Assembly: GCA_020152595.1 (NCBI GenBank)
Contig: JAIGNY010000132.1
Location: 405,501 to 469,500, forward strand
Length of the DNA: 64,000 nucleotides
Direction of reading: 5' to 3'
DNA from: Chiridota heheva
Lineage: Eukaryota; Echinodermata; Holothuroidea; Apodida; Chiridotidae
The stretch's first letter is position 1, and every line of letters starts with the position of its first letter. Made by a program: the position numbers and the translations under genes. Positions 1 through 64,000 of this stretch are shown here, piece by piece. Below the pieces are notes generated by a model. The model made no database searches, was not told where the DNA came from, and saw only the letters and a list, made by a program, of their open reading frames with translations.

Positions 1-637
1 ACCTGGCAGCAACGATCAATAACTTGATTTTTGCTCAAAAACTGCATTGACATTGTCAAATAAGATTATCATGAAAATAACTTCTTCCAGTAAGAAAAGT
101 TTTTCCCCCTGACCTTGCCTGCAATTGTGAACACAATCATGAATACACATATGCAAAGCTACTTACACATGTTTAACTTTCTGCAACGGGATGCTACATC
201 ATATCAATATTAAAAACAGACATTTGCATATTTGCAGATATTAAGCAATAAAGTAGTTGAGAATTTGTCCTGTTATTGGCAAAAAAGTTTGAAGAGGTAA
301 TTTTGATCTGGAGCAGTTTTATTTGAGAAAGTACTGTTCTGTGGAACAGTGGCAAAAATTTTAAATTTTGACCTACCTGTACACTTGAATTAATTCGACC
401 TGCATTGATGTATTAACTATAGGACTAAATGCTTGAGATTTTCACAGTTCATGATTTTCCTGGATGTCTTAGATTACAACAACACATTCTGAAGTTGTTT
501 TAAAATGTCAATAGGTCACTCCACCTTTCTTTAGGCCTACATGTAAGGTAAAAAAATATAATTTTTTTTGAAGGTTTGTTTCTGATATTTGCCTCAACAT
601 AATGTTGAGCTAATACAGTACATCATTTATGTTCTGG
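1..637. other. Unannotated AT-rich stretch
   Basis: No exon, RNA gene or tandem array is recognisable here on either strand. The only local features are short homopolymer runs. It precedes the first family A repeat head. Confidence 0.5.
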
Positions 638-1240
638 TTTTTGGTTCCAATGCGATATCATTTAGGAACCTGTGTGTATGTATGTATGTATGTACGTGTT
701 TGTACAGAAGCTTGTAAACACGATACATGATATATCAACAACCATACAGTGGATTGTCATACTAGGTATATGGATGCGTTGTGGTCTGTAGATGATCCCT
801 ATTGTTTTTGGTGCTGACATGAATATTAGTTAGTAGGCGGGGCTACTTAAATGTAAAATTCTGTTAACAAGTTTGTAAACACGATATCTCAAGATCATCG
901 AGGTGGATTTACAGTATGGCATACTTGGTATGTGGATGTAATCAAATTCTAATTAAGATGATTCCTATTGTTTTTGGTGCTGATGTTATGAATATTGATT
1001 AGTAGGCAGGGCTAAATGTAAAATTCTGTTAATAAGTTTGTAAACACGATATCTCAAGATCATTGAGGTGAATTTACAGTATGCCATACTTGGTGTATGG
1101 ATGCGGATGTGGTCTAATTCAGATGATCCATTTTGTCTTTAGTGCTGATATGAATATTAATGAGAAGGCAAGGTTAACTGTAAAATTCTGTTAATGATCA
1201 TATTTTCACAACCCCATGTCAGATATAAATCAAACTTTGT
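638..1240 (+). repeat. Dispersed repeat family A, copy 1
   Basis: The copy opens with TTTTTGGTTC. A 6-bp perfect inverted repeat (GGTTCC at 643, GGAACC at 665-670) makes a hairpin, and a short TATG microsatellite follows. The body holds diverged tandem paragraphs of roughly 165 bp, each with 'gtaaacacgat', a 'cctattgttttt' block and 'taggcggggct'. The same head and paragraphs recur at 9027-12715 and 47060-48470, which defines the family. No protein is encoded. The right boundary is approximate because no clear terminus is visible. Confidence 0.7.
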
Positions 1241-1575
1241 TGATGCTGTTGGTAAAAGCAAGGATGATACAGGATCCCATAAAATATTGACTTCTTCATT
1301 GTTCATGTCAGGTGGAGCTAGATATAATTCATAGTGTTTTTCGTGATTCTGGAATATGTCTTAAAGTAAAAACCTTATAACACTAAACAAGAAACTAAAT
1401 ATACAAAAACTACACACTCCAGTGTGATAAATAAAATAAACATGTATAATAAAGGACATAAAACCTATAGAAATGTGATTAAAAAAATTGAAAGCTTCCA
1501 ATCCAAAGTTAGCATCGGAACAACAAGGGATTTGTGCCTCGGGTTAGTTTTTGTGGGTCTTAAACCATTGCATGC

Positions 1576-3660
1576 AGATACAACACAGAGTCTATTTGTC
1601 AGATCTACTTATAATATATCTATATGATACAACACAGAGTCTATTTGTCAGATCTACATATAATCCATCTGTATGATACAACACAGAGTCTATTTGTCAG
1701 ACCTACTGTACATATGATACATCTGTATGATACAACACACAGTCTATTTATCAGATCTACATATAATACATCTGTATGATACCACACAGAGTCTATTCAT
1801 CAGATCTACATATAATGTATTTGTATGATACGATACAATCTATTTGTCAGATCTACATATAATAATACATCTGTATGATGCGTCACACAGTCTATTTGTC
1901 AGATCTACATATAATACATCTCTGTATAATACAACACAGTGTCTATTTATCAGATCTACATATAATATATCTGTATGATAAGATCTACATATAATACATC
2001 TGTATGATACAACACTAGAGTCTCTATGTCAGATCTACATATAATACTACACAGAGTCTATTTGTCAGATCTACTTATAATACATCTGTATGATACAACA
2101 CAAAATCTACTTGTCAGATTACATATAATACATCTGTATGATACAACACAGAGCCTATTTGTCAGACCTACATATAATACATTTGTATAACACAACACAG
2201 AGTAGTTGTCCGATGTACATATAGTATATTTGTATGATGCAACAGTCTAATTGTCCAGTCTACATATAATACATCTGTATTTTAAAACACTGAGTCTATT
2301 TGTCAGATCAACATATAATACATCTGTATGATACACCACAGAGTGTATTTGTTAGATCTACATATAATATATCTCAATGATACAACACAGAGTCTATTTG
2401 TCAGATCTACATATAATATATCTGTATGATACAACACAGAGTCTATTTTCCCAATCTACATATAATATATCTGTATGATACAACACAGAGTCTGTCCGAT
2501 TCACATATAATATATCTGCATGATACAACACAGTTTATTTGTCAGAACTACATATAATATATCTGTATGATACAATACAGAGTCTATTTGTCAGACCTAC
2601 ATATAATACATTTGTATAACACAACACAGAGTAGTTGTCCGATGTACATATAGTATATTTGTATGATGCAACAGTCTAATTGTCCAGTCTACATATAATA
2701 CATCTGTATTTTAAAACACTGAGTCTATTTGTCAGATCAACATATAATACATCTGTATGATACACCACAGAGTGTATTTGTTAGATCTACATATAATATA
2801 TCTCAATGATACAACACAGAGTCTATTTGTCAGATCTACATATAATATATCTGTATGATACAACACAGAGTCTATTTTCCCAATCTACATATAATATATC
2901 TGTATGATACAACACAGAGTCTGTCCGATTCACATATAATATATCTGCATGATACAACACAGTTTATTTGTCAGAACTACATATAATATATCTGTATGAT
3001 ACAACACAGAGTCTATTTGTCAGATCTACATATAATATATCTGTATGATACAACACAGAGTCTATTTGTCAGATCTAAATATAATATATCTGTATGATAT
3101 AACATAGTCTATTTGTCAGATCTACATATAATATATCTGTATGATACAACACAGAGTCTATTTGTCAGATCTAAATATAATATATCTGTATGATATAACA
3201 TAGTCTATTTGTCAGATCTACATATAAGATATCTGTATGATACAACACAGAGTCTATTTGCCAGATCTACATGTAATATATCTGTATGATACAACACAGA
3301 GTCTATTTGTCAGATCTACATATATTATATATGCATGATACAACAGTCTATTTGTCAGATCTAGATATGATATATCTGTATGATATAAACATAGAGTCTA
3401 TTTGCCAGATTTACATTGTATGATACAACACAGAGTCTATTTGCCAGATCCACATATAATATATCTGTATGACACAACACAGAGTCTATCCGTCATCTAC
3501 ATATAATATATCTGTATGATACAACACAGAGTCTATTTGTCAGATCTACATATAATATATCTGTATGATACAACATAGTCTATTTGTCAGGTCTACATAT
3601 AATATATCTGTATGATACAACACAGAGTCTACTTGTCATCTACATATAATATATCTGTAT
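1576..3660. repeat. 49-bp tandem array (about 42 copies)
   Basis: Monomers of about 49 bp carry 'gatacaacacagagtctatt', 'tgtcagatctacatataat' and 'atatctgtat', with single-base variants and a few truncated units. A block of about 429 bp is repeated almost perfectly inside the array: the segment from about 2155 recurs from about 2586, including the same rare variants. That points to a recent multi-monomer duplication. Its first monomers overlap a small frame at 1424-1627, which I do not consider a gene. Confidence 0.95.
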
Positions 3661-3837
3661 GTAAGTGAAGTCAGTAAGATGATGAGTTAATTTCTGATCC
3701 TATACTTTGACTGAGAAATGTCAAGAAAGAAATTTAACATGTTTTAGTACATATAAAATATTTCAGTAAAGCAACATCATGCCCAGTCTTTTTATGAATG
3801 TAGTGTCATTTCTTGTTTGATTTGGCCATTTCTTCAC

Positions 3838-3926
3838 AGTATCTACAGTCCTACCAAGTACCACGTTTTGTACGAGATTGTATAGAAGCCAGAATTTTGC
3901 AAACATTTGGATCATATCATATATCG
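3838..3926 (+). CDS. Possible orphan exon or exon remnant
   Basis: A pyrimidine-rich stretch and 'cttcacag' end at 3838. About 30 open codons follow with ordinary amino-acid composition, including YLQSYQVPRFVRDCIEAR. The open frame then runs straight into the head of family B copy 1, which begins at 3927. No donor is obvious before that point. I do not recognise the peptide. It could be a real exon cut by the insertion, part of another repeat, or chance. Confidence 0.2.
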
Positions 3927-6029
3927 TTTTTGGTTCGCGTGCGAAGCATTATGCGAACCTATATAATGGCAATTACGTCCGGCCGTCCACAGATTTGTCC
4001 TGAGATTTCCTCAGAAATGTTAAAGTTTTTTGAGAATACCTCAGAAAATGTAAAAGTTTCTTTAGAGTTACTCAGAAAAAGTTATAAGTTTCTTAAGATA
4101 TTCTTATGGAAGGTTTGAAATTCCTTATAAAAAGTTAAAGTTTTTCAGAGATACTTAAGACAGGATTGAAGACTAGTGTTCTTAAAAAGTTTACAAAACA
4201 TTGATATTTTCTTAGAAGATAACTGTAAAATGATATAATTTTCCAGTATTCTTCAAGATCCTCAAGTCTCTCTTGTAGCACTCGAGATTTAAAATCCTGA
4301 AAATTCTTCAAAATATTTGGGCACCAACACTTGTATCAGGCATGATTATTAAATTCTACTGTACCTTTATTATTCTGGTCATTTGCATAAAGTTGCTACA
4401 GTATATGACCTGACCATACCTTTTTTATTTAGTATGCTTATTCAGGGAGTGTGACAGGATGTGATTGCATATGGACATAGGGAGGGATGCCATGTGGGAC
4501 ATGGATGGGGGCCATGAGGGACATATGACATAATATTTACCACGTTGTATACACCAAGGGCTATATCAGGCATAATTATTTGACTCCACCTTTTTTTCTT
4601 ATTCAACAACCTATTTGCATATAAGTTATTATATGAACTGACACTTTCGTACATAGTATGCTTAATCAGGGACTGTGATAGCTAGGATTAGACTTCTTAT
4701 GGAGCTTATGGGACGTCATGTGAGACGTAGGGTGGGATGCCATTTGGGATGCCATGTGGGACATAGGGTGGGATGCCATGTGGGGCATGGAGTGGGATGC
4801 CATTTGGAAGAGGGTGGAATGCTACATAGGATATGTGGTGGAATGCCATGCAGGACATAAGGTGGATTGCCATGGTAAGGAATGGCATGTGGGACATGGG
4901 ATGTCATGTGGCGTCCCACCCCATTTCAACAAGTCATTTGCATATAAGTTATTATTTGAACTGACACTTTCATACATAGTATGCTCAATCAGGGACTGTG
5001 ATAGCTAGGATGAGACTTCTTATGGAGCCTATAGGATGTCATGTGGGACATGGGATGGGATGCCATGTGGGACAGGGTAGAAAGCCCTGTGGGACATGGT
5101 GGGATGCCACGAGTAACACAGAGTATAACATAGGTTGGGATGTCATGTGTGACATATGGTAAGATGCCATGTGTGACATAAGGTAGGATGCCATGTGTGA
5201 CATAGGGTAGGAGGCTATGTGGGACATAGGGTAGGAGGCCATGGGGACATGGGATGTGATGCCATGTGGGACATGAGATGTGATACCATGTGGGACATCA
5301 AGTAGGATATCATTGGGACATTGGGAGGGATACCATGTGGAACATATGGTGGGATGCTATGTGGAACATCAGATAGGAAGCCACTGATGCGGGACACGGG
5401 GAGGGATACCTTTTGGGACATAGGGAGGGATGTCATGTGGGACATATGGTTGGACTAATGTGGGACATACATGTAGGATGGGATCCATGTGGGTCATAGC
5501 GTGGGATGCCATGTGAGACATATGGTGGAATGCCATGTGGGACATATGGTGGAATGCCATGTGAGACACTGTATGGTGGAATGCCATGTGCGAGATATAG
5601 TAGACTGCCATATGGGACAAGGCATGGAATATCATGTGGGACATGAGGTGGGATGTCATTTGGGACATGGGATGTGGGACATAGGGTGGAATACCATGTG
5701 GGTCATAGGATGGGATCCCCTGTGGGACATATGATGGAATGCCACGTGGGACATGGGATGTCATGTGGGACATGGGGTGGGATGCCATGTGGAAGATATG
5801 GTGGAATGCCATGTGTGACATGTATGGGATGTCATGTGGGACATGGGGTGGGATGCCATGTGGGACATGGGGTGGGATACCATGTGGGACATGGGGTGAG
5901 ATGCCATGTGGTACATGGGATGCCATGTGGGACTTAGTGTGAGATGCCATTTTTATAATTGGCCGGGTCATATAACATGGGTGTCAATTTGCATAAGCAT
6001 GCGAACCATGACGGTATTTACCGTTCTAG
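3927..6029 (+). mobile_element. Family B element, copy 1 (hairpin ends, minisatellite core)
   Basis: The left end is TTTTTGGTTC with a 7-bp inverted repeat (GGTTCGC at 3932, GCGAACC at 3953-3959). A non-repetitive left arm of about 480 bp follows, then minisatellite blocks separated by spacers of about 95 bp near 4350, 4610 and 4930 that contain 'tttgcatataagttattat'. The right end repeats GCGAACC at 6001. A palindrome at 6011-6024 (ACGGTA, 2-bp loop, TACCGT) is followed by CTAG at 6026-6029. Ends and order of parts match copy 2 at 39063-41567, which fixes the boundaries. No protein is encoded. A 3' hairpin plus CTAG is a Helitron-type terminus; the left end does not show the standard 5' TC, so the class is inferred. 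Confidence 0.7.
4440..5950. repeat. 24-bp minisatellite core of family B copy 1
   Basis: Degenerate units of about 24 bp combine 'ggatgccatgtgggacat' with 'ggggtg' variants, interrupted by two non-repetitive spacers. The unit length is a multiple of three and the units lack stops in several frames. This gives spurious frames on both strands, such as a 200-codon minus-strand frame at 5369-5971 made of MSHMASHP-like octapeptides. The same array lies in copy 2, and a decayed inverted fragment lies at 43700-43910. Confidence 0.9.
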
Positions 6030-9026
6030 TTTTATTTTGCTATGCATCTTGAATAGATTAGTTCCTTTGTCAAACTCATTTTGTATACTTTTTGTTTTTA
6101 CATTCAACCACTGTATATTGAGGCTGTGTTTTCACTGTGACAAGTACTGTATGTGAACAGCAATCAAAGAAACTGCTCTCTCTTGAGAAATGCATCAAAT
6201 TGATGATTCTTTGACAAATTGTGATAATGGAACGACAGAAAGATATTTGAAGTATAATTCTTTACTGTGTGTTTCTAATTTCCTGAAATTGAGTAATTTG
6301 AAAATAATGAAAATGTTTTTGCACCTGCTGTTGATTGGCAGGGCTGAATCCGTGATTCTCATCCGGAAAGTGTGTGTGTGGGAGGGGGGAGGGAGGAAAT
6401 GGCCTCCTATCCTAAAAGTGGGGGGACAAGGTACAAATTTTCTCCAAATTGTGCTTATTTTTAGAAATTATACAGAAGGGGGTGAACATGTCCCCTGTCC
6501 ATGCAGGAATTACGGACTAAGATTCCAAATCTCTATGTCAGCTACTTTTTTCTCCTTCATTGCTGTGAACGTTTAGCTCCAAATGATTGTATGTGAAATA
6601 AACATTTACAAGAAAGCTACTTGCGATTAATCATTTTTGTTGTTGCCATTGAAAATCAATACCACAACACAAACATGGCCCACAAAATTTCAGTCAATGA
6701 CTTCCACAAATTTTAAACAGGATTAGAATAATCCTTGTAAATGTAAGAAGCAGAAATTAGCAGCAATCACTTATGAATGGGGATATTTCTTTAGTAAGCG
6801 AACCAGACGAGCACACAGCAAGTAAACTTACAATGAGCATGGATGTACCTCCATGCAATGAACACACAGCAAAATACGCTCTTGGTACACGTGTAGTATT
6901 ATTAGGCGTCGCTTAGAAATAGGCACATTGTACATGGCCTCTGGTTATAAAATTGGCCCTAAATTTCACTTTCTGTGTTAGGACGACATGGGGTTTTCCC
7001 GATGACTTAATATTACCTAGAAAACTCAAAGTTACCTAACATATTAAGAAAAGAAAAAAATCGAAGCGACAGAATTTTAATTGAAGTGACTTCAAATATT
7101 TGTTATCATTGCAGTCAATAGGGAAATTGTTTGTTTACTCGTTACTCAAAATGGCAGACATAACTGTGAACTGGTGTATAACATTAGGCTCCGATCTCTC
7201 TTGATCAAAATCTCGTTTTACAAGCTGTAAAACTGACAGCAAAATACACTGTCACTAAATACGCATGTAAATATTACCTGATGAGTCAAATAAATTGTAC
7301 AAAAAATGAAAAATTGTTACAAAATAAACGAAAAAAGGCTTAAACAGAGCTGAGTTGCAGCACGTTCTGCAGAAAAAGTGACCAGCTTGGCAGAGGATCG
7401 TAATGAATTTGATTTCTGGCTGGTGGTACAGTTTGGAAATTTTATATGGCAAGGCATATTTGTGTATAATGCATGACAAGCACAGTGAAAAGAGCAGAGC
7501 AGTCAGGTGAGAATGGGACTAAATGACATTGAAGAGAACTGTTCTGTATTTTCTAAACCAAATTTCCATTCTTATTTTCTATGAATTTGTTTTTAATGCT
7601 GTAGGAATAATCTTTTTATGATTTTGAAATCAGAATTCCAGCGTTTATTTGTACATGGGAGTCAATACTTTTCTCATACTAGTCGTGCAGTTTTATTTTA
7701 CTTAGCATCGTTTTGGGGCATATTTTGTGCTTATGGAAAGTTTCGGTACTAATCACGATAAATCGCTAAATGCTCGCAAATTTGGGTGATTACACGTTTA
7801 GTAAAGTTGCTAATTGTTTGCAGCACTACTTCAAGCAACAATAGTACTTCAAATTTCTATGGCGTATTTGCATTGTCATGACCCATGCATTAAATTCACG
7901 TAATGCACAACCTTCAGTATTTGGTTTAGTCCATTTTTGCAACAGGTGAATTTTATAACAAAGCGAAAAAATGTATGTAAACTTTTCTCGTTTTCCATTC
8001 TTTTTTTATACATTTTTGAATGCAATTTAAACAATCTCACACAGAAATTGATCAAACTTACCGAGAGATGAATGTTTTAGCATCGTGTTTGTATGCGTAT
8101 GCACTGTTCAAATGACTGCACTCACGAATGACCCTTCTAAAGTCAGATCATTCTACTCGGGCCAAAGTCATTTGCCCTGTACATGCATATCAAAACACTC
8201 TGCCTCATCATTAATCTTTAAGTAGTAACAGTACATTACATTATTGATGATAATAGGGATGCACATATTAAAATTTGTACAACAAATCACAAATTGTGCA
8301 TATTAAGACCCCTAAATTGACAGAGAAGTTGGACAAATTATCAAATATTATAAGATTTCAATTGGATTTTGAACTCTTTCTACAAGATTTTAAGATAATA
8401 TATTACGTGTCTATAGGGCCTATCTCTTGAACACAAGTATCACACAGTAAAGCTGTATTCATGATGCTGCCATTGTAATTTGATTATTCCGATCATAGGC
8501 ACTTGGTGGCTTGGATTTTGTGCATTAAATCGTGAAGATATCGATTCAAATAGATTTATTCTCCTCACAGATACAGAAATTGTGCAGTAAATGTGGATTG
8601 ATGGATTTATTATTGTAAGGAATGGGGTGAAGATGATTATTTTAAGATTTGAACAGAATTTGAATATTGAAAGGCACAGTACTGTGTGTTTATTGTGGCG
8701 TTGCAAATAATTAAAGTACAGCAGTATAGGGGAGGTTTAAATCCCTAACTTGATATAAAAGGGGCAGGGTGTTAGATTTGTTGAGGGGCACATAAGTGCC
8801 CGTGCGAAGCCCTGTGATTTTCGGCGTGGGGTCCAGGGGCCCCCTTAAACCCCTCCCCTGTGAAGCTATGGGATTTGAGCTGTAATCTTACCTAAGAATG
8901 ACACTATTGTATCTTACTCATAGAACCATCCATAGGCAAAACAACAATTTCTTGCTATGCTACCATTCTGTGCTCTGTATCCATGCAGGGTATTTTTCAT
9001 TTATGAGTTTAATAATGATTCTAAAG
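6030..9026. other. Unannotated stretch
   Basis: No supported gene. Visible items are a short G-rich segment near 6376-6400, a 6-bp perfect hairpin with a 4-base loop at 8786-8801 (GGGCAC/GTGCCC) in a locally GC-richer block at 8770-8870, and scattered AT-rich sequence. Small open frames of 70-130 codons (for example at 6190) show no recognisable domain. Confidence 0.45.
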
Positions 9027-9105
9027 TTTTTGGTTCCGGTGTGATAGCATCAGGAACCTATGCGGTCATGAAGGTATATGTGTGTATGTATGTGGGTGGG
9101 GGTAT

Positions 9106-10076
9106 CAGGGTTCTAGCTACGATGGGCGGCGCTGGGCGGGCCAGCCCAGGACTCACAATTCCCGCCCAGCACTCGGCTCTAAAATTCACTCTTCCGCCTG
9201 GCACTCAAAAGTTCAATTTGGTTAATTAATTAAGTGTCTACACAGATCTCCTTTTGATCTCGCTCTATTTATGTCATCCGCTGATTTACACACATAACTT
9301 AACATACATTACACACAATAAATTCCAATCAAAGCAACTGAACTATATAGGAATTTAATGCAATTCAACGTACATGTTATCATAAAGTCACCCATACACG
9401 AAGCTCTTTGCATAAACATACGTACAGGCACACAGTTCAGGTTCATGTTTTAATCCTTGTGAATCACTGCTGGCTGCTTGCCAAGTCCAAACAAATTTTA
9501 ACAAAGTAAATATTACACCCCAAGAGCCCAAGGCGTGCTTATAGACCAATCCAATTTGTAAGTAACCAATCACATTGGTCATAAACCCCATATGCACTTA
9601 ACATTATAACAGACTGATCGATATTCTTTTGATTTGTGGGGGATTCGGTATTGATAAAAGTTGTTGCATAGTTCATAGGAACATGTGCCGGTTGGCTTTC
9701 GTGGAACAATACTGGGACGAAAATAAAAGCAGTAAAAAGTTTGGGCAAGATGAATAACAATGGGAATTGAGAGAAGAGTTTCCGGCATATGTTTGTACTT
9801 TTTTTTTTGGGGGGTGGGGAAGGGTGGAAGGAGGGGGGGGGGGGGGAACTTTGACACTTGAATAACCATTGTATTTTCAAGTCTCATTGTACATACAAAT
9901 ATTTTGTAAATCCTAGCATTCCAATAAAAAGATAAATAAATACAAACTTTTTTGTTGACAATTGTCAATAGAAGTGGACTAAATTGGAACAGTTCTTCAA
10001 GGAAGGGGGATTAGGAGGAGGTCACACTAGATTGTCACTGGAGCCCGGCACTCAAACTTGTTTAGCTAGAACTCTG
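9106..10076. mobile_element. Non-autonomous hAT-type DNA transposon (971 bp)
   Basis: Terminal inverted repeats are CAGGGTTCTAGCTA at the left and, reading inward on the minus strand, CAGAGTTCTAGCTA at the right. Flanking 8-bp sequences are gggggtat (9098-9105) and gggtgtat (10077-10084), a 7/8 match and so a decayed target-site duplication. The CAGNG start and 8-bp duplication are hallmarks of the hAT superfamily. The interior has short open frames but no transposase motif, so any movement would need a transposase from elsewhere. It sits inside family A copy 2. Confidence 0.85.
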
Positions 10077-10173
10077 GGGTGTATGTATGTGTCGCTCAGC
10101 TCGTAAACACAATATCTTAAGAACGATACACTAGATTCTTGTCATATGGGATACACAGATAGCGCATGGTCCG

Positions 10174-11099
10174 CAGAGATCGCGTTAGCGACAAATTTGT
10201 CGTATATTACGCCATGGCTGAAATTTCTTACGACACAGGTTGTACCTGCGTCGTAAGATTTAGATATAGCATGTCGAATTTTACGCCAGAGTTTTTCATT
10301 AACATAAATGAAAATCATTAACATCTTTTCTCTGTGGTGCGATTCAAAGTTTTATTTCACACAAAAATGATTTTGAATTACTCATGAATAAAAGAAAAAT
10401 GACACAACTACGAGACTAACGGCCGAATGATTCAACATGCCTGTAGTGCTGTCATAAACACATATAGGCTAATACAAATACCCTATGCATGATGTACATA
10501 CACTTTACAGTGTACTTGAAAGTTTTTATGTTGTTTTGAAAGCAGGCTGTCAATTGTCAACGATATTATCAGCTAGGATTCAACTTTCCTCCTGTATTGT
10601 GTTGATTGTGTATCTGTGAAGTGATCACAATCTGCAAGTCAAGTTACTATACTGTAAGGAAGTAGGCGTGTTCAAGATCTGAATAGTATGTTATCGTTGA
10701 CAATTGGTCAAAGTTCACTATAACCTCATGAAAGTTTGGATAGGATAAACAAAAGTATTTTCTAGTTTATTTTGGGATTGTTAATCCAAATTTCATGATT
10801 CAACAATCAACATTATACAATTAAGGATTGGGTATGAACTTTTCCTTAATAGTTTTATGATAATAATAGTCCGATTTTTTAATGTTTTTGGTATTTTAAG
10901 CGCAATTTTCATTCATTTTAGCGAGGCAGGCCTACACAAGTGTGTGTGTTAACAATTACTTGCATGCTTCGCTAGCGCGCAATGCCCTGTACATTACGCA
11001 ATGGCGTGTACATACGACGGCAAATTTACAAAATACGACAAACTTCAAGGGCTTGTCGTAACCAAATACGGCAGGCAAAAAATTATAACGCAACCTCTG
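10174..11099. mobile_element. Non-autonomous hAT-type DNA transposon (926 bp)
   Basis: A perfect 8-bp target-site duplication, atggtccg, lies at 10166-10173 and 11100-11107. Terminal inverted repeats are CAGAGATCGCGTTA and CAGAGGTTGCGTTA (12/14 identical). Removing the element and one duplication restores the family A phrase running from 'cagatag' through 'ggtccg' to 'tgatgtgccctattg'. Inside are further inverted segments (a 'caattgtcaacgat' type motif near 10550 and its complement near 10695). No transposase is encoded. It differs in sequence from the hAT-type element 97 bp upstream. Confidence 0.9.
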
Positions 11100-11737
11100 A
11101 TGGTCCGTGATGTGCCCTATTGTTTCTGATGGTAATGTCATGTATATTAATGAGTAGGCGGTGCTTAGTGATAACATTTCTAAATGATCATATTTTAGGA
11201 ACTGTATGTCTGTTTTATTTCATATTTGGTGTAATTAAATTTATTAATATGCATAGTGGGTGGAGGCTTAATCTGATTTTGCTGAAAAGAGCTTATAAAC
11301 ACAAGTTTTTGAAGAACGGTAAACTGGATTCATGTCATATGTGGTACATAGATAGCCCGTGGTCCGCAGATGTGCCCTATTATTTTTGGTGGCGATGTCA
11401 TGAGTAGGCGGGCTTAATGATAAAATCTTTAAATGATCACATTTTAAGAACTGCATGTCTGTGCATTTCATATTTGGTGTAATTATGATGTTATAGAGAG
11501 TATGTACATGTTCATTGTACCAAAATGTTGAATTTTATTAATATGCGTAGTGGGCGGGGCTTAACATGAATTTGTTGAAAAGGGCTTGTAAACATAGTAT
11601 CTCAAGAATGATATATGTGGTACACAGATAGCCCATGGTCTGCTGATGTGCCCTATTGTTTTTGGTGGCGAGATCATACATATCAATGAATAGGCGGAGC
11701 TTAATGTAAAAGTTCTGAAATGCTAATGTTTTAACAA

Positions 11738-12280
11738 AATAACATCAAAAGAAGCAATATGGTGAAGAAAGCATTGTAAAATCTTATTCTGTTAAGGAGA
11801 TATTCAAGTTTAGAGTTAGGTATCATTTGTATAAAAACGACTGAAATTAGACTAGTTGTGATGTCACAGCCTCAGATTCCTCAAAATCTGTATGTATTTT
11901 AAAGAAAGTTTATTTAAAGTTTTTCACTATTTAAATTACTTTTCCTCGAACTATCTTCAGGTGGTATACTATAAATACCCTTCCTAGATTCAGTTTTACT
12001 CCTTTTTTGACATATCCCATGGTTTTTAAGCCACGAAATCACAGGACAAAATATGATAGAATACATAAAGACATTGAGGAATCTGAGGCTATGACATCAC
12101 AAGTAGTCTGATTTCAGTCATTTCTACACAAATGATACCAAATTTTAACTTAAATATCTCCTTAACGGAGTAAGATTTTTGAGTGCTTTCTCCACCATAT
12201 TGTTTCTTTTGAAGTCCTCTTTCATATAAGATAAACATGCTTCACCACTGAACTGATCCTTTAATGTGTAGGTGGGGCTT
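11738..12280. mobile_element. Foldback/MITE-like element with long inverted arms
   Basis: The left arm (about 11738-11890) is the reverse complement of the right arm (about 12065-12235) over about 150 bp, with a spacer of about 175 bp. Landmarks are 'aaaagaagcaatatggtg' on the left and 'caccatattgtttctttt' on the right. The right arm runs about 45 bp beyond the left and ends 'actgaactgatccttt'. A second arm-like copy lies at 44179-44340. It interrupts family A copy 2. No clear target duplication is visible, so the superfamily is undetermined. Confidence 0.75.
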
Positions 12281-12715
12281 AATGATAAAATCTTTAAATG
12301 CTGAAAATTTAAGAACCGCTTGTCTGTTTTGTTTCATATTTGGTGTAATTATGATATTAGCTAGTGTGTGCATGTTCATGGTACCAAAATTGGCAATTTT
12401 ATTAATATGCATAGTGGGCAGGGTTTAACATGAATTTGTTGAAAAGAGCTAGTAAACATGGTATCTCAAGAACGATACATGGGATTCAGTTTATATGTGG
12501 TACACAGATAGCCCGTGGCCTGCCGATGTGCCCTATAGTTTTTGGTGGCAAGATCATGCATATTCAAGTTAATGAGTAGACGGGGCCCAATATAAAAATC
12601 TTGATTTGCTTATATTTCAACAATCGCATTGTTTTATTTCATGTTTGGTATAATTGTGATGTTAGTTAATGTAGTGTGTTTATATGCAATGACATGACAG
12701 GTAAATACCAAACTT

Positions 12716-13278
12716 GCAAATCAATCAGCATATGAAAAAAATCATCAAAGATTTTTTATAAAAATTGTTAATTTTTGTTTTTATTAGATTTATTTTTTCA
12801 ACACTTTGTTTTAGGCATGGACAACCACAATGGGGTGGGGTGGGCCAACAGAGGGACAGGGTGGGTTGCCTCTTTGAAAGTGAAACAGCAAAGCTAGGGC
12901 ACTGAGGCTCCAACAGTTGGGAACTTGAGGTAAAGTGATTGCTGCTTCTCCTATCTGCTCCCTTTTCCTCCAAAAAGGACAATCATTTTAGGAATCTACT
13001 TTTGTTTTTGCAAAAGTTTGCCCATTTTTAGCTCAACCAACACAGTGTAGGTTGAGGTTATAAAATCACTTTTTATCCTTTAAAATGTTTTACCTCATAA
13101 ATTTGAACCCTTGTGGTCTTGAAATTTTGGCTCAAGCAAGATGTTTTTTGAGCACATTAAAGCTTCTATTTTTCTAAGAGTAAATCAATGTCTACACACA
13201 ATACCTAAACTTATCTACTCATCCTATCCTACCCCTTCCCCACCCTCCCCAGTCCTCCCCTCTCTAAAAACTAAAACT
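12716..13278. other. Unannotated stretch
   Basis: No supported gene. There is a poly-T/AT-rich segment near 12730-12810, a G-rich patch near 12830-12860 and a C-rich patch near 13230-13260. Confidence 0.4.
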
Positions 13279-13655
13279 ACTTGATGTTGACTTAAAGTTC
13301 TCATTGGTAGATATTCAGCATTTCAGCAAATAGTTGTTAATGAGTGGAATGATTTGCCTGATTGAGTAGTTACTGTAGCTCCGATTCTATTAGCAATTTC
13401 AAAGTCAACATTGATACGTTCTTTACTAACCATGGACATCTTTGATTTTCATGGCTTATGGATATATGTTACAGTATTTGGCATATTGCATAATATGCAA
13501 ATGCCATTTAGTATAAAACTTGAAAATCAACCAACAATAAAAGTATAAATCGGAACCACAAAACATTTGAGTTTCCAGGTTTGTGGTGGTGGTGTGATAT
13601 AGTTTAAGCTTTTCATGTCGTGACTAACCCTTCTTAGCCCGTTATCGTATTATTT
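13279..13655 (+). mobile_element. CR1-like LINE 3' remnant (copy 1), interrupted
   Basis: The sequence matches the LINE tail at 52390-52640: 'tagatattcagca', 'gttaatgagtggaatg', 'tttgcctga', 'caatttcaaagtcaacatt', and the end block 'gtgactaacccttcttagcc'. The peptide is the far C-terminal region of a CR1/L2-type reverse transcriptase ORF (VVNEWN.LPE motif), with stops and indels. A piece of about 130 bp at about 13455-13585 is absent from the 52 kb copy and resembles 48430-48560. A decayed 5'-truncated copy. Confidence 0.75.
13453..13585 (+). repeat. Short dispersed repeat, shared with the last FBXO45 intron
   Basis: Shares 'ttagtataaaacttgaaaat', 'caa.caac', 'ggaaccac.aaacattt' and 'ggttt' in the same order with 48430-48560. 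At 48 kb it directly follows family A paragraphs, so it may be the family A right end. Here it sits inside a CR1-like LINE remnant without the rest of family A. No function is visible. Confidence 0.6.
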
Positions 13656-14651
13656 TTTGTTACTACTGCATCTTTTTGTGTATTCACCAGCTTACTGTAG
13701 TTTGCACATTTTCTCACTGTTCAGGTGATATAATTTAACCTCTCGCCTTCTAGGGCACAATTCGACCAATGCTGTGGAGGTGCTATTTAATCCCACCAAC
13801 CATAGAATAGGAATATGGAGAAAAGACAAAATTACAGTAGGATGATTGTCTTTGCAATCAGGGCTGTAATTCCTGGGAGGACAGGGGGATATGTCCCCTC
13901 TCCCCACTCTTCAGCAGAATTTTTAAAAATTCAGTTCATTTGGGAGAAATTTGCATCCCCCTCCCCCCCTCCACACACACACACTTTTTAAATAAAAAGC
14001 CATGTATGCCCCAATTTCAAAATAAGAATTGTGGCCCTGCTTGCAATAAATGCTCATTAACAAAATTATGACAGGATAACACTACATGCCTAATGCTCTT
14101 GAGGATGTGTAGCATATACCATACCTCTGTAAATGTGATTTCCATCTTGCAGGAATATTAATCTGATATCTCCCATCATCTGAAGATGATCTCTGCTACT
14201 GTGTACCTCATTCAGATGTCTCTGAGCGGCAAGTGAAGCATGTTGTCAACATCGCTACAGTTCCAAAGTAAATTGCTTTTTATGTAGAACAGTATGCTAC
14301 AAATTACATTAGATCAAGGACACAGTAAATGTTGTCACTAATGAAGTTTAGCAGGGCATGAACAATGCAAGTGTAGAGTTGCAAACAAATCTGATTTATT
14401 TTTGCCCTTTCATATTTAAAGCGCTAATGCAGGTTTGGACTCTAAATGTCCCAGTATAAAGGAAAGATACAAGGAAAGAGATCATTGTGAATTGGAGCAG
14501 GGCTTGAGATTGATACTCCTGTTGTTTAGTGTATTTCTCGTTGTAATGACTGAGGGGCAAAATTAGTTACATTGCTTTTAAATACAAGAAAGCAATCCAT
14601 GGAGTTGCTGATCTCATTACCTTAAGCATACAGCATTGTGGGGAAAATAGC
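13656..14651. other. Unannotated stretch
   Basis: No supported gene. A C-rich/CA-rich patch lies near 13955-13985. A 'cttgcag' acceptor-like site near 14150 precedes a short open segment ending at a TAA near 14272, but a stop lies between the acceptor and that frame, so I do not call it an exon. Confidence 0.4.
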
Positions 14652-15095
14652 TAATAATAACTATGGGGGAAATGGTTAAAAGGGGTTGCTAGCTCTGTGA
14701 CCTTTGACAAACTTTTGACCCTAGAGTTTATGGGACGTAACTTCATGTACCATGTGATATAAACATAGGATTGGTATAGGTCTTGCACTTTTTGAATTTA
14801 TTGTGGCACAAAAATTGTACAAATTAGTACATTATTACCCCCTAAAATCACATATTTGACCTCTGACTCTTGACCCTAATCACTGAAACAACATCTGATA
14901 TATTTCACATTGATCGTACCCTACTGTATTCATGTTCACATTACACTTACCATTCCATAACTATAGGGGAAATGGTGAAAACTGGTCAATAGCTCTATGA
15001 CATTTGACCTTTTGACCCAAGAGTCTATGGGACACATTCATGTACCAAGGCATCATGGTACAACATAGGGTTGGTACAGGTCTTATACTTGGCTA
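14652..15095. repeat. Diverged duplicate of about 140 bp, about 300 bp apart
   Basis: Two paragraphs (about 14652-14805 and 14955-15095) share 'actatggggg/gaaatggt', 'tagctctgtgacctttgac', 'ttttgaccc', 'gagtttatgggac', 'catgtacca' and 'taggtcttgcactt' in order, with many substitutions. They are best read as an old tandem duplication of about 300 bp. No coding potential is evident. Confidence 0.7.
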
Positions 15096-15446
15096 TGCAG
15101 CAAAGTGGCTACAATATCTCATCCCTACATATATGTATATGTGGGTGATGCGATAATAACATAAACCATCAAAGTTGCAACAAATTCATGTTTAAAATTG
15201 AACATTGTAACTATACATGTAGCTACTGTATTGAATATTCATGCACCAATATATTTATTACTGTACAGCCTTGGTGTTTTAGTGTACAGATTCTGTACTT
15301 TTTAAGTGGATATAATTATTGCAATAAGCTAAATCCATCCGAGCCATTAGGCTCATTGAGCCGGTGCCTATTCCCAAATTCAATGACGCAAGCGGAAGAG
15401 AGTACATAACTTCCCCTGGAGGGGATGCCAGTCCATTGTAGATTAA

Positions 15447-16502
15447 CCCTTACTCTACCAGGGCTTTGAAAAATGCAAGCCCAATTTTCGTAACTTTTTA
15501 TTCATATGCATTTTTGGCAACATTCCTTTCATTTGCTTTTATTACAAGTTTGGTTGGAATGAAAGCTAAGATAATTATCTTTTGAGTAATGAAAGCCAAA
15601 TTAGGAAATATTGGACAAAAATATGCAAATTAAGCAATTTTTGGCTAAATTTGGTCAACAAATGGCCAATCTTTGCACAAGTATAAATTCTTGTCATTAT
15701 TGAAAACAGAGATTTGTGTTACAAATTTAGATTCTTTATAAAATTTCCTTTCCAATGATGCTGATGTAGAATTTTTAGAATGAAAGGAAAGATGAAAAAA
15801 CACCAAAAATGATTTTAGTCAAATGACCCCTGAAAACTGCTGCAGAAAATTATAACGCTGTATTCTCGGTGGGACTTAAACCTGGTGCGCCCGCATGCTG
15901 GCCGCGTTCACATCCACTGCACCACAAGATTATTGAAAGTGGTGTGGTGAAATTTAATTATTATAGGAAAGGGTCCAAAATAGAGGGGGTATGCCTGTTT
16001 TTATATAAATTAAATGAAAGGAAATTGAAAGCTCTTCTGAACGGCGGTTCCAGAAAGCATGCGCGATGTATGGTTTTGGTACACGATTTTTTTTTTTAAA
16101 TGGCAGAAATTCATTAAATGTTGAAGAAATTTCTCCAAAACAAAAGATTGAAGGTAGGGATTATATAAATTAGACCAAAATTTAATAATATCATGTCTTA
16201 GGTTTTGCGTGTTCGATTTTGAAGCAAAAACATGATTTTGAAGTTATTGTAAGATCTAAAAGAGAAAAGAAAAAACATTTTTTGCAAATTTTTTAGTTTT
16301 ACCCTTTTTTCAACCTAATTTTCTTAAAATTCTGTAATATGACTCCCATAAAAAAAAAACGTTACATTTTGTGAAAGAAATATCCGAGTATCTTAAAATG
16401 ATACCAAGATTACTCCATAGGACTTTGGTAAAGTCCTGATTTTATGTTTAAAAAAAGATGGTTTGAAAATGGTGATAATATTGCCGTGTGGTAGAATAAG
16501 GG
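15447..16502. mobile_element. Non-autonomous piggyBac-type element (1056 bp)
   Basis: Flanked on both sides by TTAA (15443-15446 and 16503-16506), the target duplication of the piggyBac superfamily. Terminal inverted repeats are CCCTTACTCTACCA and CCCTTATTCTACCA (13/14 identical), starting with the CCC typical of the group. Removing the element with one TTAA restores the host SINE. The interior encodes no transposase; a 76-codon frame at 15869-16099 runs through a tRNA-like sequence and is not a gene. Confidence 0.9.
15866..15932 (-). repeat. tRNA-like sequence inside the piggyBac-type element
   Basis: On the minus strand, an A-box-like TGTGGTGCAGTGGATG and a B-box-like AGGTTTAAGTCCC are spaced as in a tRNA gene or SINE head. 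Surrounding sequence does not complete a clear acceptor stem, so I read this as a tRNA-derived fragment rather than a working tRNA gene. Confidence 0.5.
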
Positions 16503-16660
16503 TTAACTCCCCAGCACTGCTGGTACTCATTTATAGCTGAGTGGACTAAGGCAAGTAGAGTATAAAAGTGTCTTGCCCAAGGACACAATGCAGTGCTTAT
16601 GAAGGGAATCAAACCTGGTACCTTTCGAATACGAGCAAGACTCCTGAGTCGCTGCACCTC

Positions 16661-19301
16661 TTTATTGTAATGCTAATTCTAACCACAAGTTTTTCAATCT
16701 TTATTGTTGTGACTGCAATTGAATTCTAAAACTTATGATCACTAGGTTCAAAAAGAAAATAATAATAGACGAATCTAGAACACTGGAATGAATGTAAAAA
16801 AACAAATTCCAAGTTAAACTCACAAGTTGCAATGTATTAAATAATGATTATAATAATGACCACCATAATAATGTTATCAATACAGGTGCAACAAAATTCG
16901 TATTCTCTATCTCTTTCTCTATTTAAAGGTTGCTTTGAAGCTCTTTATATCTCTTGGTAGAACTCCTGGTTTGCAGTATTAATTAACAGATTAAGTCTCT
17001 AAATAATTCAAATTCCAAACTATAATCATACTCAAATCTGATACATGGTACACGCTGATATGTGCCCTTCACTGTTCCAAGTGCTAAGGGCCACTGATTG
17101 GATATAAAGAACGGCTGGCCAGCTTGAAAGTAGAAGCAGAATTGAAGACAGCATGAAGTTCCCTCTGGCCCTCGGCCAAAATGGTCAACTGAAATGCAAA
17201 GATTCCAACCATTTCAAAATATATGTTCTGAAAATTGTCTTCATATCACTCATAAAGATCTATATGAAATTAGGCGACGTTACATCTTTAACATTTACAT
17301 CTTTATAATTTGTATAAGTTATAACATCTGTCATGACTATAGAATAATCCCTCCTTTTGTTTTAGCCTGGTGAGCATGACGTTATTTCAGACTGAAATAA
17401 TTTCAACATCAATAATGTTCTCAAATACTTTCAAATATATGCACCAAAGTTGGTATATCCAATATTCGAGAAACATCCTAAATTTCATAAAGGTAAAATT
17501 CTCAATATTTCTCCCCCAATTACAAATATAAAAAAGTGAGACACAATTCATATCCAGTGGTGTAAACCAATAAATTCAAAATGAAACATGACTCCTACTT
17601 ATACCCTTAATCCCAACAGCACCCCAACCTCTCTCCTGACACTGTCTCTCAACATGATAATGGTATAAAGTAGTTGCTTAAACTGCTTATGCACCCAGAG
17701 AGTGTCCAATAATAACTTATGAAACCAACTATTTTTTTCACTGCCGCACACCTTAACTTGAGAAATACAACTGTCTTTATATACAAACAACCAGCTCTTA
17801 ACATATTCTTTCTCTTGGTGATGATGTAGTTACTATTTGAGCCTCTCCTCGGACAGGTAAATTTGAAGTGACCACTGATTAATAGAAATGCCCTAACGTT
17901 AACTTCCTACAATTGGCAAAGAATTTAGATTACAAAGGTAATGCCTTTGCCTAAGATATCATGTTACGTAATCAATTCCGGTAGACATGTACACGTTATA
18001 ATTCTCACCATATTTTTAGCGCTGTCCGTTAACAAAAAGTTGAAGTAGTACAAATTTATGCAAATAAGTAAACAGGTGTAACTTTGTGCTAATTAGTAAT
18101 GTTGAAGATTTCTCTAGGAAAATTAATGAAAAAAACCAAGCAACTAATTATCCCTAGCTGTGAAATACCCTGCTATACCTATGCACAAGTTTGTTTAATT
18201 ACCTAAAAATATTGCCTCCAGAATCTACCGTGACAATTGTACCTCCATTCAAATTCTAGCAGAAAGTGACTCTCATTGCTAGCTACAATATTTTGGAACA
18301 AACTTAAAGGATTACCATATTTGACGTATTAAGCGCCTCTGCCCTAATAAATGCCCACCCAACATTTTTTGACTGATGACATAATTTATTTGATTGATTT
18401 GAAGACTTTGAAATTCTCAAGTTTTGTTCCATTTTTTGCTTATTTTGCGTTTGACGGCTCACAATGTTTTTGTGGGGTTACTAGCATTGTGCGGGATCCC
18501 AGTAGTCACGTATGTCTCCGTATTGCACAATCCCGACAACATAAGGACTCGTAGCTACAACCGGGAATTCCGAGAGTGATGAAAACTTGAAAAACCTTAT
18601 TTTTCTCGGGGTTTTTAGAGAGAGAGAAAAAAAAAGTGAATAACTCAAAAAATCATTTTTTTTTTTTTTTTTTTCTTGATATTTCATACTAAAAACAACT
18701 TATTCTAACAAAATATCTGTGTATCAAATTTCTTAAACTTTGCTCAGCACTAACATGAAAATCAAAAGACATATTTCCAAAAAATCAAAGACAGGGCTCA
18801 GGATTATTTTCCTAAATTTGCAACCACATTTATAAATTAATCTTTTGCTTTTGTGTGCCTTGTTTCAATCAAATTAAAACTGGACAAGAACATACACCAT
18901 CTGCTCGCATGACAATGGGGAGGGTTAGGTTGTGGGCAAAAGAAAATGTAATGTCCTTTGGACTTGGAATTCTTCATCCTCTTATTATAAAACTTATTCA
19001 CAGCAACTGTACAATGCAAGAACATTTAACATTAATCTTATTGTGCTTGTAATTTGATCACAAATCTATCATTTTAATCACAGTTGCACTCTGGAAGGAA
19101 AATTATTGAAGCAGACTACTGTACTGTAGGTTTGAAGGTTGACGCTTGGGAGGAGCCTGTTTTCCCTCTCTCTTCATATGAATGCCACTTACATCTTTTT
19201 TTCACTGCACTTACTAACAGTTATTTCCTATGGCTACATTGTTGGCTGTATTTCAGTGTCCAATTTACAAGGCTACATTATTTCTACTTTTTGAAACAGC
19301 A
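16661..19301. other. Unannotated AT-rich stretch
   Basis: No supported gene. A 'gattggatataaag' segment near 17096-17110 resembles an inverted CCAAT plus TATA arrangement, but no gene starts downstream. A T-run of about 20 bases lies near 18655-18674. Frames of 60-70 codons here show no domain. Confidence 0.4.
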
Positions 19302-20303
19302 ATTATGTTTTACGTGGTATCTACAAAAACGTTGGTTATGTTTTACGTGGTGTCTACATAAACAGTGGCTATGTTTTACGTGGTATCTACATAAACGGTG
19401 GTTATGTTTTACGTGGTTATCTACATAAACAGTGGCTATGTTTTACGTGGTATCTACATAAATGGTGGCTATGTTTTACGTGGTATCTACATAAAGGGTG
19501 GTTATGTTTTACGTGGTATCTACATAAACAGTGGTTATGTTTTACGTGGTATCTACATAAAGGGTGGTTATGTTTTACGTGGTATCTACATAAAAGGTGG
19601 TTATGTTTTGTGTGGTATCTACATAAAAGGTGGTTATGTTTTACGTGGTATCTACATAAAAGGTGGTTATGTTTTGTGTGGTATCTACATAAATGGTGGC
19701 TATGTTTTACGTGGTATCTACATAAAGGGTGGTTATGTTTTACGTGGTATCTACATAAACGGTGGTTATGTTTTACGTGGTATCTACATAAAAGGTGGTT
19801 ATGTTTTATGTGGTATCTACATAAAAGGTGGTTATGTTTTGTGTGGTATCTACATAAATGGTGGCTATGTTTTACGTGGTATCTACATAAAAGGTGGTTA
19901 TGTTTTATGTGGTATCTACATAAAAGGTGGTTATGTTTTACGTGGTATCTATATAAAAGGTGGTTATGTTTTATGTGGTATCTACATAAACAATGGTTAT
20001 GTTTTACGTGGTATCTACATAAACAGTGGTTATGTTTTGTGTGGTATCTACATAAATGGTGGCTATGTTTTATGTGGTATCTACATAAAAGGTGGTTATG
20101 TTTTACGTGGTATCTACATAAAAGGTGGTTATGTTTTACGTGGTATCTACATAAACAATGGTTATGTTTTACGTGGTATCTACATAAACGGTGGTTATGT
20201 TTTATGTGGTATCTACATAAACGGTGGTTATGTTTTACGTGGTATCTACATAAACGGTGGTTATGCTTTACGTGGTATCTACATAAACATTGGTTATATT
20301 TTC
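19302..20303 (+). repeat. 33-bp minisatellite, stop-free in two frames (about 30 copies)
   Basis: Units of 33 bp combine 'tatgttttacgtggtatcta' with 'cataaacggtggt'. Variants are limited to a few positions (acgt/tgtg/atgt; aac/aag/aaa; ggt/agt). Because 33 is divisible by three, one frame reads an 11-residue repeat GGYVLRGIYIN (19398-20354, 318 codons) and a second frame reads WLCFTWYLHKR (19610-20332). Both being open argues that openness follows from the unit, not from selection on a protein. No signal peptide, promoter or splice context is evident. Confidence 0.95.
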
Positions 20304-21247
20304 CAGCACTTAAAGTATGTCACATTGTTTGAATTCATTTATTTCAAAAATTGAAATATTTTGTTAGACAAGGTTGTTACTATATCTCTTTATATATGAG
20401 ATTGCAATCAGAATTGACTATTCACGAGCATCTATCCAGAGCATTATCAAGTTTGTATGCATAACGTTCATGTTTTTACCACATACAGTACATCAATGGT
20501 CATCGATATCATCGTATTCATTCAAGTGTTAATACTGCAGGCCAGTCAGCAAAAACCAGCACGATTCAAATGATTTTTCTTTTGCTCTTCTGAACCTGGA
20601 GTGCCTTCCTCTCTTAATTGCCTCTTAAAGTACGAGCATGTGGCGCTCCATGTCCCTCCCCCTGGAGACCCTGAGGCCAAATGTCACATTATGTCCATAA
20701 GTCGGGTGTAAAATTAAGATCCGCATCAATTTGAAGGAGATTTCTTTTTGCTCAGGGAGACAATCGCTGATCTCTGACTTGATTCCAAACAATTATGACC
20801 CAGTTGAAGATGCCACTATTGAAAGGTTAAGTGTAATTAACATTTGAAGGTTTTATCATCATGTCTATTTTTGGAAGTTGCATATTTTAATCTTAAATCA
20901 TTCTTTTACTCAGTTAATGAAAGGGAGGGCTACATGGATGAAATTTTGTAACGGTTTTGATATCTGTGGAAAATTTAAAACAGCATATTTAGTTTTGAGT
21001 TAAGACTGATCAAAGTTTAAGGTTTTTTGAAATTTGTAAAATTGATGATTTTTGAAAGGGAGGATGACTAAAAACTTGTTATTCTTTCCTCATTTCAATC
21101 TGTGAAAATAATGAGAAAGTTTACTCCCCCCCCCCCTTCCCTTCCTTAATGTTTATTAAGGGTAAGGTGGGTAATTGAGGGTAGGGCTAATATCCAAAAC
21201 CTTTTTGTCAGAATCACCACCGAGGCTTTCATATTCTCCTTCAAGTA
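20304..21247. other. Unannotated stretch
   Basis: No supported gene. Sequence at about 20580-20830 is less AT-rich than its surroundings but carries no long open frame or recognisable motif. A C-run lies at about 21127-21136. Confidence 0.4.
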
Positions 21248-21548
21248 ATTGTGGTACATACATGGTATTGTGGTACATACATGGTATTGTGGTACATACA
21301 TGGTATTGTGGTACATACATGGTATTGTGGTACATACATGGTATTGTGGTACATACATGGTATTGTGGTACATACATGGTATTGTGGTACATACATGGTA
21401 TTGTGGTACATACATGGTATTGTGGTACATACATGGTATTATGGTACATGGTATTATGGTACATATATGGTATTGTGGTACATACATGGTATTGTGGTAC
21501 ATACATGGTATTGTGGTACATACATGGTATTGTGGTACATACATGGTA
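21248..21548. repeat. 19-bp minisatellite (about 16 copies)
   Basis: Nearly identical units of attgtggtacatacatggt, with one shortened 15-bp unit near 21439. The homogeneity indicates recent expansion. All frames on both strands are open over 100-140 codons because the unit lacks stops and three units make 57 bp; none is a credible gene. Confidence 0.97.
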
Positions 21549-24070
21549 CAGATCTATGGACATGTAACAATTTATATATTTTAAATCAATGTAGCACCTT
21601 TAAAAAGCACATGTTTTGCAAAACAGAGGTATGTCCATTCATCCCTCCAACATCATCCAATCATTACAATAGCAACTTATTTCACCTCATGTAATCCTTA
21701 CCCACACTTCTCCCTTTTCTATCCTACCATCCTATCCTTCCTTTTTATTACCTTTATTTGCTCCTTTATTATTTATTCTGTTTTTCTGTCTTTCCTTTCC
21801 CCTTTCCCATTCCTCTTCGTCCTTTCTCTTGCAATTTTAGTTTTCAACACTCTCTTGGCACATCTGACTCTGACTGTCGCAGTGCTGTTAAACATTAACA
21901 AACCAAGCCAACATGTTTACAAACCTGTGCAAAGGTCAATATCTAACCAATTTTTTGATAGGAATGCTTTGCTATGTTTGTGATATTTACTGAATTATTA
22001 AGCAATTTAATTAATTGTGCCTCAAACCTGTCCATAGATATTTCAAATATTTTGACTTGATAGATTTTTAGCTTGTACAAATTTGCCACTCTATTTAGTT
22101 TAGGACATGTTGTTGACATGTACATGTACAGTGTGTGAAGGGGTTTTCTGAAGATTTTCTGAAGAAAACAATTGATAACTTTGTGTAGAGCATTTGGGGC
22201 ATAGAGGTATATTTCAACAAAAATACAGTGCCCTCTACAGTAGAAAAGAATTATACAGGAATTTTTTTCTCACTTTTATGTATGTATAAAGGTTTGCTTC
22301 CCCCCACCCCACCCTCTGACACCTTACTGTTTCCCCCTCTCCAGTAAAGATTTCTAGTTGCTGCTGATGAAATGATGTATTTGCTCTTTGCTCATATCTT
22401 GTCCAGTACAGTTTACAAAAGCAAGCATTGCATCTGGTACACATGTCACAGTCCGAGTTCCCTTTCAGTAATGTACAGTTGGTAAATCCCATTTACAATA
22501 TCTGTCCTTCTATGTCAAACTCTTGCAGCCTTCTTCAAGTAACTAGATTATATCCCTTTAACTTCCTCTTTTCTTGTGTAATTTTTTTCTGCAACCTGTC
22601 TGCCAGTTGCCCGGGGTCATCTTTTCTCCTTTCACATCCTGGAAGCCAACCTTCAAATTGATACTTTGGCTATCCTTTGATAACGATTGGCCGGTGTGGT
22701 TATCCTTTGATAACGAATGGCCGGTGAATTGCCTAGAGCCCACGATCCAAGTAAAGACGCAGGTAACCACTAATTGAAATTTGTAGACAAATATTAGCTT
22801 GGTGGGATGTCAATAGTGAGGCTATAGTACTGTAGGTTACGCTTCATAAAGGTAGTGATACTGATATGTGCAAGTGATATGTCCTTTTTCCTGAATTCAT
22901 GTAATTCATTTCAGATTTGGTAAGCAAAAGCAATTCAGAGAGGATAAATTTGTCCATCTTTTTGCATAGTGGTGAATGTCAAAAACAATAGGGACTGTAT
23001 GTCAATTCTCACACTGGTAAATGTCTTTGTAACTAAAACATACATACAATATAAGTGATAGATTCATCTTTATGAAAACTTAAAAAAGTTAACTGTGTTC
23101 CCTCTTCAACAAGATTTAAATTGAGTATTTTGCTCTTCAGAATCACAATGAAAAGTTTATCCAAATATTAAAGAATCTTTAACACCAATTTTCTCATACA
23201 TTTATCACCATGCGGAAAGAGAAATGATGTAAGGTTTGGTTAACCAAAATACCAACCAAACCCGGTTCATCATAGGTTTCATATCATACATGGGGAGAAA
23301 TTTGTAGTATAGGCCAGACATATTTGTGTTCAATTTTGGCTCAAAATGCTGAAGATGTTTTTGGTCAGATTGTTAGAATTGGAAGAAATTGGAAAATGCA
23401 AGATCATAATTCTGAAATATCAGAAAAAGATAAAACATGAATTGGAAGACAATACTAAAAACTCTGATACCACATAGCATCAGGGTTAAAAAAACAAAAC
23501 AAAAAAGTCACTCTCCAAACTTGACGAGGCTTGAAAAGTGTAGCGAGCACCACAGTATATTATAATATTTCTACTTGCCATAATATTTTTGCTCACCTAT
23601 GGCGAGCAGGCGATTTTCCAACCCTGCATTGCATACAGTAGTACGGATAAACATTTATACAAAGCTGCAATTTTTAAAGCGAATTACACTCACCTCAAAC
23701 CAGAGTCTTTCAAAAATGTGTGCTTTGAAGAAGTTCAGTTTAACCTGTAGCACTACTTCTTTCCCTTGGAAAATTTGGATTTTGTCAAATTTCATAAATT
23801 ATTTCAACTGTCTCATGCTTGAAATGATCTCTTAGATTGCATCAAGTGTACCATTAACACACAAGTGAGAAGGATTTCCGTTCAAAGTATATCAGAATAC
23901 TGTCATTTATACCCTCATGTGATCTCTCTGGGGAAAGCTGAGATATGAGGAGCAACAAATTACCTGAACCGAGTTGCTCCTAGACACCTTGTGTGATAAA
24001 ATATATCTTTTATGAATGCAGACACTGAGTGCCTGCAGATTAAACCCATCAAACCAGTACTTTAAATGTC
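21549..24070. other. Unannotated stretch
   Basis: No supported gene. A pyrimidine-rich segment lies at about 21700-21840. Two near-identical repeats at about 22671-22730 each contain TATCCTTTGATAACGA and GGCCGGTG. Small frames here do not show domains. Confidence 0.4.
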
Positions 24071-24475
24071 AAGGAAAGGGAGCCCTGCATGCAACAAGGA
24101 AAACAGGAAAGGGAGCCCTGTGCGCGACAAGGAAAACAGGAAAGTGAGCCCTGCATGCGACAAGGAAAACAGGAAAGGGAGCCCTGTACGCGACAAGGAA
24201 AACAGGAAAGTGAGCCCTGCGTGCAACAAGGAAAACAGGCAAGGGAGCCCTGCATGCAACAGGGAAAACATGAAAGGGAGCCCTGCAGGTGATAGGGAAA
24301 ACAGGAAAGGGAGCCCTGCATGAGACAAGGAAAACAAGAAAGGGAGCCGTGCACACGCACGTGACAGGGAAAACAGGAGGAAAGGAAGCCCTGTACGCGA
24401 CAAGGAAAACAGGAGGAAAGGGAGCTCTGCATGCGACAATGCAAACAGGAAAGGGAGCCCTGCATGCGACAAGGG
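24071..24475. repeat. 33-bp minisatellite (about 12 copies)
   Basis: Units of about 33 bp combine 'aaggaaaacaggaaaggga' with 'gccctgcatgcgac'. A few units carry 3-bp or larger insertions (near 24355 and 24376). The strands are strongly purine/pyrimidine asymmetric. Most frames are open on both strands (up to 147 codons), as expected for a stop-free unit with a length divisible by three. It is not the same unit as the 33-bp array at 19302. Confidence 0.95.
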
Positions 24476-25754
24476 TAAGCTTGGGCGGTATTGGTTGTTG
24501 CACAATATCGGTGGAAAAATACTTTTAAAAAACGGTATGCAAATGAGCTTTTGACTATTGCACCGGTAACTTCAATGCCGGTAAAGCGCCAAAAAAAAAA
24601 AACATTCTCGAAGCCAAAATCGTAGTAATAGTTTTCATGAAACTTGCGATTTAAATTTTAAAGTACAAAGATAGTATCACGAGCGTTATTTTCCGATCAC
24701 AACTCTCATTTCTTTGAGCAAGAAAAGTCCTCGACAAACCTCAGTCTACTGTGTGTATTAACGTCTGCACAGTCGTACCGAACCTGCAAATTTCATTTAA
24801 ACGCATGCAAATTGCGGTTTTAAGCAAAATTAAGTATTTCATTTCCCATATCTTTTCAAAGGACACAGTTCAGCCTACAATAAATTGGTAGCAACAATAC
24901 AGAGTGTACCACAGAGAATTACGATTAATATTTTATTTTCAATAAGTTCTACAAAAAAAATTACTACCTGAAAAGTAAGGAACCATGCCCCAGCGCAACT
25001 TGCTTCACCACTATCAGGGTGGGTGCGGCCATTTTTTATCAATCATAAAATGAAAATTGAATAAATTAATATAAACTTAAACTAAAATGATAAGCAAAAT
25101 AAAAAGGATCAACAAAGGATAAACAAAATTAACTTACTGAGATTTCCATGTTTTATTCTAGAATATATAGTATTCCGAACAGTCAGGTAAAATTTTAACT
25201 CCTGAAATATGTCCACAAAAGTATTGAGAAACATTGTCAAACACTTTGTAATATGCAGTTCCATATACAGTAATAGTGAAACATGAAAGAAAGGTATAGA
25301 AAAAATAAAAAAATGAGACAAATACAATTCTGAACTAAGCACTCTTCGCTCAGTGTTTGTAACACGGACTTCCATTGTTAAAAAGAACACATCAAAATCA
25401 GCGATGTACAGTGAGTAAACAGAAAGATACATCTTGCTCGCAGTCCCACTATAAGCCCAGGTGCAGGGGAATTATTTCTTTATAAATTAGATCGTGCGAA
25501 AATGTCTTTCCTTCCAAAAGAAATATTATGATTCTTACCCGAAACATACAACATTAAACTCTAAACATTAATCTCTCTGAAACACATACCGCAAAAACAC
25601 GGTAAAGTTATAAAGAATTATAAATAATCCCGCTGCCCCATTCCCAGGCACCTTTGACAGATTTGTTTACAAATTGACGCCTTCTGTGTCTGGACTTTGG
25701 CCTAGCGCGGTCCAATTAATTCAGATTGGCACATTTAAATGGAAATACTTACAA
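24476..25754. other. Unannotated stretch
   Basis: No supported gene. A short A-run lies near 24592-24602. A 107-codon minus-strand frame at 25109-25432 shows no recognisable domain. Confidence 0.4.
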
Positions 25755-26440
25755 AGGTATGTGCCCCCTCCCGATTTTGATGCATTTTGTTTTCAAAATA
25801 TTTTAGGTCTAAAGACATAAATTTGAGTTTGGTGGGGACGGGGATTCACAGCGGTTAAAAACGATTGGAAGGGTACTCCAGAGTGATTCCTTTTTCATAT
25901 ACATGTTGAATTTAATGTTATCAGGCTATCGAATATGGATGGGGACATGCTCCTTTATGAAAACATAATGTGGTGGGTTATCTTGTCCCCTCTCCAATTT
26001 CAATTTCTTCACAAAATGGAAGTATTATGACAGCAAGAAGGGGGCTGCTGGGGACAGGGAAGGTGAGGGCGGCAGGAAGTGGATCTTTGTTATGATCCTC
26101 TAGCTAATTTGCAAGTTTGAAGTGACAAACTGGGATTGTTAAACTATTTAATTTGGGGTGGGGGCATTTTCTTTTGTGAAAACAAATTTGTAGATAATAT
26201 CATCCCCTATGTTCTTAAATTTCTTCACAAAAATTGAAGTATAACGAATAGGAAGAAGGGGTGGGTTAGGGGTGGGTTCTTTGCAAAGATCTCCCATTTA
26301 CAGGTTTTAAACGGCAAATTGGATCGCCAAACCATTGAAATTGAGGTGAGGGAATTTTCTTTATTGTGAAAACATATTTGGTATATGATATTGTCCCCTC
26401 CCCCTCCCCATTTTCATGATTTGTTTCCCTGAATGAAGTC
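25755..26440. repeat. Degenerate tandem repeat of about 215 bp (three to four copies)
   Basis: Successive paragraphs repeat 'tttcttcacaaaa.tggaagta', a G-rich 'gggg.tgggg' patch, 'tttgtgaaaac', and 'ttgtcccctc.cc' at intervals near 215 bp. Copies are strongly diverged, so this is an old array. Confidence 0.65.
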
Positions 26441-26782
26441 CAAGGCGATGTTTCCATCATCCCTGTCCCGTTCTCAGTGAATTTCCTTATATTTCTTACT
26501 TCACAAAATGCTAGATGTCCACTTCCCCTCCCAGCTTAATGGTTTTGATATTGTTGTCTTTTTTTTATATATTTTTTTTTATGGCTTTCCTCCAGTTTAA
26601 ATGTTTACCTAAAAGTGTCATGTAGTTTGTCTTTTAACAAGTTAGCGCTGCGTGAAAGATTTATTCTCACGTGGACACCATATTTTGTTAAGTTTTTTCT
26701 TAAAATAAAACTCCAACAGAGGTATATGAGATGCTTTAAGTTCTATTTTTCCATTGGATCAAATGCATGATCATTCTCCCCT
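26441..26782. other. Unannotated stretch
   Basis: AT-rich sequence with T-runs near 26560-26580. No gene or repeat recognised. Confidence 0.4.
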
Positions 26783-27212
26783 TAGTCATGTGATCACCTC
26801 CCTGATTCATGTGATCACCCCCCATGAGTCATGTGATCACCTCCTCGAGTCATATGATCACCTCTCCTGTGTCATGTGATCACCTCCCCTGTGTCATGTG
26901 ATCACCTTTCCTGTGAGTCATGTGATCACCTCCTTTTGAGTCATGTGATCACCTCTCCTGAGTCATGTGATCACCTCTCCTAAGTCATGTGATCAACTCT
27001 CCTAAGTCATGTGATCACCTTTCCTGTGAGTCATGTGATCAACTCTCCTAAGTCATGTGATCACCTTTCCTGTGAGTCATGTGATCATCTCTCCTAAGTC
27101 ATGTGATCACCTCCTAAGTCATGTGATCACCTCTCCTGAGTCATGTGATCACCTCTCCTGAGTCATGTGATCACCTCTCCTGAGTCATGTGATTACCTCT
27201 CCTGAGTCATGT
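26783..27212. repeat. 22-bp minisatellite with E-box-like core (about 20 copies)
   Basis: Units of about 22 bp contain gagtcatgtgatcacctctc. Each typical unit holds TCATGTGA, an M-box/E-box-like site, overlapping the palindrome GTGATCAC. Linkers vary (ctcct, cttcctgt, cccc) while the core is nearly invariant. Whether this reflects binding or simply array homogenisation cannot be told from sequence. Confidence 0.95.
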
Positions 27213-28847
27213 CACATTTTACAAACGAATTACTGAAAATATAATCATGGAATGTACCTATTCATTCAAAGGAGAGTGCTGTTAGAACATGCTTGTAATA
27301 CTTACAGTACATATCAAAATGAAAAGAAATACAAATTTGACAGTTTCATAGACTTGCAACTTAAAAGTACACAGTACACACTCATGTTTCTGTACATGAC
27401 ACACATACAGTAGAGTGCACTGTTGGAGGAAACTCTCTCAACGAACAGCATTTCCTCTGTGCCATATTTCCTGAATTTTGTGAAAACATAAACCGGCACT
27501 GTGGGAAATGTAATACCTTCACCATGAGATTGAAACTCTTACACGAGCATGCCACAAACATGCCCTCTTCTTTGTGAGGGCCCCCCTCTCTAAAAGTTTT
27601 TGCTGTACATGTCATGGTAACAAAACCATTCTCAAAATGCTGAGTGCAACACTACAATATATTTAGAAATCTCACTTTTACAGTTGAAAATAAAAAATAT
27701 AAATTGTCATTTCTCTTCTATTACTTCATTCAAAAATTCAAACAATTAAAATCCACTCATCCATCAGTGTTTCTGTCCGTCACAAAATGTCTTCTTTACT
27801 TTAAGATCTCTGTCTCATTACGAACTCCAATTCAACCTTTTGTGAAGAATTTTTTTTAATTCTAGTGATGTTTGACTTATTAAAGCGAATTCATGACATA
27901 TATTGGTCCATTATATTCTGATTAGCCACCATAAATCATTATTGAAAAGTTGGGAGAAGAGTCAGTGCATTGCCCCTGATATTCTCAAACTCCAGATAAG
28001 AATCACCAAAAAACAAATGGAAAGATATGAATGTGATTAATATTTACTGGATACAGATGGCTGGATACAATATTATTGTTTTAGTATGTTTTTTTTCTGT
28101 TGCCTAGCAGCATGTATCTTTCAAGGAATGGTGATTAAATTTGTTCTGTTTTAGGTCATTTACAACCAGTTTATTTTCAATAATATTTTTGAGGTTGATG
28201 ATGATACACTTGTCATAGATATGATTGGGTACAGTATGCCAAGTTCAATGTATTGTTGCCCATGGCAAGGACCATACATTAGTATACTTCTCAACCATGG
28301 AAGAATGTTGTATGTGAGCATTTTGTGTGACGAAAATATTGCAGAACTTGAACTTAAGCAGAATGGGGAAAGAAAGTAGGATTTGGAACATGATGAAATT
28401 AATGCAGTACTCGATAGGTGGCCACTGGGGTAAAATGTTCTAAAAAGTGGTCCTTCAAATTCTTATTTGATGATTTAAGTCCAGTTGGGCCATTTAGTGA
28501 CCCAGGGTATGTTATTGATACAGTAAATAATGCTATGTAAACAGTAATGTTAACCCTGCATTGCCATGGCTGAAAGGTACACAAATTTGACTTCTTCATT
28601 TGTTTCCCCCACTTATGTTACCCCCTCCCATCCCCCCCCCCCCCCCCCTCCCCACGCTTACAATATTCTGGCCACGCTACTGGCAGTACTTGAATTACTA
28701 TAATGGTATGCAGAAATTATTGAGGTGGATAAAGGGTAGGGGGGTGTAGTGTGATGTGATGATGGGAGTATTTGATAATTGTTGTACTATGATTAACTTT
28801 ATAAAGCATCTATTGTAGATGAAACTAGGATTGATTATCTACCTACT
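27213..28847. other. Unannotated stretch
   Basis: No supported gene. A C-run/C-rich patch lies at about 28605-28660 and a G-rich patch at about 28735. Frames of 60-80 codons show no domain. Confidence 0.4.
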
Positions 28848-29085
28848 GTGTTGTAGCGGTTATCATACCAGTCTACAGACCACGAGGCCCTGGGTTCAAG
28901 CCTGGGTTGGGTAGACACACCAGTGTACCACAACTGGTTATCAAAGGCCGTGGACATTGACTTGGTTGTCGATGTTATGTCTGTCCGTATGTCGTACCTG
29001 TGTTCTCGTCCGGGTCGTATTAAGCGTTTCGTGATAGCATTGTTACTATCATAACCGAATACGCAGGCGACGACCCTGTTATTGT
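28848..29085 (+). mobile_element. tRNA-derived SINE-like sequence
   Basis: An A-box-like TAGCGGTTATCA (28853-28864) and a B-box GGTTCAAGCC (28893-28902) are spaced about 40 bp apart, as in an RNA polymerase III internal promoter. A non-tRNA body of about 170 bp rich in 'gtcgta' and 'tgtccg' words follows. The 3' side lacks an acceptor-stem complement, so this is not a good tRNA gene. No second copy of the body is seen in the window. The right boundary is approximate. Confidence 0.5.
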
Positions 29086-31004
29086 AATTGTGTGTTCACT
29101 CGTCGTTGTCACGATGAAACTAGGTAGGGTGTCTTGGGGGGGGGGGGGGCACTTCATACTAAAAATGGTAGGAGTGTGCAGCCCACTAACCGAAAAAACA
29201 TACCCACAGTATGACAGATGTTCTGGTAACTGCAGTGTGAAATTATACAATTTTGATACCCAGATTATAAAAGAAGTCAATTTTTTCACCTGCAGTATGA
29301 AAGAAGTCAATTTTGATACAGCAGTATGAGGAGTATTCAACGAAAATGTTGTAAAAATGGAGACTAAGCAGTACAAAATTAACACAGTAAAACAACTTTT
29401 TTGGGGACCTGCACTACGAAAATTATGAGAAAAAAAGGCACCTGCTGGAGTGGCACATGTATATACTGTATATCTCACATATGGAATTCCCCCCCCCCCC
29501 CTCCTCAGTTACTGTTAAAAACTAGCACCAATAAATGAAGTGAAATGATATACAGAATTTATAGATACATGTAACAATAGTTAAATTATTGAAAATCTCA
29601 AGACAATGAAAATGGTCAATAAGTCTCATAAAAAAATAGCTATTGTTACAGCTGCTATAATTTACAAATTTGTATGAAAATGTGTGTGAGCTGTAAACAT
29701 GTTTTACATTGGATCGATAAGATGATAATGTGTATAACCTTATTCAAATCATAAAAGAAGATTTCTTTATGCCCTGGGGCCTAAAATGATGACATCATAC
29801 AGCCATATAATATTGCCATAAGTCACTCTGTGTGCTTGGGTCATTCGACCACACTCAGTTTGAAAATTCACAAATTCTGCTGCTAGTTAATGGAATTTGC
29901 TTTGCTTTGATATTCATACAGTAATTAACTAACCTTCTGAATTTAGGGAAAAAATGCTGGGTGGAGACTTTTTTATTAGAGCATAGCATAGGTGTTTCTT
30001 ACATCAAATACAATATTTCTGATCATATGAAAGATAGAATTTAAAGGTCATCAGGAAATTCTGCCCAAGTTTGCTGTGTTGAGCAGATGTAACAGCCACA
30101 GCTGTTTCTTTCAACAATAAGATTCACAAAAATTACCCTTGTGTCCCCCCACCCCTAACCTTTCCACATTACTGCCTTTCTACTTGTACATTTGACATGC
30201 ATAACTGAAATTCTTAATGGATAATGTCATCTTTCCACAAAGCCTCAAAATATTACCCTTTTGCTAAAATGACTGATTTACATCTTGTTTTTTTTAACAA
30301 TTTGATGAAAGCAAATATTTGTTCTGTTTCCCCAATTTCCACTAATCCCTGCTGGCAAAATTTTCACTTTTGTGATAAGAGCTGTGCACAGTTAAGTGTT
30401 GTATTGAGCATCAAATAATCAATATGACCAGTACAGTATGTCGTGGTAACACACATGTACTGTAGGATATATAGTACAGTGGCTGCTATGAATTATGTGA
30501 TGTTTTCATACATCAGAGCAAGGTTTACACTTGAGAAAAATGATAAATTTGAAATCAATGACTCTTTGGGGAACTTACTTGACACATGTTGAAGGAAAAG
30601 TTACAGGCATTGTGAACAAATTGTAAGGCTGTATCTCTTGCCTGTAACTTAAGAATTTTTTTGTGTTTTTTTTTTTTCATATTTATTTTAGCCAAATATT
30701 ACAACATTTTCAAAAGATACAAGTGAAATGTAGGACAAAGTATATAACTTGTCTATCAGGTGTATCAACTCAACTGTCTTGGCTTTTCCTTGATGCCATC
30801 TATACTGAAGTTTATCAACAATATGGCTTTACGTTACAATATTCACTGTGTAATTTACTACACATGTCCATATTGCTGGATCCGGTTCTGAAATTTTGAA
30901 CATCACGTATATGAACTCCTTATGCGATTACACTATAATTATGGAAAACACTGTGCAAGCCTTTTTCTCATTACTGACCTATTTTTTAGTCACCATATAA
31001 ATTT
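29086..31004. other. Unannotated stretch
   Basis: No supported gene. It holds a G-run at about 29138-29149, a C-run at about 29489-29500, and a short duplication 'aaagaagtcaattttt' at about 29270 and 29300. Open frames up to 152 codons (29020-29478, minus) have no recognisable domain and cross the G-run. Confidence 0.4.
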
Positions 31005-31112
31005 GTCAGGCTGTTTGTAATATGTGTGCAGCAATTTGCATGACAAATATGCAAAAATAGCTGTTTGTGATATTTGGGCAGCAATTTACATGACGAATAT
31101 GCAAATATGAAT
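31005..31112. repeat. Tandem duplicate of about 55 bp
   Basis: Two units share 'gctgtttgt.atat', 'gcagcaattt.catgac' and 'aatatgcaaa'. A small local duplication in AT-rich DNA. Confidence 0.7.
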
Positions 31113-31860
31113 TAGAAGGAAAATGTCATATTGTGTCCTTGAGCTGATCGTGTGTTAGTGGAACCTATTCATTAAGAGAAGGAAAAGCGGATTGTGATGA
31201 AATGGAGATAGCTCTATATTTATCATATGGATTGTTTTGATAGGGAACGAGTAAATCTTTCAGGTATATGAAGGAGCTACATCTTATTAATAAGAGCATA
31301 CAATTTTTATGTAGAATTAAGAGTGTAGATGTTGAAAAAAAAACAGGTATCCAATAGTAATTTTTGCAAAACTTTCTTTACTAGAATTATGATATTTAAG
31401 TTGATATGAATTCATGGATTTGAGAAAACAGGAAAGGAAATCTGTAAAGGAAGTTTTGTTTTTAACCCTCTACTTATGGGATATAGCTCCCCACCCCTAA
31501 TCAGAGCTTCCCACCCTCAATCAGAGCTCGATCCCCACCCCAAATCAGCCATTTTTATTATACATTAAGTGTTATCTTATGTCAAAAATACTTAGCTCCC
31601 TTCCAATCCTGTAACCAACTGTCACTGTTCTTGTGGAACATTTCATAACAAATTTGAATTTTAAACCATTAACCAATAGCATATTTTGAGAGTGTAAAGC
31701 CACAACACAGATATGAAATTTGAAATCTGAAAGGTCAGATATCGTATTAACATGGATGGATACCTTGGAAATCAATACAATTCCAACGTTTCTGATTGGT
31801 CAAAATGTTTACATAATCACCAACGAGCCAATTAATTACTGTCGCAGAAGTTACGTTACT
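31113..31860. other. Unannotated stretch
   Basis: No supported gene. A triplicated 'tcccca.ccc.aatcagagc' phrase at about 31485-31550 is the only local repeat. Confidence 0.4.
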
Positions 31861-32400
31861 ACAGTAGTATGATCAGATTTACTGGTATTAGTCAGGTTCA
31901 CTTTATTTTTGTGGAAAGTTTTGGGGATTAGCAAACCTATACATTTTTTAAAAGGTCATAACCCCAGAATTTTGAAACTCAAAGTTTCCATTTGCCCTGT
32001 TACCTGCATGTCATTCAAAATGGTGGGAAAACAAAATGGCTGCCAAACTAGAAAATATTCCAAAAAGTAATCATATAAATAGAATTGGGCAATTTGACTT
32101 AAAATTCTGTATTAATTTTTATGGCTTTTTAAACATATTTTATACCTTCCATCTTTTATAATAAATTCATGTCATCCAAAATGGCAGAAAAACAAAATGG
32201 CCACCAAAATAGAAAATATTACAAAAAAATAATCATATCAAATAGAATAGAACTGGGCAATTTGACTTGAAATCCTTTATTAATTTATGAATATTTAAAC
32301 ATATTTTACCTCCCATCTTTTATAATAAGGTCATGTCATCCAAAATGGTGGGAAAACAAAATATCCACCAAAACAAACAAAATATTATGGAAATTAAATG
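31861..32400 (-). repeat. Dispersed repeat with about 160-bp tandem paragraphs
   Basis: Paragraphs repeat 'tcatgtcatccaaaatgg', 'gaaaaacaaaatgg', 'gaaaatatt' and 'gaattgggcaatttgactt' about two and a half times. Read on the minus strand, this block aligns with sequence on both sides of family B copy 2 (38930-39062 and 41568-41760), so those two stretches were one such repeat before the insertion. The left end here (31868-31894) contains a single unit like those of the 18-bp array at 41764. Strand given is relative to the 39/41 kb copy. Confidence 0.7.
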
Positions 32401-33190
32401 AGGTATGAATTGGAACTTGTTTGCTAAACTTTCTTTTTAAAGTTTTTTTTTAAAGCTCGTACTTATTTTCGCGGAACTGGTACATTTATTCAAAGAATGG
32501 TTTTAAATTTTACTCGTGAAAAGGTTTTTGTAACTGAAAATTTCACTAACTAGCAATCGATGCATTGTGACATCATTTACCATAACAAGCATCAATGAAA
32601 CAAAACATGCCACTGATCTATAATATTAATATATGTTGGTGGTATGTGTATGCTAGATAGACCAGATACATCTACAGTAGATCATGTTCAGAAAGTGATA
32701 TCCATTGATATCCAATTGATATCCATTTTTGCTTTCCAAGTAATATCCATTTTTGCTCTCCAAGTAATATCCATTTTGGCTCTCCAAGTAATATCCATTT
32801 TTGCTCTTTGGGAGTGATTTGATAAGTATTGTATTAACTTCAAATTATTTTAGGCAAGTAAGGTGAGTGGCATTGTATTTCCACCTAAATTTTACATTGA
32901 TTTTAGCAATATGCAAACCGGCCTATTGTTACATAATCAATGGTTATGGTTGTATTGAGGGTCCTTTGTACATCAATAGAAAACTCAGGCATAGATGATG
33001 CATGGATTGAGTCAGATGTTTATGGTTCTTCCACAGTAAGGCAAATCTTTAGGTGCTCTCATTATAAGATATCTATCCAAGTACACATCCGCACTTACAT
33101 GGCATTGTTTGAAATTGTCAGGGACAGTGGCAGGGAGGCCAGGGGGCAACTTCCCCCTCCAGCGATGCTTTCCAAGTGCTCACAATCGTT
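32401..33190. other. Mostly unannotated, with a small 24-bp array
   Basis: At about 32697-32808 a unit containing ccaagtaatatccattttt plus 'gctct' repeats three to four times. The remaining sequence shows no gene. An 84-codon frame at 32940 has no recognisable domain. Confidence 0.5.
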
Positions 33191-33329
33191 CTGAGAACAT
33201 ATTTTTTAGGCCCTGAGAACATATTTTTTAGGCCCTGAGAACATATTTTTTAGGCCCTGAGAACATATTTTTTAGGCCCTGAGAACATATTTTTTAGGCC
33301 CTGAGAACATATTTTTTAGGCCCTGAGAA
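33191..33329. repeat. 22-bp tandem array, six identical copies
   Basis: Six consecutive identical 22-bp units, each ctgagaacatattttttag followed by gcc, with a seventh broken unit. Perfect identity implies very recent expansion or an assembly/replication slippage product. Confidence 0.95.
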
Positions 33330-34169
33330 AATTTACGTGTTGATCAATAACTTTTCCCTATAATATATTCAGCACGTAATATTTAATTTTTTGAGTCAAA
33401 AAGTGCATGAATTTTCCACAAAAAAGACCAAATTTTCCGGGGACTTCGCCCAAACCCCCACATCATTGGTACTCGAGCTCGGACAGAAGCTGATGCATTG
33501 CAATATTTGACAATATTAAATATCTGTTCCTGCCATGAAGGGCAAATAGTTTTATTGAAGACAGTTGGTAGAAGAAGCCTTTCGAGAGGGCGCTGAATGC
33601 TCACAGGAGCATAAGAATTGTCATGAGAAATATTTTCTTATATACTTTTTAATCTCAACGTCGTAAATGTTTTTTTTTCTCAAAGCTTTATTCTTACATT
33701 AAAAACATGAAAACCATTCCTAGACCCTAACTGTAGTGAATGGGATCCTATTTTTTCATTCCAAAATATATATTTCTTTAAATTAATTTTATTGTGGAAT
33801 TGACACGATTTTAAGCAATATTCTTCTACCAAACTTACGCCAAATATTGTTACTTAATAGCTTCCTGGGGCTTTGCCCTGTGGGAGCCTACCAGGACATT
33901 GACCCTGGATCTGACACAATATTAATACATTTTCTGCTATCAAAATCGTGAGAAATGCAGGGATTCTGAAGGCTTCACCCCCAGCGCTCCTACCTGCAGC
34001 TTCACCCCATAGATGTGACAGGGCTTCCTGCAAAACCCTAGGTCTCCGGTCCCCAATAGGGCTTCGCCGCCTTTGTCCCTCCCTATATTTTGGTTAAAGT
34101 TGACACAATTTTAAGCAAGACCCATTTTGGCCCCCAATAATGAACACCTTCCCAAATAAGTTTTTCCAT
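33330..34169. other. Unannotated stretch
   Basis: No supported gene. Words such as 'gggctt.gcc' recur near 33440, 33870, 33990 and 34060, suggesting decayed dispersed repeat sequence. Confidence 0.4.
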
Positions 34170-35165
34170 CAGGATCTCTTCTTAATTTCTGAGAAATCGT
34201 AAATTTCTGGAAAATCTTGGTCCTTCAATTTTCAGGAAATTTCTTTCCTTTTGGGGATATTTTCTTCAATATTTGGGAAGTTTTCTTGAATTTTTAGGAA
34301 ATTTCATTCAGTTTCTGGGAAAACTCCATCAATTTTCAGGAATTTTCCTAGTTTCGTGAAATTTGCTTCCATCCTTGTGTAATTTCCTTCATTTTGGGGA
34401 TAATTTCTTTAATATTTGGAAATTTCCTTTGATTTTGGAAAATCTTCAATTTTCGAAAAATTTCTTCATTTTTGTGACCATTTGCTTTTGTTATGTTGAA
34501 ATTTCCTTCCTTTTGGGGATATTCTTTATTTGGGGGAATTTTTTTTCAAATTTGGCAAAGTTTTCTTCAATTTGGGGGAAAGTTCCTTCATTTTGCAGAA
34601 AGTTTCTATTTTGAGGAAGTTTTCTTCAATTTTTATGAAATTTCTTTCAATTTCTGCGAAAACTTCAATTTTCAGGAAGTTTCCTAGTTTCGTAAAATTT
34701 GCTTCCATCCTCGTGAAATTTCCTTCATTTTGTAGATGTTTTTTTTAATTGTTGGGAAGTTTTTCTTCAATGTTTGGAAAGTTTTCTTCAATTTTCTGAA
34801 AAATTTCTTTATTTTTGGGAACTTTTTGGCCTTTTCAGGATTTTTTTTTGAATTTTTTTTTGAAATTTGCTTCCATTTATGTGAATTTTTTTTATTTTGG
34901 AGATATTTTTTTCAATTTTTGAGAAATTCCTTTCATTTTTGTGGATATTTTCTTCAATTTTTAAAAAGTTTTCTTCAATTTTCTGGAAATTTCCTTCATT
35001 TTGGGGATTTTTTTTGCATTCTGGGGATTTTTTTTTAATTTTCAAGAAATTTGCTTCCATTTTCGGGAAATTTCCTTTATTTTGAGATATTTTCTTCAAT
35101 TTTTGGGAATTTTTTTTTCAATTTTTGGATTTTTTTTTTCATTTAATGGCCTTTTTTCTTAGATT
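34170..35165. repeat. T-rich degenerate minisatellite
   Basis: Phrases such as 'aaatttccttcattttgggg', 'atttgcttccat' and 'tcttcaatttt' alternate with period near 30-35 bp but high divergence. Small Phe-rich frames on both strands are by-products. A second block with the same vocabulary lies at 43200-43690. Confidence 0.85.
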
Positions 35166-35454
35166 TCAGGATTTTTTTCAAAGCTGCTTTGCCTCCTGGA
35201 CCCCTTGCATGGATTTTTCCTTTGATTTGAAACACTGATTTTAAGCATATTTCCTGAACAGTGCCATCTAAACAGTGCATGCCAATTCAAATTATGTGCC
35301 AATCCTTTTTCATGAGCATTTTTTTGGGGGGTGCCAAAATGCCCTTGCTCCCCCTTCCCCCTTGCTCCCCCTCGCTCCCCTCCCCCTCGCTCCCCCCCTC
35401 CTCACCCCCACACACACACCCAGTGAAACATAACCCACCACGCCAGGGAGCATT
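35166..35454. other. Unannotated, C-rich low-complexity segment
   Basis: About 35340-35420 is a C-rich run of 'ccccttgctcccc' type words followed by a CA run. No gene seen. Confidence 0.6.
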
Positions 35455-36192
35455 TCTTCAAGGAGAATCCACATCTTGAAGCAATATGTTTTAAACCTAC
35501 AGAAGATGTACCACAGCCCTTGCAGCTGGCACATAACCATTTATGTCAAGCTCTGACCAAAGAGGATGTCCTCATAAGTTCAAAGCATGGGAAACTGAAA
35601 AGTCCTCCATGCCATGTGTAAGTCCATGATGAATTACCTGCATCGGGTGGAAACGATCTTGTTCTTTTTAGCAGCATCCAGATATTGTTACCTGTCTCTT
35701 CACTTGGAAGCAAGTTTTTGATTGAATCAAATACAAGTGTCTGTTGCCACGGTATATTGCCACGGTATATTACAGACATGAGTGAGACGCAGATAAAACA
35801 CCCTAAAAATGGAATGAGCTTCAGAATGAAAACTTCTCCGTTACCAAGAGTGAGACACTATTTGTTTCCATAGGTTTAGATAATGCATGTAAGCATCTCA
35901 ACAAGATAATTAAAGTTTTTTCTGGCTCAATTGGCATTTCTAATAATCCTAATGCAAGACAGCGATTCTTCTTGGCATTCCCAGAGATGGCTACGTGACA
36001 TATCTCTACTGAGTTCAAAGAACAGTTTGGTCTCCAAAACAACAAGCAGCAAGAGCATCATGGCTTGCATTCAAGCGCTGTTCAAAAGGAACATGAAGCT
36101 GTTGGCAAAATCAAAAGTGCGATTCTGTGTCATGAAAACCTTTTGAAGTTCAAGGTGATGACTTGTTGGTACAAATGCATACGTTCCCCAAG

Positions 36193-36570
36193 AGTATGTC
36201 ACACAGATATTGAGTGTAGACAAACATGGACAAGAGCAAGAGTATGTCACACAGATAATGCATGCAGACAAACATGGACAAGAGCAAGAGTATGTCACAC
36301 AGATAATGCATGCAGACAAACATGGACAAGAGCAAGAGTATGTCACACAGATAATGCGTGCAGACGAACATGGACAAGAACAAGAGTATGTCACACAGAT
36401 ATTGAGTGCAGACAAACATGGACAAGAGCAAGAGTATGTTACACAGATAATGAGTGCAAACAAACATGGACAAGAGCAAGAGTATGTCACACAGATAATG
36501 CATGCAGACAAACATGGACAAGAGCAAGAGTATGTCACACAGATGTTAAGTGCAGACAAACATGGACAAA
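36193..36570 (+). repeat. 48-bp in-frame tandem repeat in the pseudogene (8 copies)
   Basis: Eight units of 48 bp code for 16 residues each, DKHGQEQEYVTQIMHA with variants, inside an open frame at 36210-36731. Length is exactly a multiple of three in every unit, so the frame is kept on through to the downstream homology. The antisense strand is also open (36071-36658) for the same reason. The family region normally has one such segment, so this is an expansion. Confidence 0.9.
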
Positions 36571-37148
36571 AGTTGTATGAAACATATGTCACCAAACGTA
36601 TCAATGGAGATATTAGTTTCTGGGCTTCAGTCCAAAAGGAGAAGAACATGATGTTCATGTCAGGTAGTAGAAAGCAATCTGTAAAGATTCATGACCATAC
36701 AGTCCATCTGAAACAAACTAAAGATCTATAGGTCGACATCGTGCATGCCAAGTCAAACAGAGATATTGACGAGAAAAATGTGATTGCCAACTTTGGGTTC
36801 ATACTAACTCCAAGGGAATTCTTTGCACCTGATGGATCACATTTACCTTAAACTGACAAGTCAAAGCTGATACATTTGCTGAATCTTTTTAAAAACAAGC
36901 AGAAGTTCAACAGCATGACAACACTCCAAATGAAAGATAATAACCATGAGAAGCTGTCACTCTGATGGTATATGTCTGTCAGCAGCTTTAAGTTGACATA
37001 GAACCAATCTGGAGAGCTTTAGGCAAAGAAAAGGTGAAAGCTTTGCCAATTTTACATGCTTTTACACAAAATAAAAACATTCAAGATTTTCAGAAACAGG
37101 CAAGACAAAATAAAGCTGAAAGTGATGTTGTTGAAAGTGATGTTGTTG

Positions 37149-37980
37149 GTGGAACTTATTTACAGCCCTAGAAGAATTGACAGACCTAGAAGATCTTGAC
37201 TATGCTAATGACATTGCACCAAAGAACAACTTCAAGACAAATCAAACAAACTACATGAAACAGGTAAAACAATTGGTCTTGAAGATTAATGAAAGAAGAC
37301 AAAGATCATGTGCATTGGCAACAAAACTGTTGGAACAATTAAAGTTGCAAATACAGAGCTTGAAGATGTCGATAGCTTTGTCTATCTCAGTGCAACACTG
37401 TCCAAAGAAGGAGGCACTGATGCAAAATGCAGAATTGGGCTGGCACAGGCAACTTTCAGACAACTTGACAAGATTTGTAAATCAAACACCTACCGGATAA
37501 AAACTAAACTGGAAATTCAATCAATTGTAATCTCAGTACTCCTCTGTGGATGTGAAACCTGGAAGGTGACAACAGCTGACGAGAAGAAACTAGATGTGTT
37601 CCAAAGGGGATGCCTTAGAATTATTTAAAAAAAAAGATTGCCAATGAAAGTCACCAATGATGAACTATAGAACAAGCACAGTGGAGAAAAGCAAAGAGAT
37701 ATTTAAGAGATGATGGAGATGGTTGGATCATGTATAAGAAAAGGACGAATAAAACTATGCTAGAATATCCATCACCTGGACACCAGAAGAAAGAAGGGAA
37801 GGCCTAAGACTACATCTACATGGAGAAGAGTGGCAGAAAAGGAGAGAAACAGTTTTGTTTTGAATGGAACAGCTGTGGATAAGCTGCAGAAGTAGCAAGA
37901 GACAGAAAGAGATGGAAGAATTTGCTTAGAGAAGCCTCAATCTCCATACCCAGGAGAAAGGAGCGGTAAGATAAGGTAAG
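37149..37980 (+). mobile_element. 5'-truncated non-LTR retrotransposon (RT C-terminal part) inside the pseudogene
   Basis: Flanked by a perfect 10-bp duplication, GATGTTGTTG, at 37139-37148 and 37981-37990. The insert starts just before a catalytic-box remnant, LEDLDYANDI (ADD changed to AND), changes frame, and continues as VDSFVYLSATLSKEGG and CETWKVTTADEKKLDVFQRG (37308-37628). A degraded 3' part ends in SIPRRKER-like sequence and 'taagataaggtaag'. These are typical of the C-terminal region of endonuclease/RT LINEs of RTE-like type. It carries frameshifts and stops and is inactive. Confidence 0.85.
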
Positions 37981-38440
37981 GATGTTGTTGAAGCACTGAT
38001 GAAATTACCAGAATATGGTGACCTTAACGCAGTAGGTAAAGGAAACATTAGCCAAGTTTGTCTGCTCTGTTTACGGCCCTCGAGGTTATTGCATAACAGA
38101 TATCCCAGAGCTAAGGTGGCATTTTTTGCAATCACCAAGCAGAGAATAACAACTTAATTGCCCTTAACACAATTGGTGCTCTTGAAGAACAAATCAAACG
38201 TGTGCATGTCCAAAGTAGAGCATGGTGCCAGGTCTACAGCGTTTATCATTTAATCCCCCTGCATCACAGGTGATCACTGAATTTGTCAGGTGTTAATGCA
38301 AGATAAATTGTTCATCCCGGAGATGTTCATGCAAAGGACACGATCTGCCTTGCACCGACCTTTGCTTGTGTGCGGATGAATGCGAAAACAATGACGACTG
38401 TTTTGTTGGTTACATAGGTGACAGTGAAGATGAGCAATGG

Positions 38441-39062
38441 ACGAACATATTGCAAAATTGCAAGATACAGAAAATAAGTCACAACTTTTTTGCATTTTTC
38501 ACTGTGCTTTAAACATTCTGTGATTTGATCATTTTAGTTCTTAGTTTGAACAGTATTATTTTTTGTGCTGTAAGTTATTTAGTATTCAAGATTGGATCGA
38601 AATTTTTACATCCCTGAAGATAATTTGGTTTTAAATGGTTTTACAACCATGGCTTTAACAAAAATATGAAAGTAAAGAATAGTTTTGGAGAAACACGCCT
38701 AATCTAATCATGTTCTTTGGCAACTTTAACCATTTTGAAAATCCAAGATGGCTACCGAAGATTGTTTTATCTTTTATATTGCGATTTTGCCATCCTTAGA
38801 TGATATCATTTGATCCAAATAAGGTAAAAGAAATTAAATACGTCTTAAGAAACATGAAAGTAAAGCATAGTTTCTTTTATACTGTCCAATTTATTTTTCA
38901 TGATTATTTTTTTAATTTTTTGTTTTGTCAACCATTTTGTTTTTTTTGCCATATTGGATGACGTGAATGATTTGAAAAAGGTGGCAGATACAAACCATGG
39001 TTTAATAAACAAAACAATAAGGCTTTTCAAAGTCACATGTCCTAATTTGATCTATATCTTAA
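38441..39062. other. Dispersed repeat flank, left of family B copy 2
   Basis: Contains 'atccaagatggctacc' and 'accattttgttttttttgcc' phrases, spaced like the paragraphs at 31861-32400 (in reverse orientation). It reads as the left half of the host repeat into which family B copy 2 inserted. No gene. Confidence 0.55.
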
Positions 39063-41567
39063 TTTTTGGTTCGCATGCGTAGCATTATGCGAACCTATGT
39101 AATGGCGATTACGTCCATTCGGCCGTCCACAGATTTGTCCTGAGATTTCCTCAGAAATGTTAAAGTTTTTTGAGCATTTCTCAGAAAGTGTTAAAGTTTC
39201 TTCAGAGTTCCTCAGAGAAAGTTAAAGTTTCTTCAGATATCCTTATGGAAGGTTAGAATTTCCTTATAAAATGTTAAAGTTTTTCAGAGATACTTGAGAT
39301 AGGATTGATGACTAGTTTCCCTAAAAAGTCACAATACATTTGATATTTTCTTAGAAGATAAGTGTAAAATGATATAATTTCCAATATTCTTTAGAGATCT
39401 TCAAGTCTCTCTTGTAGTGCTTGAGATTTAAGGTCCTTAAAATTCTTCAAAATATTTGGGCACCAACAGTTGTATCAGGCATGATTTTTTAAACTCCACC
39501 TTTATTATTGTGCTCATTTGCATAAAGTTGCTACAGTATTTTGACCTGACCAGACTTTTTGATTTAATATGCTTAGTCAGGGAGTGTGACAGGATGTGAT
39601 TGCATATAAACATAGGGAGGGATGCCATGTGGGACATGGATGGGGGCCATGAAGGACATAATATTTAATATTTACCATGTTGTATACACCAAGGGCTATA
39701 TCAGGCATAATTATTTGACTCCACCTTTTTTTCTTATCTAAGAGCTCATTTGCATATAAGTTATTATATGAACTGACACTTTAATACATAGTATGCTCAA
39801 TCAGGGACTGTAATAGCTAGGATGAGACTTCTTAAGGAGCTTATGGGATGTCATGTCAAACATAGGGTGGGATGCCATGTGGGATGCTATGTGGGACATG
39901 GGATGCCATGTGGGACATGGGGTGGAATTCCATGTGGAACAAGGTGGAATGCCACGTAGGATATGTGGTGGAATGCCATGCAGGACATAGGGTGGATTGC
40001 CATGGGATGGAATGTCATGTGGGACATGGAATAATATGGGATGTCATGTGGGACATGGCGTCTCACCCCATTTCAACAAGTCATTTGCATATAAGTTAAT
40101 ATATGAACTGACACTTTTATACATAGTATGCTGAATCAGGGACTGTGATAGCTAGGATGAGACTTCCTGTGGAGCCTATGGGATGTCATGTGGGACATGG
40201 GGTGGGATGCCATGTGGGACATGGAATGGGATGCCATGTGGAACATGGGGTGGGATGCCATGTGGAACAGGGTAGAATGACATGTGGTGGGATGCCAGGA
40301 GTAACACAGTGTGACAGGTTGGGATGCCATGTGTGACATGAGGTAGGATGCCATGTGTAACATAGGGTAGGAGGCTATGTGGGACATAGGGTAGGAGGCC
40401 ATGGGGACATGGGATGTGATGCCATGTGGGACATAAAGTAGGATGTCATTGGGACATTAGGAGGGATACCATGTGGAACATCAGGTGGGAAGCCACTGAT
40501 ACAGGACACAGGGAGGGATGCCATGTGGGACATAGGGAGGGATGTAATGTGGTACATATGGTTGGATTAATGTGGGACATACATGGTTGGATTAATAGCG
40601 TGGGACATGGGACATATGGTGGAATGCCATGTGGGACATATGGGATGTTAGACACTATGGTGGTGCCATGTGGGAGATATGGTGGAATGCCATGCGTGGG
40701 ACATGAGGTGGGATGTCATTTGGACATGGGATGTGGGACTTAGGGTGGAATGCCATGTGGGTCATAGGATGGGATGCCCTGTGGGACATATGATGGAAAG
40801 CCATGTGGGACATAGGATGTCATGTGGGACATGGGGTGGGATGTCATGTGGAAGATTTGGTGGAATGCCATGTGGGACATAGGGAGGGATGCCATGTGGG
40901 ACATAGGAAGGGATGTAATGTGGTACATATGGTTGGATTAATGTGGGACATACATGTAGGATAGGATCTATGTGGGTCATAGCGTGGGATGCCATGTGGG
41001 ACATATGGTGGAATGCCATGTGGGACATATGGTGGAATGCCATGTTAGACACTGTATGGTGGTTTGTCATGTGGGAGATATGGTGGAATGCCATGTGGGA
41101 CAAGGCATGGGATGTCATGTAGGACATGAGGTGGGATGTCATTTGGTACATGGGATGTGGGACTTAAGGTGGAATGCCATGTGGGTCATAGGATGGGATG
41201 CCCTGTGGGACATATGATGGAATGCTAGTGGGACATAGGATGTCATGTGGGACATGGGGTGGGATGCCATGTGGAAGATATGGTGGAATGCCATGTGAGA
41301 CATGGGATGGGATGCTATGTGGGACATGGGATGTCATGTGGGACATGGGGTGGGATGCCATGTGGAAGATATGGTGGAACGCCATGTGGGACATGGGATG
41401 GGATGCCATGTGGGATGCCATGTGGGACATGGGGTGAGATGCCATGTGGTACATGGAATGCCATGTGGGACTTAGTGTGAGATGCCATTTTTATAATTGG
41501 CCGGGTCATATGATATGGGTGTCAATTTGCATGGGCATACGAACCATGACGGTATTTACCATTCTAG
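39063..41567 (+). mobile_element. Family B element, copy 2 (hairpin ends, minisatellite core)
   Basis: Starts TTTTTGGTTCGC, with an inverted repeat of GGTTCGCAT (39068) against ATGCGAACC (39087-39095). A left arm of about 500 bp is highly similar to copy 1. Three spacer copies with 'catttgcatataagtta' separate blocks of the 24-bp core. The right end has ACGAACC, a decayed palindrome (ACGGTA...TACCAT) and CTAG at 41564-41567. Its flanks align to the repeat at 31861-32400 in reverse, which acts as an empty-site comparison. It is about 400 bp longer than copy 1, mostly from core copy number. Confidence 0.75.
39840..41490. repeat. 24-bp minisatellite core of family B copy 2
   Basis: Same units as in copy 1 (ggatgccatgtgggacat type) with a non-repetitive spacer at about 40075-40170. 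Stop-poor frames occur on both strands as artefacts. Array order differs from copy 1, so the arrays have turned over independently. Confidence 0.9.
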
Positions 41568-41763
41568 TTGGTTATTTTATCAATTTTGGCAGCCATTTTG
41601 TTTTCCTGGCATTTTGAATAATATACTGCTACCTAAGCAAATGGAAACATTGATTTTAATAAGCCCTGCATTATTACCTTTCCAAAAATGTTTCGGTTTC
41701 CTAATCCCCAAAAACTTCCCACGAAAAGTATAATCCCAACATGGTGAACCTGCAAATACTATT

Positions 41764-42319
41764 TGATCGGATTTACTGGTATGATTAGATTTACTGGTAT
41801 GATCGGATTTACTGGTATGATCGGATTTACTGGTATGATCGGATTTACTGGTATGATCGGATACTGGTATAATTGGATTTACTGGTATGATCGGATTTAC
41901 TGGTATGATCGGATTTACTGGTATAATTGGATACTGGTATAATTGGATTTACTGGTATGATTGGATACTGTATAATTGGATTTACTGGTATGATCGGATT
42001 TACTGGTATGATCGGATTTACTGGTATGATCAGATTTACTGATATGATCGGATACGGGTATGATCAAATCTGGTATAAACGGATTTACTGGTATGATCGG
42101 ATTTACTGGTATGAATTTACTAATATGATCGGAAACTTGTATAATTGGATTTACTGGTATGATCGGATTTACTGATATGATCGGATATGGGTATAATCAA
42201 ATACTGGTATAAATAGATTTACTGGTATGATCGGATTTACTGGTATAATCGAATTTACTGATTTGATTATATTTACTTGTATAATCGAATTTACTGATAT
42301 GATCGGATTTACTGGTAAA
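41764..42319. repeat. 18-bp minisatellite (about 30 copies)
   Basis: Units of ggatttactggtatgatc, with a minority of shortened (ggatactggtataatt) and variant units, the latter denser toward the right. One isolated unit sits at 31868-31894 at the edge of a related dispersed repeat. No gene. Confidence 0.95.
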
Positions 42320-42924
42320 GGTCAAGCAATTTTCTTGAGATAAGATTCCCTCTTGAATTAAACTGAATCTTAATATCATGTTGTATTTTTCATTTTATTT
42401 GTTATGTTCGTATGTTTTTATTTATATGGTCAATATGTGAATGTTTGATGATACTTAATGTACATTTGGAATATAATATTTATATTTTTGTATTGAGTGA
42501 CATGAAGCTTATTTAATGACATTTAAATATAAGTGGTTGGTGGTTGCTACAAACTTGTTCTTCTGAACTAAATAGTTCCATATTCTGATGTAAGTCTAGT
42601 TTTTGCCAAACAACAAAACTATGTCACTATAAATCTTATATGTACACATGATTCCCTCTTAAATTAGTTATTTGCCATAAATACAATTACACCAATGTGT
42701 CTTTTCAATTCAAATTCTGTTGCTATGGAAATGAAAAATCCTCCAGGAAAATTGTGCTGTTCGTGATACACTTGTTCATTTGTTGTCTGTATTTGGAGCC
42801 TCCTTGGAAGACTATCCCTTATGGCAGGCATGAGAGAGGTTTGTTTTATATTCAGGAAAAAGTTTGAAGGGTTGATGTACCCCTTCAGAAATTTCATCTG
42901 CATGCCTATTTTAAGCTAAGCTAA
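42320..42924. other. Unannotated stretch
   Basis: AT-rich sequence without a recognisable exon, RNA or repeat. A 79-codon minus-strand frame at 42664-42903 has no domain I recognise. Confidence 0.4.
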
Positions 42925-43005
42925 ATCATGCATCCGAGCCATCAGGCTCGTAGAGCCCGTGCCTATCCCTGGTTTCAATGACGTAAGCAGACATAGACGT
43001 CATGT
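42925..43005 (-). mobile_element. SINE 3'-tail fragment
   Basis: Matches the tail of the SINE at 15320-15446: 'atccgagccatcaggctcg', 'agcccgtgcctat', 'tttcaatgacgtaagc'. The SINE head is absent. It is followed directly by a short piece resembling the inverted 24-bp core ('catgtcccacatagcatcc'). Confidence 0.75.
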
Positions 43006-43199
43006 CCCACATAGCATCCTATCCCATGTCCCCAATTAGATGCAAAAGCATACCAATTCGGGCAAAATAATTAGATTTATTCGGACCAAAAAGCTATATA
43101 TATTCGGGCAAAAAAGAAAAAGGGTCATAATAAAGGTAGAATGAAGGTCTAAGGAATTGATTTTTAGGAGTGAGATTTCATGGCTTCCTTTCCATCGGA

Positions 43200-43690
43200 A
43201 ATCTTCAATTTTTGAGAAATCATCAGTTTTTTATTAAAAGAATTCCTTTATTTACGTGAAATTTGCTTCAATTTTTAAGCAATTTCCATGAAATTTGCTT
43301 CTATTTTCACGGGCATGCCATTTCCTTTTCCTTTTTTTGGAAAATTTCTTTAATTTTCGAAAAGTTGTCTTCAATTTTTGCGATATTTGCTTCAATTTTT
43401 GCGCAATTCCCTTTTCGTGAAAAGTTACTTCAATATTCGTGCAATTTCCTCCATTTTCAGGAAATTTTCAAGAAGTGTCTATCAATTTTCGGGAAATTTC
43501 TTTGAATTTTTTTTTAACAAATAAATACATCATGAATTTTGCTTCATTTCCTTGAAATTTGGTTCAATTTTTGTGCAATTTCCTTCATTTTCGAAAAATT
43601 TGCTTCAATTTTCATGCAATTATTTCTGGAGATTTTCAGTTTTTGTAAAATATTCTTCATGTTGGTGAATATTGCTTCATTTTCATGAAA
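43200..43690. repeat. T-rich degenerate minisatellite, second block
   Basis: Uses the same phrases as 34170-35165 ('gaaatttgcttcaatttt', 'gcaatttccttcatttt'), with similar degenerate period. The shared vocabulary suggests common origin or homogenisation between loci about 9 kb apart. Confidence 0.8.
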
Positions 43691-43699
43691 TTTGCACTG

Positions 43700-43910
43700 T
43701 ATGTCATTCCACCACTTGCATGACCCTATGCCATCACAACTGAAATCCAGATGACATCCCACCACATGCCATTCCGCCCTGTCCTACATGTCAACCCACC
43801 CTGTTTTACATGTAATTCCACCCTGTCTACTATGCCAACACATCCTGACCAACATCCCACCGCACCCTGCACTACATACAATTCCACCCTGTCCCACATG
43901 ACCCCATCCT
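43700..43910 (-). repeat. Decayed inverted fragment of the 24-bp core
   Basis: Read on the minus strand, units such as 'gtgggatgtcat' and 'ggaatggcatgtgg' and 'acagggtgg' match the family B core, but no element ends are nearby. It adjoins the T-rich block. Confidence 0.6.
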
Positions 43911-44178
43911 AATTCCTTCAGCTACTTTATCATCATGTCATCTTCAACCCCACATTCTGCTTATTGTTTATATTTCCCAAACCCCTAATTTATCATTCTT
44001 TAGAAGGAACCTTTAATTTGCTTCTTTATTTATGGCAAGACAAATGTTTTAATTGCTATTCATGTCAGGAATGTCAACATCATAACAAAACTAGTGCAAA
44101 TGAAAATGTAAGTGCATCTTTCAAAGCTTAAGTAATTTGAAATCATATGCCCATGCTACCCTATTTTTGTCTACTCTA

Positions 44179-44340
44179 GTCTGATTTCAGTCATTTCTTC
44201 ACAAATGATATGGAACTTTAAACTTAAATATATCCGAAATGGAATAAGATTTTTGAATGCTTTCTTCACCATTTTGTTTCTTTTGAGTTCCTTATTCATA
44301 TGATATGAAGTTGCTTGACCACTGAACTATTCCTTTAAAA
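44179..44340 (+). mobile_element. Single arm of the foldback element
   Basis: Collinear with the right arm of the foldback at 12100-12275: 'gtctgatttcagtcatttct', 'acaaatgata', 'taagatttttga', 'tttgtttcttttga', and the end 'ccactgaact.ttccttt'. No opposite arm is seen. Confidence 0.75.
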
Positions 44341-44364
44341 ATGAGTACTAGCTAATTTGCTTGG

Positions 44365-44470
44365 GAATTAAACCTACAATGGACTAGCGTCCCATCCAGG
44401 GGGAGTCAGGGGCTTACGCAAGAAAAATGGGGATAAGTTCCTGGCCTAATGGCTCGGATGGATTTAACTG
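44365..44470 (+). mobile_element. SINE 3'-tail fragment (opposite orientation)
   Basis: Reverse-complement match to the tail at 15320-15446: 'caatggactagcgtcccatc', 'ggcttacgcaag', 'taatggctcggatggattta'. The head is missing. Confidence 0.75.
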
Positions 44471-44545
44471 AACTAATTCTCACGTAAATGAAACAAGATA
44501 TCAGAAATTTCTAGCTTTATTATACCATTTCTTAAAATTGTAAAA

Positions 44546-46250
44546 ATCATTTAAATGGTCGAATGAGGGATTTCTTAACATTGAACTAATCCTTCAAACA
44601 ATTGAATGAGAGATTTCTTACTATTAAACTAATCATTTAAATAATTGATTGAGGAATTCCTACCATTGAACTAATCCTTTAAACGGTTGAATGAGGGATT
44701 TCTTAACATTAAACTAAATATTTAAATGATTGATTGAGGAATTTCTTACCATTAAACTAATCTTTTAAATGGTTGAATGAGGGATTTCTTACCATTGAAC
44801 TAATCATGTAAATGATTGAATTAGGGATTTCTTAACATTGAACTAATTGTTTAAATGGTTGAATGAGGAATTCCTTACTATTGAACTAATCATTTAAACG
44901 GTTGAATAAGGGAATTCTTACCATTGAACTAATTGTTTAAACGGTTGAATGAGGGGTTTCTTACCATTGAACTAATCCTTTAAACGGTTGAATGAGGGAT
45001 TTCTTTCTATTGAACAAATCACATAAATGATTGATTGAGGGATTTCTTACCATTAGACTAATCGTTTAAATGGTTGAATGAGGTTTTTTTTTACCATTGA
45101 ACTAATTACTTAAATGGTTGAATGAGAGATTTCTCACCATTGAAGTACTTGTTTAAATGGTTGAGTGAAGGATTTCTTATCATTGAAATAATTGTTTGAA
45201 TGGTTGAATGTGAGGGATTTCTTACCATTGAAATAATCGTTTAAATGGTTGAATGAGGGATTTCTTACCATTGAACTTATCGTTTAAACGATTGAATGAG
45301 AGCTTTCTTACCATTTAACTAATCGTTTAAACGGTTGATTGAGGGATTATTTACCATTGAACTAATTGTTTAAATGGTTGAATGAGGGATTTCTTACCAT
45401 TGAACTAATTGTTTAAACGATTGTGGGATTTCTTACCATTGAAATAATTGTTTGAATGGTTGAATGTGAGGGATTTTTAATCATTGAAATAATCGTTTAA
45501 ATGGTTAAATGAGGGATTTCTTACCATTGAACTAATAGTTTAAACGATTGATTGTGGGATCTCTTACCATTGAACTATTCACTTAAATGGTTGAATGTGA
45601 GGAATTTCTTACCATTGAAATAATCGTTTAAACAGTTGAATGAGGGATTTCTTTCCATTAAACTAATCACTTAAATGGTTGAATGTGAGGAATTTTTCAC
45701 CATTGAAATAATCGTTTAAACAGTTGAATGAGGGATTTCTTTCCATTGAACTAATCATTCAAATGGTTGAATGAGGAATTTCTTACCATTGAACTAATAG
45801 TTTAAACGATTGATTGTGGGATCTCTTACCATTGAACTAATCACTTAAATGGTTGAATGTGAGGAATTTCTTACCATTGGAATAATCGTTTAAACAGTTG
45901 AATTAGGGATTTCTTTCCATTGAACTAATCATTTAAATGGTTGAATGAGGAATTTCTTACCATTGAACTGAACGTTTAAATGGTTGAAGAAAGGATTTGT
46001 TACCATTGAATTAATCGTTTAAATTAGGGATTTCTTACCATTGAACTAATTGTTTGAATGGCTGAATAAGGGATTTTGTACCACTGAACTAATCATTCAA
46101 TGGTTGAATGAGGGATTTCTTACCATTAAACTAATCCTTTAAACGGTTGAATGAGGGATTTCTTTCCAATGAACTAATCATTTAAATGGTTGAATGAGGA
46201 ATTTTTCTTACCATTGAACTAATTGTTTAAATGGTCGAATGAGGGATTTC
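44546..46250. repeat. 43-bp minisatellite (about 40 copies)
   Basis: Units of 43 bp carry 'ccattgaactaatcgtttaa' and 'atggttgaatgagggatttc'. Variation is dense (cattt/cgttt/ccttt; some shortened units and 'gtga' insertions). No gene. The unit resembles the end of the foldback arm about 220 bp upstream. Confidence 0.95.
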
Positions 46251-46714
46251 TATCTATCCCTTTTTTGCTAAAAACTGTCCAGGAAGAACAAAAGCCAGTG
46301 TCATTTTTCTGTACAAACCATACACACACATTAATTAAAAACTTCTATGGAGACATACTTTTTTGGGCCTTGTTGTTTACATTCCTGGGACGTGTATCAC
46401 CATTAAAGAGCGTGAAGTCTGTGAAGTCTTACCAGGGATGAATCAGAGCAGAGATCAGCTTAATTTGTACCGCCTTCAATCTTTAATTATCATCCTTGGT
46501 CACTCTGTGGTCGTATTAATCAAGGATCTTTTAGAGGGTTCTATTTGGAATATGCATCTTTTGGTTTGTAAAAAGCGTTTATGTAGTTAAGACTTCTCCC
46601 TGTGGTGACATATTTTTGAGTGTGAGAGGTGCTAGGTCAGTGTGACAGAGCTATTTTCACATCATCCCCTGCCACGCGTTGAACGAACGTCAACAGGTAT
46701 GATAATAATAATGA
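46251..46714. other. Unannotated stretch
   Basis: No supported gene. Short frames at 46223-46590 begin within the array and show no domain. Confidence 0.4.
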
Positions 46715-46795
46715 TTTTGCCAGGTCTGGAACTCACGACTGTTGGTTTGAAAAAGAACCGTAATCCATAGCTAACCAACTAGGCTATTGCATGTG
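46715..46795 (-). mobile_element. tRNA-derived SINE head
   Basis: On the minus strand, an A-box TAGCCTAGTTGGTTAGC and a B-box-like GAGTTCCAGACC lie about 40 bp apart, followed by an ATT-rich tail ('attattattatc'). It has no matching acceptor stem. It lies upstream of family A copy 3 and the FBXO45 exon. Confidence 0.6.
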
Positions 46796-47062
46796 TTGAT
46801 ATCCATGGTGGGTTTATATACCATGAAATAAGAGCCAACAAATCATGTAGCAATTGGTTGAAATTTCAACCAATTTGGATCATTATTACCTTGTGTCCAT
46901 ATGATGATATAACTGGGAATGGAAGGTACAGTACTTCTTTCCCCCTGTGAGGTAATAACCCTTACCATTTCCATTCTTCATTTCTGGTACAGTACCTACA
47001 GTATGAAGAGGAATTTTGCTCTTTGTCATTATTGTTTCAAAGTGATATACAGTATTACTGCT

Positions 47063-48470
47063 TTGTGGTTCAAATGCTGATAGCATAAAGAACCTATGCA
47101 GTCATGCTGGCATGTGTATGTATGTATGTATGTATGTGTGTATACAGTATATGTATGTATATATGTGTGTGTGTGATGTATGTATGTGTGTATGTACTGT
47201 ATGTGTGTGTGTCTGTGACAGCAAGCTTGTTAACATGATATCTCACGAACGATACACTGGATTCATATCATATGTGGCACACAGATAGCCCATGATCTGT
47301 AGATGTGCCCTATTGTTTTGGTGGTGATGTCATGCATACTAATGAGTATAGGCAGGGCCTAATGTATCAATCTTGAAATGCTCATATTTTAATTATCACA
47401 AGTCTGTTTTGTTTCATATTTGGTACATTTATGATGTTAGCTAGTGTGTACGTGTTCATGATATAAAAACTTTAAAAAATTATCAATATGCTTTGTGGGC
47501 GGGGTTTAATATGATCTTGCTGAACAAAGCTTAATAACATGGTATCTCAAGAATAATACATTGGGATTCATATCATATTTGGTACACAGATAGCCAATGG
47601 TCTGTAAATGTGTCCTAATGTTTTTGGTGGTGATGTCTTGCATATGAATGAGTGGGCAGGGCTTAATGTAAAAATCTTGAAATGTTTATATTTTAGAAAG
47701 CACACATCTGTTATGTTTCATATTTGGTATAATTAAGATGTTAGCTAGTGTGTACGTGTTCATGGTATAAAGACATTGTATTTAATTAACATGCATAGTG
47801 GGCGGAACTTAATATAATTTTGCTGAAAAGAGCCTGTAAACCATATCTAACAATGATAAACTGGATTCATGTCATGGTACACAGATATCACATTGTCTGT
47901 ATATGTGACCTATTACATTTGGTGATAATGTCACGCATACCAATGAGTAGGCATGGCTTGATGTTAAAATCTTTAAATGCTCATAATTGAACAAGTAGCG
48001 GTACATGTCTGTTTTGATTCATACTTGGTATATTTATGTTTTTAGCTTGTGTATACATGTGTATGGTATAAAATTGTTGAATAATGGCATGATGCATATT
48101 GCTAAGTTGGGGAGGGAGAGGGGGATAAATATAAAATATAAAATTCTTGAAAAAGTGATACATTTATAGCAACCATATGTCTATTTGCATCATACTTGCA
48201 TGTTACCTGTCAGTAATTGTGAGCATGCTTATGTTGTTAACAGGTTCTATCACTAATAAGTGTACCTTAATGTGAAAATGCTCACACACATGCCATATGT
48301 GGTACCCAAATATGTAGGTGGGGCTTTATGTAAAATTATTATTACAGTGATGAATGTGCAACTGTATGCATGTTTTGCATCATACAAGTGTTGTCAATAG
48401 GTTCTATTTTATTGATATGCATGGTGGGCATGGCTTATTCATATATGTTTTTTACCATATTTCATGATAT
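47063..48470 (+). repeat. Dispersed repeat family A, copy 3
   Basis: The head has GGTTC (47067) and GAACC (47090) separated by 'aaatgctgatagcataaa', then a long TATG/TG-rich microsatellite (47110-47215). Paragraphs then recur about every 302 bp ('atctcacgaacgatacac', 'gtgccctattgtttt', 'ggcagggc.taatgt', 'tttcatatttggta', 'gtgggcggggttta'). Later paragraphs are more degraded. It lies within 250 bp of the FBXO45 splice acceptor, so it is intronic. Confidence 0.8.
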
Positions 48471-48560
48471 ACAATGCCAGTTAGTATAAAACTTGAAAAT
48501 CAAGCAACAGTGAAAGAATGCTTTGGAACCACTAAACATTTTGGTTTTCTGGTTCAGTAT
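48430..48560 (+). repeat. Short dispersed repeat at the end of family A copy 3
   Basis: Shares its order of words with 13453-13585, including 'ttagtataaaacttgaaaat' and 'ggaaccact.aacattt'. It immediately follows family A paragraphs and may be that family's right end. A frame reading through it (48474-48731) crosses the FBXO45 acceptor and is not a gene. Confidence 0.6.
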
Positions 48561-48720
48561 ATTTGCAGTATTTGCTGCATATTGTTGCAGTATTTAATAT
48601 TGTTCAATGTTCAGCTATTTAATATTAATATAAAGGTTGTTTATAACAAAATAACTGCATTCTTCTCAAAAAAAGGATTTTTGTTCAAAGAAAAGTTTCT
48701 TTCTTTCTTGTTCTTTTCAG

Positions 48721-48906
48721 GTTGGAGATAAAATCCGAGTTATTCTAGATATGGAGGACAATTACTTAGCCTTTGAGAGGGGATATGAGTGTTTAGGCAT
48801 TGCATTCCGTGGTCTTCCAAAAGAGAAACTCTATCCAGCAGTTTCAGCTGTGTATGGAAATACAGAGGTGACCATGGTCTATCTAGGAGAACCACTGGAT
48901 GGATGA
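48721..48906 (+). CDS. FBXO45: F-box/SPRY protein FBXO45, last coding exon
   Basis: A pyrimidine-rich tract and CAG end at 48720. The exon then reads 61 codons to TGA at 48904-48906. The peptide includes [39 protein letters not shown] and ends [16 protein letters not shown], matching the C-terminal half of the FBXO45 SPRY domain and its conserved C-terminus. FBXO45 is the substrate-recognition part of an unusual ubiquitin ligase that works with PHR proteins (PAM/Highwire) in neurons; that is family knowledge. The exon begins in phase 0. Upstream exons (F-box, first SPRY half) were not found in the 48.7 kb before it, so they lie further left or were missed. No frameshift or stop is present. 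Confidence 0.93.
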
Positions 48907-51900
48907 TGGTACCCCTGCCTTAGGTAGTCATCTTTCATCAAGCCATGCCCTTTCTCTTTCCTTGCATACAGAAGTTGCATATTCATTACCTCATTGAATA
49001 TGTGGTATATGTAAATGAGAAGTGTACCACAGGTACTTGTAAGAAATAATCTGCATATTCATAATACCTCAAAGATAGATACATTATTTATGTGAAATAT
49101 GTGTGAAGTATGTCAAGAATTAGATATCGGTGTTATATATGTCGAAACCCACCATCAGTCTGAGTGTGGGAGATCTCCTAGAAGTAAGGGATGAAAGATA
49201 TCCTGTACATCTTGGAGATGATAAGGGCATCATGGGTAATATTGTGAAATGGTGACCCAACAGTCTTTCTTTTCCTTTTGGTTGGATGAAATTGATCCCT
49301 TACTTCTAAGATATCTTTCAAACTGAAGTGTTAAATTCAGTCATTGTGTTTAGGGTAGAGGCTAAGGGAACATGTTTCATTGTTGTGGATTAAAGGTTGA
49401 TAGTGGAGTTCCACATATTTATAATTCCTTTCTAAAATTTCACACTTCCAAGATTTAGGGGACCGAGATAGGTTTTTGGGTAAATATTTTCCATGTCAGC
49501 TGGTCAATTGTAGCTGGTCAATTGACCAAATATATAAACAGAATATTGCTGATGTCCTCCAACCCCACATTGGGGGCTGCACAGTTTGAAGATAATAATA
49601 CATCAAATGATATTTATGAGGAAATTAATGGGGGAGAAGTAACCATCTGACAGAGAGATCTTTAAGGATTGAATGCTGATTTCACTTGATTGTTACTCTG
49701 ATGTGCTCTGTTTGACCAAATATCAAGGTTAAGGTAATAGACTTATCTTTATTGTTAGACCTGTACTATTACATACTTTTTAAGAAGTCTAGAAATTGTG
49801 AAATGATTGAAGAAGCAGATGATAAACTTTCTGACATGAGGAGATGACAGATTTTATTGTTAGAAGGGGACAGGTTTTAACAAGTCAGTTTGTGCAATGA
49901 CCTCCACATTTATCTTTAATGGAATGAAATCATCACCAGTTTTTAGGTGGTGGGATGAGTGATTTGCTTGATATTTGGGCTTAACCATGTAGAAGTTAAT
50001 AGCTCTATGGGTTAGTACATGGTTCAGGAATGTCTTCTTCAAAGTTGAAATGAAGCCCAGTGTCAGAAGGGAATTTATACCCCTTTCAAAAGAACATATA
50101 CAAAAAATGTGTATGCAAAATGTATTGATGTTAGTAACATATTGTGTTCCCCCTCCCCCTCCTTTGTGACACACCTGCCCCTCCACCTCCCTACAGCAAC
50201 CCAATTATTGTATTAATTGCTACTGAATGGCATTTCCCTAAATGATAGAATGTGTCCAATAATTGCTCATGTATTGTCTAAGAGATTTGTTGAACAGGAA
50301 TATGACATGAAGAAGCATTAAAAGTGAGTCATAGTGCAAGCAGTCTTAAAGTGTACTTGAGAGGTACTACTTTACAGTATGTCGTTATCCTTACAATTCT
50401 TTACATCCTGTAAAGGAATGCAAATCACCAAGAGACCTTTACACAAAATAATATATGATATGTTTTAGATGATTTTGATTTTTAAACACTATTCCAATAC
50501 CTACCTACTGTATTATCATATTGTTTGGATTTTTTCACCCAGTTCAGGGGAAGGGGTTATATGACCCTGTGGCTACATCCATAGTTATGGATCATAGACT
50601 TTGTTATGAACGTATCAAAAATGCTGTTTAATAGAATAAGCAATTAATACAAAGATATAACTGATATTAGCAGGGACTTCTAAGTATCAGGTCCCTGATG
50701 TGAGATTGAAGAACAAACTATTGAGATTCTAAATAGTGTAATTAAAACTCTGATTTCTTATCTCTAGTTTCAAATATTTGAGAAAGAATTTTGCAACCTG
50801 TATGGGTGTACCGCAAAACTTCCAACTTCCTTAACAAGTTTTGAATCACTTTAGTGGCACAAGAGATTATTATAAAATGTTAAATCCTGAAACTTTTAGT
50901 TCTAATATTATCAAATATGTCTGGCTTGTCTGTTTTGCATTGATAAATAAGGACACATTCAGAAAGAAAAATGTGATGGTAGTGGTTACAGTAGATGACA
51001 AATTGTTGAAATGGAATTTGCTTTGGAATTCATCTGATTGACGTCATGCATACAAGCCTGCTGCCTAAAGTGAATCTGCAGGAGAAGAACAAAATTGATG
51101 TTTTCTTTCAGTCAGAAAAGAAAAATGTTTGCATTTGACATATTGATACATGTAACGATGTAATGAAGATTATATCATCAGTGATGTAGAAGCTAACTCA
51201 TATCTTAAGGATAAAATGTCCATTACACTAGCCAATGTTTCTGATGTCCGAAACAAATCTCACAGGGAGAGTTCATTGACCTGATTTATCCAATAAAAAA
51301 ATGTTGCTTGATTTTATTAGGATAGTAGTCAAGAGTTTCCGTGAACGGAACTGTCGCTTGTCCTGGGGCAAATTGTGAAATTCATGTGTGTTGGTAGTGC
51401 ATGTAGGTGCCATTCTTATTTTCATTTTTTTTTTTTATGTTTTACCGACTTCTGTTTAATGTAAAAAACTAATTTTTGTGAAGAAGTTTTAAAAGGTCAT
51501 CATAGTCTCTAAGCACAGATGAGAGATATAAACTAGAAAGCAAGTCCATTTCAATCAGATTAACGTCACAGCCATTGGTCCTGGGACTTGTGATGCAGTT
51601 GGTGACACTTTTTGGAGGATGTTGTTAATGAAAACATACATCACATATGTGAGAGGAAAAACATGGGAATATAATCAAGTGGGAGGTAGTCAGAAATAAA
51701 ATAAAAATTCAGGAGATGTCTAATATCAAAGTCGTCTTCAGTTTTATAAATATGACTGTTTTAAGTGTAAGCTAAAGAGCAATTAGTCCTCATTACCCCT
51801 TATACCTACAGGTATGAGGAAAGAGCAAAAGTGCCCTGTGTCTCATCCTAAGTGAAAAACCTGTTCAAAAAGAAACTAGATGCTTAAGGAAATTTGGCTA

Positions 51901-51986
51901 TAGTATGTCATAATTTGTGTAAAACATTTGTAAAGATTTTGTGATTTGCAACAATATTTTATTGTGATTCACTTAAAAATTACCCC
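48907..51986 (+). other. FBXO45 3' flank, probable 3' UTR then intergenic
   Basis: Directly follows the stop codon. Poly(A)-signal-like hexamers are ATTAAA at about 49389 and 50317 and AATAAA at about 51292, none decisive. The sequence lacks tandem repeats for about 3 kb, unlike most of the window. Frames at 49860-50204 (minus) and 50841-51041 (plus) have no recognisable domain. Confidence 0.45.
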
Positions 51987-52806
51987 CCCCCCCTCCCCCC
52001 TAACCCCCAGTGTCAAGTGTTGCCTCGGTATGTAACAATCCCCTCAATGCCCCTGATCTCCCCCTCAGTTCCAAGTGTTACCCCGGTATATAACAATTTG
52101 TATAAGACATTAGTCAGGCCTCACCTTAAGTATGCTATTCAGGCTTGAGAGTCCTTTTTATGAGAAAGAAAAATTCATTTTGGAGTAGGTTCAGTGAAGA
52201 GCCACTAGACTTATTCCCGAAGTAAGGAATCTTTTTTATGAATCTAGGTTGCGAATTCTTGGTTTGACCACACTTGAGTTGAGAAGAGTATGAGGCGATA
52301 CGATTTAGGTTTTTAAGTTCCTACATGTATCTGGTAGTGATGCTTTGACTTCCTGTTATTTCTTGCATGTTTCAGCTAATCCTCATGTGACACATGGTAA
52401 CAGTTTGAAGTTGACCAAAGAGTTCTCACGGATAGATATTCGGCGTTTTAGGTTTTTGCAAAAAGTTGTTAATGAGTGGAATGGTTTGCCTGAGTGGGTA
52501 GTTAGCTCCAATTCTGTTCACAATTTCAAAGTCAACATTATAAGTTCTTTACTAACTTTGGGCATCTTTGATTTTTGTTTTTTGTTGGTGGTGTTAGTTT
52601 GGGCTTTTTATGGGGTGACTAACCCTTCTTAGCCCGTAATCTTGTTATGTTATGTTATGTTAATCCCCTCAATGCTCCTGATCTCCCCCTCAATGCTCCT
52701 GATCTCCCCCCTCAGTGCTCCTGATCTCCCCCTCAGTGCTCCTGATATCCCCCCTCAGTTCCAAGTGTTGCTCAGGTATATAACAATCGCCTCAATGCTC
52801 CTGCAT
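51987..52806. repeat. C-rich tandem repeat of about 65 bp, split by a LINE
   Basis: Paragraphs with 'cccctcaatgctcctgatct', 'ccccctcagt', 'tccaagtgttgc' and 'ggtatataacaat' lie on both sides of the LINE fragment at 52099-52660. The left part ends 'tataacaat' and the right resumes 'cccctcaatgctcc'. Rejoining these gives the uninterrupted repeat phrase. Confidence 0.8.
52099..52660 (+). mobile_element. CR1-like LINE 3' fragment (copy 2), 5'-truncated
   Basis: Begins inside the reverse transcriptase ORF with LYKTLVRPHLKYAIQA, then a stop and further decayed segments (RATRLIPE, LRILGLTTLELRR). An open part follows at 52345-52632 with TKEFSRIDIRRFRFLQKVV and NEWNGLPEWVV. These are signatures of the C-terminal end of CR1/L2-type RT ORFs. 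The element ends in a 'ttatgttatgttatgtta' short tandem tail, as CR1-type LINEs do. The same tail occurs at 13279-13655. It is inactive. Confidence 0.85.
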
Positions 52807-55735
<2,929 letters not shown>

Positions 55736-57800
55736 TGTAGAGATTGTAATAACATAAATCGTAATAATAAAAAATGGACATATAATTAGAAACATATTTT
55801 ATCAGTAAATGTGTATCACAGCCAAAACAGATGAATCATTTCGATGGTATGGGCAGGATTTGCCCTAATGCCAAGAAGCCCTTTGAAATAACAGTTTGGA
55901 CATATTTCCATTGAGCTGCCATCTTAATCAGATTTTGTTTCATTTTCAAGCTTATATATAATAGACCTCCTCAATCTCTTTTGATTCCAAGTATTAAGTA
56001 TGTATATGTTGTGAATCTTATACAACCTTATGGTCAAAAATTTATTTGAAAATCTTTGGTTTTGTTATATCACAAGATGATCAAATTTATTTTGCTTTGA
56101 TTCCGTTCCAAAGAAGCAATTCTTGATTCTTTACAAAATGATAGTATAATGCACAATAAGATTACTTTAGTTTGCATAGTGTGATCATAGAGTAAATTAT
56201 TATATATTTAATCTAGTTGTATTGTATTGCATTGCTATGTTGTTATTGATGTTTAAATTATATATAAGAAATATGTGCAAACAGTAAGAGGTCAAAGTTC
56301 ATCTCAGGGAAGTAATTGTTACGTACGCAACCCTCTTATTCTCTCATTCCTTGTAGTTTATTGCTTATTTGTTGCCTTTTTTACCTTTTTTTGATCACCA
56401 AAATCATGTTGATTGGTTGGTTATGTTCCAAGTATGTATTCTTAGAATTCCTAAATAGGAGTGTAATCAGTATTTTTTGACACTTTGTTTTAGTTTATTT
56501 AAAATCAGTCGATTCCATTTTTAAGGTGCATCCCCCAGAGGAACGGAGGTGGCTTGCTACAGAGGTTAGCATTGAAGGAGGGTATGAAACCTCTGGGAAT
56601 GAGATGGCAGCACATCATGGGCCTCCAATTCCGCCATTAATCCAATATCTTCAAATGCTGAAAATGCATTTCAAAACGCAATTATCATTTTGCCTGTCAC
56701 TCATTGTACAGATGAAATTCATTTTCCCCTGAAATTCACTGATGGATGTAAACATCAGCAGAATCACTGATGGGTGCAAACATTAGCAGAATCACTGATA
56801 GGTGCAAACAGCAGAATCCCATGTATATAATTTCATGCTCAGAATCTACCTACATTGTCTAAACCTCACAATACATTTTGTGTCTTAAGCCTGACAAAAT
56901 CTAAAATTTGTTGGGGTCTATATTGTTCACAATAGAAACCACAATCAAGCAATTAGCATTTACACCAGGGATTTCCACACACTTCACCTCACTTTCCATG
57001 GTCATAATCTGACATTGATAGTAAACAAATTTCACTGCAGCTGCACTGACATTCACACTCAACACAAGGACAAAAGTATTCCCCTTTGGTCAATGTGTCT
57101 GGCTTGAAGTAATAATTTACAAATAGGATGGTATTTAATAGTGAAGGTTTTGTTTGTTTATTGATGAGTGATTTAAGTGATGTTTTTGTTCAATCTTGTA
57201 GGCTTTGAGAATTTTGGACTGAAAATCCATTGCAACAGATTTTTATCATGTAGTACATTAACTTGTAAAAATACTCAGTAACAACTGCTTAGAGATAGAT
57301 ACTCTTTGATGCTAAGCACACAATCCACACATTTTGTTGGAGATGAATCAGCTTTGAAACATGAATGACTTGCTGGAACATGTTATGTGCATTCCTAACA
57401 GCACCTCCATGTCCATTGGTCGTCAAATGTAATCGATTCTCTTGTGACTGGCTGAATATCATTTTGCATTTTTTATTTTCATAACTATTATCCATCCATG
57501 TTGACTCAACATCGCAAGAACCTTTCAAATATTTATTTGCAAACATTGCATGTATCTTTGTGATATATCCAGCACAAAAACACTAGCCAGTGGATTGCTA
57601 GCTGCGGCAACCATTTATAATGTAATCAGATCCACTCAGAGGTATAACATGCGGTGGCTTCTTATTTTGTCATGCTGTATCATGCACAAAGTTGGATCTC
57701 TTAATATTTCTTTTTCAATGATCAACGATGATTGATTGAAATGACTTCTTTTTGAAGAATATGTCTGGTTTGATTTCATTGGATATGAATGAAAACAAGA
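55736..57800. other. Unannotated stretch
   Basis: No confident gene. A segment at 56526-56732 is open for 68 codons (HPPEERRWLATEVSIEGG) after 'tttttaag', but I recognise no domain and the acceptor is poor. A unit of about 30 bp with 'cagaatcactgatgggtgca' recurs three times at about 56735-56815. Confidence 0.45.
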
Positions 57801-57969
57801 AGTGAAATGTAGCAGTGCTTGTGCATCAGTGAAACGTAGCGTTGCTTGTGCATCAGTGAAGCATAGCGGTGCTTGTGCATCAGTAAAATGTAGCATTGCT
57901 TGTGCATCAGTGAAGCATAGCGGTGCTTGTGCATCAGTAAAACGTAGCAGTGTTTGTGCATCAGTGAAA
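57801..57969. repeat. 27-bp minisatellite (about 6 copies)
   Basis: Units combine agtgaaacgtagc with gttgcttgtgcatc. Length is a multiple of three, giving a 9-residue repeat (ACASVKRSV) in a short frame and open antisense frames. No gene context. Confidence 0.93.
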
Positions 57970-58746
57970 CTGGGCTATCTCAGCCACTTTTAATACATTA
58001 AAAGTATGATTACTTTTACTTAAAAAGCTGTCCAGAAGATTTTCTTATTAATGAATTTCACATTTGTAAAAATGTGCAAGAATGCCAACAATGGGAAATA
58101 TTTTTAATCTTTTAAGATATTTTAGAAGATATGTGTAATTTCAAAGACTCTTTTATACTGTGTAGAAAGTCACCTTAAGATGCCATGGGTTAATCATAAA
58201 TGTGATGATATACCGTCATTTGTTAGGAATCAAAGACTAGTTTATGCTAGTGATGATTATTTTCGTCCTATCAGATGAATTTTAATCCATTAAAAGGTGA
58301 TTTAACCTCCCATTGACAATGAAGTTACCCCTATGTACCTTTGATATTTATTACCAATACTTTCTCTGACAAGTACCCTCTCAATATTATATTCCATATT
58401 GATATACCTCCCTTGTACAACCTTAAGATTTGTGGTGCATATTAATAAACCCTTCTTAAGATTTCTCTAAGATAAATAGTCAATATTGATTAATCATTTT
58501 ATAGCAATGACTGCATGATGAATGAATGCAGAGTTTACAAATCGTCAGACAACAATGTAATGTTGTCAACTGAACAGTCACAGGACAGGAGATGCTCTGA
58601 ATTAAACAACCAAAATGTTTCGTACATTAGGAACATTTTGTGGCATGGAGGCTGCCATTACTTCCCACAACCACTTGCTGTCTTAATGGTTAAACCTCAT
58701 GTATTTCAAAATTGAAGTATGTCCAAAAAGAAACTTTACAGCAGAA
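57970..58746. other. Unannotated stretch
   Basis: AT-rich sequence. A 66-codon frame at 58515 has no recognisable domain. Confidence 0.4.
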
Positions 58747-61237
58747 AGCTTGATGATGTGCCATCATTTGCACTATCTTACTATCTTATGAATGAAGCTT
58801 GATGATGTGCTATCATTTTATACTATCTTTCCATGTTATGAATGAAGTTTGATGATGTGCCGTCATTTACACTATCTTTCCATCTTATAAATGAAGTTTG
58901 ATGATGTGCCATCATTTACACTATCTTTCCATCTTATAAATGAAGTTTGATGATGTACCATCATTTATACTATCTTTCCATCTTATGAATGAAGTGTGAT
59001 GATGTGCCATCATTTACACTATCTTTCCATGTTATGAATGAAGTTTGATGATATGCCATTATTTACACTATCTTTCCATCTTATGAATGAAGTGTGGTGA
59101 TGTGTTATCATTTACACTATCTTTCCATGTTATGAATAAAGTTTGATGATGTGCCATCATTTACACTATCTTTCCATCTTATGAATGAAGCTTGATGATG
59201 TGCCATCATTTACACTATCTTTCCATCTTATGAATGAAGTTTGATGATGTGCCATCATTTGCACTATCTTTCCATCTTATAAATGAAGCTTGATGATGTG
59301 CCATCATTTACACTATCTTTCCATCTTATGAATGAAGCTTGATGATGTGCCATCATTTACACTATCTTTCCATCTTATGAATGAAGTGTGATGATGTGCC
59401 ATCATTTACACTATCTTTCCATCTTATAAATGAAGTTTGATGATGTGCCATCATTTACACTATCTTACCATTTTATGAATGAAGTTTGATGACGTGCCAT
59501 CATTTACACTATCTTTCCATCTTATGAATGAAGCTTGATGATGTGTTATCATTTACAATATCTTTCCATCTTATGAATGAAGTTTGATGATGTGCCATCA
59601 TTTACACTATCTAACCATCTTATGAATGAAGCTTGATGATGTGCCATCATTTACACTATCTTTCCATCTTATGAATGAAGCTTGATGATGTGCCATCATT
59701 TACACTATCTAACCATCTTATGAATGAAGCTTGATGATGTGCCATCATTTACACTATCTTTCCATCTTATGAATGAAGTTTGATGATGTGCCATCATTTA
59801 CACTATCTAACCATCTTATGAATGAAGCTGATGATGTGCCATCATTTACACTATCTTTCCATCTTATGAATGAAGCTTGATGATGTGCCATCATTTACAC
59901 TATCTAACCATCTTATGAATGAAGCTTGATGATGTGCCATCATTTACACTATCTTTCCATCTTATGAATGAAGCTTGATGATGTGCCATCATTTACACTA
60001 TCTTTCCATCTTATGAATGAAGTTTGATGATGTGCCATCATTTACACTATCTTTCCATCTTATGAATAAAGTTTGATGATGTGCCATCATTTACACTATC
60101 TTTCCATCTTATGAATGAAGCTTGATGATGTGCCATCATTTACACTATCTTTCCATCTTATGAATGAAGTGTGATGATGTGCCATCATTTACACTATCTT
60201 TCCATCTTATAAATGAAGTTTGATGATGTGCCATCATTTACACTATCTTACCATTTATGAATGAAGTTTGATGACGTGCCATCATTTACACTATCTTTCC
60301 ATCTTATGAATGAAGCTTGATGATGTGTTATCATTTACAATATCTTACCATTTTATGAATGAAGTTTGATGATGTGCCATCATTTACACTATCTAACCAT
60401 CTTATGAATGAAGCTTGATGATGTGCCATCATTTACACTATCTTTCCATCTTATGAATGAAGCTTGATGATGTGCCATCATTTACACTATCTAACCATCT
60501 TATGAATGAAGCTTGATGATGTGCCATCATTTACACTATCTTTCCATCTTATGAATGAAGTTTGATGATGTGCCATCATTTACACTATCTAACCATCTTA
60601 TGAATGAAGCTTGATGATGTGCCATCATTTACACTATCTTTCCATCTTATGAATGAAGCTTGATGATGTGCCATCATTTACACTATCTAACCATCTTATG
60701 AATGAAGCTTGATGATGTGCCATCATTTACACTATCTTTCCATCTTATGAATGAAGCTTGATGATGTGCCATCATTTACACTATCTTTCCATCTTATGAA
60801 TGAAGTTTGATGATGTGCCATCATTTACACTATCTTTCCATCTTATGAATAAAGTTTGATGATGTGCCATCATTTACACTATCTTTCCATCTTATGAATG
60901 AAGCTTGATGATGTGCCATCATTTACACTATCTTTCCATCTTATGAATGAAGTTTGATGATGTGCCATCATTTGCACTATCTTTCCATCTTATAAATGAA
61001 GCTTGATGATGTGCCATCATTTACACTATCTTTCCATCTTTTGAATGAAGCTTGATGATGTGCCATCATTTACACTATATTTGCATCTTATGAATGAAAT
61101 GTGATGATGTGCCATCATTTATAGTATCTTTCCATCTAATGAATGAAGCTTGATTATGTGCCATCATTTATAGTATCTACTATTTTTCCATCTTATGAAT
61201 GAAGCTTGATGATGTGCCATTATTTATAGTATCTTTT
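58747..61237. repeat. 49-bp tandem array with higher-order structure (about 50 copies)
   Basis: Units combine gaagcttgatgatgtgccat, catttacactatctttcca and tcttatgaat. Each contains the short inverted repeat ATGATG-TGC-CATCAT. Alternating 'ctaacc' and 'ctttcc' units form dimers of 98 bp in parts. Rare variants ('gacgtgcc' followed by a 'tgttatc..acaatatc' unit) recur about 782 bp apart (59491 and 60273), which is 16 units, so a block of 16 units was duplicated. Edge units are the most diverged. Confidence 0.97.
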
Positions 61238-61545
61238 CATGCAATGATGACATCAGAGACTCACATGTTTGTATAAATATTGTTCTCCCCTCCAGTATGA
61301 AAAAATATTGTTTTTGTGATTTTGTTTTTCTTATTGGTAGCTACTCAGTAAAATCTTTCTCCATTTACTTCACTTTTTTTTTTGGGGGGGGGGGGTGGCG
61401 GATAATACTTTAAAGAGAAAAATAGGGCTATTAAGAAGCGATGAAATTCATTAATATTCAAAAGGCAACCTTTGAAAGGGATGTAATATTATTCTAGGTG
61501 AGCATTGTGCCCTTTATGCTTTTCCTTATGCATTCTTTTGCTTCC
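61238..61545. other. Unannotated stretch with G-run
   Basis: T-run and G-run at about 61372-61397. No gene. Confidence 0.45.
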
Positions 61546-61968
61546 CTGCCCTCCCCATTCTACCACATCCATTTGTCCCTCCGTCATTTGTACCTCCCTC
61601 ATTTATCCCTTCCCCAATTTTTCATACCTCATTTGTCCCTTCCCCTCATTTTCCCCTCATTTTTTCCCTACCTTACTTTCCCCTCCCTCATTTGTCCCTT
61701 CCCTAATTTTCCCCTCACTCATTTTCTCCCTCATTTGTCCCTTCTCCCATTTGTCCCCTCCTCATTTTCCCTCATTTGTACCCTCCATCATTTGTCCCCT
61801 CCCTCATTTATCACTTCTCCAATTTTCCTCTCCGTTATTTGTTCCTGGCCCTAATTGCCCCCTCATTTTCCTCATGTGTCCCCTCTCTGATTAGTTTCCT
61901 TCCTTATTTGTCATCTCCTTCATATGTCCCTTTCCCATTTGTCCCCTCCCCCATTTCCCCCATCCATG
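61546..61968. repeat. Pyrimidine-rich degenerate repeat
   Basis: Words 'tccctcatttgtcccctcc' recur with variable spacing. The strand is almost purely C/T, giving Pro/Ser/Leu-rich frames that are not genes. A mirror-type polypyrimidine tract like this can favour triplex DNA; that is general knowledge and untested here. Confidence 0.85.
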
Positions 61969-63561
61969 GTCACCTTAATAAAGAATATAAAAATGTATAT
62001 GTATCATACAACATGGTAAGAAACTGATTTGATTTCTTGGAGGAAAGAATGATTTAGATCCAGAGCAGCCTATTTGGTATGCCTTCTGTTTAGTCATGAA
62101 TATATAAACCCCTTCTAATGCTGTTTCTCCTAGTGAATCATCAAGTGTGTGTGTGGATAATGTATTCAGGGATAGCGATTAATTGTATCATAAACTTATT
62201 TATAAAAGTGTCAATTTGGAATGAGTAGAAGAAAAGCTTTTCTTTGTTGTAGGATTGAAAAGTTGTTGGATTTTTCTTGTGAAATTTGGAAAAACAAATT
62301 CTTCTCAATATCTGGACGATCTAATGAAAATAATTTGTGATACCTCTTTAATATGCTGTTTTCTATTTGATATCATTCAAAGCCCTTTTCGTGCGTGTTA
62401 TTTTTTTGCAGATTCATATAAAATGTTAAATATTAATATCTTTACAAAGAAGCTCATATCTGAGTGCTATATCATGTATTTTGAACTAAAAAATATTTAA
62501 CAATGTTTTTGTTGTTATGTGTTTCAAATTTATTTAGAATGTTTTAAAGTATAATATTGTTATATATCCAATTTTGATTATGATAGTACATACTATTGCT
62601 ACTTAGTCATGCAGCATGTTGGGAGGAATACATAGTGTGAATCATATTTTGTATTGTGCCAAATGCAAACCACATAAATATGAATCAGTAGTAAATGAAA
62701 TAAATTACAGGATTTGAATTATAAGGGGGACGGCTAGCCTTTGTGATATATATTTTAATGGGATAGGGCTAGCCTTTATGATATATATGCTAATGGGCAG
62801 GGCTAGCCTTTGTGATAGAGGCTAATTTTTTGTATCAAAACTTTGCTAGTAGAGACAGGTTGAATTTTTTTCTCACAGCTATGATTGCTCTGGCCATATT
62901 GCCCACACTGGACACCACCAAATCAAACAAATTGTATCCTCCCCCGCCCTCCCCCTCCTCGGCCACTCTTGTGATTCAAAATACTTGTAATATATGCCAT
63001 CCAATACAACATATTGTAGTATTGTATTCGGTGCAATGTAGAATGTAAGAAATAATAAGGTAGAGGCACTGACAATGATAAACAATCATTATGCGTAAAT
63101 TTTATGCAGTGCTTCGTCAACCAAGCGTTTCAGTCCACATTTCTTCAAGTTGAGCGTGATACGGGTATCTGATTCCAGTATTTCCCATTAGGCAAACACT
63201 GCACACTCATTACATCAAGACTGATGCTAGGAGACAAGGGAAGACATTTTAAGTAATCGGCTTTACTCTGTGCTGATATGTAAGGGTAGAAAATAGTTAT
63301 GTTCAGTTGGCCACTGTAATGTATGTAAATGATACTATGGAGTGTAACTTTGGTGTCAGCACAATCATGGGCTAATCCAAGTTAGGTGAAAGCATAATGT
63401 TCTTCGTCATGGAACCACAGTCACTTACCCCAATTCATTTCTTCGTCATGGAACCACAGTCACTTACCCCAATTCATTTCTTCAGAAAAATGTAGAATTA
63501 TACCAATAGTAAGTAAAATGTCAGCAAAAGTTGTGTATTTTACTAAATTTCAGTCTAAAAA
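61969..63561. other. Mostly unannotated, with two small tandem repeats
   Basis: About 62727-62820 has three copies of a unit of about 42 bp with 'ggctagcctttgtgatata'. About 63400-63482 is a perfect 40-bp duplication with 'ttcttcgtcatggaaccac'. No gene recognised. Confidence 0.5.
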
Positions 63562-63663
63562 ATGAATCTAAATGAGCCAAGCATTGAATTCTTAAAAGAT
63601 GATCAAGTGAAATACGTAGATTTGATGTCAATTGCATCAACATCTTTTAATATATTGAAAAAG
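63562..63663 (+). CDS. Weak candidate first coding exon
   Basis: An acceptor-like 'aaatttcag' ends at 63553. An ATG at 63562, preceded in frame by a stop at 63556, opens 34 codons (MNLNEPSIEFLKDDQV and on) up to a donor-like AAG|GTATGA at 63663/63664. Composition is protein-like but the peptide is not recognised and the following frame stops at once if unspliced. It may be chance. Confidence 0.18.
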
Positions 63664-64000
63664 GTATGATGGCAGTATTTCAAATTTGAAATGTTGTTAA
63701 TGTAGAATAGATAGATTTTTGGGGGGCAACCCCAAATTACGTTCAAGGAAATTCACAACAAAGATATTAAGGTGGAAAAATTCTGAAAGTATACTAGGTA
63801 TTTCTCCCCTTCAGGAATGAGAAGAAGAAACTATTAGTTGTGCGCAGTAAAACTTTATTGATATTGAGGTGGAGAAGAGGGGGTTATTATTGATTAATAT
63901 ATCAGTTCATAATATATCAGCTCATATTGGTCAGACTTTATAGGACAAGATTATCACAAAACAATAGAGGAATATCCTATTTATGTTCTTGTACTTATGA
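63664..64000. other. Unannotated window end
   Basis: AT-rich sequence. No gene or repeat recognised before the window ends. Confidence 0.4.

Follow-up and report, generated by a model that had tools for sequence, protein, structure and literature searches.

Two repeat-cored elements found 35 kb apart in the same orientation, copy A and copy B, very probably represent one large family of non-coding, HINE-like elements in the non-autonomous Helitron2/Helentron group. Both lie in the window, that is, the whole 64,000-nucleotide stretch of Chiridota heheva DNA analysed here. By its structure, this family (family B) would be filed as a new family of a known kind. With it, a 1.1 Gb genome gains a large HINE-like family that has a minisatellite core, and HINE-like elements are again seen to scatter tandem arrays.

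Anatomy of the copies and their ends

Both elements were found at the positions given in the initial annotation, and the left arm, the spacers and the 24-bp array are present as it had described them. The features are as follows, in window coordinates.

3927..6029, + strand: copy A, complete element of 2103 bp, with both termini present and flanks unlike those of copy B
3927..3931, + strand: 5' T-run of copy A
3931..3959, + strand: 5' subTIR of copy A (12 bp from 3931) and hairpin GGTTCGC...GCGAACC
3960..4360, + strand: left arm of copy A, with an imperfect 31-bp repeat of 3.3 units at 4001-4103
4361..5030, + strand: three related spacers of copy A, each with ATTTGCAT, interleaved with 24-bp units
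5031..5950, + strand: 24-bp minisatellite array of copy A, consensus near TGGGATGCCATGTGGGACATGGGG
5997..6008, + strand: 3' subTIR of copy A, GCATGCGAACCA, the reverse complement of the 5' subTIR at 11 of 12 positions
6011..6024, + strand: 3' palindrome of copy A, ACGGTATTTACCGT
6026..6029, + strand: terminal CTAG of copy A, followed by flanking TT
31906..32233, - strand: paralogue of the insertion site of copy B without the element; the joined flanks of copy B align unbroken through the junction (333 columns, 72%)
39063..41567, + strand: copy B, complete element of 2505 bp, with the anatomy of copy A

The main BLAST match between the two copies reaches 83% over 2073 columns, and their flanks, compared over 500 bp on each side, are similar at chance level only. 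The ends had been described as exactly common to both copies. This is true of the 5' ends, where TTTTTGGTTCGC...GCGAACC is identical, but the 3' ends differ in two features, namely GCGAACC versus ACGAACC, a difference already recorded at that time, and ACGGTATTTACCGT in copy A versus ACGGTATTTACCAT in copy B; the last 60 bp agree at 54 of 60 positions. Similarly, the 14-base palindrome is perfect in copy A but contains one mismatch in copy B. The 24-bp array comprises, by TRF, about 34 units at 70% match in copy A and about 51 units at 67% in copy B, and both array length and element length vary among copies. The motif ATTTGCAT, which we take to be the octamer binding site of POU factors, is found in every spacer of both copies (element positions 455, 687 and 1010 in copy A; 454, 686 and 1021 in copy B), and a fourth occurrence lies at the right end, beside the 3' end, at element position 2061 in copy A and 2463 in copy B. 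The only stop-to-stop frame of at least 150 aa in either copy is an antisense frame running through the array of copy A (5369-5983), and an Rfam scan of the window returned 0 matches.

Both ends were seen in six copies (A, B, C47, C699, C25 and C3377) with lengths of 2.0-3.1 kb, and all six are bounded by the same two ends, rather than by the differing ends that the initial annotation had named as evidence against its reading. A 12-bp asymmetric repeat, TGGTTCGCATGC, starts 4 bases past the first T of the run in each of the six, and its inverted counterpart lies 21 bp from the 3' end. Between the two subTIRs, all 12 positions agree in C699 and C3377, and 11 of the 12 agree in the remaining four copies (A, B, C25 and C47); the 3' subTIR spans 21-33 bp from the 3' end, and the near edge of the palindrome lies 5 bp from it. 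In A, B and C699, the 5' asymmetric repeat takes part in a 5' hairpin that folds with z of -1.6, -3.5 and -2.9, weakly so in A. Measured against shuffles, folding is better by only 1.6 sd for the 5' end of copy A and by only 1.4 sd for the 3' end of copy B, the other four folds being better by 2.3 to 3.5 sd.

The ends were also surveyed with genome-wide patterns, in which the core letters are fixed by construction and only the free positions are informative. The 5' pattern, whose anchor passes over copies that have G or C at the position ten bases upstream, gave 134 matches; the 100 listed start with TTTTT in 76 cases, TTATT in 12 and other letters in 12, one of them (C2066) being an internal duplicate with no insertion edge. 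In this same hundred, the outer two bases of the run are T in 93 and 98, and 19 have another base in place of the third T (A in 14, G in 4, C in 1). A subfamily with an extra T at the 5' end accounts for 3 of 13 aligned copies. A pattern over the 3' repeat gave 1,261 matches; in all 100 listed, TCAATTTGCAT or a variant still recognisable as such lies upstream, and that list therefore holds no class with a different interior. An exact head-to-tail joint, CTAG-TTTTTGGTTCG, was not found by pattern search of the genome; for a fungal Helitron, evidence of joined ends has been reported (PMC5148889). At G000:C227 182129-182226, a 3' end is followed by a 5' end of the same orientation, the coordinates placing about 23 bp between them.

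Copy number, age and insertion sites

The search covered the 1.1 Gb assembly, which comprises 3744 contigs. Used as DNA queries, the 5' 124 bp and the 3' 90 bp produced 2287 and 767 first-look candidates respectively; 40 of each were scored, and all 40 matched in both cases. The 38-mer of the 5' hairpin has 123 exact matches (53 and 70 on the two strands), while ungapped 30-mers with at most 3 mismatches have 1,501 matches for the 5' end (743 and 758) and 4,554 for the 3' end (2299 and 2255), the reversed control giving 0 each time. The matches are far beyond chance, and the family is large and dispersed. Matches to the 3' end are about three times those to the 5' end, which fits frequent 5' truncation, although the excess is an overestimate because the ungapped pattern misses the 5' subfamily with the extra T. 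An excess of 3' ends has been published for three Helitron2 families (PMC3627910). Truncation at the 5' side with an intact 3' end was seen in two of eight 3'-anchored loci, copy A being among the eight; both (L011 and L016) are cut inside a spacer, and no duplication was seen at their edges.

Thirteen left arms diverge from their majority by K2P values of 0.026-0.072 and from each other by a mean of 0.072 (range 0.045-0.131, 78 pairs). Since these arms, save those of the window copies, were drawn from the best-scoring matches, the family as a whole is probably older than these values. Locus L007 contains four 5' ends in a row (135, 585, 1045 and 1501), spaced 450-460 bp apart; in each unit, host flank contributes about 60 bp and the 5' part of the element about 395 bp. 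A local tandem array has visibly grown here after insertion, and because the unit includes host DNA, copying of the element alone is no sufficient explanation. Further close pairs of 5' ends occur at C2010, C140 and C2066 (311, 254 and 53 bp apart).

The 3' pattern, which requires A or T eight bases downstream, gave 735 matches, and among the 100 listed the flank begins with TT in 90, TC in 7, TA in 2 and CT in 1, the first base being T in 99. When joined, the flanks of the C3377 copy (18 bases on the left, 62 on the right) match 18 other places in the genome at 74-81% identity; this level and the 72% at the copy B site are below the 90% used in PMC4067079, and the left side of the C3377 query measures only 18 bases. 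Each of the 18 matches runs through the junction, and the 8 that were aligned read ATTATTAAG or a close variant, then one to three T. Together with the unbroken paralogue of the copy B site in the window, these paralogous empty sites indicate that the ends originally assigned were right to within the T-run. The target duplications of a DDE transposon, which would have spoken against the original reading, were not seen, as none longer than TT occurs in the two empty-site sets or the two truncated copies. A region of 164-bp tandem repeats, seen at 32007-32373 of the window and in the flanks of copy B, is related to the host DNA into which copy B inserted.

The division of the T-run between element and target deserves separate treatment. 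A TT duplication would look like the T-run ends observed, since two flanking Ts plus a T-run are indistinguishable from it. The 5' run could accordingly be read as a host TT followed by an element-coded TTT or ATT, with copies bounded by TT on both sides through a true 2-bp target duplication; we consider this unlikely. Helitron-type elements are held not to make such a duplication. The third T, replaced more often than the outer two at the listed 5' ends, and the TT that opens 90 of the 100 listed 3' flanks would suit this reading. The outer two bases read TT and TT at C25 and C333, as a duplication would have them, but they differ at C316 (GT, TT) and C219 (AT, TA), where ends were taken for those of one element by their 2-kb spacing, and a subfamily starting with TTATTGG would yield the same counts. 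The many copies of family B offer a ready set for dividing the Ts between element and target at HINE ends, a matter unsettled in PMC4067079.

Relation to known elements and the alternatives

The structure supports the Helentron-like reading of the initial annotation. The lack of a 5' TC at the left end, on which that annotation had also remarked, is real, a T-run being found there, but it does not mark an undescribed group. PMC3627910 and PMC4067079 already describe for Helitron2/Helentron the lack of a 5' TC, the 5' hairpin, TT insertion, and an inverted repeat placed near the terminus on the left side and subterminally on the right; repeat-cored HINEs are known in oyster (PMC7492417). To call family B an undescribed group would be an error, one arising from the use of Helitron1 rules. 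Canonical Helitron1 (which starts with 5' TC, inserts between A and T and has no 5' hairpin) was itself rejected on account of the 5' T-run, the TT target and the 5' hairpin. In the open papers searched, family B was not found under any name, nor was a paper that brings HINE, Helentron and minisatellite together.

Three published systems allow a closer comparison. HINE/DINE-1 elements (Thomas et al. 2014, PMC4067079) are likewise non-coding, with subTIRs, a palindromic 5' subTIR, a 3' stem-loop, a T-run, two or more Ts flanking every insertion on either side, no clear target duplication (in family B, none longer than TT was seen) and, in some, tandem repeats. The HINE criterion of at least 11 identical subTIR bp within a family describes all six complete copies, which agree with HINEs also in the 3' palindrome, TT/T-rich insertion and absence of coding capacity. 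Unlike these elements, family B has no DINE-type microsatellite in the left arm by TRF, and no partner was found. In the mite HINEs of the same source (HINE-Mo), the 3' subTIR lies 38-60 bp from the end and the palindrome 8-35 bp, as against 21-33 bp and 5 bp here; family B is not filed with the mite HINE families. Helitron2 (Bao and Jurka 2013, PMC3627910) shares asymmetric inverted repeats of 8-15 bp, a 5' repeat that forms a 5' hairpin, a 3' repeat that lies about 20-30 bp from the end (21 bp in family B) and directly precedes a hairpin, a 5' T, a T-rich target and an excess of 3' ends. Its 5' repeat lies 0-2 bp from the 5' end, the distance in family B being 4 if the element includes all five T, or 2 if the outer TT is target; most of its 5'-truncated CRe copies have a target duplication, whereas the two truncated copies of family B show none. 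Cg_HINE of the Pacific oyster (PMC7492417) resembles family B in having a tandem-repeat array between a left and a right module that bear subTIRs and a 3' palindrome, in TT insertion and in having no assignable partner. It differs in that family B has its 24-bp units broken by spacers of about 95 bp and has no short microsatellite in the left module.

This mixture of features bears on whether family B could form a new rolling-circle subgroup apart from both Helentron and Helitron2. Such a subgroup would account for two end distances outside the mite HINE figures, for a CTAG 3' end that is Helitron1-like (3' CTRR) on an otherwise Helitron2-like element, and for the failure to find a partner with family-B ends. 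We judge it very unlikely, as the distance of the 3' repeat falls within the 20-30 bp of Helitron2 (PMC3627910), the T-run and TT target agree with HINEs, and a proto-Helentron ending in 3' CTAG has been reported (both PMC4067079).

A MITE-type or other cut-and-paste DNA transposon, with an inverted repeat only seemingly asymmetric, is highly improbable. The short inverted repeats on both sides and the high copy number would suit it, and DINE-1-like elements were formerly annotated as MITEs (PMC4067079); yet the right-hand repeat is internal, 21 bp from the end, with a separate palindrome beyond it, and no target duplication longer than TT was seen, on which grounds a DDE-type MITE was rejected. 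A segmental duplication of a satellite-bearing block with no transposon, which the proximity and common orientation of copies A and B might suggest and for which shared flanks had been named as the proof, has practically no probability left and was rejected as the main explanation, given that the flanks of A and B are unrelated, that empty sites break at the element ends, and that end matches are scattered across the assembly, about equally many on each strand.

The preferred reading remains a HINE-like family of the Helitron2/Helentron group, and rolling-circle transposition is inferred for it from this class. By analogy, a Rep-helicase supplied in trans would nick at the ends, and a single strand would be moved by rolling-circle replication. 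Pairing of the subTIRs might then disrupt the 5' hairpin and mark the stop, following the model of Bao and Jurka (PMC3627910). The central 24-bp array would be cargo, growing or shrinking by slippage or unequal exchange, and each transposition may seed a new array.

Candidate partners and neighbouring elements

The initial annotation had proposed looking for an autonomous element with the same ends, and none was found near 10 of the 11 Rep matches, one Rep and three PIF1 loci lying outside this scope. Profile searches of the genome, which take no account of introns, gave 11 matches from 16 candidates for Helitron_like_N and 7 from 17 for PIF1. Ten of the Rep matches contain stops and the eleventh is a fragment of 70 positions; of the PIF1 matches, five contain stops and the other two are fragments. 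The Rep neighbourhoods covered about 20 kb around each of the ten loci (about 13 kb at C1679, and with part of C3635 reading N). BLAST revealed no 5' or 3' end of family B in these ten neighbourhoods, only spacer and left-arm fragments near the Rep match of C1290, and no pair of inverted repeat plus palindrome was found around the ten loci.

On the Rep strand, 69 ORF fragments of at least 110 aa were present, and 50 of them were scanned with Pfam. Matches above the cut-off were PIF1 at C983, C1290 and C699, DUF6570 at C983, OTU at C1679 and AAA_19 at C2902; OTU is reported in Helentrons (PMC4067079, PMC5148889). That the genome contains Rep, PIF1, DUF6570 and OTU fragments speaks for the Helentron-type reading. 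At C3699, a frame on the upstream side of the Rep fragment (L043 3509-3967, minus strand) matches PF04843, a herpesvirus tegument domain model, with 37.7 bits against a cut-off of 25; the frame may represent a protease-like domain belonging to a Helitron-type element. An endonuclease is part of Helentrons proper. The sole endonuclease match among the 50 of 69 fragments scanned, PF14529 at C1679, scored 26.8 bits, below the cut-off of 27.4, and lies about 9 kb from the Rep match; the frame beside it is presumably a retrotransposon ORF, and the match is probably of retrotransposon origin. C866 gave a sub-threshold reverse transcriptase match. Neither was accepted as evidence of a Helentron endonuclease. 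Within the profiles used and the loci examined, family B looks orphaned in this assembly; as no partner was found, its link to Helentrons is drawn from structure.

Other elements were also observed. HINE-like 5' ends with a different repeat, GGTTCC...GGAACC, occur in the window at 638-1200, from 9027 onward and at 47066-48400, the third being decayed. These ends are followed by a TATG/TGTA microsatellite and by repeats of about 165-304 bp starting near AGCTTGTAAACACGATATCTCAAGAA; six exact 5' ends of this type were counted in about 354 kb of partly overlapping sequence examined, and they probably represent a second HINE family. Finally, the array of the C3377 copy holds a 1,040-bp insertion (L051, about 2242-3281) with the ends AGCTGTGA...TCACAGCT, which looks like a TIR transposon and parts of which are related, at 68-74%, to window positions 6667-7824.
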